A stretch of DNA of 45,662 bases from an uncultured Candidatus Actinomarina sp. (lineage in GTDB: Bacteria; Actinomycetota; Acidimicrobiia; Actinomarinales; Actinomarinaceae). Shown here in pieces: positions 1-45,662 of the stretch (the stretch's first letter is position 1; every line of letters starts with the position of its first letter). The notes beneath the pieces are model-generated. The model ran no database searches. It was not told where the DNA came from and was given only the letters and a program-made list of their open reading frames with translations. A program made the translations under genes and the position numbers. The stretch spans positions 1-45,662 of the forward strand of contig CABXDL010000009.1 in assembly GCA_902510995.1 (NCBI GenBank). The letters run 5' to 3'.

Positions 1-199
1 TACAAGATGTGATCTAGTCGCAGAAGGAATAGTTGAAGCAACTAATGGCAAGGAGTTAAAATGGCCAATTGTAATACGTCTTGATGGAACAAACTCCAGA
101 GAAGGGTTAAAAATCTTGAAAAATAATCCTAATGACAATATTTTTATTTCTGAGAATATGGATGAAGCAGCTAAATTAGCTGTTGAAAGTGGTAATTAA
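1..199 (+). CDS. sucC: Succinyl-CoA synthetase beta subunit, C-terminal fragment (cut by window edge)
   Basis: Open frame entering from the left edge (first full codon at base 2), ending with TAA at 197-199. The 65 visible residues include [13 protein letters not shown] and [10 protein letters not shown], the C-terminal CoA-ligase signature of SucC. SucC grasps nucleotide and ADP/GDP and partners with SucD, which follows after 2 bases, in the TCA step succinyl-CoA to succinate. The gene is incomplete only because of the window edge. Confidence 0.93.
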
Positions 200-201
200 G
201 T

Positions 202-1071
202 ATGTCTATTTTGATTGATGAAAATACAAAAGTTGTTGTTCAAGGAATAACAGGTCGAGAGGGAAAGTTCCATGCTTTAAGGAATCGAGATTATGGTACA
301 AAAATTGTTGCAGGAACAAGACCAGGAAAAGGTGGGGAGAGTATAGAGTCTATACCAATATTCAATACTGTTGAAGAAGCTATTGAAAGCACAGGAGCTA
401 ATGTAGCGATGACCATGGTTCCACCTGCATTTGCTAAAGATGCTGTACTAGAGTCTGCATTTGCGGGATGTGAATTAATTGTTTGTATTACTGAGGGCAT
501 ACCTGCAAAAGATGAAGCTGAAATGTATGACATTATTAAAAAACAGACAAAGTCAAAATTACTTGGGCCTAATTGTCCAGGACTTATTTCACCTGGTAAA
601 TCAAATGTAGGAATCATGCCACATGAGATTACTAAAAAGGGAAATGTTGGAGTTGTGTCAAGATCAGGAACATTAACTTACGAGGCTGTTCATCAGCTAA
701 CACAATTAGACATTGGACAATCAACTTGTATTGGAATAGGAGGGGATCCTGTTCCCGGAATGTCTTTTATTGATGTTCTTGATGAGTATGAGAAAGACGA
801 AGAGACATTAGCAATTGTAATGATTGGTGAAATCGGAGGAAGTGCTGAAGAAGAAGCTGCAGAGTTTATTAAAAACACCATTTCTAAACCAGTGGTATCA
901 TATATAGCTGGGGTAACAGCTCCTCCTGGAAAAAAGATGGGACATGCCGGTGCAATTGTATCAGGGAACAAAGGAACAGCAGTTGCAAAAATGGATGCAT
1001 TAGAAGAAGCAGGGGTACTTGTGGTTTCAAATCCTACAAAAATAGGTAATGCTATAAAGGAAGTTATTTAA
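202..1071 (+). CDS. sucD: Succinyl-CoA synthetase alpha subunit
   Basis: 289 aa, the normal length for SucD. The N-terminal CoA-binding Rossmann domain starts with [15 protein letters not shown]. The middle has [13 protein letters not shown] and [11 protein letters not shown], and the phosphohistidine loop is GHAGAIVSG with His near residue 248 (E. coli His246). With SucC it converts succinyl-CoA to succinate with substrate-level phosphorylation, in the cytoplasm. It starts 2 bases after sucC, and its stop overlaps the icd start by one base (TAATG), indicating translational coupling in a TCA operon sucC-sucD-icd-mdh. Confidence 0.97.
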
Positions 1072-2306
1072 TGAGTGAAAATTTAAAAAGAGCAGAACTA
1101 GAAAATGCAATTGATTCAACTAGGAAATCTTTTGATACTGATAATCCAACTGTTCCTTATATAGAAGGTGATGGAATAGGAATTGATATATGGCCAGCTG
1201 CACAAGGGGTATTTGATGCAGTGGTTGAAAAGGCTTATAAAGGTCAAAGAAAAATTAACTGGATGGAAGTTTTAGCAGGACAGAAAGCATTTGATTCTCT
1301 GAATGAATGGCTACCTGACGAAACAATAAGTAAATTTGAGGAATATGGAGTCGGAATAAAAGGTCCTTTAACAACCCCAGTAGGTGAAGGTATTAGGTCT
1401 ATAAATGTCTCAATAAGACAGATAATGGATTTATATGTTTGTTTAAGACCTATAAAATATTTTAATGGAATTCAGACTCCAACAAAAAACCCACAAGATG
1501 TAGATATAACTTTATTTAGAGAGAATACAGAAGATGTATATGCGGGTAAAGAGCTTGAAGAAGGAAGTGAAGAAGTTCAAAAAATAAATGAATTTCTAAA
1601 TAAAGAGTTTGGATGGGAAATAAGAGAAGATAGTGGAATTGGTATAAAACCAATTTCAAGAACTGCTACTGAAAGATTAGTTCGTGCTTCTTTGAACTAT
1701 GCTGTTGAGAATAATAAAAAAAACCTTGCCTTAGTTCATAAAGGTAACATTATGAAATTTACAGAAGGAGCTTTTAGAAAATGGGGTTATGAGTTAGTTA
1801 GAGAAGAATTTTCTGATGTAGCTATTTCCTGGGAAGATTGTAATGGAGAACCTGGCGATAAAATACTAATACAAGATGTTATTGCTGATGCATTTCTTCA
1901 GCAAATTTTGATTAAACCTGAGAGTTTTGATGTTATTGCAACTACTAACTTAAATGGTGATTATGCATCTGACGCATTAGCAGCACAAATAGGGGGTATA
2001 GGCATTAGTCCTGGTGGAAATATAAATTATGAAACTGGTAAAGCAGTATTTGAGGCAACACATGGTACAGCTCCTAAGTATGCAGGAAAAGATCAAGCAA
2101 ATCCTGGTTCATTAATTTTATCAGGTGAAATGATGTTTAGATATATGGGCTGGGATGAAGCAGCAGATTTAACTATTAAGACAATGGAAAAGTCAATTCT
2201 AGATGGAAATGTAACGTATGATTTAGCTAGAGGTAGAGATGAAGCTAAAACTTTAAAATCTTCCGAGTTTGCAAATTCGTTAATTGATAATTTAAATAAG
2301 TTTTGA
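1071..2306 (+). CDS. icd: Isocitrate dehydrogenase, NADP-type
   Basis: 411 aa, close to E. coli Icd (416). Visible family blocks include [14 protein letters not shown] near the start and SINVSIRQ, which holds the substrate serine that AceK phosphorylates in E. coli. [29 protein letters not shown] and [12 protein letters not shown] follow. The Lys-Tyr of APKYAG and the Tyr...Arg of VTYDLAR correspond to the E. coli NADP+ determinants K344/Y345 and Y391/R395, so NADP use is inferred. It catalyses isocitrate to 2-oxoglutarate plus CO2. The start overlaps the sucD stop, and mdh follows after 10 bases with a GAGG-type ribosome site. Confidence 0.96.
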
Positions 2307-2316
2307 GGAAATAATT

Positions 2317-3246
2317 ATGGCAAAAGTTACTGTTGTTGGTGCTGGCAAGTATGGATCAATGACGGCATTAAAAATTGCGGAATATGACTTAGCTGATCAA
2401 GTAGTAATGACTGATATAGTAGAAGGGTTACCACAAGGGTTAGCTTTAGATATAAACCAATCAAGATATGTTGAGGGGTTTAGCACAAAACTTTTTGGAA
2501 CAAATAATTACGAAGACACAGCGGATAGTGACATTGTTGTTATAACAGCAGGGCTACCAAGAAAACCTGGTATGTCTAGGATGGATCTATTAGAAGTTAA
2601 TGCTGGAATAGTGACTGATGTTACAGAAAATATTTTAAAACATTCTAAAAATCCAATAATAGTTGTTGTAACGAATCCGCTTGATCAGATGACAACTTTA
2701 ACAGCTAAAGTCTCTAAGCTTTCAAAAAATAGAGTTATTGGCCAAGCAGGAGTATTAGATTCATCAAGATTTGCTTATTTTATTTCTGAAAAGCTTGATG
2801 TTAATATCTCAAAAGTTGAGGCATTGACCCTTGGCAGCCATGGAGAGACAATGGTTCCAGTTCCTTCATTATGTAAAGTAGATGGAAAGCCATTAGTAGA
2901 TCTTCTTTCTTCTGAGGAAATAAATGATTTGGTTCAAAGAACTTCTGATGGCGGAGCAGAGATTGTTAGCTTACTTAAAACTGGGAGTGCATATTTCGCA
3001 CCTGCATCCTCTGCTGCAACAATGGTTAAGGCAATGTTGAGTGATTCTGATGAGATTTTTCCTGTTTGTGCCTGGGTTGATGGAGAATATGGCATAAATG
3101 ACGTATATCTTGGAGTTCCTGCAAAGCTTGGAGCTGATGGGGTGTCAGAGATAGTTCAATATAACTTAACAGATGTCGAAAAAGATGCTCTTTTGGATGC
3201 TTCTAAGGCAGTTAAACAAAAAGTAGCTGAATTAGATAGCATATAA
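2317..3246 (+). CDS. mdh: Malate dehydrogenase (LDH-like family)
   Basis: 309 aa. The NAD-binding loop is GAGKYG near residue 8, with Asp in MTDI following beta-2, which predicts NAD over NADP. Substrate arginines lie in PRKPGMSRMDLL, followed by TNPLDQMT and GQAGVLDSSRF. The catalytic His is about residue 175 in LGSHGETMVP. This is the LDH-like MDH type found in many bacteria and archaea, oxidising malate to oxaloacetate. Methionine rather than glutamine in the specificity region (PGMSR) supports malate over lactate. It is the last gene of the TCA run; no obvious terminator is seen in the roughly 50 bases after it. Confidence 0.94.
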   Translation: MAKVTVVGAGKYGSMTALKIAEYDLADQVVMTDIVEGLPQGLALDINQSRYVEGFSTKLFGTNNYEDTADSDIVVITAGLPRKPGMSRMDLLEVNAGIVTDVTENILKHSKNPIIVVVTNPLDQMTTLTAKVSKLSKNRVIGQAGVLDSSRFAYFISEKLDVNISKVEALTLGSHGETMVPVPSLCKVDGKPLVDLLSSEEINDLVQRTSDGGAEIVSLLKTGSAYFAPASSAATMVKAMLSDSDEIFPVCAWVDGEYGINDVYLGVPAKLGADGVSEIVQYNLTDVEKDALLDASKAVKQKVAELDSI

Positions 3247-3294
3247 AATCAACAAAATCAGTCTTTTATTAAAAAAACCCAATATTTATTGAAT

Positions 3295-3350
3295 TTAAAG
3301 ATATTTCCCTATAAAAAACTATAATTATGGAAGAGTAATAAGTAATACTC
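3295..3350 (+). promoter_or_regulatory. Promoter of the HU gene with small inverted repeat in the leader
   Basis: A perfect TATAAT lies at 3320-3325, with a weak -35 (TTAAAG, 3295-3300) 19 bases upstream. The transcript would begin near 3332, and the leader carries GAGTA (3333-3337) and TACTC (3346-3350), an inverted repeat that could be a small hairpin or operator. The HU start follows after a GAAAGG ribosome site. The -10 is convincing; the -35 and the role of the repeat are guesses. Confidence 0.55.
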
Positions 3351-3372
3351 ATTAAAGAAAGGCTAAACAGCT

Positions 3373-3645
3373 ATGAATAAAGACCAATTGGCAACAGTTG
3401 TGGCAACTGAAGTAGGATTGTCACAATCAGACGCTAAAGCAGCTGTTGAGGCAGTTTTTGATGGAATTACAAACGGAATGAAGAACGGCGATAAAGTTAG
3501 TATCGCTGGATTCGGACAGTTTGAATCAAGATACAGGGCTGCTAGACAGGGAAGAAATCCAGCAACTGGAGAAACAATTCAGATTGCTGCAAAACAAGCG
3601 CCAGCTTTTAAAGCTGCGAAAGGATTAAAAGATAGTTTAAATTAA
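3373..3645 (+). CDS. hup: HU-family nucleoid DNA-binding protein
   Basis: 90 aa, typical HU size. It begins MNKDQLATVVATEVGLS and carries the DNA-bending arm signature GFGQFESRYRAARQGRNP, followed by TGETIQIAAKQAPAFKAAKGLK. HU is a dimeric architectural protein that bends and compacts DNA. There is no long basic C-terminal tail of the kind found in mycobacterial HupB, so it resembles the short ancestral form. It is monocistronic, with its own TATAAT promoter and a strong terminator. Confidence 0.97.
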   Translation: MNKDQLATVVATEVGLSQSDAKAAVEAVFDGITNGMKNGDKVSIAGFGQFESRYRAARQGRNPATGETIQIAAKQAPAFKAAKGLKDSLN

Positions 3646-3665
3646 ATTATCTTAATTGATCATTT

Positions 3666-3690
3666 GAAAAGACGGCTATGCCGTCTTTTC
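3666..3690. terminator. Bidirectional intrinsic terminator between hup and the sdh operon
   Basis: A perfect 11-bp stem, GAAAAGACGGC (3666-3676) and GCCGTCTTTTC (3680-3690), with a TAT loop. The GC-rich core is flanked by A and T runs on both sides, so it can end hup transcription on the + strand and the sdh/SCP2 transcript on the - strand. Confidence 0.9.
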
Positions 3691-3693
3691 AAT

Positions 3694-3984
3694 TTATTGC
3701 AGTAATTTAATATCTCCCGAAATTTTTATTTTTTCTTCAAACAATAAATCTTCTGGATTTTTTTTATTATTTTTAAGGTCATTAAAAGTTTCTATATTCA
3801 TTTTGATTATTAGGTTAGATTTTGAAAGATTATCATTTTTAATTATTTCTGCAGATTCTAGATTTACAGTATAAGTATTTCCACTGTCTGTTATTTCTAG
3901 ATAAATTTTATTTAGATTTTCTTTTTTTAGTATCTTTAAATTACTAATAACTACTTTTATTTCTTTTTTAATATCTATATTCAA
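3694..3984 (-). CDS. Small SCP2-like (sterol carrier protein 2 fold) protein
   Basis: 96 aa. The alternating hydrophobic N-terminal half, followed by LIIKMNIETFNDLKNNKKNP and KIKISGD near the end, matches the pattern of the SCP2 sterol-transfer domain (xxVxMSxExFxxLxxGKxxP ... GKIxIxGD). SCP2 domains form a hydrophobic tunnel that binds acyl-CoA or other lipids. The start overlaps the sdhB stop by 4 bases, so it is the last gene of the sdh operon. Function in this context is unknown; association with succinate dehydrogenase may be only co-transcription. The family call rests on pattern recognition. Confidence 0.6.
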   Translation of the reverse strand: MNIDIKKEIKVVISNLKILKKENLNKIYLEITDSGNTYTVNLESAEIIKNDNLSKSNLIIKMNIETFNDLKNNKKNPEDLLFEEKIKISGDIKLLQ

Positions 3985-4676
3985 TTATTTAAAAGTGTTT
4001 CTCTTTTTACGTCTTCAATAGCTTTTGTAACTTGTATACCTCTTGGACAAGCACTTGTACAGTTAAATGCTGTTCTGCATCTAAAAGCTCCGTTTACATC
4101 TTTAAGTATTTCTAATCTCTGTTTGCTTCCTTCGTCTCTTGAGTCATATATAAATCTATGAGCATTAACAATTGCAGCAGGACCTATATATGAATCTGCA
4201 GTCCAAAATACTGGGCAGCTTGTAGTGCAGGCAGCACAGAGTATACATTTTGTTGTATCTTCTATTTTATCTCTGTCTTCGGGGCTTTGTAATCTTTCTC
4301 TTTCTCCAGGTTCATTTTCATTTATTAAGTACGGCATTATTTTCTTGTAACTGTCAAAGAACGGATCCATATCAACTATTAAATCTTTAACAACTGGAAG
4401 ACCTCTTATAGGTTCAATTGTTATTGGATTGCTCACTTCTTTTACAAGAACTTGGCACGCTAACATATTTTCTCCATTAATCACCATTGCATCAGACCCA
4501 CATACACCGTGGGCACAAGACCTTCTAAAGGAAAGAGTTCCATCTTCAAACCATTTAATTTTATGAAGAAGGTCTAGAATTCTTTCTTCTGGATCAGCTT
4601 CTACGGTGTAATATTCCCAATGTCCTTTACGGTCACTTTCAGGGTCGTATCTCAAAATTTTTAAATCAATGTCCAT
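3981..4676 (-). CDS. sdhB: Succinate dehydrogenase iron-sulfur subunit
   Basis: 231 aa. The N-terminal ferredoxin domain has SCAHGVCGSDAMVINGENMLAC, whose cysteines bind the [2Fe-2S] cluster. The C-terminal domain has CILCAACTTSCP and CRTAFNCTSACPRG for the [4Fe-4S] and [3Fe-4S] clusters. It passes electrons from SdhA FAD to quinone at the membrane anchor. The start overlaps the sdhA stop by one base, and it lies fourth in sdhC-sdhD-sdhA-sdhB. Confidence 0.96.
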   Translation of the reverse strand: MDIDLKILRYDPESDRKGHWEYYTVEADPEERILDLLHKIKWFEDGTLSFRRSCAHGVCGSDAMVINGENMLACQVLVKEVSNPITIEPIRGLPVVKDLIVDMDPFFDSYKKIMPYLINENEPGERERLQSPEDRDKIEDTTKCILCAACTTSCPVFWTADSYIGPAAIVNAHRFIYDSRDEGSKQRLEILKDVNGAFRCRTAFNCTSACPRGIQVTKAIEDVKRETLLNN

Positions 4677-6418
4677 TAGTATGTTCTTTCCATTGGTTCA
4701 TATTTTCCTAATTCTACATCTTTATAACGTAAAGTTGCAGAGTTACCATTTTTAAAAGCAAAAGAATGTTTCATCCATTCAGCATCATCTCGTTCAGGGA
4801 AGTCTTGTCTTGAATGTGCTCCTCTTGACTCTTTGCGTGCTAAAGCACTTGCCACAGTTGATTCAGACATATCAAGTAGGTAATCTAATTCAATAGTTTC
4901 CATTAATTCAGTATTAAAAACTTTGCCTTTATCAAAAATTGTTACATTTTCATACCTCTCCCTAAGGTCTTCCAAAATTTTTGTTTGTTCACTTAATGTT
5001 TCTTCAGTTCTGAAGATTTTTGTATTTTTTTCCATTGATTCTTGTAAATCATTTCTTATTCTTCCTACTGAAAACTCATCGGTATGCTCTTTTTCAATTA
5101 AATTATTTATTTTTTTAACTAAGTCGTCTGATGAGGAATCGCTTATTGAGCTAGCTTTAGTTTTAGAAACATATTCAAGCATACTTTGTCCTGCTCTTTT
5201 TCCGAAAACCATTATATCTAATAATGAGTTTGTTCCTAATCTATTTGCTCCATGTACGCTGACACAAGCTGCTTCTCCAGCTGCATAAACCCCAGGTAAT
5301 ATGGTGTTTTTTTCATCACTTAAAACTCTTCCGTTAACGTCTGTAGGGATTCCACCCATTGCATAATGAGCTGTTGGCTGAACAGGTATAGGTTCGTTAA
5401 TTGGTTCTATTTTTACATAGGTTCTTACAAAGTCTGTAATATCTGGAAGTTTTTTGTTAATAGTTTCTGCACCTAAGTGTGTTAAATCTAAATACACATA
5501 ATCATTTTGAGGTCCTGCACCATTTCCTTTACTGATTTCTGTAGCAATCGCTCTTGAAACCATATCTCTTGGAGCTAAGTCTTTTATTGAAGGTGCATAT
5601 CTTTCCATGAATCTTTCTCCATCTTTATTTCTTAGAATCCCACCTTCTCCTCTAGCTGCTTCTGATAATAAAATCCCAAGTCTGTAAATACCTGTTGGAT
5701 GAAATTGGTAAAATTCCATATCTTCAAGAGGGATTCCTTTTTGATATAAAATTCCAGGCCCATCACCTGTTAGTGAGTGAGCATTTGAACTGACTTTAAA
5801 TATTTTTCCAAAACCACCAGTTGCAAATGTAACAGCTCTTGTTTCAAATATATGAATATCACCTGTTGAGAGTTCAAAAGCAATGACACCTTTACATACT
5901 CCGTCTTCTATTTTTATATCTAATACTTGGAACTCATCAAAAAACTCTACGCCCATTGATACACATTTTTGATAAAGAGTTTGAAGTATCATGTGACCAG
6001 TTCTGTCAGCAGCATAACAAGCTCTAAAAGCAGGAGCCTCACCTTCTTTTACTGTATGCCCACCAAAACGTCTTTGTGCAATTTTTCCATTTTCTAATCT
6101 ACTGAATGGTAATCCCCAGTGCTCTAGTTCAATAACTGCATCGATTGCTTCTTTACAAAGAATGTCTACAGCAGGTTGATCAGCTAGATAATCCGAACCT
6201 TTCACTGTGTCAAACGCATGCCAATTCCAATTATCTTCTTCTACATTAGCTAATGCAGCACTCATGCCTCCTTGAGCAGCTCCAGTGTGTGATCTTGTTG
6301 GATAGAGTTTAGTAATTACTGCTAGCTTCATATGAGGAGCAGCTTCTATAGCTGCTCTTAAGCCAGCACCACCTGCTCCAACGATAACTCCATCAAATGA
6401 ATGTTTAATTATTTTCAA
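4676..6418 (-). CDS. sdhA: Succinate dehydrogenase flavoprotein subunit
   Basis: 580 aa, normal length. The FAD-binding VGAGGAGLRAA lies at about residues 13-23. RSHTGAAQGG follows, with His44 at the position of the covalent FAD histidine (E. coli His45). Active-site blocks are FGGHTVKEGEAPAFRACY, FHPTGIY, EAARGEGGILRN and HYAMGGIPTD, and the C-terminal RGAHSRQDFPERDD is typical of SdhA. It oxidises succinate to fumarate on the cytoplasmic face. It overlaps sdhD by 4 bases upstream and sdhB by one base downstream. Confidence 0.97.
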   Translation of the reverse strand: MKIIKHSFDGVIVGAGGAGLRAAIEAAPHMKLAVITKLYPTRSHTGAAQGGMSAALANVEEDNWNWHAFDTVKGSDYLADQPAVDILCKEAIDAVIELEHWGLPFSRLENGKIAQRRFGGHTVKEGEAPAFRACYAADRTGHMILQTLYQKCVSMGVEFFDEFQVLDIKIEDGVCKGVIAFELSTGDIHIFETRAVTFATGGFGKIFKVSSNAHSLTGDGPGILYQKGIPLEDMEFYQFHPTGIYRLGILLSEAARGEGGILRNKDGERFMERYAPSIKDLAPRDMVSRAIATEISKGNGAGPQNDYVYLDLTHLGAETINKKLPDITDFVRTYVKIEPINEPIPVQPTAHYAMGGIPTDVNGRVLSDEKNTILPGVYAAGEAACVSVHGANRLGTNSLLDIMVFGKRAGQSMLEYVSKTKASSISDSSSDDLVKKINNLIEKEHTDEFSVGRIRNDLQESMEKNTKIFRTEETLSEQTKILEDLRERYENVTIFDKGKVFNTELMETIELDYLLDMSESTVASALARKESRGAHSRQDFPERDDAEWMKHSFAFKNGNSATLRYKDVELGKYEPMERTY

Positions 6419-6807
6419 CTTTGACTCACAAATGCGATTATTACGTATGTACCAAGTATAAAAAAGATTAAGGAGGTTCCATAGAGAGCACTTAATGCCA
6501 ATTTTCTAATAGTAAGATCATTTAAATTATCATGTAAAACAACACGTAATCCATTTGTACCATGTAATAAGCTAAGTGTTAATAGTAACCAGTCAAAAAT
6601 CCTCCAATAAGGAGTATCCCATCTTGCAGCTACAAATTCGTAATCTAGGTTAAGCGTGTCATTGAATACATGCATAATAAACATGTGGCCTACTGCCAGC
6701 AGAACTAATAAAAGACCGCTAATCCTCATAAAAAACCATCCATATAGTTCAAAATTTGAACCTTTTAAAGGAGGCTCTCTTCTTCCCCAGTCAGTTCTAG
6801 TACTCAT
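6415..6807 (-). CDS. sdhD: Succinate dehydrogenase membrane anchor subunit
   Basis: 130 aa with three predicted membrane helices (about residues 25-45, 65-85 and 100-125). VGHMFIMHVF carries candidate heme-b histidines and LLHGTNGLRVV is a second conserved anchor block. It forms the quinone site together with SdhC. It sits between sdhC (1-base overlap) and sdhA (4-base overlap). The assignment to SdhD rather than SdhC is by order and by the lack of the HRITG motif. Confidence 0.88.
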   Translation of the reverse strand: MSTRTDWGRREPPLKGSNFELYGWFFMRISGLLLVLLAVGHMFIMHVFNDTLNLDYEFVAARWDTPYWRIFDWLLLTLSLLHGTNGLRVVLHDNLNDLTIRKLALSALYGTSLIFFILGTYVIIAFVSQS

Positions 6808-7268
6808 TATTTAGACTTCCAATCGGGCAAAGGTCTAATCATACAATCAGTTAAAGTTGTTCCTGCCTGGCTTTTCTCAAGACAAATATCAAAATAAGAT
6901 GTTGTCATTTTGTATGTGGAAGGAATAAATATTGCAATAAATAGAACTAAGGAAATTATGTTTAGTTGCTTTTGAAATTCTGAACCTCTTTTCCATAAGT
7001 CGACTGCAATTATTCGAAGACCATTTATAGCATGAGCTAATATTGCTGCCATTAGTCCAATTTCTGCAATCCTAAAATAAAAATTTTTGTAGATCGCTTC
7101 AGCACCTTCATACACTTCAGGGCCAAGAAGGATAAGAGCAGTAGAAATAATATGTAATATAAGATATCCAAAAAGTGCAACTCCTGTAATTCTATGAAAA
7201 ATATAAAGCCACATACCGGTTTTACCTTTGTATACAGCTCCTGAAGAAACTATTTTTTGATATGCCAT
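6807..7268 (-). CDS. sdhC: Succinate dehydrogenase cytochrome b subunit
   Basis: 153 aa with three membrane helices. The SdhC signature FHRITGVALFGYLILHI begins near residue 25, and AHAINGLRIIAVDLW near residue 80 supplies another conserved His. It is the first gene of the sdh operon. Upstream on the minus strand, a GATAAT hexamer ends about 8 bases before the ATG and there is no strong Shine-Dalgarno, which fits a leaderless transcript. It is divergent from whiB across a 126-base region. Confidence 0.9.
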   Translation of the reverse strand: MAYQKIVSSGAVYKGKTGMWLYIFHRITGVALFGYLILHIISTALILLGPEVYEGAEAIYKNFYFRIAEIGLMAAILAHAINGLRIIAVDLWKRGSEFQKQLNIISLVLFIAIFIPSTYKMTTSYFDICLEKSQAGTTLTDCMIRPLPDWKSK

Positions 7269-7325
7269 CTATTTAATTATCCTACATTGGTTGATTTAAA
7301 TTTAATTAATTCGTAAATTCAGCCC

Positions 7326-7370
7326 TTGACAATTTTAATAAATCTTAATAAATTACACATATGTAATTTA
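7326..7370 (+). promoter_or_regulatory. whiB promoter with a perfect 9-bp inverted repeat over the -10/start region
   Basis: TTGACA at 7326-7331, then 17 bases, then TAAATT at 7349-7354: a good sigma-70-type promoter. Overlapping the -10 and running to the likely start site is a perfect inverted repeat, TAAATTACA (7349-7357), spacer CATA, TGTAATTTA (7362-7370). A dimeric repressor bound here would block the promoter. This could be autoregulation or redox control, but the binding protein is unknown. The repeat lies within the sdhC-whiB divergent region. Confidence 0.65.
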
Positions 7371-7394
7371 GTTTGCATCAAATAAAGGAGTAGG

Positions 7395-7676
7395 GTGGAA
7401 AAATCAATAATGGAAGAACTCATCGGCGGGATGCCATCGTGGACCGAGGATGCAAATTGTAAAGGCGCAGATGCAGATATATTTTTTCCAGAAAGAGGAG
7501 CTTCTACTCGCAAAGCAAAAGCTATTTGTAGAGCTTGTAGCGTTCAGTCAGAATGCTTGGAGTTTGCTATAGAAAATTCTGAAAAATTTGGTATTTGGGG
7601 AGGATTATCCGAACGGGAACGTAGAAGAATAAAACGCCAAAGAATTGAAGATTCAGAAATCAGGGATGTTGGTTAG
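7395..7676 (+). CDS. WhiB-family iron-sulfur transcriptional regulator
   Basis: 93 aa from GTG at 7395. The AAAGGAG ribosome site (7384-7390) favours this GTG over the ATG at 7410. The four [4Fe-4S] cysteines are in NCKGAD, CRACSVQSEC (CxxC then Cx5C), followed by the turn GIWGGLSERERR and a basic C-terminal tail for DNA binding. WhiB proteins are essentially confined to Actinobacteria and their phages, sense redox or NO, and act with the principal sigma factor. Divergent from the sdh operon, so respiration-linked control is conceivable. The stop overlaps the peroxiredoxin gene end by 4 bases. Which WhiB subgroup it belongs to cannot be decided here. Confidence 0.95.
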   Translation: MEKSIMEELIGGMPSWTEDANCKGADADIFFPERGASTRKAKAICRACSVQSECLEFAIENSEKFGIWGGLSERERRRIKRQRIEDSEIRDVG

Positions 7677-8128
7677 ATACCAAACTTTTCTTTATATAAA
7701 TTAAAATCTCTTTCAACGCCAATTTCATCACTTTTAATTATTTCTGTGATCACATTATTTTCATCAGTTATATAAGAATACCTCAAGGCAATACCGGCCT
7801 TTTCGTGAAAACAACCAAACTTTTGTGATACCTCTCCATGAGGCCAAAAGTCTGCAAGTATTGGAAATTCAATACCATAATGTTGGGCCCAAGCGTTGTT
7901 TGTAGGACTTGCTCCGACAGTAAGAATAATAGTTTCAGTCCCATTTTCCTCTATGGAAGCTTTGTTGTCTCTTAGTTCACAAATTTCTTTGTCACATACA
8001 CTACTAAAAGGAAAGGGAAGGAAAACAAACATAGTCTTTTTTCCTAAAAAATCTCTATCTTCGTATGCATTTTTGTCGTAGTTATATAGTTTAAATTCAG
8101 GTATTGTGTCTCCAACTTGTAAGCTCAT
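7673..8128 (-). CDS. Peroxiredoxin (AhpE/PrxQ-like)
   Basis: 151 aa with a thioredoxin fold. The peroxidatic Cys45 is in PFPFSSVCDKEIC, where it replaces the usual PxxxTxxC loop, and Cys50 lies four residues on. That C-x4-C spacing is what PrxQ/BCP proteins use for the resolving cysteine, while the C-terminal half (FHEKAGIALRYSYITDE) resembles AhpE. It reduces peroxides in the cytoplasm. A GGAG ribosome site precedes the ATG. Convergent with whiB, overlapping by 4 bases; a 5-bp hairpin TTGGT/ACCAA (7669-7683) spans the two stops. Confidence 0.88.
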   Translation of the reverse strand: MSLQVGDTIPEFKLYNYDKNAYEDRDFLGKKTMFVFLPFPFSSVCDKEICELRDNKASIEENGTETIILTVGASPTNNAWAQHYGIEFPILADFWPHGEVSQKFGCFHEKAGIALRYSYITDENNVITEIIKSDEIGVERDFNLYKEKFGI

Positions 8129-8166
8129 TTTTATTTCTCCCTTTTTTTATACTTTAGTAATGTTTT

Positions 8167-9213
8167 TTAGATAGGCGGTAAAGAAGTTCTAGCGGCCCAA
8201 CCAATTGGGTCTGACAATTCCTCAATACTAGGTATCAATTCTTCATCAGATAAAATTTCATCTAATGATAGTTCATTTTTTGATTCATCTAGAAAAGTAA
8301 AAAAACTAGAAGTTAAATTATCAAGTTCACTAATTTTTATTTCGAGATCTCTGGTCGGGCTTTCACTAGGTGAGAATGACAGATCCATTATTAAATCAAA
8401 AATACTTTCGTCATTTAATAGGTCTAATTTTTTAGCTTTTTGTTTAATGGCTTCTCTGTAGAAACTTAGTGGAGCCATGATGCTTTCAAAAATTTCATTT
8501 GTATCAAATGTTTCATCACTTGGGAGGCTTGAGAAAATTTCTTGAGGATTTGAAATTTGACTAGGATCAATGTTTAGATCCAAATCTTTTATTTTCTCCA
8601 TCATCTGGTTTGTACTCTCAGTTAAATTATTAATAATTTTTTTGAATGGTGCTTCATATATTCCTAATCTAAGTGCAGTAAATTCCAAACTTATAAATGC
8701 AAGAGCAAGGTCTCTTTCATCAGCTTCATATATAGATAAACGATTTAAAAAATTGTTTTTATTTACCGATAATGTTTTGGATCTTGGTAATATAATTCCA
8801 AAATTGCTTAAACCCCAACTGTGTTTACTTATAAGTCCTGAAATATTTCCAAGTTGCATTCCTATGATTGATGATTTTATATTTTTTATTCCAAGCCCTT
8901 CTGGTAAGCCGCCTAATTCGAAGCTACTAAAATCAAAATGCTTTATCGATTCAAGAAACCATAAGCCATATTCTTTTGCATCTAGTAATTTAAGTTCAAC
9001 TGGGTTGGAGGAAGAGCTATTATTTTCTTGATTGTTAAGCTCAACTACTCTAAAAATTTCATCAAATTTAATATCTTGATTTGAAAGTTCTGGTATCACT
9101 GTTTCAACATCTTTATTTAAGTGATTATTTATTTGTTTAGCTAATTCCCAGTTAACTTCTTGGTCGTCATTATTAAAAAGATTAAAAAATTGAGAAAAAA
9201 TATCTTCAGACAT
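8167..9213 (-). CDS. DUF2342 zincin-like protein with degenerate metal site
   Basis: 348 aa. Matches the actinobacterial DUF2342 (zincin-like hydrolase) layout: NWELAKQINNHL near residue 21, GMQLGNISGLIS at about 118-129, DERDLALAFISLEFT at 165-179, and a C-terminal SDPIGWAAR block. In the family the helix has HExxH or RExxH. Here the aligned stretch is LEFTA (176-180): the Glu remains but both zinc histidines are gone, so protease activity is not expected. The ATG overlaps the htrA stop (TAATG), implying co-translation with HtrA. The family call rests on my recognition of spacing and flanking blocks. Confidence 0.7.
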   Translation of the reverse strand: MSEDIFSQFFNLFNNDDQEVNWELAKQINNHLNKDVETVIPELSNQDIKFDEIFRVVELNNQENNSSSSNPVELKLLDAKEYGLWFLESIKHFDFSSFELGGLPEGLGIKNIKSSIIGMQLGNISGLISKHSWGLSNFGIILPRSKTLSVNKNNFLNRLSIYEADERDLALAFISLEFTALRLGIYEAPFKKIINNLTESTNQMMEKIKDLDLNIDPSQISNPQEIFSSLPSDETFDTNEIFESIMAPLSFYREAIKQKAKKLDLLNDESIFDLIMDLSFSPSESPTRDLEIKISELDNLTSSFFTFLDESKNELSLDEILSDEELIPSIEELSDPIGWAARTSLPPI

Positions 9214-10430
9214 TAGATGTCAGATGGTCTCAGATCTAATTGAAATTCTAGTACAACAGAGTTACCATTCCTTAAAATCTCAATACTTATTGGGTCTTCA
9301 GCTCTCATACTTCTTAAAATAGTAATTAGTTGATCTAATGTTTTTACCTTTTTCCCATTTACTTTTTTAATAATGTCACCTGGTAGTGCCCCAGCTTTTC
9401 CTATTGCGTACATATCGTTAGTAGGCCCATAAAGTTCTTCAATATAGACACCAGAGAAAATTCTTGCACCATCTTCAGCTACTTCAAAGTATTGTGCGCC
9501 TAATATGCCTAAAAATGCATGTAGAACCTTCCCATCATCAAGAAGATCTTCTACAATATTCAAGGCTAAATTAATTGGAATAGCAAAACCTAATCCTTCT
9601 GCTCCAACATCAGCAGTAGCAATTGCTGTTGTTATCCCTATAAGTTCTCCATTTTTATTTAATAGTGCACCACCACTTGATCCTCTTGTAATTGGTGCAT
9701 CAGTTTGTATTAGACCAAATAAAGTTACTGCTGAATTCATTGCATCATTGCCAACATCTAATCTTCTGTTGAGTGCAGAGACAATCCCAGTTGTTACTGT
9801 TGGTTCAGCTCCGAGTGTTAAGGGGTGTCCTATTGCAACTGCTAAGTCTCCTACAAAAATTCGAGCACTATTTCCAATTACTATTGGAGATAATTCCACT
9901 TTTTCAATTTTTATTAAACCAACATCAGTTAATTTATCTGATCCAATAATTTCTGCTTCATACATTCTTCCATCTTCGAAAATAACTCTTACAATATCTG
10001 CATCAGCAATAACATGATGATTTGTAAGAATTAAACCATTTTTTTTAATTACTACACCTGAGCCACCGCCAACTGCAAAAAAATCATCATTTTCGTCTCT
10101 TTGTCCAACTTGGACTTGAACGACTGTCTTTGTTGCTAGCTCAGCAATTGATACAATTTCAGTTGAATCAATTCTAGGCATTACGACTTCTCTTTCTTTG
10201 ATTGTCTCTGTAATTGTTATGGGCTCAGGAAGTACAATTTCTTCTTCATCAAAAATTCCATAAGTATATAGAAAAGAAAGGACAATAATACTTGTAAGTA
10301 TTGAAGAACCAAAAATAATATTTAAAGAGGATTTCTTTTTATTAGTATTTTCTTCTACTAAATCGGAAATATATTTTTTTTGTTCAAATAATTCTTGTTG
10401 TTCGAAATTTTCGTTATCCATATCCTTCAT
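9213..10430 (-). CDS. HtrA/DegP-like membrane-anchored serine protease with PDZ domain
   Basis: 405 aa from the ATG at 10430; an open frame extends to a TTG at 10463. Upstream of 10430, TATATC ends about 7 bases before the ATG with no Shine-Dalgarno, fitting a leaderless start. A short cytoplasmic N-terminus is followed by one membrane helix (about residues 38-57), so the protease faces outward. The trypsin-like triad is His in LTNHHVIADAD, Asp in DKLTDVGLI and Ser in TRGSSGGALL (GSSGG replaces the usual GNSGG). The C-terminal PDZ domain has AGALPGDIIKKVNGKKV. Role: envelope protein quality control. Operon with the DUF2342 gene. Confidence 0.9.
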   Translation of the reverse strand: MKDMDNENFEQQELFEQKKYISDLVEENTNKKKSSLNIIFGSSILTSIIVLSFLYTYGIFDEEEIVLPEPITITETIKEREVVMPRIDSTEIVSIAELATKTVVQVQVGQRDENDDFFAVGGGSGVVIKKNGLILTNHHVIADADIVRVIFEDGRMYEAEIIGSDKLTDVGLIKIEKVELSPIVIGNSARIFVGDLAVAIGHPLTLGAEPTVTTGIVSALNRRLDVGNDAMNSAVTLFGLIQTDAPITRGSSGGALLNKNGELIGITTAIATADVGAEGLGFAIPINLALNIVEDLLDDGKVLHAFLGILGAQYFEVAEDGARIFSGVYIEELYGPTNDMYAIGKAGALPGDIIKKVNGKKVKTLDQLITILRSMRAEDPISIEILRNGNSVVLEFQLDLRPSDI

Positions 10431-10546
10431 ATTAAATGATATATAGTAGTAGTTGAATTTCAAAAAAATCTAAGTTCTTAAATCGAATTGAAACATTTTC
10501 TAATTTACTTTAGTCTAAATAAGTACATGTTATGGGGGAGTAACAC

Positions 10547-11335
10547 ATTTTATCGATTAAGAACTTAGAAGTTGTATATCAAGATGTTATTTTAGTTTTA
10601 AGAGGTATTTCTTTTTCCGTTAAAGAAGGCGATATAGTTGCTCTTCTTGGAAGTAATGGATCTGGAAAAACAACTGTATTGCGATCAATTACTGGTCTTC
10701 TAGATGTACAAAATGGTGATATTACTAAAGGAAGCATCTCTTTTGATGATAAAGACATTACCAATATGAAACCTTCAGATATTGTTGACCTCGGAATTGC
10801 ACAGGTTTTAGAGGGCAGGAGAATCTTTTCTGAATTAACAGTGACTGAAAATCTTAGGCTTGGAGGGCATACGGCTTCAAAAGATATAAAAGAAAATATT
10901 GATAGGGTTTTTGATCTATTTCCTTTGTTAGCGCCAAGATCAAAAGATGTTGCTGGATATTTATCTGGCGGAGAACAACAAATGTTAGCAATAGGTAGAG
11001 CTTTAATGTCAAATCCAAAGTGCTTGTTGCTTGATGAGCCAAGTTTAGGACTTGCTCCCAAGTTGGTAGATCAAATAAAAGAATTCATAGTAGAAATTAA
11101 CCAACAGGGAGTTTCAGTTTTGTTAGTAGAGCAAAATGCCAACATGGCTCTTAGTATTGCAACTCATGGATATATTATGGAAACTGGAAATATTGTCATG
11201 GACAACACACCAGAAAAGTTATTAAAAGATGAAGATGTTAGAGAGTTTTATTTAGGATTAAATGCAGAAGGAACAAAAAGGAAGTCTTTTAAAGATGTTA
11301 AACACTATAAAAGGAAGAAGAGGTGGCTCTCATAA
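10547..11335 (+). CDS. livF: Liv-type ABC transporter ATP-binding protein, apparent ATT start
   Basis: 262 aa if begun at ATT 10547. The only strong ribosome site is GGGGGAG (10534-10540), 6 bases before this ATT, and the resulting (M)LSIKNLEVVYQDVIL matches the usual LivF N-terminus. An in-frame TAA at 10541-10543 blocks the upstream ATG (10532), and the next standard start (TTG 10679) would delete Walker A (LLGSNGSGKTT). Walker A, the LSGGEQQML signature, Walker B CLLLDEPSLGL and the switch LVEQN are all present. It energises import through LivH/LivM. The end overlaps livG by 13 bases. Confidence 0.88.
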   Translation: MLSIKNLEVVYQDVILVLRGISFSVKEGDIVALLGSNGSGKTTVLRSITGLLDVQNGDITKGSISFDDKDITNMKPSDIVDLGIAQVLEGRRIFSELTVTENLRLGGHTASKDIKENIDRVFDLFPLLAPRSKDVAGYLSGGEQQMLAIGRALMSNPKCLLLDEPSLGLAPKLVDQIKEFIVEINQQGVSVLLVEQNANMALSIATHGYIMETGNIVMDNTPEKLLKDEDVREFYLGLNAEGTKRKSFKDVKHYKRKKRWLS

Positions 11336-12105
11336 GTAATATTATTTCTTTTAAAGATGTTTCTCTTAATTTTGGAGGAGTAAAGGCTCTAAGTAATGTA
11401 TCTTTTGATATTAAAGAGGGTTCATTACATGCAATCATCGGCCCTAATGGTGCAGGTAAAACATCTATCTTTAATTGCATAAGTGGAATTTATAAACCAA
11501 CAAGTGGTTCTGTTGAATTTAAAGGGGAGACAATTGAAGGCCTGAGGCCTGATGAAATAGCAAACAAAGGTGTTGCAAGAACATTTCAAAATATTGAATT
11601 ATTTGAGAATATGACTGTCTTAGACAACATATTGATAGGTGCTCACAGGCATATAGATTATGGATCTATTTCTGGTATATTTTTTGGCCCATCTGTCAGA
11701 AAAAAAGAACTTGAAGCAAGAAAAATTGCTGAAGATATTATTGATTTTTTAGAAATTGAAGAGTACAGGTTTTCTTATATTCTTTCGTTGCCATATGGAA
11801 TTCAAAAAAGAGTAGAGCTTGGAAGAGCATTGGCTATGAAGCCAGAGATAATTCTTTTAGATGAGCCTGCTGCAGGCATGAACAACGAGGAAACTGAAGA
11901 TATAGCACGTTTTATTCTTGATATTCATGAAGAACTTAAGATAACAACCGTTTTAGTTGATCATGACATGAATATGGTTATGGATATAGCAGAAGATGTA
12001 GTTGTGATGGATTTTGGAGAGAAGTTATTTGATGGATTGCCAAAAGATGCGATTCATGACAAAAGTGTAATAGAGGCTTATCTTGGAGTAAGTTCGGAGA
12101 CATGA
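11323..12105 (+). CDS. livG: Liv-type ABC transporter ATP-binding protein
   Basis: 260 aa from a GTG inside the livF end, preceded by a GGAAGAAGAG ribosome site. Walker A is IIGPNGAGKTSIFN, with the LivG-typical VARTFQNIELFENMTVLDN block. The signature region is LPYGIQKRVELGRAL (in place of LSGGQ), Walker B is IILLDEPAAGM and the H-loop is LVDHDM. The extended helical insert after FQNIELF is the LivG feature. It pairs with LivF on LivH/LivM. Confidence 0.93.
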   Translation: MALISNIISFKDVSLNFGGVKALSNVSFDIKEGSLHAIIGPNGAGKTSIFNCISGIYKPTSGSVEFKGETIEGLRPDEIANKGVARTFQNIELFENMTVLDNILIGAHRHIDYGSISGIFFGPSVRKKELEARKIAEDIIDFLEIEEYRFSYILSLPYGIQKRVELGRALAMKPEIILLDEPAAGMNNEETEDIARFILDIHEELKITTVLVDHDMNMVMDIAEDVVVMDFGEKLFDGLPKDAIHDKSVIEAYLGVSSET

Positions 12106-12118
12106 TTTAAGGAGAGAC

Positions 12119-13963
12119 ATGGTAAAAGTACAACAGCTAATGGAAGAAATTGAGACTAAAGGAGGTTTGACTCCTGCAAGAAAAATTAGAGAAACTGCAG
12201 GGAGATATCCTGATTTAATAGCAATGAGGGAAAAGAATTTTGGAAAATGGGTGGAAATAACTTACGAAGAATATTGGCAACAAGCTCAGTGGATTGGCTC
12301 GGCTTTGAAATATTTTGGTGTTGATACACAAGACAGTGTAGCTATTCAATCAGAGAATAGACCAGAATGGTTTATAGCAGATGTAGCAATTCAAGCAATT
12401 GGTGCTGTTAGTGTTGGTCTTTATCCAACTAATCCGCCTTCTGAAGTTGAGTATTTGATTGGTCATTCTGAATCCAAAATATTATTTGCAGAGGATCAAG
12501 AGCAGGTAGATAAAGCATTAGAAGTAATTGAAGAACTTCCTGGTTTGAAAAAAATAATTTATTTTGAACCAAGAGGTCTAACAAATTATGAGAGTCCTTT
12601 ATTGATGACTTGGGAAGAATTTCTAGCAATAGGTAAAGAAGAATTTGAAAAAGATCCAAATTTTGTTACTGACAAACTAGATTTGGTTGATGATGACGAT
12701 ATAGCAATTATGGTATATACATCTGGAACAACAGGACCACCAAAAGGGTCAATGATTACCCACGGAAACCTTGCTTGGATTGGTAGTAATATTGCAAATT
12801 TCAACATAATTAAAAATGCAAAAACTGATCAACAAGAATTTATATCTTTCTTACCATTGTGTCATATTTTTGGTAGGTTAATTGATTTAATTGTCGGATC
12901 ACATCTTTTAGCTACGATAAATATGGCTGAGTCAATTGATACAGTACAGGATGACCTTATGCAAATTCAACCTACTTTCTTTGCAGCTGTACCAAGAATA
13001 CTTGAAAGAATGCATTCAAGCGTATTGGTAAAAATGAAAGATGCAAGTTTTATAAAAAGATTTCTTTTTGGTATAAGTTTAAAATTAGGAATGCATGCTG
13101 CAGATAGAAAATTAGAAAAAGGGTTTGATGATCCTTTAGCTAAAGTTATAGATTTTATAACTTGGAATATTTCATTTAGATCCATAACAAAAAAATTAGG
13201 TTTAAGCAGAGTAGATGCTTCTGGTTCAGGTGCTGCACCTATAGCTCCAGAAGTTTTGAAATTTTTTATGGCATTAGGAATACCTATTTTTGAAGCATAT
13301 GGTATGACAGAAAATTGTGGATATGCAACTGGAAATGATTATGAGAATATTTCCCTAGGTACAGTTGGTATTCCAAATAAAAATTGTGAATTAAAAATTG
13401 CAGAAGATGGTGAAATACTTATTAGACACGGCGGAGTCTTCAAAGGATATTTTAAGAATGAAGAAGCAACTAAGGAAACTATAGATGAAGATGGATGGCT
13501 TTATACAGGAGATGTTGGAGAGATGCATGGTAGATTTATAAAAATAGTTGATAGGAAAAAAGATATTATTATCACGGCAGGTGGAAAAAATATATCACCT
13601 TCAGAAATAGAAAACACACTAAAAGTTTCGCCATTTATAAAAGATGCAATTGTAATTGGAGATAAGAGGAAATTTCTTTCTGCATTAATAGCTATAGAGT
13701 TTGATACAGTCTCTAATTGGGCATTAAGGAAAGGTATTACACATACAACATATAGAGACCTATCTGAGAAGCAAGAAGTTAAAGATCTTGTATCTAAGGA
13801 AGTTATAAGAACAAATGAACATACAGCTCTCCAGATTAGAAAATTTGAAATGATTCCAAAAGAACTTGATCATGAAGAAGGAGAGCTTACAGCTACGCAG
13901 AAGATAAAAAGGAATGTTCTAGAAGAACAATTCTCAGACTTGATTGAATCGATGTACAAATGA
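12119..13963 (+). CDS. AMP-forming acyl-CoA synthetase (long-chain type) in the Liv operon
   Basis: 614 aa. The AMP-binding P-loop YTSGTTGPPKGSMITHGN lies near residue 200, FEAYGMTENCGYATG near 395, YTGDVGEMHGRFIKIVDRKKD near 465 and GGKNISPSEIEN near 490, which bears the adenylation lysine region. It activates a carboxylic acid to its CoA ester via acyl-AMP. An AAGGAG ribosome site precedes the ATG, and the stop overlaps livH by 4 bases. Such ligases recur inside Liv-like operons in other bacteria. Together they suggest the transporter brings in a carboxylate that is trapped as a CoA thioester rather than a plain amino acid; this is inference. Confidence 0.9.
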   Translation: MVKVQQLMEEIETKGGLTPARKIRETAGRYPDLIAMREKNFGKWVEITYEEYWQQAQWIGSALKYFGVDTQDSVAIQSENRPEWFIADVAIQAIGAVSVGLYPTNPPSEVEYLIGHSESKILFAEDQEQVDKALEVIEELPGLKKIIYFEPRGLTNYESPLLMTWEEFLAIGKEEFEKDPNFVTDKLDLVDDDDIAIMVYTSGTTGPPKGSMITHGNLAWIGSNIANFNIIKNAKTDQQEFISFLPLCHIFGRLIDLIVGSHLLATINMAESIDTVQDDLMQIQPTFFAAVPRILERMHSSVLVKMKDASFIKRFLFGISLKLGMHAADRKLEKGFDDPLAKVIDFITWNISFRSITKKLGLSRVDASGSGAAPIAPEVLKFFMALGIPIFEAYGMTENCGYATGNDYENISLGTVGIPNKNCELKIAEDGEILIRHGGVFKGYFKNEEATKETIDEDGWLYTGDVGEMHGRFIKIVDRKKDIIITAGGKNISPSEIENTLKVSPFIKDAIVIGDKRKFLSALIAIEFDTVSNWALRKGITHTTYRDLSEKQEVKDLVSKEVIRTNEHTALQIRKFEMIPKELDHEEGELTATQKIKRNVLEEQFSDLIESMYK

Positions 13964-14880
13964 CAATATTTTTGCAAGCATCTTTTGAAGGCCTAGCGTT
14001 AGGGGCTGTTTACTCGTTGGTTGCAATAGGTTTAGTATTGATTTATAAAGCTATGGATGTCTTAAGTTTTGCCCAGCCTGCTTTAGCAGTTGTAGGCGCA
14101 GGGATAATTAGTGCTCTAGCGGTTGATAGAGGAATTAACTTTTGGTTAGCTTTTATTGTAGCTTTAATTGCAACTGGCATTATAGGGGCCCTATCAGAAA
14201 GAATATTTTTAAGGCCAATGGTTGGTGAGCCAGTTTTTTCTGTTGCAATCTTGACTCTTGGATTAGATGTATTGTATAGAACTATTCTTGATAACTGGAT
14301 TGGTGTAAATCCAAGATATATGGGTGATCCAATTTTTAGCTGGGGGGAATTTGGTTCTATTAATGCTGGAGGAGTAATACTTAAGTTTCAAGAGCTTGGT
14401 GCTCTAATGACAGCAGTATTGTCAGTTATATTTCTTGGGTACTTTTTTAAAGTATCCAAATATGGATTAGCTATGAGAGCGACTTCTTTTGATCAGGAGA
14501 CTTCATTAGCACAAGGAATTAATGTTGGTAGAATTTTTGGTTTAGTTTGGTTTATTGCTGGAATACTCGCAGCTTTTGCCGGCTTTTTTATCACTGGAGG
14601 ATTTAATTTGTTAACACAGGCAAGTTTTATCTCTGCATTTAGAGCATTACCTGCTGTTGTGATTGGAGGTTTGGATTCAATCCCAGGAGCAATTGTTGGT
14701 TCAATAATTATCGGGTTAACACAAGGTTACGTTGCATATTATCAATTTCCTTTCGAAAGCTTTACAGGAATCAACTTAGGTAATGGCTTTTCATTACTTG
14801 CGCCATATTTAATTATGTTTGTAATTTTAATTGTTAAACCAGATGGCTTGTTTGGAACAGAGGAGGTCGAGAGAGTATGA
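13960..14880 (+). CDS. livH: Liv-type ABC transporter permease
   Basis: 306 aa, about eight membrane helices. The LivH N-terminus FEGLALGAVYSLVAIGLVLIYKAM is clear, with LRPMVGEPVFSVAILTLGLD in the first half and RATSFDQETSLAQGINVGRIF as the coupling segment that docks on the ATPases. LPAVVIGGLDSIPGAIVGSIIIG near the end is typical. It starts with ATGA overlap after the acyl-CoA synthetase and overlaps livM by 4 bases. Confidence 0.94.
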   Translation: MTIFLQASFEGLALGAVYSLVAIGLVLIYKAMDVLSFAQPALAVVGAGIISALAVDRGINFWLAFIVALIATGIIGALSERIFLRPMVGEPVFSVAILTLGLDVLYRTILDNWIGVNPRYMGDPIFSWGEFGSINAGGVILKFQELGALMTAVLSVIFLGYFFKVSKYGLAMRATSFDQETSLAQGINVGRIFGLVWFIAGILAAFAGFFITGGFNLLTQASFISAFRALPAVVIGGLDSIPGAIVGSIIIGLTQGYVAYYQFPFESFTGINLGNGFSLLAPYLIMFVILIVKPDGLFGTEEVERV

Positions 14881-15980
14881 GGGGTAGACCAAATTTATAT
14901 ACAGACTATAGAAAAGAAACAGCTATTTTAAATACAACAACACAGAAGGTCTGGGCATTTACTGGATTAATACTTCTCATTATTTCTTCATTTTTCTTTT
15001 CACAGTATTGGATGTATTTAGTTACTACTGCTTTATTAACAGCTGTCGCCGCATGGGGTCTTAATATTGTTTCTGGTTTTGCGGGTCAGATAAGTTTGGC
15101 ACATGGTGCGTTCATTGGTATTGGAACATATGTATCCGCAGTTCTTGGAGGAGTTGGAAGTTCTTATATTAGAGGTTATGAGCTTGATATGATGATCTGG
15201 CTACCTTTAGCAGGTATTGTTCCAGCAATTATTGGATTAATAATTTCTCCCTTAGCAGTGAGGTTGAAGGGATTGAACTTAGGTCTAGTGACCTTAGGTT
15301 TGGTCTTTATAGCTTCATATATATTTTCTAATTGGAATAGTGTTACCGGAGGTTCTGGAATTGGAAGAAAGACTGCTAAATTAAAAATATTTGGAATAGA
15401 TTTTAATGATGGGTTTCATGCTGGCTCATATCATATAGAGAAAGATCAATTTATCTTTTTCCTTAGCTTGATACTTTTTATTTTTGCGGGAATTGGAGTA
15501 AAAAATTTAATGAGATCAAAAATTGGTCGTGCTTATGCTGCTATTAGAGATAGAGATATAGCTGCCGAAGCTATAGGGATTAATCTTTATAGATTTAAAG
15601 CATCAGCTTTTGCTCTTTCAAGTTTTTATGCAGGAGTTGCAGGATCTTTAATATTCGTAATGTCCGGTGGAGTTGATCCTACTCAGTTCAATTTAGTTTA
15701 TTCAGTTACATTTATTGCTATTGTTATTATTGGAGGCGCAGGAACAGTTTTAGGTCCTTTATTTGGAGCAGCTTTTTTTAGTCTTATTCCTGGAGTCATT
15801 AAATATTTTTTACATTTGGTCGGAAGTACAGCAGATCAGATACCATTGCATCCAACACAGATAGAAAGGCTAGTTTTTGGCCTATTACTTATTGGTTTTT
15901 TAATATTTGAACCAAGAGGCTTATGGGGTATTTGGTTTAGGTTACGTAATTATTTTAAAGCTTGGCCTTTTTCGTACTAA
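14877..15980 (+). CDS. livM: Liv-type ABC transporter permease
   Basis: 367 aa with about ten membrane helices. It carries the LivM signatures WGLNIVSGFAGQISLAHGAFIGIGTY (residues about 61-86), RLKGLNLGLVTLGLVF, the coupling segment AAIRDRDIAAEAIGINLYRFK, and IAIVIIGGAGTVLGPLFGAAFF. It forms the translocation path with LivH. The downstream binding-protein gene follows after 58 bases that contain a long palindrome. Confidence 0.94.
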   Translation: MRGRPNLYTDYRKETAILNTTTQKVWAFTGLILLIISSFFFSQYWMYLVTTALLTAVAAWGLNIVSGFAGQISLAHGAFIGIGTYVSAVLGGVGSSYIRGYELDMMIWLPLAGIVPAIIGLIISPLAVRLKGLNLGLVTLGLVFIASYIFSNWNSVTGGSGIGRKTAKLKIFGIDFNDGFHAGSYHIEKDQFIFFLSLILFIFAGIGVKNLMRSKIGRAYAAIRDRDIAAEAIGINLYRFKASAFALSSFYAGVAGSLIFVMSGGVDPTQFNLVYSVTFIAIVIIGGAGTVLGPLFGAAFFSLIPGVIKYFLHLVGSTADQIPLHPTQIERLVFGLLLIGFLIFEPRGLWGIWFRLRNYFKAWPFSY

Positions 15981-16006
15981 TCAAGACATCTTATAGTATC
16001 CTTACT

Positions 16007-16024
16007 TTTATTAGTACTAATAAA
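16007..16024. promoter_or_regulatory. Perfect 18-bp palindrome upstream of the binding-protein gene
   Basis: TTTATTAGTACTAATAAA at 16007-16024 is a perfect palindrome, immediately followed by the AAAGGGGGAG ribosome site of the gene at 16039. A TATAGT hexamer at 15992-15997 could be the -10 of a gene-specific promoter, placing the palindrome at or just after the transcription start, a repressor-operator position. An mRNA hairpin is an alternative. The binding protein is unknown. Confidence 0.5.
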
Positions 16025-16038
16025 TAAAGGGGGAGAAT

Positions 16039-17415
16039 ATGAGATCCAAGCGAGAGCGCGGAGTGATTATTTTTTCAATACTTCTCCTTGTTTTAGCAGC
16101 ATGTGGAGGGGGAGCTACTGAAGAAACTAGCGAACCTGTAGAAGAAGTTGTTGTAGAGACTTTAGATTCTCCAGCAGTTACCACCGCAAAAGCTATTAAA
16201 ACAGGAGTAGGAGTTACAGAAGAACCTTGTCCAGAAGCAGTTGGTGCAGTACCTACAGGTGCTAACCCATCACAAGGGTGTATATACTTAGGTCTTTTAA
16301 ATGACTACACAGGACCTTATGCAGCAGTAGCACCAGCTTTAGAAGTAGGTCAAAGAGCTTTCTGGCTCTATGTAAACTCCACAGGAGGTATTGGTGGATA
16401 TAGTGTTGCGATCACTGAAGGTCAAGATACAGCTTATAATCCACAAAAACATTTAGAAGGATACAATGCGATTAGAAACGATGTAGCTGCATTAGCTATG
16501 TCAATCGGAACACCTCAAACAGTATTCATTTTGGATGAACTTGATGCAGACAATATGGTGACAGCACCAATGAGTTGGTATTCAGGTTGGTCTTATAAGA
16601 GTGTTGATAGAGGTCTAGTTGTAGAATTCGGTTCTGCATATTGTGCTGACGGCATGAATGCAGTAGATTGGGCAGCGGATAATTCCCCTGTACCAGTTAA
16701 GAGAATAGGAATTATTGCATACCAAGGTGACTATGGTGGCGACTGGGCAGCAGGCGTAAGAGCAGCTGCCGCAACTAACGGCTGGGAAATCGGCTGGGAG
16801 TATATACCACCAGTAACAGAGTTTGACGTTGCACAAGCTGCTGGGTTACTTATTACAGATCCTGTAGATGCATACTTTCCTGCACTAAGCCCTAGCTTGA
16901 TGGCTCAAGTTATGGGAGGAGCAGCACAAGCAGGGGTAACACCTTTAGCTATGTTGGCTGCACCATCATATAATGATGCTTTTGTGCAAGAAGGATTTGC
17001 TCTCAAAGGACTATTTGAGTCAGGGTTGGTATACAACTTAGCATTCGTAGATCCATTCGAAGCAGATACACCTGGTCACGCAGCTATGCGTGCTACCATG
17101 GCGAGTTTCACAGATTCAGCTAGCACATTCTTAGTTGCTGGTTGGTCTTCACAGTATCACCTTAAAGGTGTTCTAGAAGCTGCTGTTAAAGGTGGAGATA
17201 TTTCGAGAGCAGGAATTAGAAGAGCTGCTGCTGCTGTGAATGTGTCATCAGATGGAATGATGCCAACAAGAGAGTTGGGTCAAAACAGAGCTGATGCAGA
17301 TTCTTCAATCGGCAAGCCAGACGGATCTATTCCAAGTGGTGTTCAATCACTTGCATCAAGATACGTTGGTAAAACAGCTGCTGCTTATGACTGGAACGCA
17401 GGGCCTTGTTCATAA
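16039..17415 (+). CDS. Periplasmic-binding-fold lipoprotein of the Liv-type transporter
   Basis: 458 aa. The N-terminus has basic residues, a hydrophobic segment and a lipobox LVLAAC with lipidated Cys22, then a Gly/Ser/Glu-rich linker. The mature part reads like a type I periplasmic-binding (Leu/Ile/Val-type) protein: GCIYLGLLNDYTGPYAAVAP, VNSTGGIGGYSVAITEGQDTAYNP and IGIIAYQGDYGGDWAAGVR. It would capture substrate at the cell surface for LivHMGF. Its own palindrome and possible promoter upstream, the GGGGGAG ribosome site and a strong terminator fit the high expression usual for binding proteins. The substrate is not deducible. Confidence 0.9.
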   Translation: MRSKRERGVIIFSILLLVLAACGGGATEETSEPVEEVVVETLDSPAVTTAKAIKTGVGVTEEPCPEAVGAVPTGANPSQGCIYLGLLNDYTGPYAAVAPALEVGQRAFWLYVNSTGGIGGYSVAITEGQDTAYNPQKHLEGYNAIRNDVAALAMSIGTPQTVFILDELDADNMVTAPMSWYSGWSYKSVDRGLVVEFGSAYCADGMNAVDWAADNSPVPVKRIGIIAYQGDYGGDWAAGVRAAAATNGWEIGWEYIPPVTEFDVAQAAGLLITDPVDAYFPALSPSLMAQVMGGAAQAGVTPLAMLAAPSYNDAFVQEGFALKGLFESGLVYNLAFVDPFEADTPGHAAMRATMASFTDSASTFLVAGWSSQYHLKGVLEAAVKGGDISRAGIRRAAAAVNVSSDGMMPTRELGQNRADADSSIGKPDGSIPSGVQSLASRYVGKTAAAYDWNAGPCS

Positions 17416-17437
17416 GTTAAAAAATTGTAAAAATTTT

Positions 17438-17466
17438 AAGAGCCGGCTTAGTGCCGGCTCTTTTTT
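17438..17466 (+). terminator. Intrinsic terminator of the Liv operon
   Basis: Stem AAGAGCCGGC (17438-17447), loop TTAGT, GCCGGCTCTT (17453-17462), then a T run to 17466. A GC-rich 10-bp stem plus U tract is a textbook rho-independent terminator. Confidence 0.95.
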
Positions 17467-17495
17467 ATTTCTGAGATATAGATAAACTATATTCT

Positions 17496-18497
17496 ATGTT
17501 TAAAAAAGTCCCTAAAACAGTATGGAGTTTAATTATTGTTGTTGCATCTATTATGCCTTTTGGTCTTATGAAAACAGACTATTATTTCATGGCTCCAGGA
17601 CCACCATATCAATGGGATATAAAGATAGAAGGTACAGAATTTTATGATTATGAGGGTAATTTATATCAACTTACTGTTCGCAGAGATGAAGCAAATTATT
17701 TCACATATATCTGGGCAAAAGTAGATAACTCTGTAGATCTTTACTCTAGGGAAGTTATTTTACCTAAAGGTGTTACACCTCAAGAATTAAGTGAAATAAG
17801 CATGCAAAATATGAAGACATCAGAAAACGTTGCTATTGCTGTTGCTCTAAATTCTTTAGATTATGAAATTGAAACACAAGGTGATGGGGTACTCGTTGTA
17901 GGAATCTTAGAAGATTCACCAGTTGCAGGTAAGTTATTAAAAGAAGATTTGATTACCTCTATCAACAATGAAGAGATTAAATCAACAACTGAGTTTATAG
18001 CTCTTTTAAGAACTTATGAAATTGGAGATATAGTTTCAATTGGAATTATTAGAGAAGGTATAAAAAAGAGTATTGAAACAAAATTAATTGAACATATAGA
18101 TTATGAAAACGAACCAATGGTAGGTTTTTTAGCTTCTACACCTAACCAGCGTTTTGTATTTCCAATATCTATAGATATTGACACAGGAAATGTTGGAGGT
18201 CCTTCAGCAGGTCTAATGATGGCTTTAAATGTTTACAATTCTTTAATAGAAAATGATATTACAAACGGTATAAAAGTAGCAGGAACAGGCACGATTGAGA
18301 TAGATGGTTCAGTTGGTCCTGTGGGAGGAGTTAAGCAAAAAGTTATTGCAGCAAAGAATGCTGGGGCTTCCCTTATTCTTGTTCCTACTGCAAATTTTAA
18401 TGATATTAAGTCATATATCGACGATGATACAAATATTATTCCTGTTGATACATTTAAACAGGCCTTAGAAGTAATTTTTGAGTATAGTTCACGTTAA
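17496..18497 (+). CDS. PDZ and Lon-like Ser-Lys protease (YlbL type)
   Basis: 333 aa. A membrane helix near the N-terminus is followed by the envelope-facing motif DYYFMAPGPPY, a PDZ domain (about 135-205) and a Lon proteolytic domain. The catalytic Ser237 is in VGGPSAGLM and Lys280 in VGGVKQKV; the 43-residue spacing equals that of the Lon dyad (S679/K722 in E. coli Lon), so it should be active. B. subtilis YlbL is the named relative; this architecture is common in Actinobacteria. TAAACT at 17483-17488 ends 7 bases before the ATG, with no Shine-Dalgarno, suggesting a leaderless start just after the Liv terminator. Confidence 0.9.
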   Translation: MFKKVPKTVWSLIIVVASIMPFGLMKTDYYFMAPGPPYQWDIKIEGTEFYDYEGNLYQLTVRRDEANYFTYIWAKVDNSVDLYSREVILPKGVTPQELSEISMQNMKTSENVAIAVALNSLDYEIETQGDGVLVVGILEDSPVAGKLLKEDLITSINNEEIKSTTEFIALLRTYEIGDIVSIGIIREGIKKSIETKLIEHIDYENEPMVGFLASTPNQRFVFPISIDIDTGNVGGPSAGLMMALNVYNSLIENDITNGIKVAGTGTIEIDGSVGPVGGVKQKVIAAKNAGASLILVPTANFNDIKSYIDDDTNIIPVDTFKQALEVIFEYSSR

Positions 18498-18525
18498 AGA
18501 CGAAACATAAATAAAATAAGTTCAC

Positions 18526-21342
18526 ATGGTAAATATAGGAAGTAATAATAGCTCAGAGAGAAGAGGTCTATCCTTTCTTATTTTTATTGCAATCATTGGT
18601 TTTTCACTCGCTAGAGGCATTGCAACATTCTTTACAAATTACCTATGGTTTGATTCAATTGGTTTAAATAGTGTATGGATGAAGATTCTTTTAACAAGAA
18701 TCGGTCTTGTAGCAGCTTTATCATCAATTGCATTTTTATTCATTTTTATAAATTTGAGAGTAGCTACGAGAGCAACTCCTGTCATGGATATATTTGAAGC
18801 TTTTGATTCAGAAGACCCTCTTGCAAGATTTAGAAGTTGGGTAAGTGAAAGGTTTGCAAGATTTAGGTTAACTGGAGCAATTGCTCTTTCACTTTTTCTT
18901 GGAGGAGGAGCTGCATCTTTATGGGAGCAAGTTCTGCTTTTTATTAACAAAGAAGAATTTAATATATTAGATCCTGTTTTTGGATATGACGTTTCTAGTT
19001 ATGTATACGGACTGCCTCTTTATAGGCTATTTATTTCTTGGGGTTTTCAATTAGTAATTATTACTTCACTAATTATTGTCTTATATTTTATAGCTACTGG
19101 AGCTATGCAATTAAGACCAGGCAGAGTCCCTGATGTAAGTAGTGGTGGTAAAGCACACCTTTCTGTGTTGCTAGCTTTTATAGCCTTATTAAAAGCTGGA
19201 GCATATAGGCTCGATGCTTTGGAGTTACTCTATTCACCAAGAGGTAAAGTTTTTGGGGCAAGTTATACCGATGTTGTAGCACATTTACCTGCTTTAAATT
19301 TATTAGTAGGGATTTCAGTTTTCGGCGCAATTCTACTTCTTGTAAATATTAAGAGAAGGGGATGGCTTTTACCTGTAACCGCTATTGGCCTATGGTTGGC
19401 AGTTTCAATTATCGTTGGAGGCCTTGTTCCTGCAGCTATACAAAGGTTTAGAGTGCTTCCAGATGAATTAAACAAAGAACTTCCATACGTTGAAGAACAT
19501 ATAAACTATACGCGAATTGCTTATGGTTTAGATGAAATAGAAGAGAGACCATTCGAAGCTTCTTCAGTACTATCTCAAAGTGATATTAGTGAGAACTCAC
19601 AAACTGTAGACAACATAAGGCTTTGGGATCCAACAGTTTTGGCTGAGACCTATAGTCAGCTACAAGAAATAAGAGCATATTACGCACTAAAGGAAGTTGA
19701 TGTTGACAGGTACGTTATTGATGGACAATTAACACAGGTAATGGTTTCTGCTAGAGAACTTGACCAAACAAACTTACCAGCCCAAGGTTGGGTAAACCAA
19801 AGGCTTCAATATACCCATGGCTTTGGTGTTGTATTTAGTCCAGCAAATGCAGTGGCAAGCCAGGGACAGCCTGACTTTTATGTAAAAGGTATTCCTGCTA
19901 GCACCTCAGTTGCTGAGTTAACAGTTGAACAACCTAGAATATATTTTGGAGAGTCGGCTGAATCATCCGAGTATGTAGTAGTTAACTCTCTACAGGACGA
20001 AGTCGATTATCCACTTTCAACGGAAGGACAGTCTGTTTCTTATACAAATTATTCAGGAGACGGGGGAGTAAGTATAGGCTCATTTTTTAAGAGGCTAGGA
20101 TTTGCTTTAAGATATAGTGAGTTAAATCTTTTAATCTCAAATCAATTGAGTGATACTTCAAAATTAATTATGGAAAGAAATGTAATTTCTAGAGTTAAGA
20201 AAGCAGCACCTTTCCTATATACAGATAATGATCCGTACCTAGCCCTTATTGATGGAGATTTGTTTTGGATAATTGATTTATACACAGTTAGTGATAGATA
20301 TCCTTATGCTCAACCAGCAGATAGTGGAAGAATAAATGATAGGTCAGGGCTCCCTATTAATTTTAACTATATAAGAAACTCTGTAAAAGCAGTAGTAAAT
20401 GCTTATGATGGCACAATGGATTTTTATGTTTTTGATGAAAATGATCCACTGATTAAATCTTACTCAAAAATATTTCCAGCAATGTTTAGTGATAAATCTG
20501 AAATGAGTGATAATTTACTGGATCATATTAGATACCCAGAAGACTTATTTACAGTCCAGTCTGATATGTATAGAGATTATCACATGACTGATCCAAGAGT
20601 ATTTTATGCTGATGAGGACCCATGGGTTATTCCTACAGATTCTTCAACGACACCAAGAGTTGGAACACTTCGTGGAGAGTTTACTGAAATTGGTTTCAAA
20701 CCAATGTTGCCATATTATTTATTGATGACATTGCCAGGAGAACAAGATTTAAGCTATTTAATATTTCAACCATTCAATCCGGAAAACAGACCTAACATGC
20801 AGTCATTCTTAGTTGCTGATGCTGATCCAGAAAATTATGGACAGCTAATTGATTTTAGATTGCCAAAAGGTGAGTTTGTTGACGGACCTTCTCAAGTTTC
20901 AACAAGAATAAATCAAGATCCTGATATTTCACAAATCTTTACTCTTCTTGATCAGCAAGGCTCAAGTGTTATAAGAGGGAATCTTTTTGTTGTTCCTATT
21001 AATCAATCAGTTTTGTACTATCAACCAATTTATCTTCAAGGGGAACAGAATCCTTTACCTGAATTTAAGTTTGTAGTGGTAGTTTTTCAAGATAGAATCT
21101 TAATGGCTGAATCATTAGGTGAAGCACTTGAAGGGATATTTGGAGATATAGATTTTGATACCTCTAAAAAGGAAGATGATGATCCTGATGCTAATCCTAT
21201 TGATTTATTAAATAAAGCTAATTCAGCATTCAATCAAGCTCAAGAAGAATTATTAAAAGGAAATCTTGGCAAGTACCAAGATTTAATAGAGAAAGCAGAA
21301 GAGTTCGTCTCGTTAGCTATTGAAATATTAAACGAAAAATAA
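18526..21342 (+). CDS. UPF0182 family large membrane protein
   Basis: 938 aa. About seven membrane helices occupy the first third (starting LSFLIFIAIIGFSLARGIATF). LYRLFISWGFQLV and LVGISVFGAILLLVN follow, then a large extracytoplasmic domain with family blocks QRFRVLPDELNKELPYVEEHI, IRLWDPTVLAETYSQLQEIR and GDLFWIIDLYTVSDRYPYAQP. It ends in an acidic, helical tail (DDDPDANPIDLLNKA). UPF0182 is widespread in Actinobacteria and some other phyla and is of unknown function. It follows the YlbL-type gene by 28 bases and may be co-transcribed. Confidence 0.93.
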   Translation: MVNIGSNNSSERRGLSFLIFIAIIGFSLARGIATFFTNYLWFDSIGLNSVWMKILLTRIGLVAALSSIAFLFIFINLRVATRATPVMDIFEAFDSEDPLARFRSWVSERFARFRLTGAIALSLFLGGGAASLWEQVLLFINKEEFNILDPVFGYDVSSYVYGLPLYRLFISWGFQLVIITSLIIVLYFIATGAMQLRPGRVPDVSSGGKAHLSVLLAFIALLKAGAYRLDALELLYSPRGKVFGASYTDVVAHLPALNLLVGISVFGAILLLVNIKRRGWLLPVTAIGLWLAVSIIVGGLVPAAIQRFRVLPDELNKELPYVEEHINYTRIAYGLDEIEERPFEASSVLSQSDISENSQTVDNIRLWDPTVLAETYSQLQEIRAYYALKEVDVDRYVIDGQLTQVMVSARELDQTNLPAQGWVNQRLQYTHGFGVVFSPANAVASQGQPDFYVKGIPASTSVAELTVEQPRIYFGESAESSEYVVVNSLQDEVDYPLSTEGQSVSYTNYSGDGGVSIGSFFKRLGFALRYSELNLLISNQLSDTSKLIMERNVISRVKKAAPFLYTDNDPYLALIDGDLFWIIDLYTVSDRYPYAQPADSGRINDRSGLPINFNYIRNSVKAVVNAYDGTMDFYVFDENDPLIKSYSKIFPAMFSDKSEMSDNLLDHIRYPEDLFTVQSDMYRDYHMTDPRVFYADEDPWVIPTDSSTTPRVGTLRGEFTEIGFKPMLPYYLLMTLPGEQDLSYLIFQPFNPENRPNMQSFLVADADPENYGQLIDFRLPKGEFVDGPSQVSTRINQDPDISQIFTLLDQQGSSVIRGNLFVVPINQSVLYYQPIYLQGEQNPLPEFKFVVVVFQDRILMAESLGEALEGIFGDIDFDTSKKEDDDPDANPIDLLNKANSAFNQAQEELLKGNLGKYQDLIEKAEEFVSLAIEILNEK

Positions 21343-21348
21343 AATAGC

Positions 21349-21376
21349 TTGAGTATAAATATTATCTAATTACTAT
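21349..21376 (+). promoter_or_regulatory. Putative promoter of the initiator tRNA
   Basis: TTGAGT (21349-21354), a 16-base spacer and TACTAT (21371-21376). The predicted start is a few bases before the tRNA 5' end at 21387. Both hexamers are near-consensus only, so this is moderate support. Confidence 0.5.
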
Positions 21377-21386
21377 TGATATTCAG

Positions 21387-21463
21387 CGCGGGGTGGAGCA
21401 GTCTGGTAGCTCGCTGGGCTCATAACCCAGAGGTCGTAGGTTCAAATCCTACCCCCGCTACCA
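21387..21463 (+). tRNA. Initiator tRNA-fMet (CAT)
   Basis: 77 nt with encoded CCA (21461-21463). The anticodon CAT is at 21421-21423 in loop CTCATAA. The anticodon stem CTGGG/CCCAG contains the three consecutive G:C pairs of initiator tRNAs. The acceptor stem starts with an unpaired C1 opposite T72 while positions 2-7 pair perfectly (GCGGGG with CCCCGC). A 1:72 mismatch plus the GGG/CCC stem defines an initiator rather than elongator tRNA-Met. Confidence 0.95.
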
Positions 21464-21465
21464 TT

Positions 21466-21603
21466 TCATCTAATAAAAAAGTCTATTATTCTTTTTCTTC
21501 CAGTTGATGCAGCTAAAAGTTTTAGCGTAAAGATACCCATTCCTCCAAGAAAAGACAAGATACCACCAATCAATATAATTCTCCAAAATAGTATCTGATC
21601 CAT
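21466..21603 (-). CDS. Small single-span membrane protein (45 aa)
   Basis: An ATG at 21603 opens 45 codons ending TGA at 21466-21468, just past the tRNA on the opposite strand. The product MDQILFWRIILIGGILSFLG... has one hydrophobic segment (about 4-31) and then a basic patch TGRKRII, giving a plausible N-out/C-in membrane anchor. A perfect TATAAT on the minus strand (21615-21610) ends 6-7 bases before the ATG with no Shine-Dalgarno, fitting a leaderless transcript. Not recognised as a family. Confidence 0.5.
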   Translation of the reverse strand: MDQILFWRIILIGGILSFLGGMGIFTLKLLAASTGRKRIIDFFIR

Positions 21604-21635
21604 ATTTTGATTATATACTCATGCGAAATAAAAAT

Positions 21636-22130
21636 TTAACTTGAATAACTAGAAATCAAATCATAAGTAATAGGTCCACTAAAACTTTTCAGAACTATGA
21701 AGTTTTTATCCAATAAGAGAGTTGTTGGAATGCCATTCCAAGAAAATTTTGTAACTATCATTTCTACATTTTCTTGCTTTAAGATATTTTTATAGTTTAA
21801 CTTGTAACTTTCTATGAATTCTTGTCCATTATTTACAGAATCATCAACCAATAAACCCAGTACATAATACCTACCACTCTCTGATAGTTCTTTTAAATGT
21901 TCTACTTCTTCAATACAAGGAGTACACCAACTAGCCCAAAGATTAATAATGATGTACTCTTCGTTTAATAATTCAATAGTTATTTCATTATTTTCATTAA
22001 CAAGGGAGAGATCAATCCCGTTATTAATATCAATACTCACATCTTCTACAATATTTTGTGGTCTGTAATTAATATATACAGCTGATACAAGCAAGAAGAG
22101 AACTAAAAGTACAAAATTTCTTTTTAACAT
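21636..22130 (-). CDS. TlpA/ResA-like membrane-anchored thioredoxin-fold protein
   Basis: 164 aa. An N-terminal membrane helix (about 5-21) is followed by an exported thioredoxin fold. The redox motif is WASWCTPCIEE with Cys69 and Cys72, and the cis-proline region is WNGIPTTLLLD. This group reduces disulfides outside the membrane, for example in cytochrome c maturation or stress repair. The target is unknown and no cytochrome genes are adjacent. It is divergent from mrp, with only 20 bases between starts. Confidence 0.85.
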   Translation of the reverse strand: MLKRNFVLLVLFLLVSAVYINYRPQNIVEDVSIDINNGIDLSLVNENNEITIELLNEEYIIINLWASWCTPCIEEVEHLKELSESGRYYVLGLLVDDSVNNGQEFIESYKLNYKNILKQENVEMIVTKFSWNGIPTTLLLDKNFIVLKSFSGPITYDLISSYSS

Positions 22131-22150
22131 AACTTCAATTTAATAAAGTA

Positions 22151-23200
22151 ATGAACATAAAATACATAAGTATGGAAATTGGAAAATTAATTTACCCTGG
22201 TTTTAACAGGTCTTTTGAAGAGCTTTCTTCTATTAAAGTTAAAAAAGGTAATTTGATTGAAATTGTTGATCTTACTGAAATTGAATGGGTGCGTTCAGCA
22301 ATTAAAGAGTTAATTAAAGAGAAAAATGCCGATATAGAAATAAAATTTAAAGAAGCAAGTGAAAAAGAGATATTAAAAGTAAGTCAAATTGTAGGCGCTG
22401 ATAAGACACCTGATGAAGCGAAAAATGAATTCAATAACGGGAAGCGTATAATTGGAATTGCTTCTGGTAAAGGTGGTGTAGGAAAGTCAACATTAACTTC
22501 TTTACTCGCTTTGGCTTTTTCAGAACAAGGAAAAAAAGTAGGAATTCTTGATGCTGATATTTGGGGTTTTTCTATACCAAAAATGTTAGGGGCAAAATTT
22601 CCGCCAATCCCATTCAATAATCGAATATTCCCTTCAAAGATAAATAAATTAAATGTAATTTCTATGGAGTATTTTGTTAAACAAGATGAAGCGGTAATTT
22701 GGAGAGGCCCAATGCTTCATAAAGCTATAGAACAATTTTTATATGAAGTTTTATGGCAGGATATTGATGTTTTGTTAATTGATATGCCTCCAGGGACAGG
22801 AGATGTTTCAATATCTCTTTCACAGTTTTTAAATTTTTATGAAACAATAATTGTTACTACGCCACAATCGAATGCAACAGTTGTAGCAGAAAGAGCTGGG
22901 ATTATGTCAAGAAAAGTCAACTCAAGCATAATAGGTGTAATTGAAAATATGTCACATATTGATTTAGGGGATTCTAAACTTTATCCATTTGGAAAAGGCG
23001 GTGGGGAAGTATTGTCAGAAAACCTCAAGGTTCCATTAATTGGTCAACTACCTTTGATTGAAGGTGTTTCAAAATTATCAGAAAAAGGAAGACTAAATGA
23101 TTTCACTAAAGATAATTTATTTAAAAATGTTTTAGATCTTGCAGAAGCAATAAATAAAATTGGTCCTAAGAAAAAACCAATTAGTTTGAAAGTTAAATAA
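22151..23200 (+). CDS. mrp: Mrp/NBP35-family P-loop ATPase (iron-sulfur cluster carrier type)
   Basis: 349 aa. The deviant Walker A GKGGVGKST lies at about 106-114, DADIWGFSIPKMLG follows, and the Mrp signature LLIDMPPGTGDVSISLSQ is clear. A divergent N-terminal domain (about 1-90) takes the place of the MIP18/DUF59 domain. After VIENMSHIDLGDSKLYPFG no CxxC follows; E. coli Mrp has one here, while actinobacterial Mrp proteins commonly lack it. Likely role: Fe-S cluster delivery. TTTAAT ends about 7 bases upstream of the ATG. Convergent with uppP, 1 base apart. Confidence 0.88.
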   Translation: MNIKYISMEIGKLIYPGFNRSFEELSSIKVKKGNLIEIVDLTEIEWVRSAIKELIKEKNADIEIKFKEASEKEILKVSQIVGADKTPDEAKNEFNNGKRIIGIASGKGGVGKSTLTSLLALAFSEQGKKVGILDADIWGFSIPKMLGAKFPPIPFNNRIFPSKINKLNVISMEYFVKQDEAVIWRGPMLHKAIEQFLYEVLWQDIDVLLIDMPPGTGDVSISLSQFLNFYETIIVTTPQSNATVVAERAGIMSRKVNSSIIGVIENMSHIDLGDSKLYPFGKGGGEVLSENLKVPLIGQLPLIEGVSKLSEKGRLNDFTKDNLFKNVLDLAEAINKIGPKKKPISLKVK

Positions 23201-23208
23201 ATTAACTT
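23190..23208. terminator. Hairpin spanning the mrp and uppP stop codons
   Basis: AAGTTAA (23190-23196), loop ATAAA, TTAACTT (23202-23208): a perfect 7-bp but AT-only-rich stem containing both convergent stops. It could act as a weak shared terminator; composition makes chance possible. Confidence 0.3.
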
Positions 23209-23963
23209 AGAAAACAAAGAGCCGATAAAGCTAAACAGTAAAATCCAAAATATTTTAATTTTGCATTTAAAGTAAAATTTACCAAAATCTTTATAGCTAC
23301 AAAACCAGCAATGAATGAAACAATAGTTGGGATAACAATTTCAAGATTAAAAGTATAAGAAGATTGAACAAAAGTAAGTAGCCAGGCACCGAATATTGTT
23401 GGTAGCCCTAGAAGGAGGGAAAAATAAATTGCATCAGATCTTTTTAACCCTAAATATAAAGCAACTATCAATGTTACTCCAGACCTTGATACTCCTGGAA
23501 CTAAAGCTATAGCTTGGGCTAAACCAATATAGAGTGCATGCTGTGAGCTTATATTTTCAAATAAGATCCTTCCATCTTCTTGATTCTTCTTAATAAATTC
23601 ATAAGACAACAAGAAAGAAGCAAATCCAAAATATGCTATTCCAGTAATTGTAAGTAAATTAGTACTAGTATCAATAACCTCTTGTATTGGTGAAAATAAT
23701 CCAATTACTACTGCTGGAATAATGGCAATAAAAATTATTTTTATTGTATGGTTTAGTTTCTCTTTGCTAAAAAAAGTTTCAGATAATCTATTTCGATAAA
23801 ACACAATTATTGAAAATAAAGTACCGATATGTAAAAAAGCTATATCGTTAGTGTTTAATTTTACTGATTCTGAGAGTGAAGAAAAAATAACCAGATGCCC
23901 ACTTGATGAAATGGGAAGAAATTCAGTAATTCCTTGTATTATGCCAATTATTAGATCATTCAT
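23202..23963 (-). CDS. uppP: Undecaprenyl-diphosphatase
   Basis: 253 aa (E. coli BacA 273) with about eight membrane helices. Signature 1 is IQGITEFLPISSSGHLVI at residues 9-26, with the catalytic Glu and His. Signature 2 is ALVPGVSRSGVTLIVALYLGL, with the catalytic Arg. It dephosphorylates undecaprenyl diphosphate to recycle the lipid carrier for peptidoglycan and surface glycans. It is preceded, 3 bases upstream on the same strand, by a 51-aa zinc-ribbon gene. Confidence 0.95.
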   Translation of the reverse strand: MNDLIIGIIQGITEFLPISSSGHLVIFSSLSESVKLNTNDIAFLHIGTLFSIIVFYRNRLSETFFSKEKLNHTIKIIFIAIIPAVVIGLFSPIQEVIDTSTNLLTITGIAYFGFASFLLSYEFIKKNQEDGRILFENISSQHALYIGLAQAIALVPGVSRSGVTLIVALYLGLKRSDAIYFSLLLGLPTIFGAWLLTFVQSSYTFNLEIVIPTIVSFIAGFVAIKILVNFTLNAKLKYFGFYCLALSALCFLS

Positions 23964-23966
23964 CTT

Positions 23967-24122
23967 CTATTTAATACTAGCTAGGTGCCATCTGTTACAT
24001 TTATTGCAATTATAAATGCTAAATTTCTTTTTATGCTCAGATTCAGCCCATCCACGTTCTTTTCTTGCCTCAATTTCCGTATAAAACGTTTTTTTCTCTT
24101 TGCAGCTATCTAAATTATTCAT
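23967..24122 (-). CDS. Small zinc-ribbon-like protein (51 aa)
   Basis: ATG at 24122, TAG at 23967-23969. The product carries Cys7, then a basic region EARKERGWAESEHKKKF, then YNCNKCNRWHLAS near the C-terminus. The CxxCxxWHL ending is a recurring form of small zinc ribbons in bacteria and phages. Its stop lies 3 bases before the uppP ATG, so the two are likely co-transcribed. Function unknown. The Cys pattern and tight operon spacing argue that this is a real gene. Confidence 0.65.
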   Translation of the reverse strand: MNNLDSCKEKKTFYTEIEARKERGWAESEHKKKFSIYNCNKCNRWHLASIK

Positions 24123-24192
24123 TACTTACTTAACAATAAATTAAAAAATGGAATAAAAACTAATATTATTTTTTTAATTAAACTTTAAGCTT

Positions 24193-24798
24193 ATGAACGT
24201 TGCATTAATTTTGATAAGTTATTTAATAGGCTCAATTAATTTTGCCTACTTAATATCAAGATTTAAAGGCATGAATATTCAAGATTTAGGCAGTGGAAAC
24301 CCAGGTTCTTCAAATGTTTTACGAACTATGGGTAAGAAATATGCAATAGTAGTTCTATTTGGTGACATGTTAAAAGGTTTTATACCTGTAATTATCGGAT
24401 TGAATTATGACTATTCTCTGATACTGGGTTTTGTTGCTGTTATTGGGCATTGTTTTCCTATTTTTTATAAATTTAGAGGAGGAAAAGGTGTAGCTACCTA
24501 TTTAGGTGTTTATATAGCATTTATTTTCAACCATCCTTCTGCTTTTAATCTAGATATCCCATTTTTTGAAGTTAATTTAGTCCTTTTCTTCATTATTTTT
24601 TACTTTGGATTAATGAAAATTTTTAGAGTTTCTGCACTTGCGAGTTTAACTACAATATCATTGGCTGGTTTTACAGTAATTTATTCTATAACTGACTCAT
24701 TTACAATAATGTATCAGGTATTTATTATCATTTTAATTTTCTATCAACATAGAGAAAATCTTCAAAGACTATTTAAAGGTGAAGAAAATAAATTTTGA
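24193..24798 (+). CDS. plsY: Glycerol-3-phosphate acyltransferase PlsY
   Basis: 201 aa with five predicted membrane helices. Motif 1 is GSGNPGSSNVLRTMGKK (family GSGNxGxTNxxR), motif 2 is VIGHCFPIFYKFRGGKGVAT, and motif 3 lies in the C-terminal region with YQHRENLQRLFKGEE. It transfers acyl from acyl-phosphate to glycerol-3-phosphate, the first phospholipid step. TAAACT at 24179-24184 ends 8 bases before the ATG with no Shine-Dalgarno. Confidence 0.94.
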   Translation: MNVALILISYLIGSINFAYLISRFKGMNIQDLGSGNPGSSNVLRTMGKKYAIVVLFGDMLKGFIPVIIGLNYDYSLILGFVAVIGHCFPIFYKFRGGKGVATYLGVYIAFIFNHPSAFNLDIPFFEVNLVLFFIIFYFGLMKIFRVSALASLTTISLAGFTVIYSITDSFTIMYQVFIIILIFYQHRENLQRLFKGEENKF

Positions 24799-24858
24799 AT
24801 TGAAAGATAATCTTTTAAAAGTAATGTAAAATTATTTTAATTAAGTTGGGGCAGGGCA

Positions 24859-25236
24859 ATGAGTTCAACATTAGTTTTAATAGCTTTATTAGCATCATTA
24901 TCGATGGCAGTTATTCTGCCAGAAATGCAGATTTCCAAGAACAACAATTCCACTAATTATTCACTTACTCCTGAGTATGATTTCATGGTAAACAAACAAA
25001 GAAGAGCATATTTAATGATTGGGTTATTTGCTGTAACTACATTTTTTGTTTCACTCCAGACAATGAGCATAGGTCTCTTTGTTATCCATTTAATTACAGA
25101 CTGTGTTTTTGGAATTTACGCATTTATTTCTTTTCAAGTGAGAAGGTCAACTCAACTTCAGAATTCATTAAATACATTTAATGACAATGTTCAAGTTGAA
25201 TATGGCAATGAGGAATATCTCAAAGAAGCAGTTTAA
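24859..25236 (+). CDS. Three-TM hypothetical membrane protein
   Basis: 125 aa. An N-terminal helix (LVLIALLASLSMAVILPEM) is followed by a short polar stretch, NKQRRAYLM, two more helices (about 55-75 and 78-100) and a polar tail. A GGGGCAGGG ribosome site precedes the ATG. The layout of one helix, a basic stretch, then a helical hairpin is loosely reminiscent of the actinobacterial divisome protein SepX, but I cannot see enough to assign it. The translin gene follows after 2 bases, suggesting one transcript with the next two genes. Confidence 0.75.
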   Translation: MSSTLVLIALLASLSMAVILPEMQISKNNNSTNYSLTPEYDFMVNKQRRAYLMIGLFAVTTFFVSLQTMSIGLFVIHLITDCVFGIYAFISFQVRRSTQLQNSLNTFNDNVQVEYGNEEYLKEAV

Positions 25237-25238
25237 CT

Positions 25239-25859
25239 TTGAAACCAGTTGAATCAATTACTAAAAGTCTGGCTAGAGAATTTGATAAGCTAAACAAGAT
25301 AAGAGAAGACTCTCTAAGATTATCACGAGAAATTATTCGAGCTTGTTCAAAAAGTATAAGAAATGTTCATAGAAATGAATTAAAAGATGCGAAAACTTTT
25401 TTAAAAGAGGCAGAGAAAAAAAATACGCAGCTAAAAAACAGCTTAAAGAGCTCACCAGAGTTAAGGTTTGCTGGATATATTGTTGAAGCTGAAAAGGAAC
25501 TGGTCGAGGCTTCATTGGTTTATGAATATGAATTAAAAGGTGAGATTCTTAAATATAACTCAATGAATGTATCAGCATCAAGCTATATACAGGGCATAGG
25601 AGATGCAATTGGAGAGTGGAGAAGAAAAGCCTTAGATCATTTAAGAAAATTAGATATTGAAACAGGAGAAAAGTATCTAAAAGTTATGGAATCAGGGATG
25701 GATATATTAAATGAACTTGATTATCCAGATGCCTTAACAGGAGGTTTAAGAAGATATGCAGATAATGCAAGAGCATTAATTGAGAGAACCCGTTCTGATA
25801 TTACAAATGCTGTTGTTAATGATTCATTAAGAAGAGATTTATCTAAGATAGATAAATGA
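25239..25859 (+). CDS. Translin-family protein
   Basis: 206 aa, almost entirely helical. Blocks that match translin/TRAX and archaeal translin homologues are REDSLRLSREIIRACSKSIR (about 22-41), GYIVEAEKELVEASLVYEY, SSYIQGIGDAIGEWRRKALD and a C-terminal GGLRRYADNARALIERTR. Eukaryotic translin binds RNA/ssDNA, and with TRAX (C3PO) cuts RNA. Bacterial members are uncommon. It starts with TTG 2 bases after the upstream stop, and its end overlaps the hotdog gene by 4 bases. The role here is unknown, with RNA binding inferred. Confidence 0.8.
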   Translation: MKPVESITKSLAREFDKLNKIREDSLRLSREIIRACSKSIRNVHRNELKDAKTFLKEAEKKNTQLKNSLKSSPELRFAGYIVEAEKELVEASLVYEYELKGEILKYNSMNVSASSYIQGIGDAIGEWRRKALDHLRKLDIETGEKYLKVMESGMDILNELDYPDALTGGLRRYADNARALIERTRSDITNAVVNDSLRRDLSKIDK

Positions 25860-26359
25860 ATTATAAATTTATAACCGGGGAAGTTTTACCTCTCCCAGAA
25901 AACACATCTTGGGCTGACGGTACAAAATTACAAGATATATATCCAAACTCTTCTTTTGTAAGTGGAACAGAAAATCCTGAAGGAATGAAAATTCATCCAG
26001 TGGTCAAAGATAATTTGGTTCACATTAAATATACATTTGAAGAAAGATTTGCTGGGGGACCTGGTTTAGTTCATGGAGGTATTCTTGCAGCCGCAATAGA
26101 TGACCTCATGGGTTATGCAACTGTAATACATAATCATATGTGTGTAACAGCAAATTTATCTGTTAATTATATTTCACCAGTTCCTGTCGAAGAGGAGTTC
26201 GAAATATACGCTTGGGTAACAAAACTTGATGGAAAAAAAGTTTCAACAGAGTCAATAATAAAATCAGGTGACAAGATTCATGTTGAGTCGAGTGCTTTAT
26301 TTATAGAGATTCTAGAAGAAGTAGAAGAAATATTTAAGGTAGATAAAAACTATCCGTAA
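25856..26359 (+). CDS. PaaI-like hotdog-fold thioesterase
   Basis: 167 aa. The active-site stretch GGPGLVHGGILAAAIDDLMG (about 74-93) has the HGG and downstream Asp of the PaaI/YbgC hotdog group, followed by TANLSVNYISPVPVEEEFE and a C-terminal strand set. It should hydrolyse acyl-CoA or aryl-CoA thioesters in the cytoplasm. The ATG overlaps the translin stop (ATGA). It ends 1 base from the convergent GMC gene. Confidence 0.85.
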   Translation: MNYKFITGEVLPLPENTSWADGTKLQDIYPNSSFVSGTENPEGMKIHPVVKDNLVHIKYTFEERFAGGPGLVHGGILAAAIDDLMGYATVIHNHMCVTANLSVNYISPVPVEEEFEIYAWVTKLDGKKVSTESIIKSGDKIHVESSALFIEILEEVEEIFKVDKNYP

Positions 26360-26360
26360 G

Positions 26361-28223
26361 TTATATCTTTGTTGTTAGGAAATGACTCATTGACTGGATG
26401 CTAATCATAGGATTGACCCCAGAACATCTTGGAAAAACTGACGAATCTGTAATATAAACATTTTCTAATCCGTGGACTTTTCCATCAAGATCAACAACCC
26501 CTTCACTCGGGTCAGGATTCATTCTTGCTGTTCCCATTTGGTGTGCAGAGCCAAGTAATATTCTGAATGGTTGATTCTTTATTGAAGTCACTTTGTTGAT
26601 AAATTCTTCAATTGTTTCTTTTGAATCTTGTTTCCAATGAAGCGTTGGTGAAGAAGCCACCATAATTTCAGTGGCACCAGATGAGTGATATGCTTTAACA
26701 AGATTTACTAATCCTTCTACAAGGTGATCGTGATCAAATTTATTGAAATCATATTTCCATAAATGTTGAGGTGATTTATTTACTATGGAACCACTACTTG
26801 TATCTGACGTTAAAACTATTGCTCCAGACCAGTAGTTGTAGTCTTTTACAAAGCTTGCAAAGGAGTCAGTATTATTTGGAAAAAATGGAAAAAATAAACT
26901 TGGATGCATTGGGAGTCCTTCAAGAATATATCCGTAATTATCATTTTTGAACAAAAACTCATCAGAATAAATTCCCTGCATGCTTCCATCCCATGCCTTT
27001 TGCTCTTCACCATATTTTCCAGCAACTCCAGATACAGGATGGAGTTTTAGGTTCTTTCCTAACTGTTTATTTGAATACCCACTATCCATTAATATTTTTG
27101 GCGTATTTAATGCTCCAGCAGACAAAATAACCTTATTTACAGCTATTTTCTTAGTATTTGAACCATTCTCAACCTCTATATGAGTAGCTCTTTTATTGCT
27201 TATAACTAACCTTTTAATGTTCGTATCACTGTATATATTTTTTTGATCAAAAGTATCCTCTGAAAACCATGATGTATATGATGAGTTTCTGCTTTCATAA
27301 CCAGAACCAAACGTAGAAAATCCATCTTCTAAATGATCTAAGTTAGTTAGGTTTCTTGGAATAATTTTATAGCCTATGTCATTTTTCTCTAACCCTTCTA
27401 TGAGCTTTACTTCTTTATGCGGTATCTTGTTATTTTCTTCACTTACATTTAATTTTTTACAAACGTAATCCATACTGTTCTTAAATGCATCTGAATTAAA
27501 GTAATTATCTTGGTTGATTAGAGAATCCCACTCTTTTAAAATATTTTCTGGAGTTTTTAAAGAGGTTGTCCAATTTATAGTTGTTCCTCCACCTACACTT
27601 TTTCCAGCTAATAGAAGAACATTAAATTTTCTCGTTTGTTGCATGCCGTAGCTTTCATAAAAATTGTGATAACCAAACGTTTCGTTATTTGTTTCTTTAT
27701 TTAAGTAACTCCCTTTATCAAATATTCCAACTTCATATTTTTCACTAAGGACGTTAGCAGCCACACCGCCTCCAGCACCGCTCCCAATAACAGCAACTTC
27801 AATGCTTTCAGGAAATTCATTAGTCTTTTTTTCTATATGTCCATTTTTGTAAACAGGGTATTCAAAATGCTTATAGAGATTTCCCTCTCCAGTAAGTGAC
27901 CTTGCGTTACATATTCCAAACAATGTTGAGATAGATGTTCCAAGTTGTCTTAAAAGCATTAATGATGAATTTTGTAAATTATTAACAAATGAAGGAATAT
28001 TTACATCTTTAATCAGGAGCTTTCTAACGCCAAATGAGAAAGTGATGAAGAATAGTTTTAACTGGTTGATTTCACTTTTATCTGGATAATTTTTTAATAT
28101 AAAGAAAAAATATTCTTCAGCATTTTCTCTTTCTGCTTCATCAAAATTTGGATATAAACTTGAGAAAATTATTTTAAAGCTTTTACTAATTCTTGCATCC
28201 ATAGTTTTATGATAGCTAGACAA
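26361..28223 (-). CDS. GMC-type FAD oxidoreductase (long-chain alcohol oxidase-like)
   Basis: 620 aa. A helical N-terminal extension of about 130 residues precedes the FAD-binding VAVIGSGAGGGVAANVL near 143-159. GKSVGGGTTINWTTSLKTP is the GMC signature 1 region. The C-terminus has HQMGTARMNPDP (about 561) and SGVNPMISIQ (Asn604), the catalytic His/Asn pair region. The N-terminal extension and the HxMGTxRM block resemble long-chain fatty alcohol oxidases more than choline or glucose oxidases. The substrate is inferred only as an alcohol. Confidence 0.88.
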   Translation of the reverse strand: MSSYHKTMDARISKSFKIIFSSLYPNFDEAERENAEEYFFFILKNYPDKSEINQLKLFFITFSFGVRKLLIKDVNIPSFVNNLQNSSLMLLRQLGTSISTLFGICNARSLTGEGNLYKHFEYPVYKNGHIEKKTNEFPESIEVAVIGSGAGGGVAANVLSEKYEVGIFDKGSYLNKETNNETFGYHNFYESYGMQQTRKFNVLLLAGKSVGGGTTINWTTSLKTPENILKEWDSLINQDNYFNSDAFKNSMDYVCKKLNVSEENNKIPHKEVKLIEGLEKNDIGYKIIPRNLTNLDHLEDGFSTFGSGYESRNSSYTSWFSEDTFDQKNIYSDTNIKRLVISNKRATHIEVENGSNTKKIAVNKVILSAGALNTPKILMDSGYSNKQLGKNLKLHPVSGVAGKYGEEQKAWDGSMQGIYSDEFLFKNDNYGYILEGLPMHPSLFFPFFPNNTDSFASFVKDYNYWSGAIVLTSDTSSGSIVNKSPQHLWKYDFNKFDHDHLVEGLVNLVKAYHSSGATEIMVASSPTLHWKQDSKETIEEFINKVTSIKNQPFRILLGSAHQMGTARMNPDPSEGVVDLDGKVHGLENVYITDSSVFPRCSGVNPMISIQSMSHFLTTKI

Positions 28224-28274
28224 AAAGAAAAAAGTTCTGTCGCCTAATCCTTCTTTCAGTTTTTATAGAAATTC

Positions 28275-28317
28275 TTGAATAATTAGCCTAAAAACTTGTA
28301 TAGATATTTATATCTAT
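28275..28317 (+). promoter_or_regulatory. Promoter with overlapping inverted repeat before the 50-aa gene
   Basis: TTGAAT (28275-28280), 18 bases, TATAGA (28299-28304). The inverted repeat ATAGATAT (28300-28307), TT, ATATCTAT (28310-28317) covers the -10 and the expected start site, an operator-like placement. AT richness weakens the operator claim. Confidence 0.5.
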
Positions 28318-28367
28318 TATTGTTTATTATTCAACCCAAAATAACCAACCATCCAGGAGGTATTTCT

Positions 28368-28520
28368 ATGCCTATTGGTTTTGTTGAGTCCAAAGAAAAG
28401 GAGGAGGAAAGTTGGATTGATGACTTAATCCGACATATTCTCACTTGTTTAGATCAAGACTGTGAGCGCTGTGCGCATGCAGTTGCAATCGACTTCATTG
28501 GATTCTTAAAAGCTAGTTAA
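28368..28520 (+). CDS. Small Cys-rich protein (50 aa), strongly signposted
   Basis: The ATG at 28368 is preceded by a near-perfect AGGAGG ribosome site (28355-28360), so this start is preferred over upstream in-frame codons. The acidic N-terminal half is followed by a helix and the cluster CLDQDCERCAH: Cys27, Cys32, Cys35, His37, with His23 nearby. This could bind zinc or iron-sulfur. It has its own promoter, leader of about 55 bases and a strong terminator, so it is a well-expressed monocistronic unit at the left edge of the accessory region. I do not recognise the family. Confidence 0.75.
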   Translation: MPIGFVESKEKEEESWIDDLIRHILTCLDQDCERCAHAVAIDFIGFLKAS

Positions 28521-28523
28521 AAG

Positions 28524-28551
28524 AAAAGAGCTCAGTTGCCTGAGCTCTTTT
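28524..28551 (+). terminator. Intrinsic terminator after the 50-aa gene
   Basis: AAAAGAGCTCAG (28524-28535), loop TTGC, CTGAGCTCTTTT (28540-28551): a 12-bp perfect stem ending in a T run. Symmetric A/T flanks could also terminate the opposite strand. Confidence 0.92.
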
Positions 28552-28620
28552 CCCGTTTATAGCTTAATAAATAAGATAAGCATAAGGCAAAAAGTTGAAA
28601 AATGATCTAAAATTAAATGA

Positions 28621-29550
28621 ATGACAAATAAAGAAATTAATAAACTACCTTTAGAGTCTAATTACTCAAAAGATAAAAAAACTCACGTTCTTCATGAGGG
28701 TAATGCAAAAGAACTTTTAAATAATAAAGATCTACACAAAAAGGTGCGTTTAATTGTTACTTCTCCTCCGTACAACATTGGAAAAGAGTATGAAGAAGTT
28801 AAGAAATTAGAAGATTATTTAGAAGACCAGATTGGAATTATTAAAGAGCTCATTAATGTTATGTCAGATGATGGAAGTCTTTGTTGGCAAGTAGGCAACT
28901 ACGTAGACAAGAAAACAGGTCACCTTGTTCCTTTAGACATACCTTTTTATAATATCTTTAGAGAAAATGGATTAATGCTTAGAAATCGAATAATCTGGCA
29001 TTTTAAACACGGTTATCCAAATCAAAAAAAACTTACTAATCAATATGAGACAATCCTCTGGTTCACTAAAGATGAAAACCATTATTTTGATTTAGATGAA
29101 ATTAGAGTGCCTCAGCTTTATCCAGGTTATAGGTTTCCAAAAGGTCATAAAAAAGAAGGTCTGGCAAGTGGCAACCCTAAAGGAAAAAATCCAGGAAATG
29201 TATGGGATGTACCACAGGTCAAAGCGAAACACCTTGAAAAAACTGATCATCCAGCACAGTTTCCTATTTCAATAATTAGACGACTAATTACAGCTCTTAC
29301 AGAAGAGGGTGATTATGTATTAGACCCTTATGTTGGCTCAGGTACAACCATTGCTGCAGCAGCTCTAGAGAATAGGATTGGGATAGGAGCTGAAATTGAT
29401 AAAGAATATTGTGAGATAGTGAAAAATAGAATTAAAGATTTAAATGAAGGAAAAATGGACTACAGGGAAGATAAAGAAGTTCCAAAACCAAAAGGAAAAG
29501 TTTCGGAAACACCTTTAGAATGGGAACAAGAAGGAGTATTAAATGACTGA
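28621..29550 (+). CDS. Site-specific DNA methyltransferase (beta class, N4-C or N6-A)
   Basis: 309 aa. Catalytic motif IV TSPPYNIGK lies at about 47-55, and the AdoMet-binding motif DPYVGSGTT at about 235-243 follows a DHPAQFPISIIRRLI block. Motif IV before motif I is the beta-class order, and SPPY leans to N4-cytosine but does not exclude N6-adenine. The target-recognition stretch lies between. TAAAAT (28608-28613) ends 7 bases before the ATG, suggesting a leaderless operon start. It overlaps the next gene by 8 bases. It likely supplies self-marking for a defence operon with the next three genes. Confidence 0.9.
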   Translation: MTNKEINKLPLESNYSKDKKTHVLHEGNAKELLNNKDLHKKVRLIVTSPPYNIGKEYEEVKKLEDYLEDQIGIIKELINVMSDDGSLCWQVGNYVDKKTGHLVPLDIPFYNIFRENGLMLRNRIIWHFKHGYPNQKKLTNQYETILWFTKDENHYFDLDEIRVPQLYPGYRFPKGHKKEGLASGNPKGKNPGNVWDVPQVKAKHLEKTDHPAQFPISIIRRLITALTEEGDYVLDPYVGSGTTIAAAALENRIGIGAEIDKEYCEIVKNRIKDLNEGKMDYREDKEVPKPKGKVSETPLEWEQEGVLND

Positions 29551-30850
29551 AGAATTTGAATTTTCACAAGATTTCGTAAAACCACAAGCTCACAGAAGAC
29601 AGCTCCTTAGGACTTTAGTTGCTGATAGTGTCACAACATCTAGACAAATTGTCCCAGGAGGTGGGATTGAACAGTTGGCATTAATAACTCTTCCCATTAC
29701 ACATATTATTTACAATGCAGACAATGTTCGAATAAGAGATAAGGTTTTAACAGAGTTTGAAATAGAAAATACAGACACAGAAAAGTTTGATCAACATTTT
29801 TATTCAAAAAGAGAAAACTTTGAAACTCAAAAATTTATCCACTCTGTTCTTTCAGAGCTTGCACATGCAACAGATGCTGATATTTATACAAGATTAAAGC
29901 AAACACAAGTACAAAGAGACCCGATCCTTATAGATACAGATGGAGTTATAGTAGATGGAAATAGAAGAATGTCTTCAATAAGGGAGTTGTATACAGAAAA
30001 CCCTGCTGACTTTCCCGAATTCAATGAAATTGAGTGTGTTGTAATTCCTAGAGCTGACAGACAAAATAATAAAGAATTCGAGCATCAAATTCATTTTGCT
30101 GATACTTTGCAACTCGAATATACCTGGTTAAATAAAGCCCTCGAAGCTCAGAGACTTGAAGCAGAAAGAAAAGATAGAGATGAGATAAGAAGACAATTAC
30201 AGTTATCTAGCCTTACAGCTGTTGATAAATTATTAATCACTGCAAAAGGAATGCAACGTTATAACAAAGTAAAAGCAGGTTTCGACCCTGAACATATAAA
30301 TAATAATTATGTAGATCTTGGCCAATACGGTAATGAACAAAGTTTCATTGAGATTGGAAAAGTAATGGACAGAGATATTCCGGCTTCAGATAAAAAACAA
30401 CAAACCTTATTACAATCAGTAATCCATTTTGTCGTGCAAAATGACAGGAAAGCTATAGGCGGAAGAGCTTTTAATATGAATCAAGCAAATAGGGCTCACA
30501 AACTTTTTGATTGGTATAAAAGAGCGATAGGTGTAGAGAATACTTCAAGAGCTAATCAAAAATTAAGAGATTTTGGTACGTCTGTAGTTTTTGATGACTT
30601 GAGAGGCACTATACAAGAAATGAATCGAAAAAGATTACAAGATGAAAGACAACAAACAGAAGATGAACAGCAATCTCAAACGAAGAGTAAAATAGAAGAT
30701 GCATTGGATGCGTTGGAAACTATTAATGTTAACTCCGGCACTACAAGAAAGACACATTTAAGAAATATTAAAAGAAATTTAGACAAGATTGATAAAGAAA
30801 CAAAACGAGTTAGAGAAGATATAGGCAGCCAAGAAGAAAATCTAAGTTAA
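29543..30850 (+). CDS. ParB/sulfiredoxin-fold DGNRR protein of the defence operon
   Basis: 435 aa. Residues about 125-150 read QRDPILIDTDGVIVDGNRRM, with the DGNRR motif at 138-142, diagnostic of the ParB-N/sulfiredoxin-like fold seen in DNA-modification and conflict systems (compare DGQHR and DUF262 proteins). A long helical region with charged segments (EAERKDRDEIRRQLQ) and a C-terminal coiled-coil-like tail follow. It is not a chromosome-partition ParB: there is no helix-turn-helix/parS domain layout and no parA. The role could be nucleotide-dependent DNA recognition or nicking. It overlaps the methyltransferase by 8 bases and precedes the helicase by 3 bases. Confidence 0.75.
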   Translation: MTEEFEFSQDFVKPQAHRRQLLRTLVADSVTTSRQIVPGGGIEQLALITLPITHIIYNADNVRIRDKVLTEFEIENTDTEKFDQHFYSKRENFETQKFIHSVLSELAHATDADIYTRLKQTQVQRDPILIDTDGVIVDGNRRMSSIRELYTENPADFPEFNEIECVVIPRADRQNNKEFEHQIHFADTLQLEYTWLNKALEAQRLEAERKDRDEIRRQLQLSSLTAVDKLLITAKGMQRYNKVKAGFDPEHINNNYVDLGQYGNEQSFIEIGKVMDRDIPASDKKQQTLLQSVIHFVVQNDRKAIGGRAFNMNQANRAHKLFDWYKRAIGVENTSRANQKLRDFGTSVVFDDLRGTIQEMNRKRLQDERQQTEDEQQSQTKSKIEDALDALETINVNSGTTRKTHLRNIKRNLDKIDKETKRVREDIGSQEENLS

Positions 30851-30853
30851 CAA

Positions 30854-32755
30854 ATGTCTTCAATTAATGCTTCTTTAAGCGGTAATTTTAAAGGGGTAGA
30901 TTTTTCAACATCAAATAATGAAGATGAATTTTGGGTAAAACTAATAGATTATTATAACGATTGTGGGATAAGCCCTTATCTTGGTGATCATGTCAAGGAA
31001 CTCTCTATCTCTTGGAAAGATTTTCTATTTTACTTCTACGATGGATTAGAAGATGAAGGTATAGATGTGATATATCACTCTAATATCTCACCACATATTG
31101 AAACTCATAGAAAAAATCTTGAATTTACAAGTAAACTCCCTCGTAAATTAAATACTAAAGATATTCAAGAATATGAATCAATTACTGAAAATTTAGAGAA
31201 TATAGGTATAAAAAAAAGAAAGCTTTTTCAATATCAACTCAGAGATCTTGCATTCATGCTACAAAGTCCTAATTCAGCAAATTTTTCTGTTCCTGGTGCT
31301 GGAAAAACTTTTGTTGCATTGTGTGTAAATGCATACTTAAAAAAAGAAATCTTAATTGTTTTTGTACCAAATGATGTAGTTATGCAGTCCTGGGAGCATG
31401 AAATAAATAACACATTTGATACTGAACATAAACCAAACACATATAGGTTAAATGGAAATCTTGAAGAGGTAGAAATGTTATTAGAAAAAATTTCTGAAGG
31501 AGGTATTGGACTAATTACCTATAGAAAAATACTTTCACGAGGTTTTGAAAAATTATTTAGAGACTTTTTTATGAATAATCCCTCGCATCTTATTCTTGAT
31601 GAATCTCATAGAATAAAAGGAGGAATAAAATCAACAGGATTACCCTCAAAAATAGCTTCAAAAATATTATCTTTTTCAATGTTTATAGATAGAAAAGATA
31701 TTTTGTCTGGTACTCCAATGCCCTTAAACCATAATGACTTAATTTCCCAAGTAGAATTTCTTTATCCTAACTCTGGACTAAAAGAAAAAATTGAGACAGA
31801 AGCACAGAGCCCAGGAGCACCTATCCAAGGGATTTTTGTTAGAACAACAAAAAGCGAACTTGAACTACCAGAACCTGTGGAGAATTCTATAACACAAGAA
31901 ATGTCAGAACTTCAAGCTGCTTTTTACGAACTTGTTGTGAATAGATATAGAGAAGAGTTTTCTGTCCCATCAAATAGAGACTTATTAAACATTAAAATTG
32001 CAACAAGAGCCCAATTGGCGCTATCAAGAGTTGCAAGGCTTTCAGTAGATCCTTATTTTTTGGTTGAAGACCTAAAAGAAAAAAAAGATGAAATTGCAAA
32101 ATACATACACTCAAGCAGAAACGAAACAATTATCAACAACCTAATAAATGAAGGTGAAGCTGAAAACAAAGTTTCCAAAAAAATGAATAAAGCTATTGAA
32201 ATTACTAAAAAAATACTTGAAGAAGAAAAAAAGGTTATTATTTGGTCACAATTTAGTAATTCTATAAAAGTACTTGAAGAAGAGCTAAGAGAACATACTC
32301 CTGTAACTTTATATGGTGAAACTGAAAATCCAGAAAGTTCAGTTGAATTATTTAATGATAAAAACAGCGGTGTTGATGTTTTAATTGGTAACCCTAAAAA
32401 GGGTGGAGAAGGAATTAGTTTACATCACAACTGTCATAATGCTATTTATTTAGATAGAACATACAATGCTGCAGAGTATTTACAATCACGTGACAGAATT
32501 CACAGAATAGGCATGCCGGCAGATGTAGTCCCAAATTATTACATAATACATTCTGTACATCCAAATAAGTCAAAAAAAGTAATTGATTTGAGGATTAGCA
32601 ATAATCTTCAAAGAAAAATTGAAAACATGGAAAAACTTCTTAATGATCCAGACTTGAAAAGATTATCGCTTGATGAAGCTGCAGGAGACGAACAGGAATC
32701 AGAATATAGCTTGGATGATTTAGATGACTTTATAGGAATGCTAATAAATGAATAA
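30854..32755 (+). CDS. SNF2-type superfamily 2 helicase/translocase
   Basis: 633 aa. After a unique N-terminal region of about 120 aa, RecA domain 1 has FQYQLRDLAFML, Walker A VPGAGKT (about 146-152), Walker B LILDESH (DESH at 249-252) and motif III LSGTPMP. RecA domain 2 has VIIWSQF, GGEGISLHHN and the SNF2 motif VI QSRDRIHRIG. SNF2 proteins translocate on double-stranded DNA without full strand separation. The acidic C-terminal tail overlaps the next gene by 8 bases. It is the motor of the putative restriction system. Confidence 0.9.
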   Translation: MSSINASLSGNFKGVDFSTSNNEDEFWVKLIDYYNDCGISPYLGDHVKELSISWKDFLFYFYDGLEDEGIDVIYHSNISPHIETHRKNLEFTSKLPRKLNTKDIQEYESITENLENIGIKKRKLFQYQLRDLAFMLQSPNSANFSVPGAGKTFVALCVNAYLKKEILIVFVPNDVVMQSWEHEINNTFDTEHKPNTYRLNGNLEEVEMLLEKISEGGIGLITYRKILSRGFEKLFRDFFMNNPSHLILDESHRIKGGIKSTGLPSKIASKILSFSMFIDRKDILSGTPMPLNHNDLISQVEFLYPNSGLKEKIETEAQSPGAPIQGIFVRTTKSELELPEPVENSITQEMSELQAAFYELVVNRYREEFSVPSNRDLLNIKIATRAQLALSRVARLSVDPYFLVEDLKEKKDEIAKYIHSSRNETIINNLINEGEAENKVSKKMNKAIEITKKILEEEKKVIIWSQFSNSIKVLEEELREHTPVTLYGETENPESSVELFNDKNSGVDVLIGNPKKGGEGISLHHNCHNAIYLDRTYNAAEYLQSRDRIHRIGMPADVVPNYYIIHSVHPNKSKKVIDLRISNNLQRKIENMEKLLNDPDLKRLSLDEAAGDEQESEYSLDDLDDFIGMLINE

Positions 32756-33611
32756 CGATTTTACTGTAGGGATAATTGAGGCTGGGATTAATCTCATTGA
32801 AGAGTTAGAAATTGATTCTGATAGAACTGTTAAAGATATAATTCGAGTTAAAGAAGAAACAAATACTTTGACTGAAGATTATAAAAATGCTGAGAGCTTA
32901 ATTTTAGATTATGGAGAGACACTCTTTAAGGATGATGGTAAATTTCAAAAATTAGAAAAAAGTATATTATTTAATATGATTTCTATTCTCAGCCCTCCAT
33001 GGAAGAGCTCTTTGAGACATGGTAGGGAGCTTTTCTTTTCATACATTAAGGAACTTGAAGAAGGGGGCAACATTTATCAAGTTTTTCTTCATGCAGGCCT
33101 TAATGACTCTTCAGAAGAAACTATTTCATGGTGGAAATTGATTGCAAATTTATCTAACACAGCCAGTGAAGACAGAAGAGAGATGCTTGGCTTAGAAGGT
33201 GAAATTTTAACAATAAAATATGAAAAAGATAAGCTAGACGATTTGAATATAGATCAAAAATTATACAAAATTGATCATGTTGCGTCTTACGACAATAGTG
33301 CTGGGTTCGATGTTTTATCTTGGAGAAAAAATTCTAATGATGAAGTTTATGAAATACAGATAGAAAGCAAAATGTCAGCAAGAGAGGTTTCTGATTTTCA
33401 TCTTACACGAAATGAATTTGATAAATCATTATCAAATCAAGATACATATTGCGTATATCTTTGGAAGAAAGAAAATATTTATGGAGATACTCCATTAAAA
33501 TATGATGCAAAATGGTTAGAAAAAAATACACCAAAGGACCAAGGAACGTCCTATTGGAGTGAGGTTACAATTACTCCAAATGATGATGGAATTCCAAATT
33601 GGCAAGAGTAA
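32748..33611 (+). CDS. DUF3883 (PD-(D/E)XK-like) protein
   Basis: 287 aa. The C-terminal half matches DUF3883: LEGEILTIKYEKDKL, then SAGFDVLSW (Asp188), YEIQIESKMS (Glu206, Lys208), then FHLTRNEFDKSL and DTYCVYLW. The GxDxxS...IExK arrangement is the PD-(D/E)XK nuclease-like core seen in this family, usually attached to or beside helicases. The N-terminal 150 residues are helical and not recognised. It is the last gene of the MTase-ParB-SNF2 operon and the best candidate for its nuclease, though the ESK variant makes activity uncertain. Confidence 0.72.
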   Translation: MNNDFTVGIIEAGINLIEELEIDSDRTVKDIIRVKEETNTLTEDYKNAESLILDYGETLFKDDGKFQKLEKSILFNMISILSPPWKSSLRHGRELFFSYIKELEEGGNIYQVFLHAGLNDSSEETISWWKLIANLSNTASEDRREMLGLEGEILTIKYEKDKLDDLNIDQKLYKIDHVASYDNSAGFDVLSWRKNSNDEVYEIQIESKMSAREVSDFHLTRNEFDKSLSNQDTYCVYLWKKENIYGDTPLKYDAKWLEKNTPKDQGTSYWSEVTITPNDDGIPNWQE

Positions 33612-33615
33612 AAAA

Positions 33616-33750
33616 TTAATCCTCTAACTGAATAACTGGAATTTCAGTCGTTATATTATCTAAATCCTTTTGATACTCTGATTCTTTTTCTCTAATAATC
33701 CCACCATTTGGATTAGAATTTATACGATCAAACTGTGGAATATCTTTTCT
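33616..33750 (-). pseudogene. C-terminal remnant of a lost minus-strand gene
   Basis: Between the two accessory operons the minus strand has 44 open codons ending at TAA (33616-33618), bounded upstream by TGA (33751-33753) and lacking any usable start. The residues are polar and protein-like (for example IPQFDRINSNPNGGIIREKE and ITTEIPVIQLED). In a genome where neighbours nearly touch, a 176-base gap with a startless coding tail looks like debris of a deleted gene. No family recognised; chance openness cannot be excluded. Confidence 0.4.
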
Positions 33751-33772
33751 TCAATACTTGAAATAAAACTTA

Positions 33773-33790
33773 TCGCTAGTAAATAGTGTG
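33773..33790 (+). repeat. Repeat copy 1 (TCGCTAGTAA element) before the vWA gene
   Basis: TCGCTAGTAAATAGTGTG ends inside the GTG start of the vWA gene. A second copy, 15 of 18 bases identical, lies at 35721-35738 before the tubulin-like gene. The shared 10-mer TCGCTAGTAA is followed in both by ..AGTGT. Could be a shared regulatory element or a duplication scar. Confidence 0.45.
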
Positions 33791-35704
33791 ATTAAAAATA
33801 TAACAAGCATAATTTTAATATTTACTCTACTTACTTTACTAGTAGGTACTCCTTCATATGCTAATGAAGCATCTAGTGGAAATGCAGCAGATGTTGTTAT
33901 ATTGGTTGACTTTTCTGGTTCAATAACAGATGACCCACGGTACCCACTTGCTGAAAAAAAAGCATTAGAAAATTTAGTTAATGTTTCTTGGCCTCATGGA
34001 TCTAAAGTTGCAATACTTGCTTTTGGAGCTTCAGATATAAGGAATGGAGGTAAACCAGCTACATTCCCAATGTGTGGGGGCGACGAAGAAGTATTAAAAA
34101 GTACTACAAATATAGAGGAGTGGATTTCTAATTGTGTTGCAGTTATTGGAACAAAACCTGTTGGACCAATGACTGATCATAATAAGGCAATAAAAAAAGC
34201 TGTTGATATTCTAAGCGGTCCATTATCTACTAATTCATCAAAATTTGTACTTCTTATGACAGATGGAAAACTAGACGTAGATAATTTTAATCCTGTTAAT
34301 CCAGACTATATAGGGAGTAGTGAAGAAAAAGATCAACAAGCAATTGATGAACTATTTTTAGAGGTATTACCTGATGCTCGTAAAAAAGGTATACAAATTT
34401 GGCCAGTGGGTTTTGGTGATGTAAACAGAATTGAGCTTAATGGATATGCTCCTGAAGGTGGGCAACCTGGACCTAATTCTTGCCAGAGAGAAATACCCAG
34501 AGCTGTTATTGCTGAACCCGAGGACTTGCCTTACGAGATAAATAAAATTATTAGACAAGTCACATGTCTAGGAGAATATGTTCAAGGTAAGAATCCAGAA
34601 ATACTACTACCTGACTATGCAGATGAAGCAACAGTAAAGATTAAACATCAAGAAGGAGAGACCTTTACACTTCTCGGACCGAATGGCGAAAAAGAAAATG
34701 GTGGAGGGGAAGGCACTGTGTCTACGATTACTATTCCTGATCCATCTGGAGGTACTTGGCAAATAGTTTCAGACACACCTGTTGAAGTAGGCTATTGGTG
34801 GAAAAGCACTTTTGAACCTATAATTACATGTCCTGAGGAAAACAATGTAGTCACATTATCAGTTATTCCATCAAATAATTCATCTGATTCTTATGTAAAC
34901 AGTCCAGTCTTTATTGTTGAGGTCATTGTTGATGGCGAGAAACAATTCCATGAAATTGAGTTAGGTGAAGAAGCAACTTTTATGTTTCAAGAAGAAGTGG
35001 TTGATATAGTTGCTGAAGCCTCTTATGAGTCTTTAGATCAACCAGCAATTATTTCATTTAATAAAGCAGAAGAAAAATGTTCAAATAAGCTGCTTATTAA
35101 TTCTTCAGAAAAGGATATAAACAATGAAAACGATATTGCGGAAACACCTTCAATTGATACACGAATAAATTGTGAGCTAACACCCGAAAATGAAAAATGT
35201 AAAGACCCAATTCCATGGTGGTTATTAATTTTGATAGGGCTAACCATACTTACTTTAGTTTGGTACTTATGGAATAAACGATATTTGAGAGAAGGCACTT
35301 TTGTAATAAGTAATAACCTTGGTGAGCAAGGAAGAGTAAGGGTGCTTAAGAAAACAACAAGCTTAGCTTTTAATATAAATAAAGAAGAACAGTTTGGATC
35401 TCAAATTACTAAAACTAGTGCTGAAATATACGGCTCATATGAGATTACAAAAGGTAAAAAAGGTCCAGACTTTATAGTTTCAGGTCCAGTTGGAAGCGGC
35501 AAAGAAAAAAACAGAGCCTTTATTGTTGGAGACAAGCTAGAACTTGAAGAAGGATATATTCTTGACTTCGAAGATGGTTTCTCTCGTAAACCAATAATTG
35601 TTGATGAAAATCCATTTGAAGATGATGGAATAAACGATATTTTTTCAAATCCAAGTACTGAAGAGATAGATGATGAAAATTCAGAGGAGAATCCATTTGC
35701 TTAA
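33788..35704 (+). CDS. Membrane-anchored von Willebrand factor A (vWA) protein
   Basis: 638 aa from GTG. A signal peptide (about 1-25) and an extracytoplasmic vWA domain start at VVILVDFSGSITDDP, with the MIDAS DxSGS at 41-45 and the later LLMTDGKLD motif. A beta-rich middle, a membrane helix at about 475-495 (WWLLILIGLTILTLVWYLW) and a cytoplasmic beta-rich C-terminal domain with an acidic tail follow. vWA domains bind protein partners through Mg2+. It heads a four-gene operon with the tubulin-like GTPase. The only stated role is inference: a surface sensor or scaffold that signals inside. Confidence 0.85.
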   Translation: MIKNITSIILIFTLLTLLVGTPSYANEASSGNAADVVILVDFSGSITDDPRYPLAEKKALENLVNVSWPHGSKVAILAFGASDIRNGGKPATFPMCGGDEEVLKSTTNIEEWISNCVAVIGTKPVGPMTDHNKAIKKAVDILSGPLSTNSSKFVLLMTDGKLDVDNFNPVNPDYIGSSEEKDQQAIDELFLEVLPDARKKGIQIWPVGFGDVNRIELNGYAPEGGQPGPNSCQREIPRAVIAEPEDLPYEINKIIRQVTCLGEYVQGKNPEILLPDYADEATVKIKHQEGETFTLLGPNGEKENGGGEGTVSTITIPDPSGGTWQIVSDTPVEVGYWWKSTFEPIITCPEENNVVTLSVIPSNNSSDSYVNSPVFIVEVIVDGEKQFHEIELGEEATFMFQEEVVDIVAEASYESLDQPAIISFNKAEEKCSNKLLINSSEKDINNENDIAETPSIDTRINCELTPENEKCKDPIPWWLLILIGLTILTLVWYLWNKRYLREGTFVISNNLGEQGRVRVLKKTTSLAFNINKEEQFGSQITKTSAEIYGSYEITKGKKGPDFIVSGPVGSGKEKNRAFIVGDKLELEEGYILDFEDGFSRKPIIVDENPFEDDGINDIFSNPSTEEIDDENSEENPFA

Positions 35705-35720
35705 TATTTTAAAAAACTCG

Positions 35721-35738
35721 TCGCTAGTAATAAGTGTT
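35721..35738 (+). repeat. Repeat copy 2 (TCGCTAGTAA element) before the tubulin-like gene
   Basis: TCGCTAGTAATAAGTGTT, partner of the copy at 33773-33790. It is followed by a six-codon ORF, MKKGKN (35739-35759), whose stop abuts the ATG at 35760 and whose codons supply the GAAAGGA ribosome site of the tubulin-like gene. Confidence 0.45.
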
Positions 35739-35759
35739 ATGAAGAAAGGAAAAAATTAA

Positions 35760-38700
35760 ATGGGAGTAACTCATAAAATGCTTTATGTAGGAATCGGTGG
35801 TACCGGCGTACATATTGGGAAAGAACTTGAAGTTGCTTTAAGGCGAGACTTGTGTGGACCTGATGGAAAAGCTTTAATTAGAAAAGGCGGAGCATTTCGA
35901 AAACTTGAACCTTATCAATTACCAGATTATATACAATCTTTATATTTTGATTTTGATGATGATGCTGAACAAATTCTACAAAAAGGCACGGATCTAAGTA
36001 CTAATCTTATAGAAAAAAATGCAACAGTAGTAAAAAGTATTCATGCTACAGGCGCTACAAGCTATAGGGTAGGTGCTGAAATGCTAAGAGCAGATAAGAA
36101 TACTTCTTCTATGACCAAAGGATGGCTGCCTGAAAAAGAAAATGAACCACAGGTTGCACCATTATCAGACGGTGCTGGTCAATACCCAACTGTAGGGAGA
36201 GCAGCTTTAGTTTTATCATTAAATCGCTCGGGTCATGAACTTGAAGGTGAAATAGATCAAGCAATAAAAAGACTTGTCTTAGGTGAGGGTATGTTACAAA
36301 CCGCAAAAGAACAAGGAGCTAAGCCGAAGATACTTTGTTATGTTGGATTTTCTGTTGCCGGAGGTACTGGAACGGGTATATTTTATGATGTATTACATTT
36401 ACTCGAAAAGAGATTAAGCAGTATCCTTGATGGATTTGAAGTTGCTATATTTCCATTAGTATTGATGCCTTCAGCATTTATTGAAAAGTGGAAGCCAAAT
36501 AATATAAAAGCCGGAAAAGCAAATGCTGCAATTGCATTAAAAGATCTTGCCCAACTAGTTGAACATTTACAAAAAGATGACCAACCGGACGATTTTAAAA
36601 TAAATTACCCGGAGCCATTTGGAATAACAAGAATGAATCCAGCAACTATTCCTTCAGCATTTTTATTTAGTAAAGCCTCATCAGTGACCCAGGAAGATAT
36701 GTATAAATCTATGGCGTCATTTGTAATGTCACAGGTCACTACTGGGGAGGAAAAGAAAGATGATAAAGACAATAAAAATTTAGATAGTAATAATACCCAG
36801 ATGTCCGTATTCTCTAAAATAATCAATGACAGAAATTTAACTGGAGAAAAAGATAAATACGGTCCAGGTTTAAGACCTTTTTCTACAGCAATTTCAGGTT
36901 CATTATCAATTCCTATTGAAAATGTTGCTGATCTTATTTCTCGAAAGCTTATAGCTGAGTATATTGAAGAAAATAATGACAATTCATTAATTCAATCTGA
37001 AAACAATTCAATTGATATGGCAGAGACCTTAAAGAACATGGAAGTTAATTTTATTGTAGATCCAGTGCCTACAAAAAATCAACAATTGATTGACGAGGAA
37101 GAAAATATAGTTGCTAGTAGGGGGAAAGATCTTGCAAAAAATATCTCTTATTATAAAACACAACTACAACGTTGGATTAATGGATTTGATAGTTATGCAA
37201 GGAAGTCAATCTCTCAATCTTCTATGGACTGGAAACAACAAGTCATTACACTCCTAGGTTCAAATTCATTGTTTAAAACAATGAGAATTTTCCAGGGGTC
37301 AAATCTTGCACAAGACTCTAACTCAAAAGAAGGTGTTATTGGAAAATTATTAAATTTTGCATCAAAAATTAATAAAAGTGCACAAGCACCAGAACCTCCA
37401 AAAGTTAAAGGACCAAATGTATTTCAAAAAGGCTCCCACCCAAGAATTAAAACAGAATACCTCAAACAATCATTACCAAAATGGTATAAAAGTGAGTTTG
37501 AAATTAAGTGGCAGGATGCCTGGATTGTTCAAAGATCAAAATGGCAAAGCGTCGTTGATGAAATTAAAGATACTTTTGCAATCATAAATACTGGATTAGA
37601 AACATTTAAAAAATCCACAGAAGATGCTTGGTCTGTAAATAAAAGTAAATCTATTAAAGATGGTATTTTAGTATCAGGATTTCTTCCTTTAGATAGTGGA
37701 AATTTAGAAACATTAAAAAACGATCTAGTAAAAAGCCTGACCTCTACCTCTACATCTCAATCTACACCTTCTGCTTCTGACTTATTTATGAACATTTTAC
37801 CTAAAGACATATGGCAAGAAGCTTGGAAAGTGTTTGATAAAAAATCAAAAGAAAATATAAATGAAGCAACTCAGGAGTTAATTAACTATATAAAGATAGA
37901 ATTAAAAAATAAAATTGTTGAGGAACTTCAAAAATCAACAACTGATGGTAGCTCCCTTCTTCCTAGTCTTAAAAATTTATTATTAAGAGCATCCAGAACT
38001 GGGACAACTTCACCTTCTAATCAAGTTAAAGTTCTACACTCAGAACTTAGCAAAATGATTCCCTTTGATACTATTCCTGACTCAGGACCAGGTAAACCTA
38101 CTACAGAAATATGGATCAATTACCCACTAGAAGAACAAGATACCCAAGTTGAGGAATATTTAAAAAATCAAATCACTGCAGGTTGGCCTAATCAGCATGA
38201 AATTCTGGATAAGATTATTTGTTATCCGGTTGGTGGAGAGTCTATCTTTATTTCAATTTACAATTATGCTAATGGCTTATTTAGCTTAAAAGAACCAAGA
38301 AAATTATTTAAAGAATTATTTGATTCAAAAAATACTCCTGAAGGAAGAGAGCTCCAGTGGAGGCAAAGACTCTCAACTGAAACAATTTATAACCTTGCTG
38401 CAAAACGAGACTATGTTAATGCACTTCAATATTTTTTAGTTGCAGCTTGGAACGACTGTGTAGTACTAAATGACGCATCCAGTATAAGGGATGCAAAGTC
38501 ACTTACAATACTGTTACCTAACGATGGAAAGATTGATCTTGAATTAAAAAGATTTCAAAAATTTAGTACTGTATCTGATCTTCCAGAAGCTTTTAAGAAT
38601 TTCTGGATAAACATGAGTATGGACGATTCTTCTAATTGGGACCAACTACTTAGCATGATGCCAAATGGAGCTAAAGATGGAGATTTGTACGAGAACTTGC

Positions 38701-38933
38701 CTAAAACAAATATATTTTATGAAATAGTTTCAATGATTGGTGATAATGAAATCCAAGAATTAAAATCTATTTTGAATGAAAATGATTCTTCTCCTGGTGT
38801 TCTCTCTAAAGCAAAATTAAAACTAGAATTTTGGACAACACTTCTTCCTCAAGCATTAAATCAAACAATAGGTGCAGGAATATACACAAAACTCAACTAT
38901 TTAGTTGAAGAATTAAAAAAAGAGAAAGTTTAA
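35760..38933 (+). CDS. Large tubulin/FtsZ-like GTPase protein (Tubulin_2 type)
   Basis: 1057 aa. The N-terminus MLYVGIGGTGVHIGKELE (GIGGTG at 11-16) matches the first nucleotide loop of tubulin/FtsZ proteins. VGFSVAGGTGTGIFYDVLHLL (AGGTGTG at 200-206) is the tubulin signature GGTGSG. This is the long bacterial Tubulin_2 group, far larger than FtsZ (about 400 aa); the remaining 700 residues are mainly helical with FLFSKAS, WQRRL and other unrecognised blocks. It likely binds GTP and may polymerise. GAAAGGA ribosome site. It is flanked by the vWA gene and a two-TM partner 1 base downstream. Confidence 0.82.
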   Translation: MGVTHKMLYVGIGGTGVHIGKELEVALRRDLCGPDGKALIRKGGAFRKLEPYQLPDYIQSLYFDFDDDAEQILQKGTDLSTNLIEKNATVVKSIHATGATSYRVGAEMLRADKNTSSMTKGWLPEKENEPQVAPLSDGAGQYPTVGRAALVLSLNRSGHELEGEIDQAIKRLVLGEGMLQTAKEQGAKPKILCYVGFSVAGGTGTGIFYDVLHLLEKRLSSILDGFEVAIFPLVLMPSAFIEKWKPNNIKAGKANAAIALKDLAQLVEHLQKDDQPDDFKINYPEPFGITRMNPATIPSAFLFSKASSVTQEDMYKSMASFVMSQVTTGEEKKDDKDNKNLDSNNTQMSVFSKIINDRNLTGEKDKYGPGLRPFSTAISGSLSIPIENVADLISRKLIAEYIEENNDNSLIQSENNSIDMAETLKNMEVNFIVDPVPTKNQQLIDEEENIVASRGKDLAKNISYYKTQLQRWINGFDSYARKSISQSSMDWKQQVITLLGSNSLFKTMRIFQGSNLAQDSNSKEGVIGKLLNFASKINKSAQAPEPPKVKGPNVFQKGSHPRIKTEYLKQSLPKWYKSEFEIKWQDAWIVQRSKWQSVVDEIKDTFAIINTGLETFKKSTEDAWSVNKSKSIKDGILVSGFLPLDSGNLETLKNDLVKSLTSTSTSQSTPSASDLFMNILPKDIWQEAWKVFDKKSKENINEATQELINYIKIELKNKIVEELQKSTTDGSSLLPSLKNLLLRASRTGTTSPSNQVKVLHSELSKMIPFDTIPDSGPGKPTTEIWINYPLEEQDTQVEEYLKNQITAGWPNQHEILDKIICYPVGGESIFISIYNYANGLFSLKEPRKLFKELFDSKNTPEGRELQWRQRLSTETIYNLAAKRDYVNALQYFLVAAWNDCVVLNDASSIRDAKSLTILLPNDGKIDLELKRFQKFSTVSDLPEAFKNFWINMSMDDSSNWDQLLSMMPNGAKDGDLYENLPKTNIFYEIVSMIGDNEIQELKSILNENDSSPGVLSKAKLKLEFWTTLLPQALNQTIGAGIYTKLNYLVEELKKEKV

Positions 38934-38934
38934 A

Positions 38935-41385
38935 GTGGTTGATACAAAACTTATATCAAAAAGAGGCGAAACTGTTGAAGTTTTGGACTTTAGAAAAGAT
39001 AGTATAAGAAATTTATTTTCTGAATATTTACCCGATCAAGCATTACAGTTATTAAAAAAAGATAGGTCTGAAGATAACTTTCTAGGTTTAAGCAGGCCAT
39101 TTAAGCTAATAACAATTCCCCATCAAGACGATGTTGAGTTTTTGATTAAAGGAAGTAATGCAAATAAAAGCAGATGGGATATATGGGAGAAGCTTTTAGC
39201 TGAATCAAATTTAAATCTAGAAATAATTGTTTTGTTTATTGGAGAACTTCCTGAATATAAGATTTCTAGGAATAAGCTATATCTTCCTGAGTTCTTAACA
39301 GAAAAAAGAATTCGGCTTGTCTGGTCTTCATCCTTAAATGGTATATTCTGGAGCCCATCTTATCAAAATTATCCCTCAGCCTTATTACATTGGGATTCAG
39401 AAAATCTTCATGAAGCAAATTTCCAAGCACTCCTAAAACCACTAACCGTTCCGGAAATTTTTGAAGATATATTTGAAAAATCAAAGCAAGGTGAAATATA
39501 TAATCCAGGACTAAGACAAACTGCCTTTGGAAGTGGTTATATAAAAGAAAGTAAAGACATACTTTATGAAGCTGCAAAACATATAACAGGTTCAGGTAAT
39601 TTGTTGACATCACAATCTACAACGATGCCTCACTTATCAATAAGTGACTTATATAAGGGCAAAATAAACCCTGTTCTTCCTGGATATAAGGATGGGATCT
39701 TTTCAGAGATTGACAGAACAGGAAAGATGTCTTTAGATATGTGTAGATTGTTTGGTGCTACAAATAGCATTGTCTCAAAAGATCAGATACCATCATTTTC
39801 TAAAAGACTTGAAAAAACATATAAAGAATATATTGATACCATATTAAGTTTTGTAAAATCCCTTAGAAAAACAAAAGATGATTTATCTAGTTTAATAACC
39901 TCTATTGATGCAAAAGATGGATTTGATGAGAAAGAGTATGTAAAAATTATAGATAATAATATTGATTTTTATTCAACAAAGCCGGAAATTCCTACACATG
40001 AGAGACCAATTAGAGTATCTACAGCTATATTCTTAGATATCTTAAATGGAATTAAATTAGGTCACAATATTAAAGAATATAAAATTCTATTGAAGAAATT
40101 AATTCGCGAGGTGAAGCCTTGTAGCAATAATGTTTCAAAAAGAAATTTAGAAAAAATATGGAAACCTTTGGCTTCTAAAGGCGGTTTATTAGATCCTGAA
40201 AAAGATGAAAATAATTTAAAAAAAGAAGTAAAAAAAATGTTTGGTAATAAACTTTTTAGCTTTGTATTTAATTTCCCATGGACAGTTCTGGATAAAAAGA
40301 AAATATTTTTAACTATTATGACTACTGTAACTGCTCTGCTGGCTTCTTTCTGGGCCATTACTACTTTTATTGCTGGAGAACCCGGAGATGAGCCAATATT
40401 TGGTTCATCAGGCTCAGTGTGGCTAGATAATTTTGTAACAGGTTTATTTAGAAACACTAATTGGGAAGATGTACTAATTGTATTATTTTTAAGTGCTCTA
40501 ACACTATGGTTAGGACTTTATATAATTGCTAAATTTGTAATTAATAATATTGAAAGAGTTGGTAAAAAATTAAAAATAGAAATTATTCCAGAAATTATTA
40601 GAGATGCGAAAGTATTTTTATGGAAGACTCTTATCAATGACTGGGTTTTAGCAAGTGACAGATATGAAATTGTAGAATATTTAAATTCAATTATAGATAT
40701 CCTAGATAACGTTCAAGAGTTGCTAATTGAAAATTATCTAAACATTGAAGACAGCGATGATTTGATATTTCAAAAAAGACATCTCGAACCAAATCCTATC
40801 TTAGAAACTAACCTTAATTCTGTATCAGAAAATGGTATTTACAAAGACTTTGAAGGATCAGTAAAAATTTTAAAATCTGACCTTCTCTCTCTTCTTGAGC
40901 TTTCATTTGATCAAGAATGGATGAAAATTAGAGGAGCAATAGGTAGAAACTTGGTTCCAAAAAGAATTGTTGAGAATTTTAAAAAGAATTTAATTGAATT
41001 TGAAAAAAGAACATATAGTAGTTCAATATTAGATCCAAAAACTGCTCATACTTCTGAAGGGCAGGAGCAACGAGATCAGATTATAAAAAATCTTTGGTCT
41101 GAAGGAGACTACCCAAGAGAAAAGGTTTTAGATTTAATGGAGCTAGATGATAATTCTGAATTAGTTCATTTTTTAAATTCAGAAGAAATCTCTCTACTTA
41201 ATGGAAGGTCTGAAGCAATTATAAATTTAAAATTTGCTCCATTAGTTTTAGATTTACCAGTATATAAAGACTTTATACGAACTAAAGAGAGTAAAGTTGC
41301 TGGAGTATTAAGACTAGTTCCATTGTCTATTCAAATTGAATACTTAAGAGCCTTAGAAGTAAGTCCTCTAGAGAAAGTTATATAA
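38935..41385 (+). CDS. Large two-TM protein partner of the tubulin-like GTPase
   Basis: 816 aa from GTG, one base after the tubulin-like stop. The soluble N-terminal half (about 1-450) is followed by two membrane helices at about 456-475 (FLTIMTTVTALLASFWAITTF) and 512-535 (VLIVLFLSALTLWLGLYIIA), then a helical cytoplasmic C-terminal region of about 280 aa. The short loop between the helices (GEPGDEPIFGSSG) would face outside. No known family recognised. The position suggests it tethers the tubulin-like filament or the nuclease to the membrane next to the vWA protein. Confidence 0.85.
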   Translation: MVDTKLISKRGETVEVLDFRKDSIRNLFSEYLPDQALQLLKKDRSEDNFLGLSRPFKLITIPHQDDVEFLIKGSNANKSRWDIWEKLLAESNLNLEIIVLFIGELPEYKISRNKLYLPEFLTEKRIRLVWSSSLNGIFWSPSYQNYPSALLHWDSENLHEANFQALLKPLTVPEIFEDIFEKSKQGEIYNPGLRQTAFGSGYIKESKDILYEAAKHITGSGNLLTSQSTTMPHLSISDLYKGKINPVLPGYKDGIFSEIDRTGKMSLDMCRLFGATNSIVSKDQIPSFSKRLEKTYKEYIDTILSFVKSLRKTKDDLSSLITSIDAKDGFDEKEYVKIIDNNIDFYSTKPEIPTHERPIRVSTAIFLDILNGIKLGHNIKEYKILLKKLIREVKPCSNNVSKRNLEKIWKPLASKGGLLDPEKDENNLKKEVKKMFGNKLFSFVFNFPWTVLDKKKIFLTIMTTVTALLASFWAITTFIAGEPGDEPIFGSSGSVWLDNFVTGLFRNTNWEDVLIVLFLSALTLWLGLYIIAKFVINNIERVGKKLKIEIIPEIIRDAKVFLWKTLINDWVLASDRYEIVEYLNSIIDILDNVQELLIENYLNIEDSDDLIFQKRHLEPNPILETNLNSVSENGIYKDFEGSVKILKSDLLSLLELSFDQEWMKIRGAIGRNLVPKRIVENFKKNLIEFEKRTYSSSILDPKTAHTSEGQEQRDQIIKNLWSEGDYPREKVLDLMELDDNSELVHFLNSEEISLLNGRSEAIINLKFAPLVLDLPVYKDFIRTKESKVAGVLRLVPLSIQIEYLRALEVSPLEKVI

Positions 41386-41388
41386 GAA

Positions 41389-41958
41389 ATGGATACTATA
41401 AAATTTGAACCATTAATAAAGGAAATATACAAATTATCTAAAAAAGTATCAAAAGATCTTCCCTTTCATGCAACAGGTATAGAGAAACAACTACAAGAAG
41501 CTCTTGCATATGAATTTCGTAAATCTAAAAAACCTATTGAAGCTGGAAGAGAGTATTTTGGTGAAATTTATTATAAAGATTTTCCAATAAAAGATTACAG
41601 ACCTGATTTTATTATTTTTCCTGATCCTAAGTGGAAACTTGATACAACTTTAACTATTGAAACAAAGTTTGGTTCTCTTAGAGAACTGGCTTCTGGGCGC
41701 GAGGAGTTATTTAGATACTTATACTCTGCACAACAAAGTTCTGTAAAAGAAATACGAAATTCAAAAATAGGAATTCTTATATGGTGGGAGTCAATAGGTA
41801 CGGACACTCCTGCTGGAGGCTCTCAGGCAGATAGAGAAACTCTTTTAGATATAGAAACAGCAGAATACACTCCGGCAGCATTTCAAGTAGTAGTTGAGGT
41901 TTGGACTATAGAAGATGCTAAACGAAAGAAATTTAAGAAAATTATTTCTTTAGCCTAA
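41389..41958 (+). CDS. PD-(D/E)XK-like nuclease
   Basis: 189 aa. An N-terminal helix GIEKQLQEALAYEF (Glu at 32) is followed by RPDFIIFPD (Asp73) and LTIETKFGS (Glu91, Lys93): the classical PD-(D/E)XK order with ETK. The C-terminal region has strands and helices (KIGILIWWESIG, AFQVVVEVWTIED). It likely cleaves or binds nucleic acid in the cytoplasm, the only evident effector within the vWA-tubulin operon. It starts 3 bases after the two-TM gene. Confidence 0.7.
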   Translation: MDTIKFEPLIKEIYKLSKKVSKDLPFHATGIEKQLQEALAYEFRKSKKPIEAGREYFGEIYYKDFPIKDYRPDFIIFPDPKWKLDTTLTIETKFGSLRELASGREELFRYLYSAQQSSVKEIRNSKIGILIWWESIGTDTPAGGSQADRETLLDIETAEYTPAAFQVVVEVWTIEDAKRKKFKKIISLA

Positions 41959-41979
41959 ACTATTGATCTAATGGTTCTG

Positions 41980-42022
41980 AATCTATTTCTTACCAAAAAA
42001 GTGTTTTGATAAGAAATAGATT
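41980..42022. terminator. Long hairpin at the convergent junction, overlapping coding sequence
   Basis: AATCTATTTCTTA (41980-41992) and TAAGAAATAGATT (42010-42022) are perfect 13-bp arms. Within, CAAAA (41994-41998) pairs with TTTTG (42004-42008) after one C/A mismatch, giving 18 pairs around a 5-base loop. It lies between the convergent nuclease (+) and 66-aa (-) genes and includes the stop and last codons of the latter. No clear U tract, so a terminator role is uncertain. Confidence 0.5.
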
Positions 42023-42183
42023 AAATATCCTGGAATAAAAATTACTAAACCTCCAAGCATTAAGCTAAAGCCATTAAAGTTAAATCCCCAAATAAAGAAT
42101 CCATGTAAACAGTTAATGTAAAACCATAAAAAAATTACTATTTTATCAAAGGTTGTTTGCGGCTTAAACCTAATTTTCTTCAT
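41983..42183 (-). CDS. Small two-TM membrane protein (66 aa)
   Basis: 66 aa with two hydrophobic helices: VIFLWFYINCLHGFFIWGF and FSLMLGGLVIFIPGYLIYFL. It has a basic N-terminus (MKKIRFKPQTT) and a basic C-terminus. The start lies 14 bases inside the end of the DUF805 gene, so translation is probably coupled. Its last 12 codons sit within a long hairpin. No family assigned. Confidence 0.65.
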   Translation of the reverse strand: MKKIRFKPQTTFDKIVIFLWFYINCLHGFFIWGFNFNGFSLMLGGLVIFIPGYLIYFLSKHFFGKK

Positions 42184-42553
42184 CGTCTGATGTAGATTGG
42201 TTTACTATAGTATGTGGTCTTGGGCTTCCCCATTCATTATCAGATTGTTCACTTGGTTTTATTGATAAAAAGAAATTATAAAAAGGGATAATTAAATACC
42301 ACCCACTTTTACCTATATCGTGCATTCTTCTAATTCCTGAAGTAATTACAGCAATATATGACCAAACCAGTAAAATAGCATCTATTACCTCAGCTGTTTG
42401 AAATGAAAATAAAAAATAAGACCCAAAAGTGACAAAAAAGTAAAGTGGTAATGCAATTACTTCACATCCCCAATATTCTTTACGAGAGGCTCTTCCGGAA
42501 ATAGTAAAAATTTCCTCTATGTAAACTTTTTTAAAAGCTTCTAAAAATGTCAT
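42170..42553 (-). CDS. DUF805 family inner-membrane protein
   Basis: 127 aa. Family hallmarks are IFTISGRASRKEYWG near the N-terminus and SGIRRMHDIGKSGWYLIIPF near residue 80, with three to four membrane helices and a short polar tail, shorter than the usual GxxxxNxYG ending (here NEWGSP). DUF805 proteins are small membrane proteins of unknown role, sometimes near phage or stress genes. A CTCC-complement (GGAG) ribosome site precedes the ATG. Operon with the 66-aa gene. Confidence 0.85.
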   Translation of the reverse strand: MTFLEAFKKVYIEEIFTISGRASRKEYWGCEVIALPLYFFVTFGSYFLFSFQTAEVIDAILLVWSYIAVITSGIRRMHDIGKSGWYLIIPFYNFFLSIKPSEQSDNEWGSPRPHTIVNQSTSDDEEN

Positions 42554-42635
42554 TTTTATGTCTCCTTTTAGTAGATTATATACGATTTACTAATGGGATA
42601 TTAGATATCTTCTGACTTCTATTAATGTCATTCTT

Positions 42636-43985
42636 TTAGTCATCACTTTCTTCAAAAACTAAGTCACACAATTCTCCAGCATCAGTAGTGAAAATTTCAT
42701 AAAGAGTCAACGAATTTTCGTATTTAATGATCATCTCATCGTATAATAAACTCAAGTTTTTTTCATCTTCTTGATTGAATGCGATAAAATTTTCTATAAT
42801 TTCATTAATTTCTTCTTCACTATCTGCTTCTTGACCTTCTTCAAAAACTTTCTCAACTTTAGTAATAAATTCATCGTATCTAGTAATAAGCGCTATTGCA
42901 TCATCAATAGCTGAAAGTTCCATTGTTATTAGTTCTTCTATTTGAGCTTTTAACTCTATGTGTTCCTCATCAATATCTGGAATACCTGTAGCTTTTATCG
43001 TATTACTTAACTTCACTAATTCATCTATATCATTTTTAAACCTGTATAAATTTAGCTCCGCATGCAATTCTTTTTGTTCTTTGGAGGTTAAGTTAAAATA
43101 GTATTCAAAATTATTATATTCATACAAAAAGTTATCATAAGTTTCATATGCTTCATCAAATTGGTCATTATATTTTACATCAATATCCCAAAAAGAATTA
43201 TAGTAATTCAAAATTACATCACATGAATCATCAATTGGATCTGTAATTTTGTCTAAGATTGTTGGTATTGAAGTAGCTGGAGCTTCTGAAGTTGAATCAA
43301 GAGTTGTTTCAGGCTGCCTGTCCAGAATAGAAGGAAGAATAAAAATATAAAAGAATCCAATTATTAATAAAATTCCAGCGTTTCTTCTAATAAGTTTTTT
43401 ACTCTTTTCTGGGTCTTTACTTTTTCCCCAGATCCAGTTCAGATATTTCTCTTCCGGATCCGGAGGAGGTGTCTCCGGCCCTTCTTCAATATTTTGATTA
43501 TCTTCATTAACTTCTTTTTGGAAATATTCATTTATTTCTTTAGCAAATTTTTTAATTATCAATTCTCTTAAACCAGGCTTTAACTCTCTGAGTCCTTGAT
43601 CCTCGTTATTTGGAGACTGATATTCTAAAATCTCTTTATTGATTTTATATTTGTTATCTAAATCTGTATCTACAAATATAGGAATTATAAGAAAATCAGA
43701 GTTTTCCTTTTTCCTCTTAAGAATTTCTGGTATTTCATTATTATTTATGAAATCACTATTAATAAAATTATTTGAAATAAAGAGTACCGCACCTGAGGAT
43801 CTTTGGATGTATTCTTGTAGTTTTTCTTTAGATTTATCACCAAGATTTAATACGTTTCGAGATTTATCAATTATTAGATTTATTTTATTTTTATAGTTCT
43901 TAGCTTCTTCTTCAAAGTCATATAAAAAACTTGTAACAATATCGTAATCTTCTCGCGCGTAACATATAAAGAGATCTTTATCCAT
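42636..43985 (-). CDS. Membrane-anchored TIR-domain protein
   Basis: 449 aa from the ATG at 43985 (an open frame continues 10 codons to a TTG). The TIR domain starts at once, MDKDLFICYAREDYDIVTSF, followed by SGAVLFISNNFINSDFINNNE, where Glu about 84 fits the catalytic Glu of NAD-cleaving TIRs, and then FLIIPIFVDT. A Pro/Glu linker, one membrane helix at about 202-221 (AGILLIIGFFYIFILPSIL) and a C-terminal acidic helical region of over 200 aa follow. TACTAT at -12 to -7 suggests a leaderless start. It is divergent from the TerB-like pair. Probable NADase-type effector or signalling protein; activity is inference. Confidence 0.82.
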   Translation of the reverse strand: MDKDLFICYAREDYDIVTSFLYDFEEEAKNYKNKINLIIDKSRNVLNLGDKSKEKLQEYIQRSSGAVLFISNNFINSDFINNNEIPEILKRKKENSDFLIIPIFVDTDLDNKYKINKEILEYQSPNNEDQGLRELKPGLRELIIKKFAKEINEYFQKEVNEDNQNIEEGPETPPPDPEEKYLNWIWGKSKDPEKSKKLIRRNAGILLIIGFFYIFILPSILDRQPETTLDSTSEAPATSIPTILDKITDPIDDSCDVILNYYNSFWDIDVKYNDQFDEAYETYDNFLYEYNNFEYYFNLTSKEQKELHAELNLYRFKNDIDELVKLSNTIKATGIPDIDEEHIELKAQIEELITMELSAIDDAIALITRYDEFITKVEKVFEEGQEADSEEEINEIIENFIAFNQEDEKNLSLLYDEMIIKYENSLTLYEIFTTDAGELCDLVFEESDD

Positions 43986-44076
43986 GATTTGATAGTAATA
44001 AGATTTTTTATTCAATAAAATTATTTATCAAAAAAAACTGATGTGAATTTTGCGAATTTACTTTAAACTAATATTT

Positions 44077-44499
44077 GTGGATTACAGAACTTTATTTTCA
44101 AGTGAAGAATGGGATATTTTAAGAGCTGCACCATTTAATGTTCAAGTATTAGTTTCACAAGCAGATGATGAGAGAGAGCTAGATGAAATAGGGCCACTTC
44201 TTGATATTTTAATTTCTTATGATGGAGATCCTTTCGTGAAAGAGGTGTTTAGAGATTCACTAGAAGCAACTGAGGAAACAAGATTAATTAAAGACACCAG
44301 AGATGCGTTAAATGAAGTAAGTAGTGCAGTTAATTTAATAAAAAAGAATATTGAGACGAATGGACTTGGGGAAGATACATTAGATATATTCTGTGCTCAA
44401 CTATTAGAGATTGCAGAACAAACTGCTACGGCTGACTTAGAAGGACTAGAAAAAGAAGAAGAGAGTATTATTAATTTACTCAAAAAGAAATTCTCCTAA
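44077..44499 (+). CDS. TerB-like small helical protein, copy 1
   Basis: 140 aa from the GTG at 44077, chosen because MDYRTLFSSEEWDILRAAP then aligns from residue 1 with its downstream paralogue (MSLQDIFTDEQIKTLQQAP); a longer frame opens at 44050. All-helical and acidic. The C-terminal helix pair AEQTATADLEGLEKEEESIINLL is reminiscent of TerB-like domains (A..aDg.i...E...i..l). TAAACT (44064-44069) ends 7 bases before GTG. Divergent from the TIR gene with 91 bases between. Function unknown. Confidence 0.6.
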   Translation: MDYRTLFSSEEWDILRAAPFNVQVLVSQADDERELDEIGPLLDILISYDGDPFVKEVFRDSLEATEETRLIKDTRDALNEVSSAVNLIKKNIETNGLGEDTLDIFCAQLLEIAEQTATADLEGLEKEEESIINLLKKKFS

Positions 44500-44502
44500 A
44501 CT

Positions 44503-44925
44503 ATGTCGCTTCAAGATATCTTTACTGATGAACAAATTAAAACTTTACAACAAGCACCATTAGATGTTGCAGCATTAGCAGCAGAAGCAGACATGGAACT
44601 AGAAGAAGTAGAACTTGAAGAATTAAGTATTCAACTAACCACTTACGACAACAATCCTTTAGTAAAAGAGCTATTTCTTTCTGCAAAAGAGCTTCTAGAT
44701 AGTGGGTTTGAATATTCACTCCATGATTCTAGATCAAATTTATCAAATATAAACGCTACTCTTTCATCGTCAAAAAAATATGATGAGTGTATTCCTGAGT
44801 TTAAGAAAGCATTACTACGACTTGCAATGGCGATCGTGGTCGTAAATGAAGAGATTACAGGTACAGAAAAAACTCAGGTAGAAGAGATAGCAAATTATTT
44901 AGATTGGTCTGTTACTGATATTTAA
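44503..44925 (+). CDS. TerB-like small helical protein, copy 2 (tandem paralogue)
   Basis: 140 aa, 3 bases after copy 1, and similar along the first 70 residues (FT/S-E-..-L..AP..V..L...AD.E.E...; LT/S-YD.-.P-.VKE-.F). The C-terminal LLRLAMAIVVVNEEITGTEKTQVEEIANYL has the A...G.it..E...i..ia spacing of TerB-like helical domains. The two diverge clearly, suggesting an old duplication and a heteromeric pair. Weak family call; tandem paralogy itself is well supported by eye. Confidence 0.62.
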   Translation: MSLQDIFTDEQIKTLQQAPLDVAALAAEADMELEEVELEELSIQLTTYDNNPLVKELFLSAKELLDSGFEYSLHDSRSNLSNINATLSSSKKYDECIPEFKKALLRLAMAIVVVNEEITGTEKTQVEEIANYLDWSVTDI

Positions 44926-45051
44926 CTACAGTTGGTTGGGTTAAGTTCTATAGGGTTACTTATTTCCCCTTGACCAGATATAAATGTAAATGTAAGGCGT
45001 TGATTTTTAAAAATACTATTTACATTACTTTTTATATAGTGATCAAGGATT

Positions 45052-45662
45052 TTAAGGACATATACAAGGGGAACACCAATCACCGCTATATTGTGATAAT
45101 GCAAATCTTTCAACTTCAGATTGAGGATAAACAGGGGTCCATTCAGCTCTGCCACCACAATTGGACGTACAGCTTCCCTGAACAGGAGCTACCGTTACAG
45201 TGTGCGTCCAAAGCAATAAACCAGCATCACCATTTTCTCCTCCTAAGAAGGTATCTCCAACTTGTAATTCACCAGTAGGTTGGAGACTTACATTCTGGCT
45301 TGACCCATTAACTAGAGCTGTTGTGCTACCTCCTGGATCGACCACATAACGTGATGCTCCATTTCTAGGCACACAGCCCTGGCACGCTTTAGTTGTTTCT
45401 GCATTTGCTCTCCACCTAGAACAAGCTTCTTCGAAACTTATACAAGGGAGGGTAGTTGTTGTTGTATTTGATGGAGGTAAAGTTGTAGTTGTATTAGATG
45501 GAGGAAGAGTAGTAGTAGGAGTATTAATAACTACAGGATACCAGTCAGTAAAAGGGCCCCATTGTTCATTATTAATCTGAGTACACGAACCAGTTTGCCC
45601 TGGTTGAAGACAATTCACATAGTTTCCGTATTTTGCATGTGCTTTAACATAAACGGTGTCAT
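45052..45662 (-). CDS. Secreted/surface protein with Thr/Pro linker (C-terminal part; cut by window edge)
   Basis: The frame is open from the right edge (no stop up to 45662; internal starts are not decisive) to TAA at 45052. About 200 residues are visible. The linker TTTLPPSNTTTTLPPSNTTT consists of repeats of a roughly 27-base DNA unit (about 45450-45525), typical of cell-surface spacers in Acidimicrobiia. Cys-rich stretches (EEACSRWRANAETTKACQGC, GDWCSPCICP) predict disulfides and an extracellular location. No catalytic motif recognised. Downstream, a different frame continues to 44922, which may be the original C-terminus. Confidence 0.75.
   Translation of the reverse strand, partial: DTVYVKAHAKYGNYVNCLQPGQTGSCTQINNEQWGPFTDWYPVVINTPTTTLPPSNTTTTLPPSNTTTTTLPCISFEEACSRWRANAETTKACQGCVPRNGASRYVVDPGGSTTALVNGSSQNVSLQPTGELQVGDTFLGGENGDAGLLLWTHTVTVAPVQGSCTSNCGGRAEWTPVYPQSEVERFALSQYSGDWCSPCICP

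Follow-up and report, generated by a model that had tools for sequence, protein, structure and literature searches.

The ATP-dependent restriction-modification (R-M) systems CglI, NgoAVII and BceSIV pair a nuclease that does the recognising with an ATPase on another subunit, the two acting together, and the report on CglI also counts homologues in which a PLD nuclease is fused to the ATPase (PMC4267653). SWI2/SNF2 helicases occur in mobile R-M neighbourhoods together with MORC proteins, C5 methyltransferases and Vsr (PMC2292703), and DUF3883 has been described as a novel REase domain that is fused to an SNF2 helicase in R-M operons (PMC3710099). DISARM, BREX and Zorya likewise combine a methyltransferase and/or an SNF2 motor with a nuclease. 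This plan recurs in a four-gene operon within a 45,662-nucleotide stretch of an uncultured Candidatus Actinomarina sp. genome (contig CABXDL010000009.1; the window), which we regard with reasonable confidence as an ATP-dependent R-M system, predicted to act in defence, with a core of a ParB-type protein (P), an SNF2 protein (S) and a NOV_C protein (N) linked to a methyltransferase (M). The reading draws on gene content and order, conserved catalytic residues, methyltransferase linkage and location in a defence hotspot.

An earlier note on this DNA had described four touching or overlapping genes with SPPY and GSGTT methyltransferase motifs, a DGNRR ParB-like protein, an SNF2 motif set and a DUF3883 PD-(D/E)XK-like C-terminus, and each of these elements was recovered, the open reading frames spanning 28621-33611 (Table 1). 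All four frames are complete, intact and on the same strand, with overlaps of 8 nt between M and P and between S and N, and a gap of 3 nt between P and S. The operon thus joins a co-encoded methyltransferase to an SF2 motor and a nuclease with intact active-site residues, as expected of ATP-dependent R-M in the broad sense.

Table 1 Positions of the operon and of neighbouring features in the window.
Feature	Position	Strand	Remarks
GMC oxidoreductase gene, conserved	26361-28223	-	
Left boundary of variable island	28224..28620	+	core synteny stops just past GMC oxidoreductase gene
M, beta-class N6/N4 DNA methyltransferase	28621..29550	+	PF01555, 1e-56
P, ParB-family	29543..30850	+	[D/N]GNRR box, HTH region, long C-terminal helices
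S, SNF2-type SF2 ATPase	30854..32755	+	predicted dsDNA motor
N, NOV_C/DUF3883 PD-(D/E)XK nuclease (predicted)	32748..33611	+	helical N-terminal domain, C-terminal nuclease domain
Downstream vWA/Tubulin_2 operon	33788-41958	+	
DUF805 protein	42170-42553	-	between tubulin-like operon and TIR gene
TIR-domain protein, same island	42636-44015	-	PF13676, 1.2e-8

The operon resembles CglI, NgoAVII and BceSIV in having a methyltransferase, a separate nuclease (here predicted) and a separate SF2 ATPase, and the ATP-dependent cutting of those systems, with recognition and motor in different subunits, is proposed likewise for the window system. CglI has a PLD-B3 nuclease, a DEAD-Z1 ATPase and no ParB protein, whereas the window family has an SNF2 protein, a NOV_C PD-(D/E)XK protein, a ParB protein and, in most relatives, a BglII-like protein (R); no PLD or Z1 domain match was obtained for the window genes. 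CglI/NgoAVII is the closest worked-out analogue of the proposed mechanism, and the operon does not belong to the CglI/NgoAVII class. The SNF2-MORC-C5-Vsr operons (PMC2292703) may overlap in part with the branches of our family that have protein X and C5 plus Vsr, but no ParB or DUF term was found in the text describing them, and the methyltransferase of the window and of its M-R-P-S-N relatives is of the N6/N4 type. DUF3883 as reported in R-M operons is fused and accompanied by HEPN-AAA proteins (PMC3710099), whereas here N stands alone beside P, S and a methyltransferase.

By marker genes the operon is not BREX, DISARM or Dnd/Ssp, as the earlier note had held. Nine island proteins were scanned, and the models listed for them include no DrmA, DrmB or DrmC of DISARM (S weakly matches DrmD), no PglZ, BrxC or PglX of BREX, and no ZorA or ZorB of Zorya, for which the ZorD match covers the S helicase core only. 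The four genes gave no HsdS (PF01420), N6_Mtase (PF02384) or HSDR_N match indicative of type I R-M. Scans with PADLOC, NCBIfam and PHROGs returned no system-level match, and the four- or five-gene family was not found described in the open-access papers searched. The view that the system is little described is upheld, and the M-P-S-N/M-R-P-S-N family, widespread as it is, appears to be undescribed as a unit.

M carries the motifs TSPPY and DPYVGSGT, is about 50% identical to M of the M-R-P-S-N relatives and is classed by PADLOC models as a type II methyltransferase. Among solved structures, those nearest to it in sequence are M.RsrI and further adenine methyltransferases, which makes N6-adenine the more probable product.

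P of the window contains the DGNRR box. No Pfam family matches it above that family's cut-off, and no PADLOC model covers it; a profile built from 35 P proteins matches Spo0J (E=0.0038) over a stretch that takes in the ParB boxes as well as the HTH region. The 31 best PDB fold matches of its AlphaFold model (pLDDT 80.8) are all ParB, Noc, KorB or PadC entries, with E-values that are all above 0.001 and therefore weak, yet consistent in kind; KorB gave the best superposition (TM 0.60 by target length). With its ParB boxes and its ParB-N plus HTH fold, P belongs to the ParB family and looks like an NTP-dependent DNA clamp or switch of the ParB/KorB type. In ParB proteins the box is normally GERR, and CTP is bound and hydrolysed. 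The glutamate of GERR is replaced by asparagine in the P family (GNRR), so nucleotide hydrolysis by P may differ from that of known ParB proteins, from which the putative CTP chemistry of P is carried over by analogy.

The SNF2 motor motifs of S are PGAGKT, DESH and QSRDRIHRIG; its relatives keep them save at isolated residues, among them the Ser in DESH and the Arg in QSR. The window protein is only about 33% identical to its relatives and sits on a long branch of the S tree; PADLOC models reach it over the helicase core, as weak ZorD and DrmD matches.

N matches NOV_C (1.3e-7). Seven residues are invariant in 31 N proteins from relatives (E152, G186, D188, E206, K208, P262 and W270), and E152, D188, E206 and K208 form the predicted PD-(D/E)XK active site. 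The folds closest to the N model (pLDDT 91.5) are the PD-(D/E)XK nucleases of SPARDA and Hjc, again with weak E-values (above 0.001) that are consistent in kind. The earlier note had given recognition and cleavage to the ParB-like and DUF3883 proteins together, a proposal that calls for revision: N is the likely nuclease of the operon, but recognition falls more probably to R in most relatives. The PADLOC models PDC-S36, which denotes a candidate system, and PD-T4-1 share the nuclease domain of N, matching it in 29 and 20 of the 31 relatives, respectively, and cover only the C-terminal domain of window N. No paper naming PDC-S36 was found in the open-access literature.

When relatives were picked by SNF2 similarity alone, the genome collection yielded 498, of which the best 80 were examined. 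P was present in 79/80 and N in 74/80, which bears on the conserved co-occurrence that the earlier note had proposed to check. The 58 loci with full flanks among these 80 contained P in 58/58, N in 54/58 and a DNA methyltransferase in 58/58, in keeping with a methylation-linked multi-gene system as first suggested; the methyltransferase was M in 33, C5 only in 20 and a two-domain enzyme in five. As a baseline, one of 64 viral helicase loci lacking P had a DNA methyltransferase, these loci being mostly phage and not random bacterial DNA. For the reverse test, genomes drawn evenly from four phyla were searched with P as the starting point. Of 396 genomes from the window's phylum, 5 further ones had P; in three other phyla the further genomes with P numbered 3 of 398, 7 of 296 and 6 of 299, or about 1-2% of the sampled genomes. 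S adjoined P in 18 of the 22 P loci fetched, two of which were already in the SNF2-picked set and at least one miss among which lay at a contig edge; 10 of the 13 P loci with full flanks had one of the three methyltransferase types and 3/13 had none of these types. Scanning genome contigs with P as the only query gave no relatives, whereas the SNF2-based scan did find them. The P and S genes touch, nearly touch or overlap in 85/89 cases and the S and N genes in 83/83. With the same gene order shared by tens of distant genomes, the arrangement is far beyond chance. The window operon, with P, S and N adjacent and a methyltransferase beside them, belongs to this P-S-N core family.

The commonest form of the family has five genes in the order M-R-P-S-N, as in Paracoccus denitrificans (L003 6140-11956), and its fifth gene, R, present in most relatives and absent from the window, could not have been seen from the window sequence alone. 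R is about 154 aa long and BglII/BamHI/BstYI-like. At the position of the BamHI/BstYI catalytic Glu, the 42 distinct sequences have Q (33), C (6) or H (3) and in no case Glu, and R is on this account predicted to be unable to cut; it is probably a nuclease-dead recognition subunit. Loss of cutting stays a prediction because the upstream Asp at the BamHI spacing is kept in many R sequences. R was not found in the six frames of the window, nor in the available 0.98 Mb of the genome when searched with a single R protein and no positive control; since the genome is about 75% complete, R could lie in the unsequenced part. The window thus does not have the R between M and P that marks the M-R-P-S-N branch. 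Its R-less form is not a one-off, because L254, an independent locus from another phylum, likewise lacks R and reads M-P-S-N, its M and P genes overlapping. The S and M trees group the window version with the M-linked systems on very long branches, which leaves its exact place unsure. Being very divergent and without R, the window version could be partly decayed, yet its four frames are intact.

These observations bear on the alternative that M, with R in relatives, is an ordinary type II-like R-M pair and that P-S-N is accessory, processing broken DNA or preventing self-damage rather than acting as the restriction effector. M and R do resemble a BglII-class type II pair, and P-S-N is also found beside C5 plus Vsr, a two-domain methyltransferase or protein X; however, without a catalytic Glu in any R sequence an M-R pair would have no nuclease, and both the window and L254 lack R and keep M, P, S and N. 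We consider this explanation unlikely.

Further forms of the family are P-S-N followed by M, P-S-N with a two-domain methyltransferase and P-S-N with C5 plus Vsr. The X branch, with protein X and a C5 methyltransferase and usually Vsr, has one origin on the S tree, and X is fixed in this C5-linked branch. Protein X (for example L068 5492-6340) has about 280 aa with many invariant Cys, His and Trp residues and the motifs QKGCPDG and CGTxxRPCPK, and has no relative in Pfam or the PDB. Relatives on Bacillota plasmids have P and an SNF2 protein near C5 methyltransferases; in two of the SNF2 proteins (L010, L012) the N-terminal region looks PLD-like, by a motif judged by eye, a feature shared with the PLD-ATPase fusions counted among the CglI homologues. 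On a SAR11 (Pelagibacteraceae) contig (L086 5502-11177), P-S-N is accompanied by M in antisense orientation and, upstream, by a PDDEXK_1 nuclease, which is unusual for so streamlined a genome.

Under the R-M reading, M would methylate host sites, probably at N6-adenine, and so mark self. On incoming unmarked DNA, a recognition event would enable P to bind nucleotide and to act as a clamp or switch on the DNA, S would hydrolyse ATP and move along it, and N would cut after this S-driven movement. The recognition subunit in most relatives would be R, the BglII/BamHI-like protein without its catalytic glutamate; with R absent from the window, recognition there would have to be taken on by M, by P or by the helical portion of N. 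More tentatively, as one possibility that we would not yet favour over all others combined, the ParB-type nucleotide-gated clamp may be the licensing switch between recognition and the SNF2-driven nuclease, with the dead BglII-like enzyme serving as specificity subunit in most members and dispensed with in the window and L254. If true, an R-M family in roughly 1-2% of sampled genomes from four phyla is not picked up as a whole by the tested PADLOC models, a ParB nucleotide-clamp mechanism familiar from chromosome segregation is tied to DNA restriction, and R is a clear example of a restriction enzyme converted to a recognition role.

P might instead sense foreign modified DNA, making the system modification-dependent (type IV-like), in the manner proposed for DUF262 in GmrSD and SspE. 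NTPase sensing has been discussed for these DUF262 proteins of the ParB/Srx superfamily (PMC10952713), and P falls in the same broad superfamily. We judge this improbable: the methyltransferase co-encoded at all 58 full-flank loci of the SNF2-picked set fits host marking, and P is arranged as in ParB and KorB, HTH region included, and not as in DUF262.

At about 1 Mb the host genome is small, and the sample of its phylum includes members of 8.9 Mb; the GC content of the window is about 33%. Synteny with nine congeners holds for the genes at 18.5-28.2 kb, and from 28.2 kb to the contig end there is no match in those nine; P is absent from 41/41 congeners. The site from 28224 is hypervariable, congeners (L208-L217) having type I R-M, a C5 methyltransferase, TIR or no such insert. 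No integrase, sought as a sign of a mobile element, was found in the genome. The island site is a genus-specific defence hotspot, a location that lends independent support to a defence role for the R-M system proposed here. DNA segregation is the usual role of ParB proteins, and orphan methyltransferases act in gene regulation, but an operon for epigenetic regulation or DNA segregation is very hard to credit for this locus, given that ParA is missing from it, the nuclease is intact, the distribution is accessory and patchy both in the genus and across the four phyla, and the site is a defence hotspot.

Further along the island, the downstream operon encodes a vWA protein that has a membrane segment, a Tubulin_2 (PF13809) protein of 1057 aa, a protein of 816 aa that matches no family, and a weak PDDEXK_3/GxxExxY protein. 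We rejected the vWA/Tubulin_2 genes as part of the system, as they occur in none of the relatives with neighbours listed and are separated from N by a 176-nt gap; the downstream operon is possibly another conflict system.
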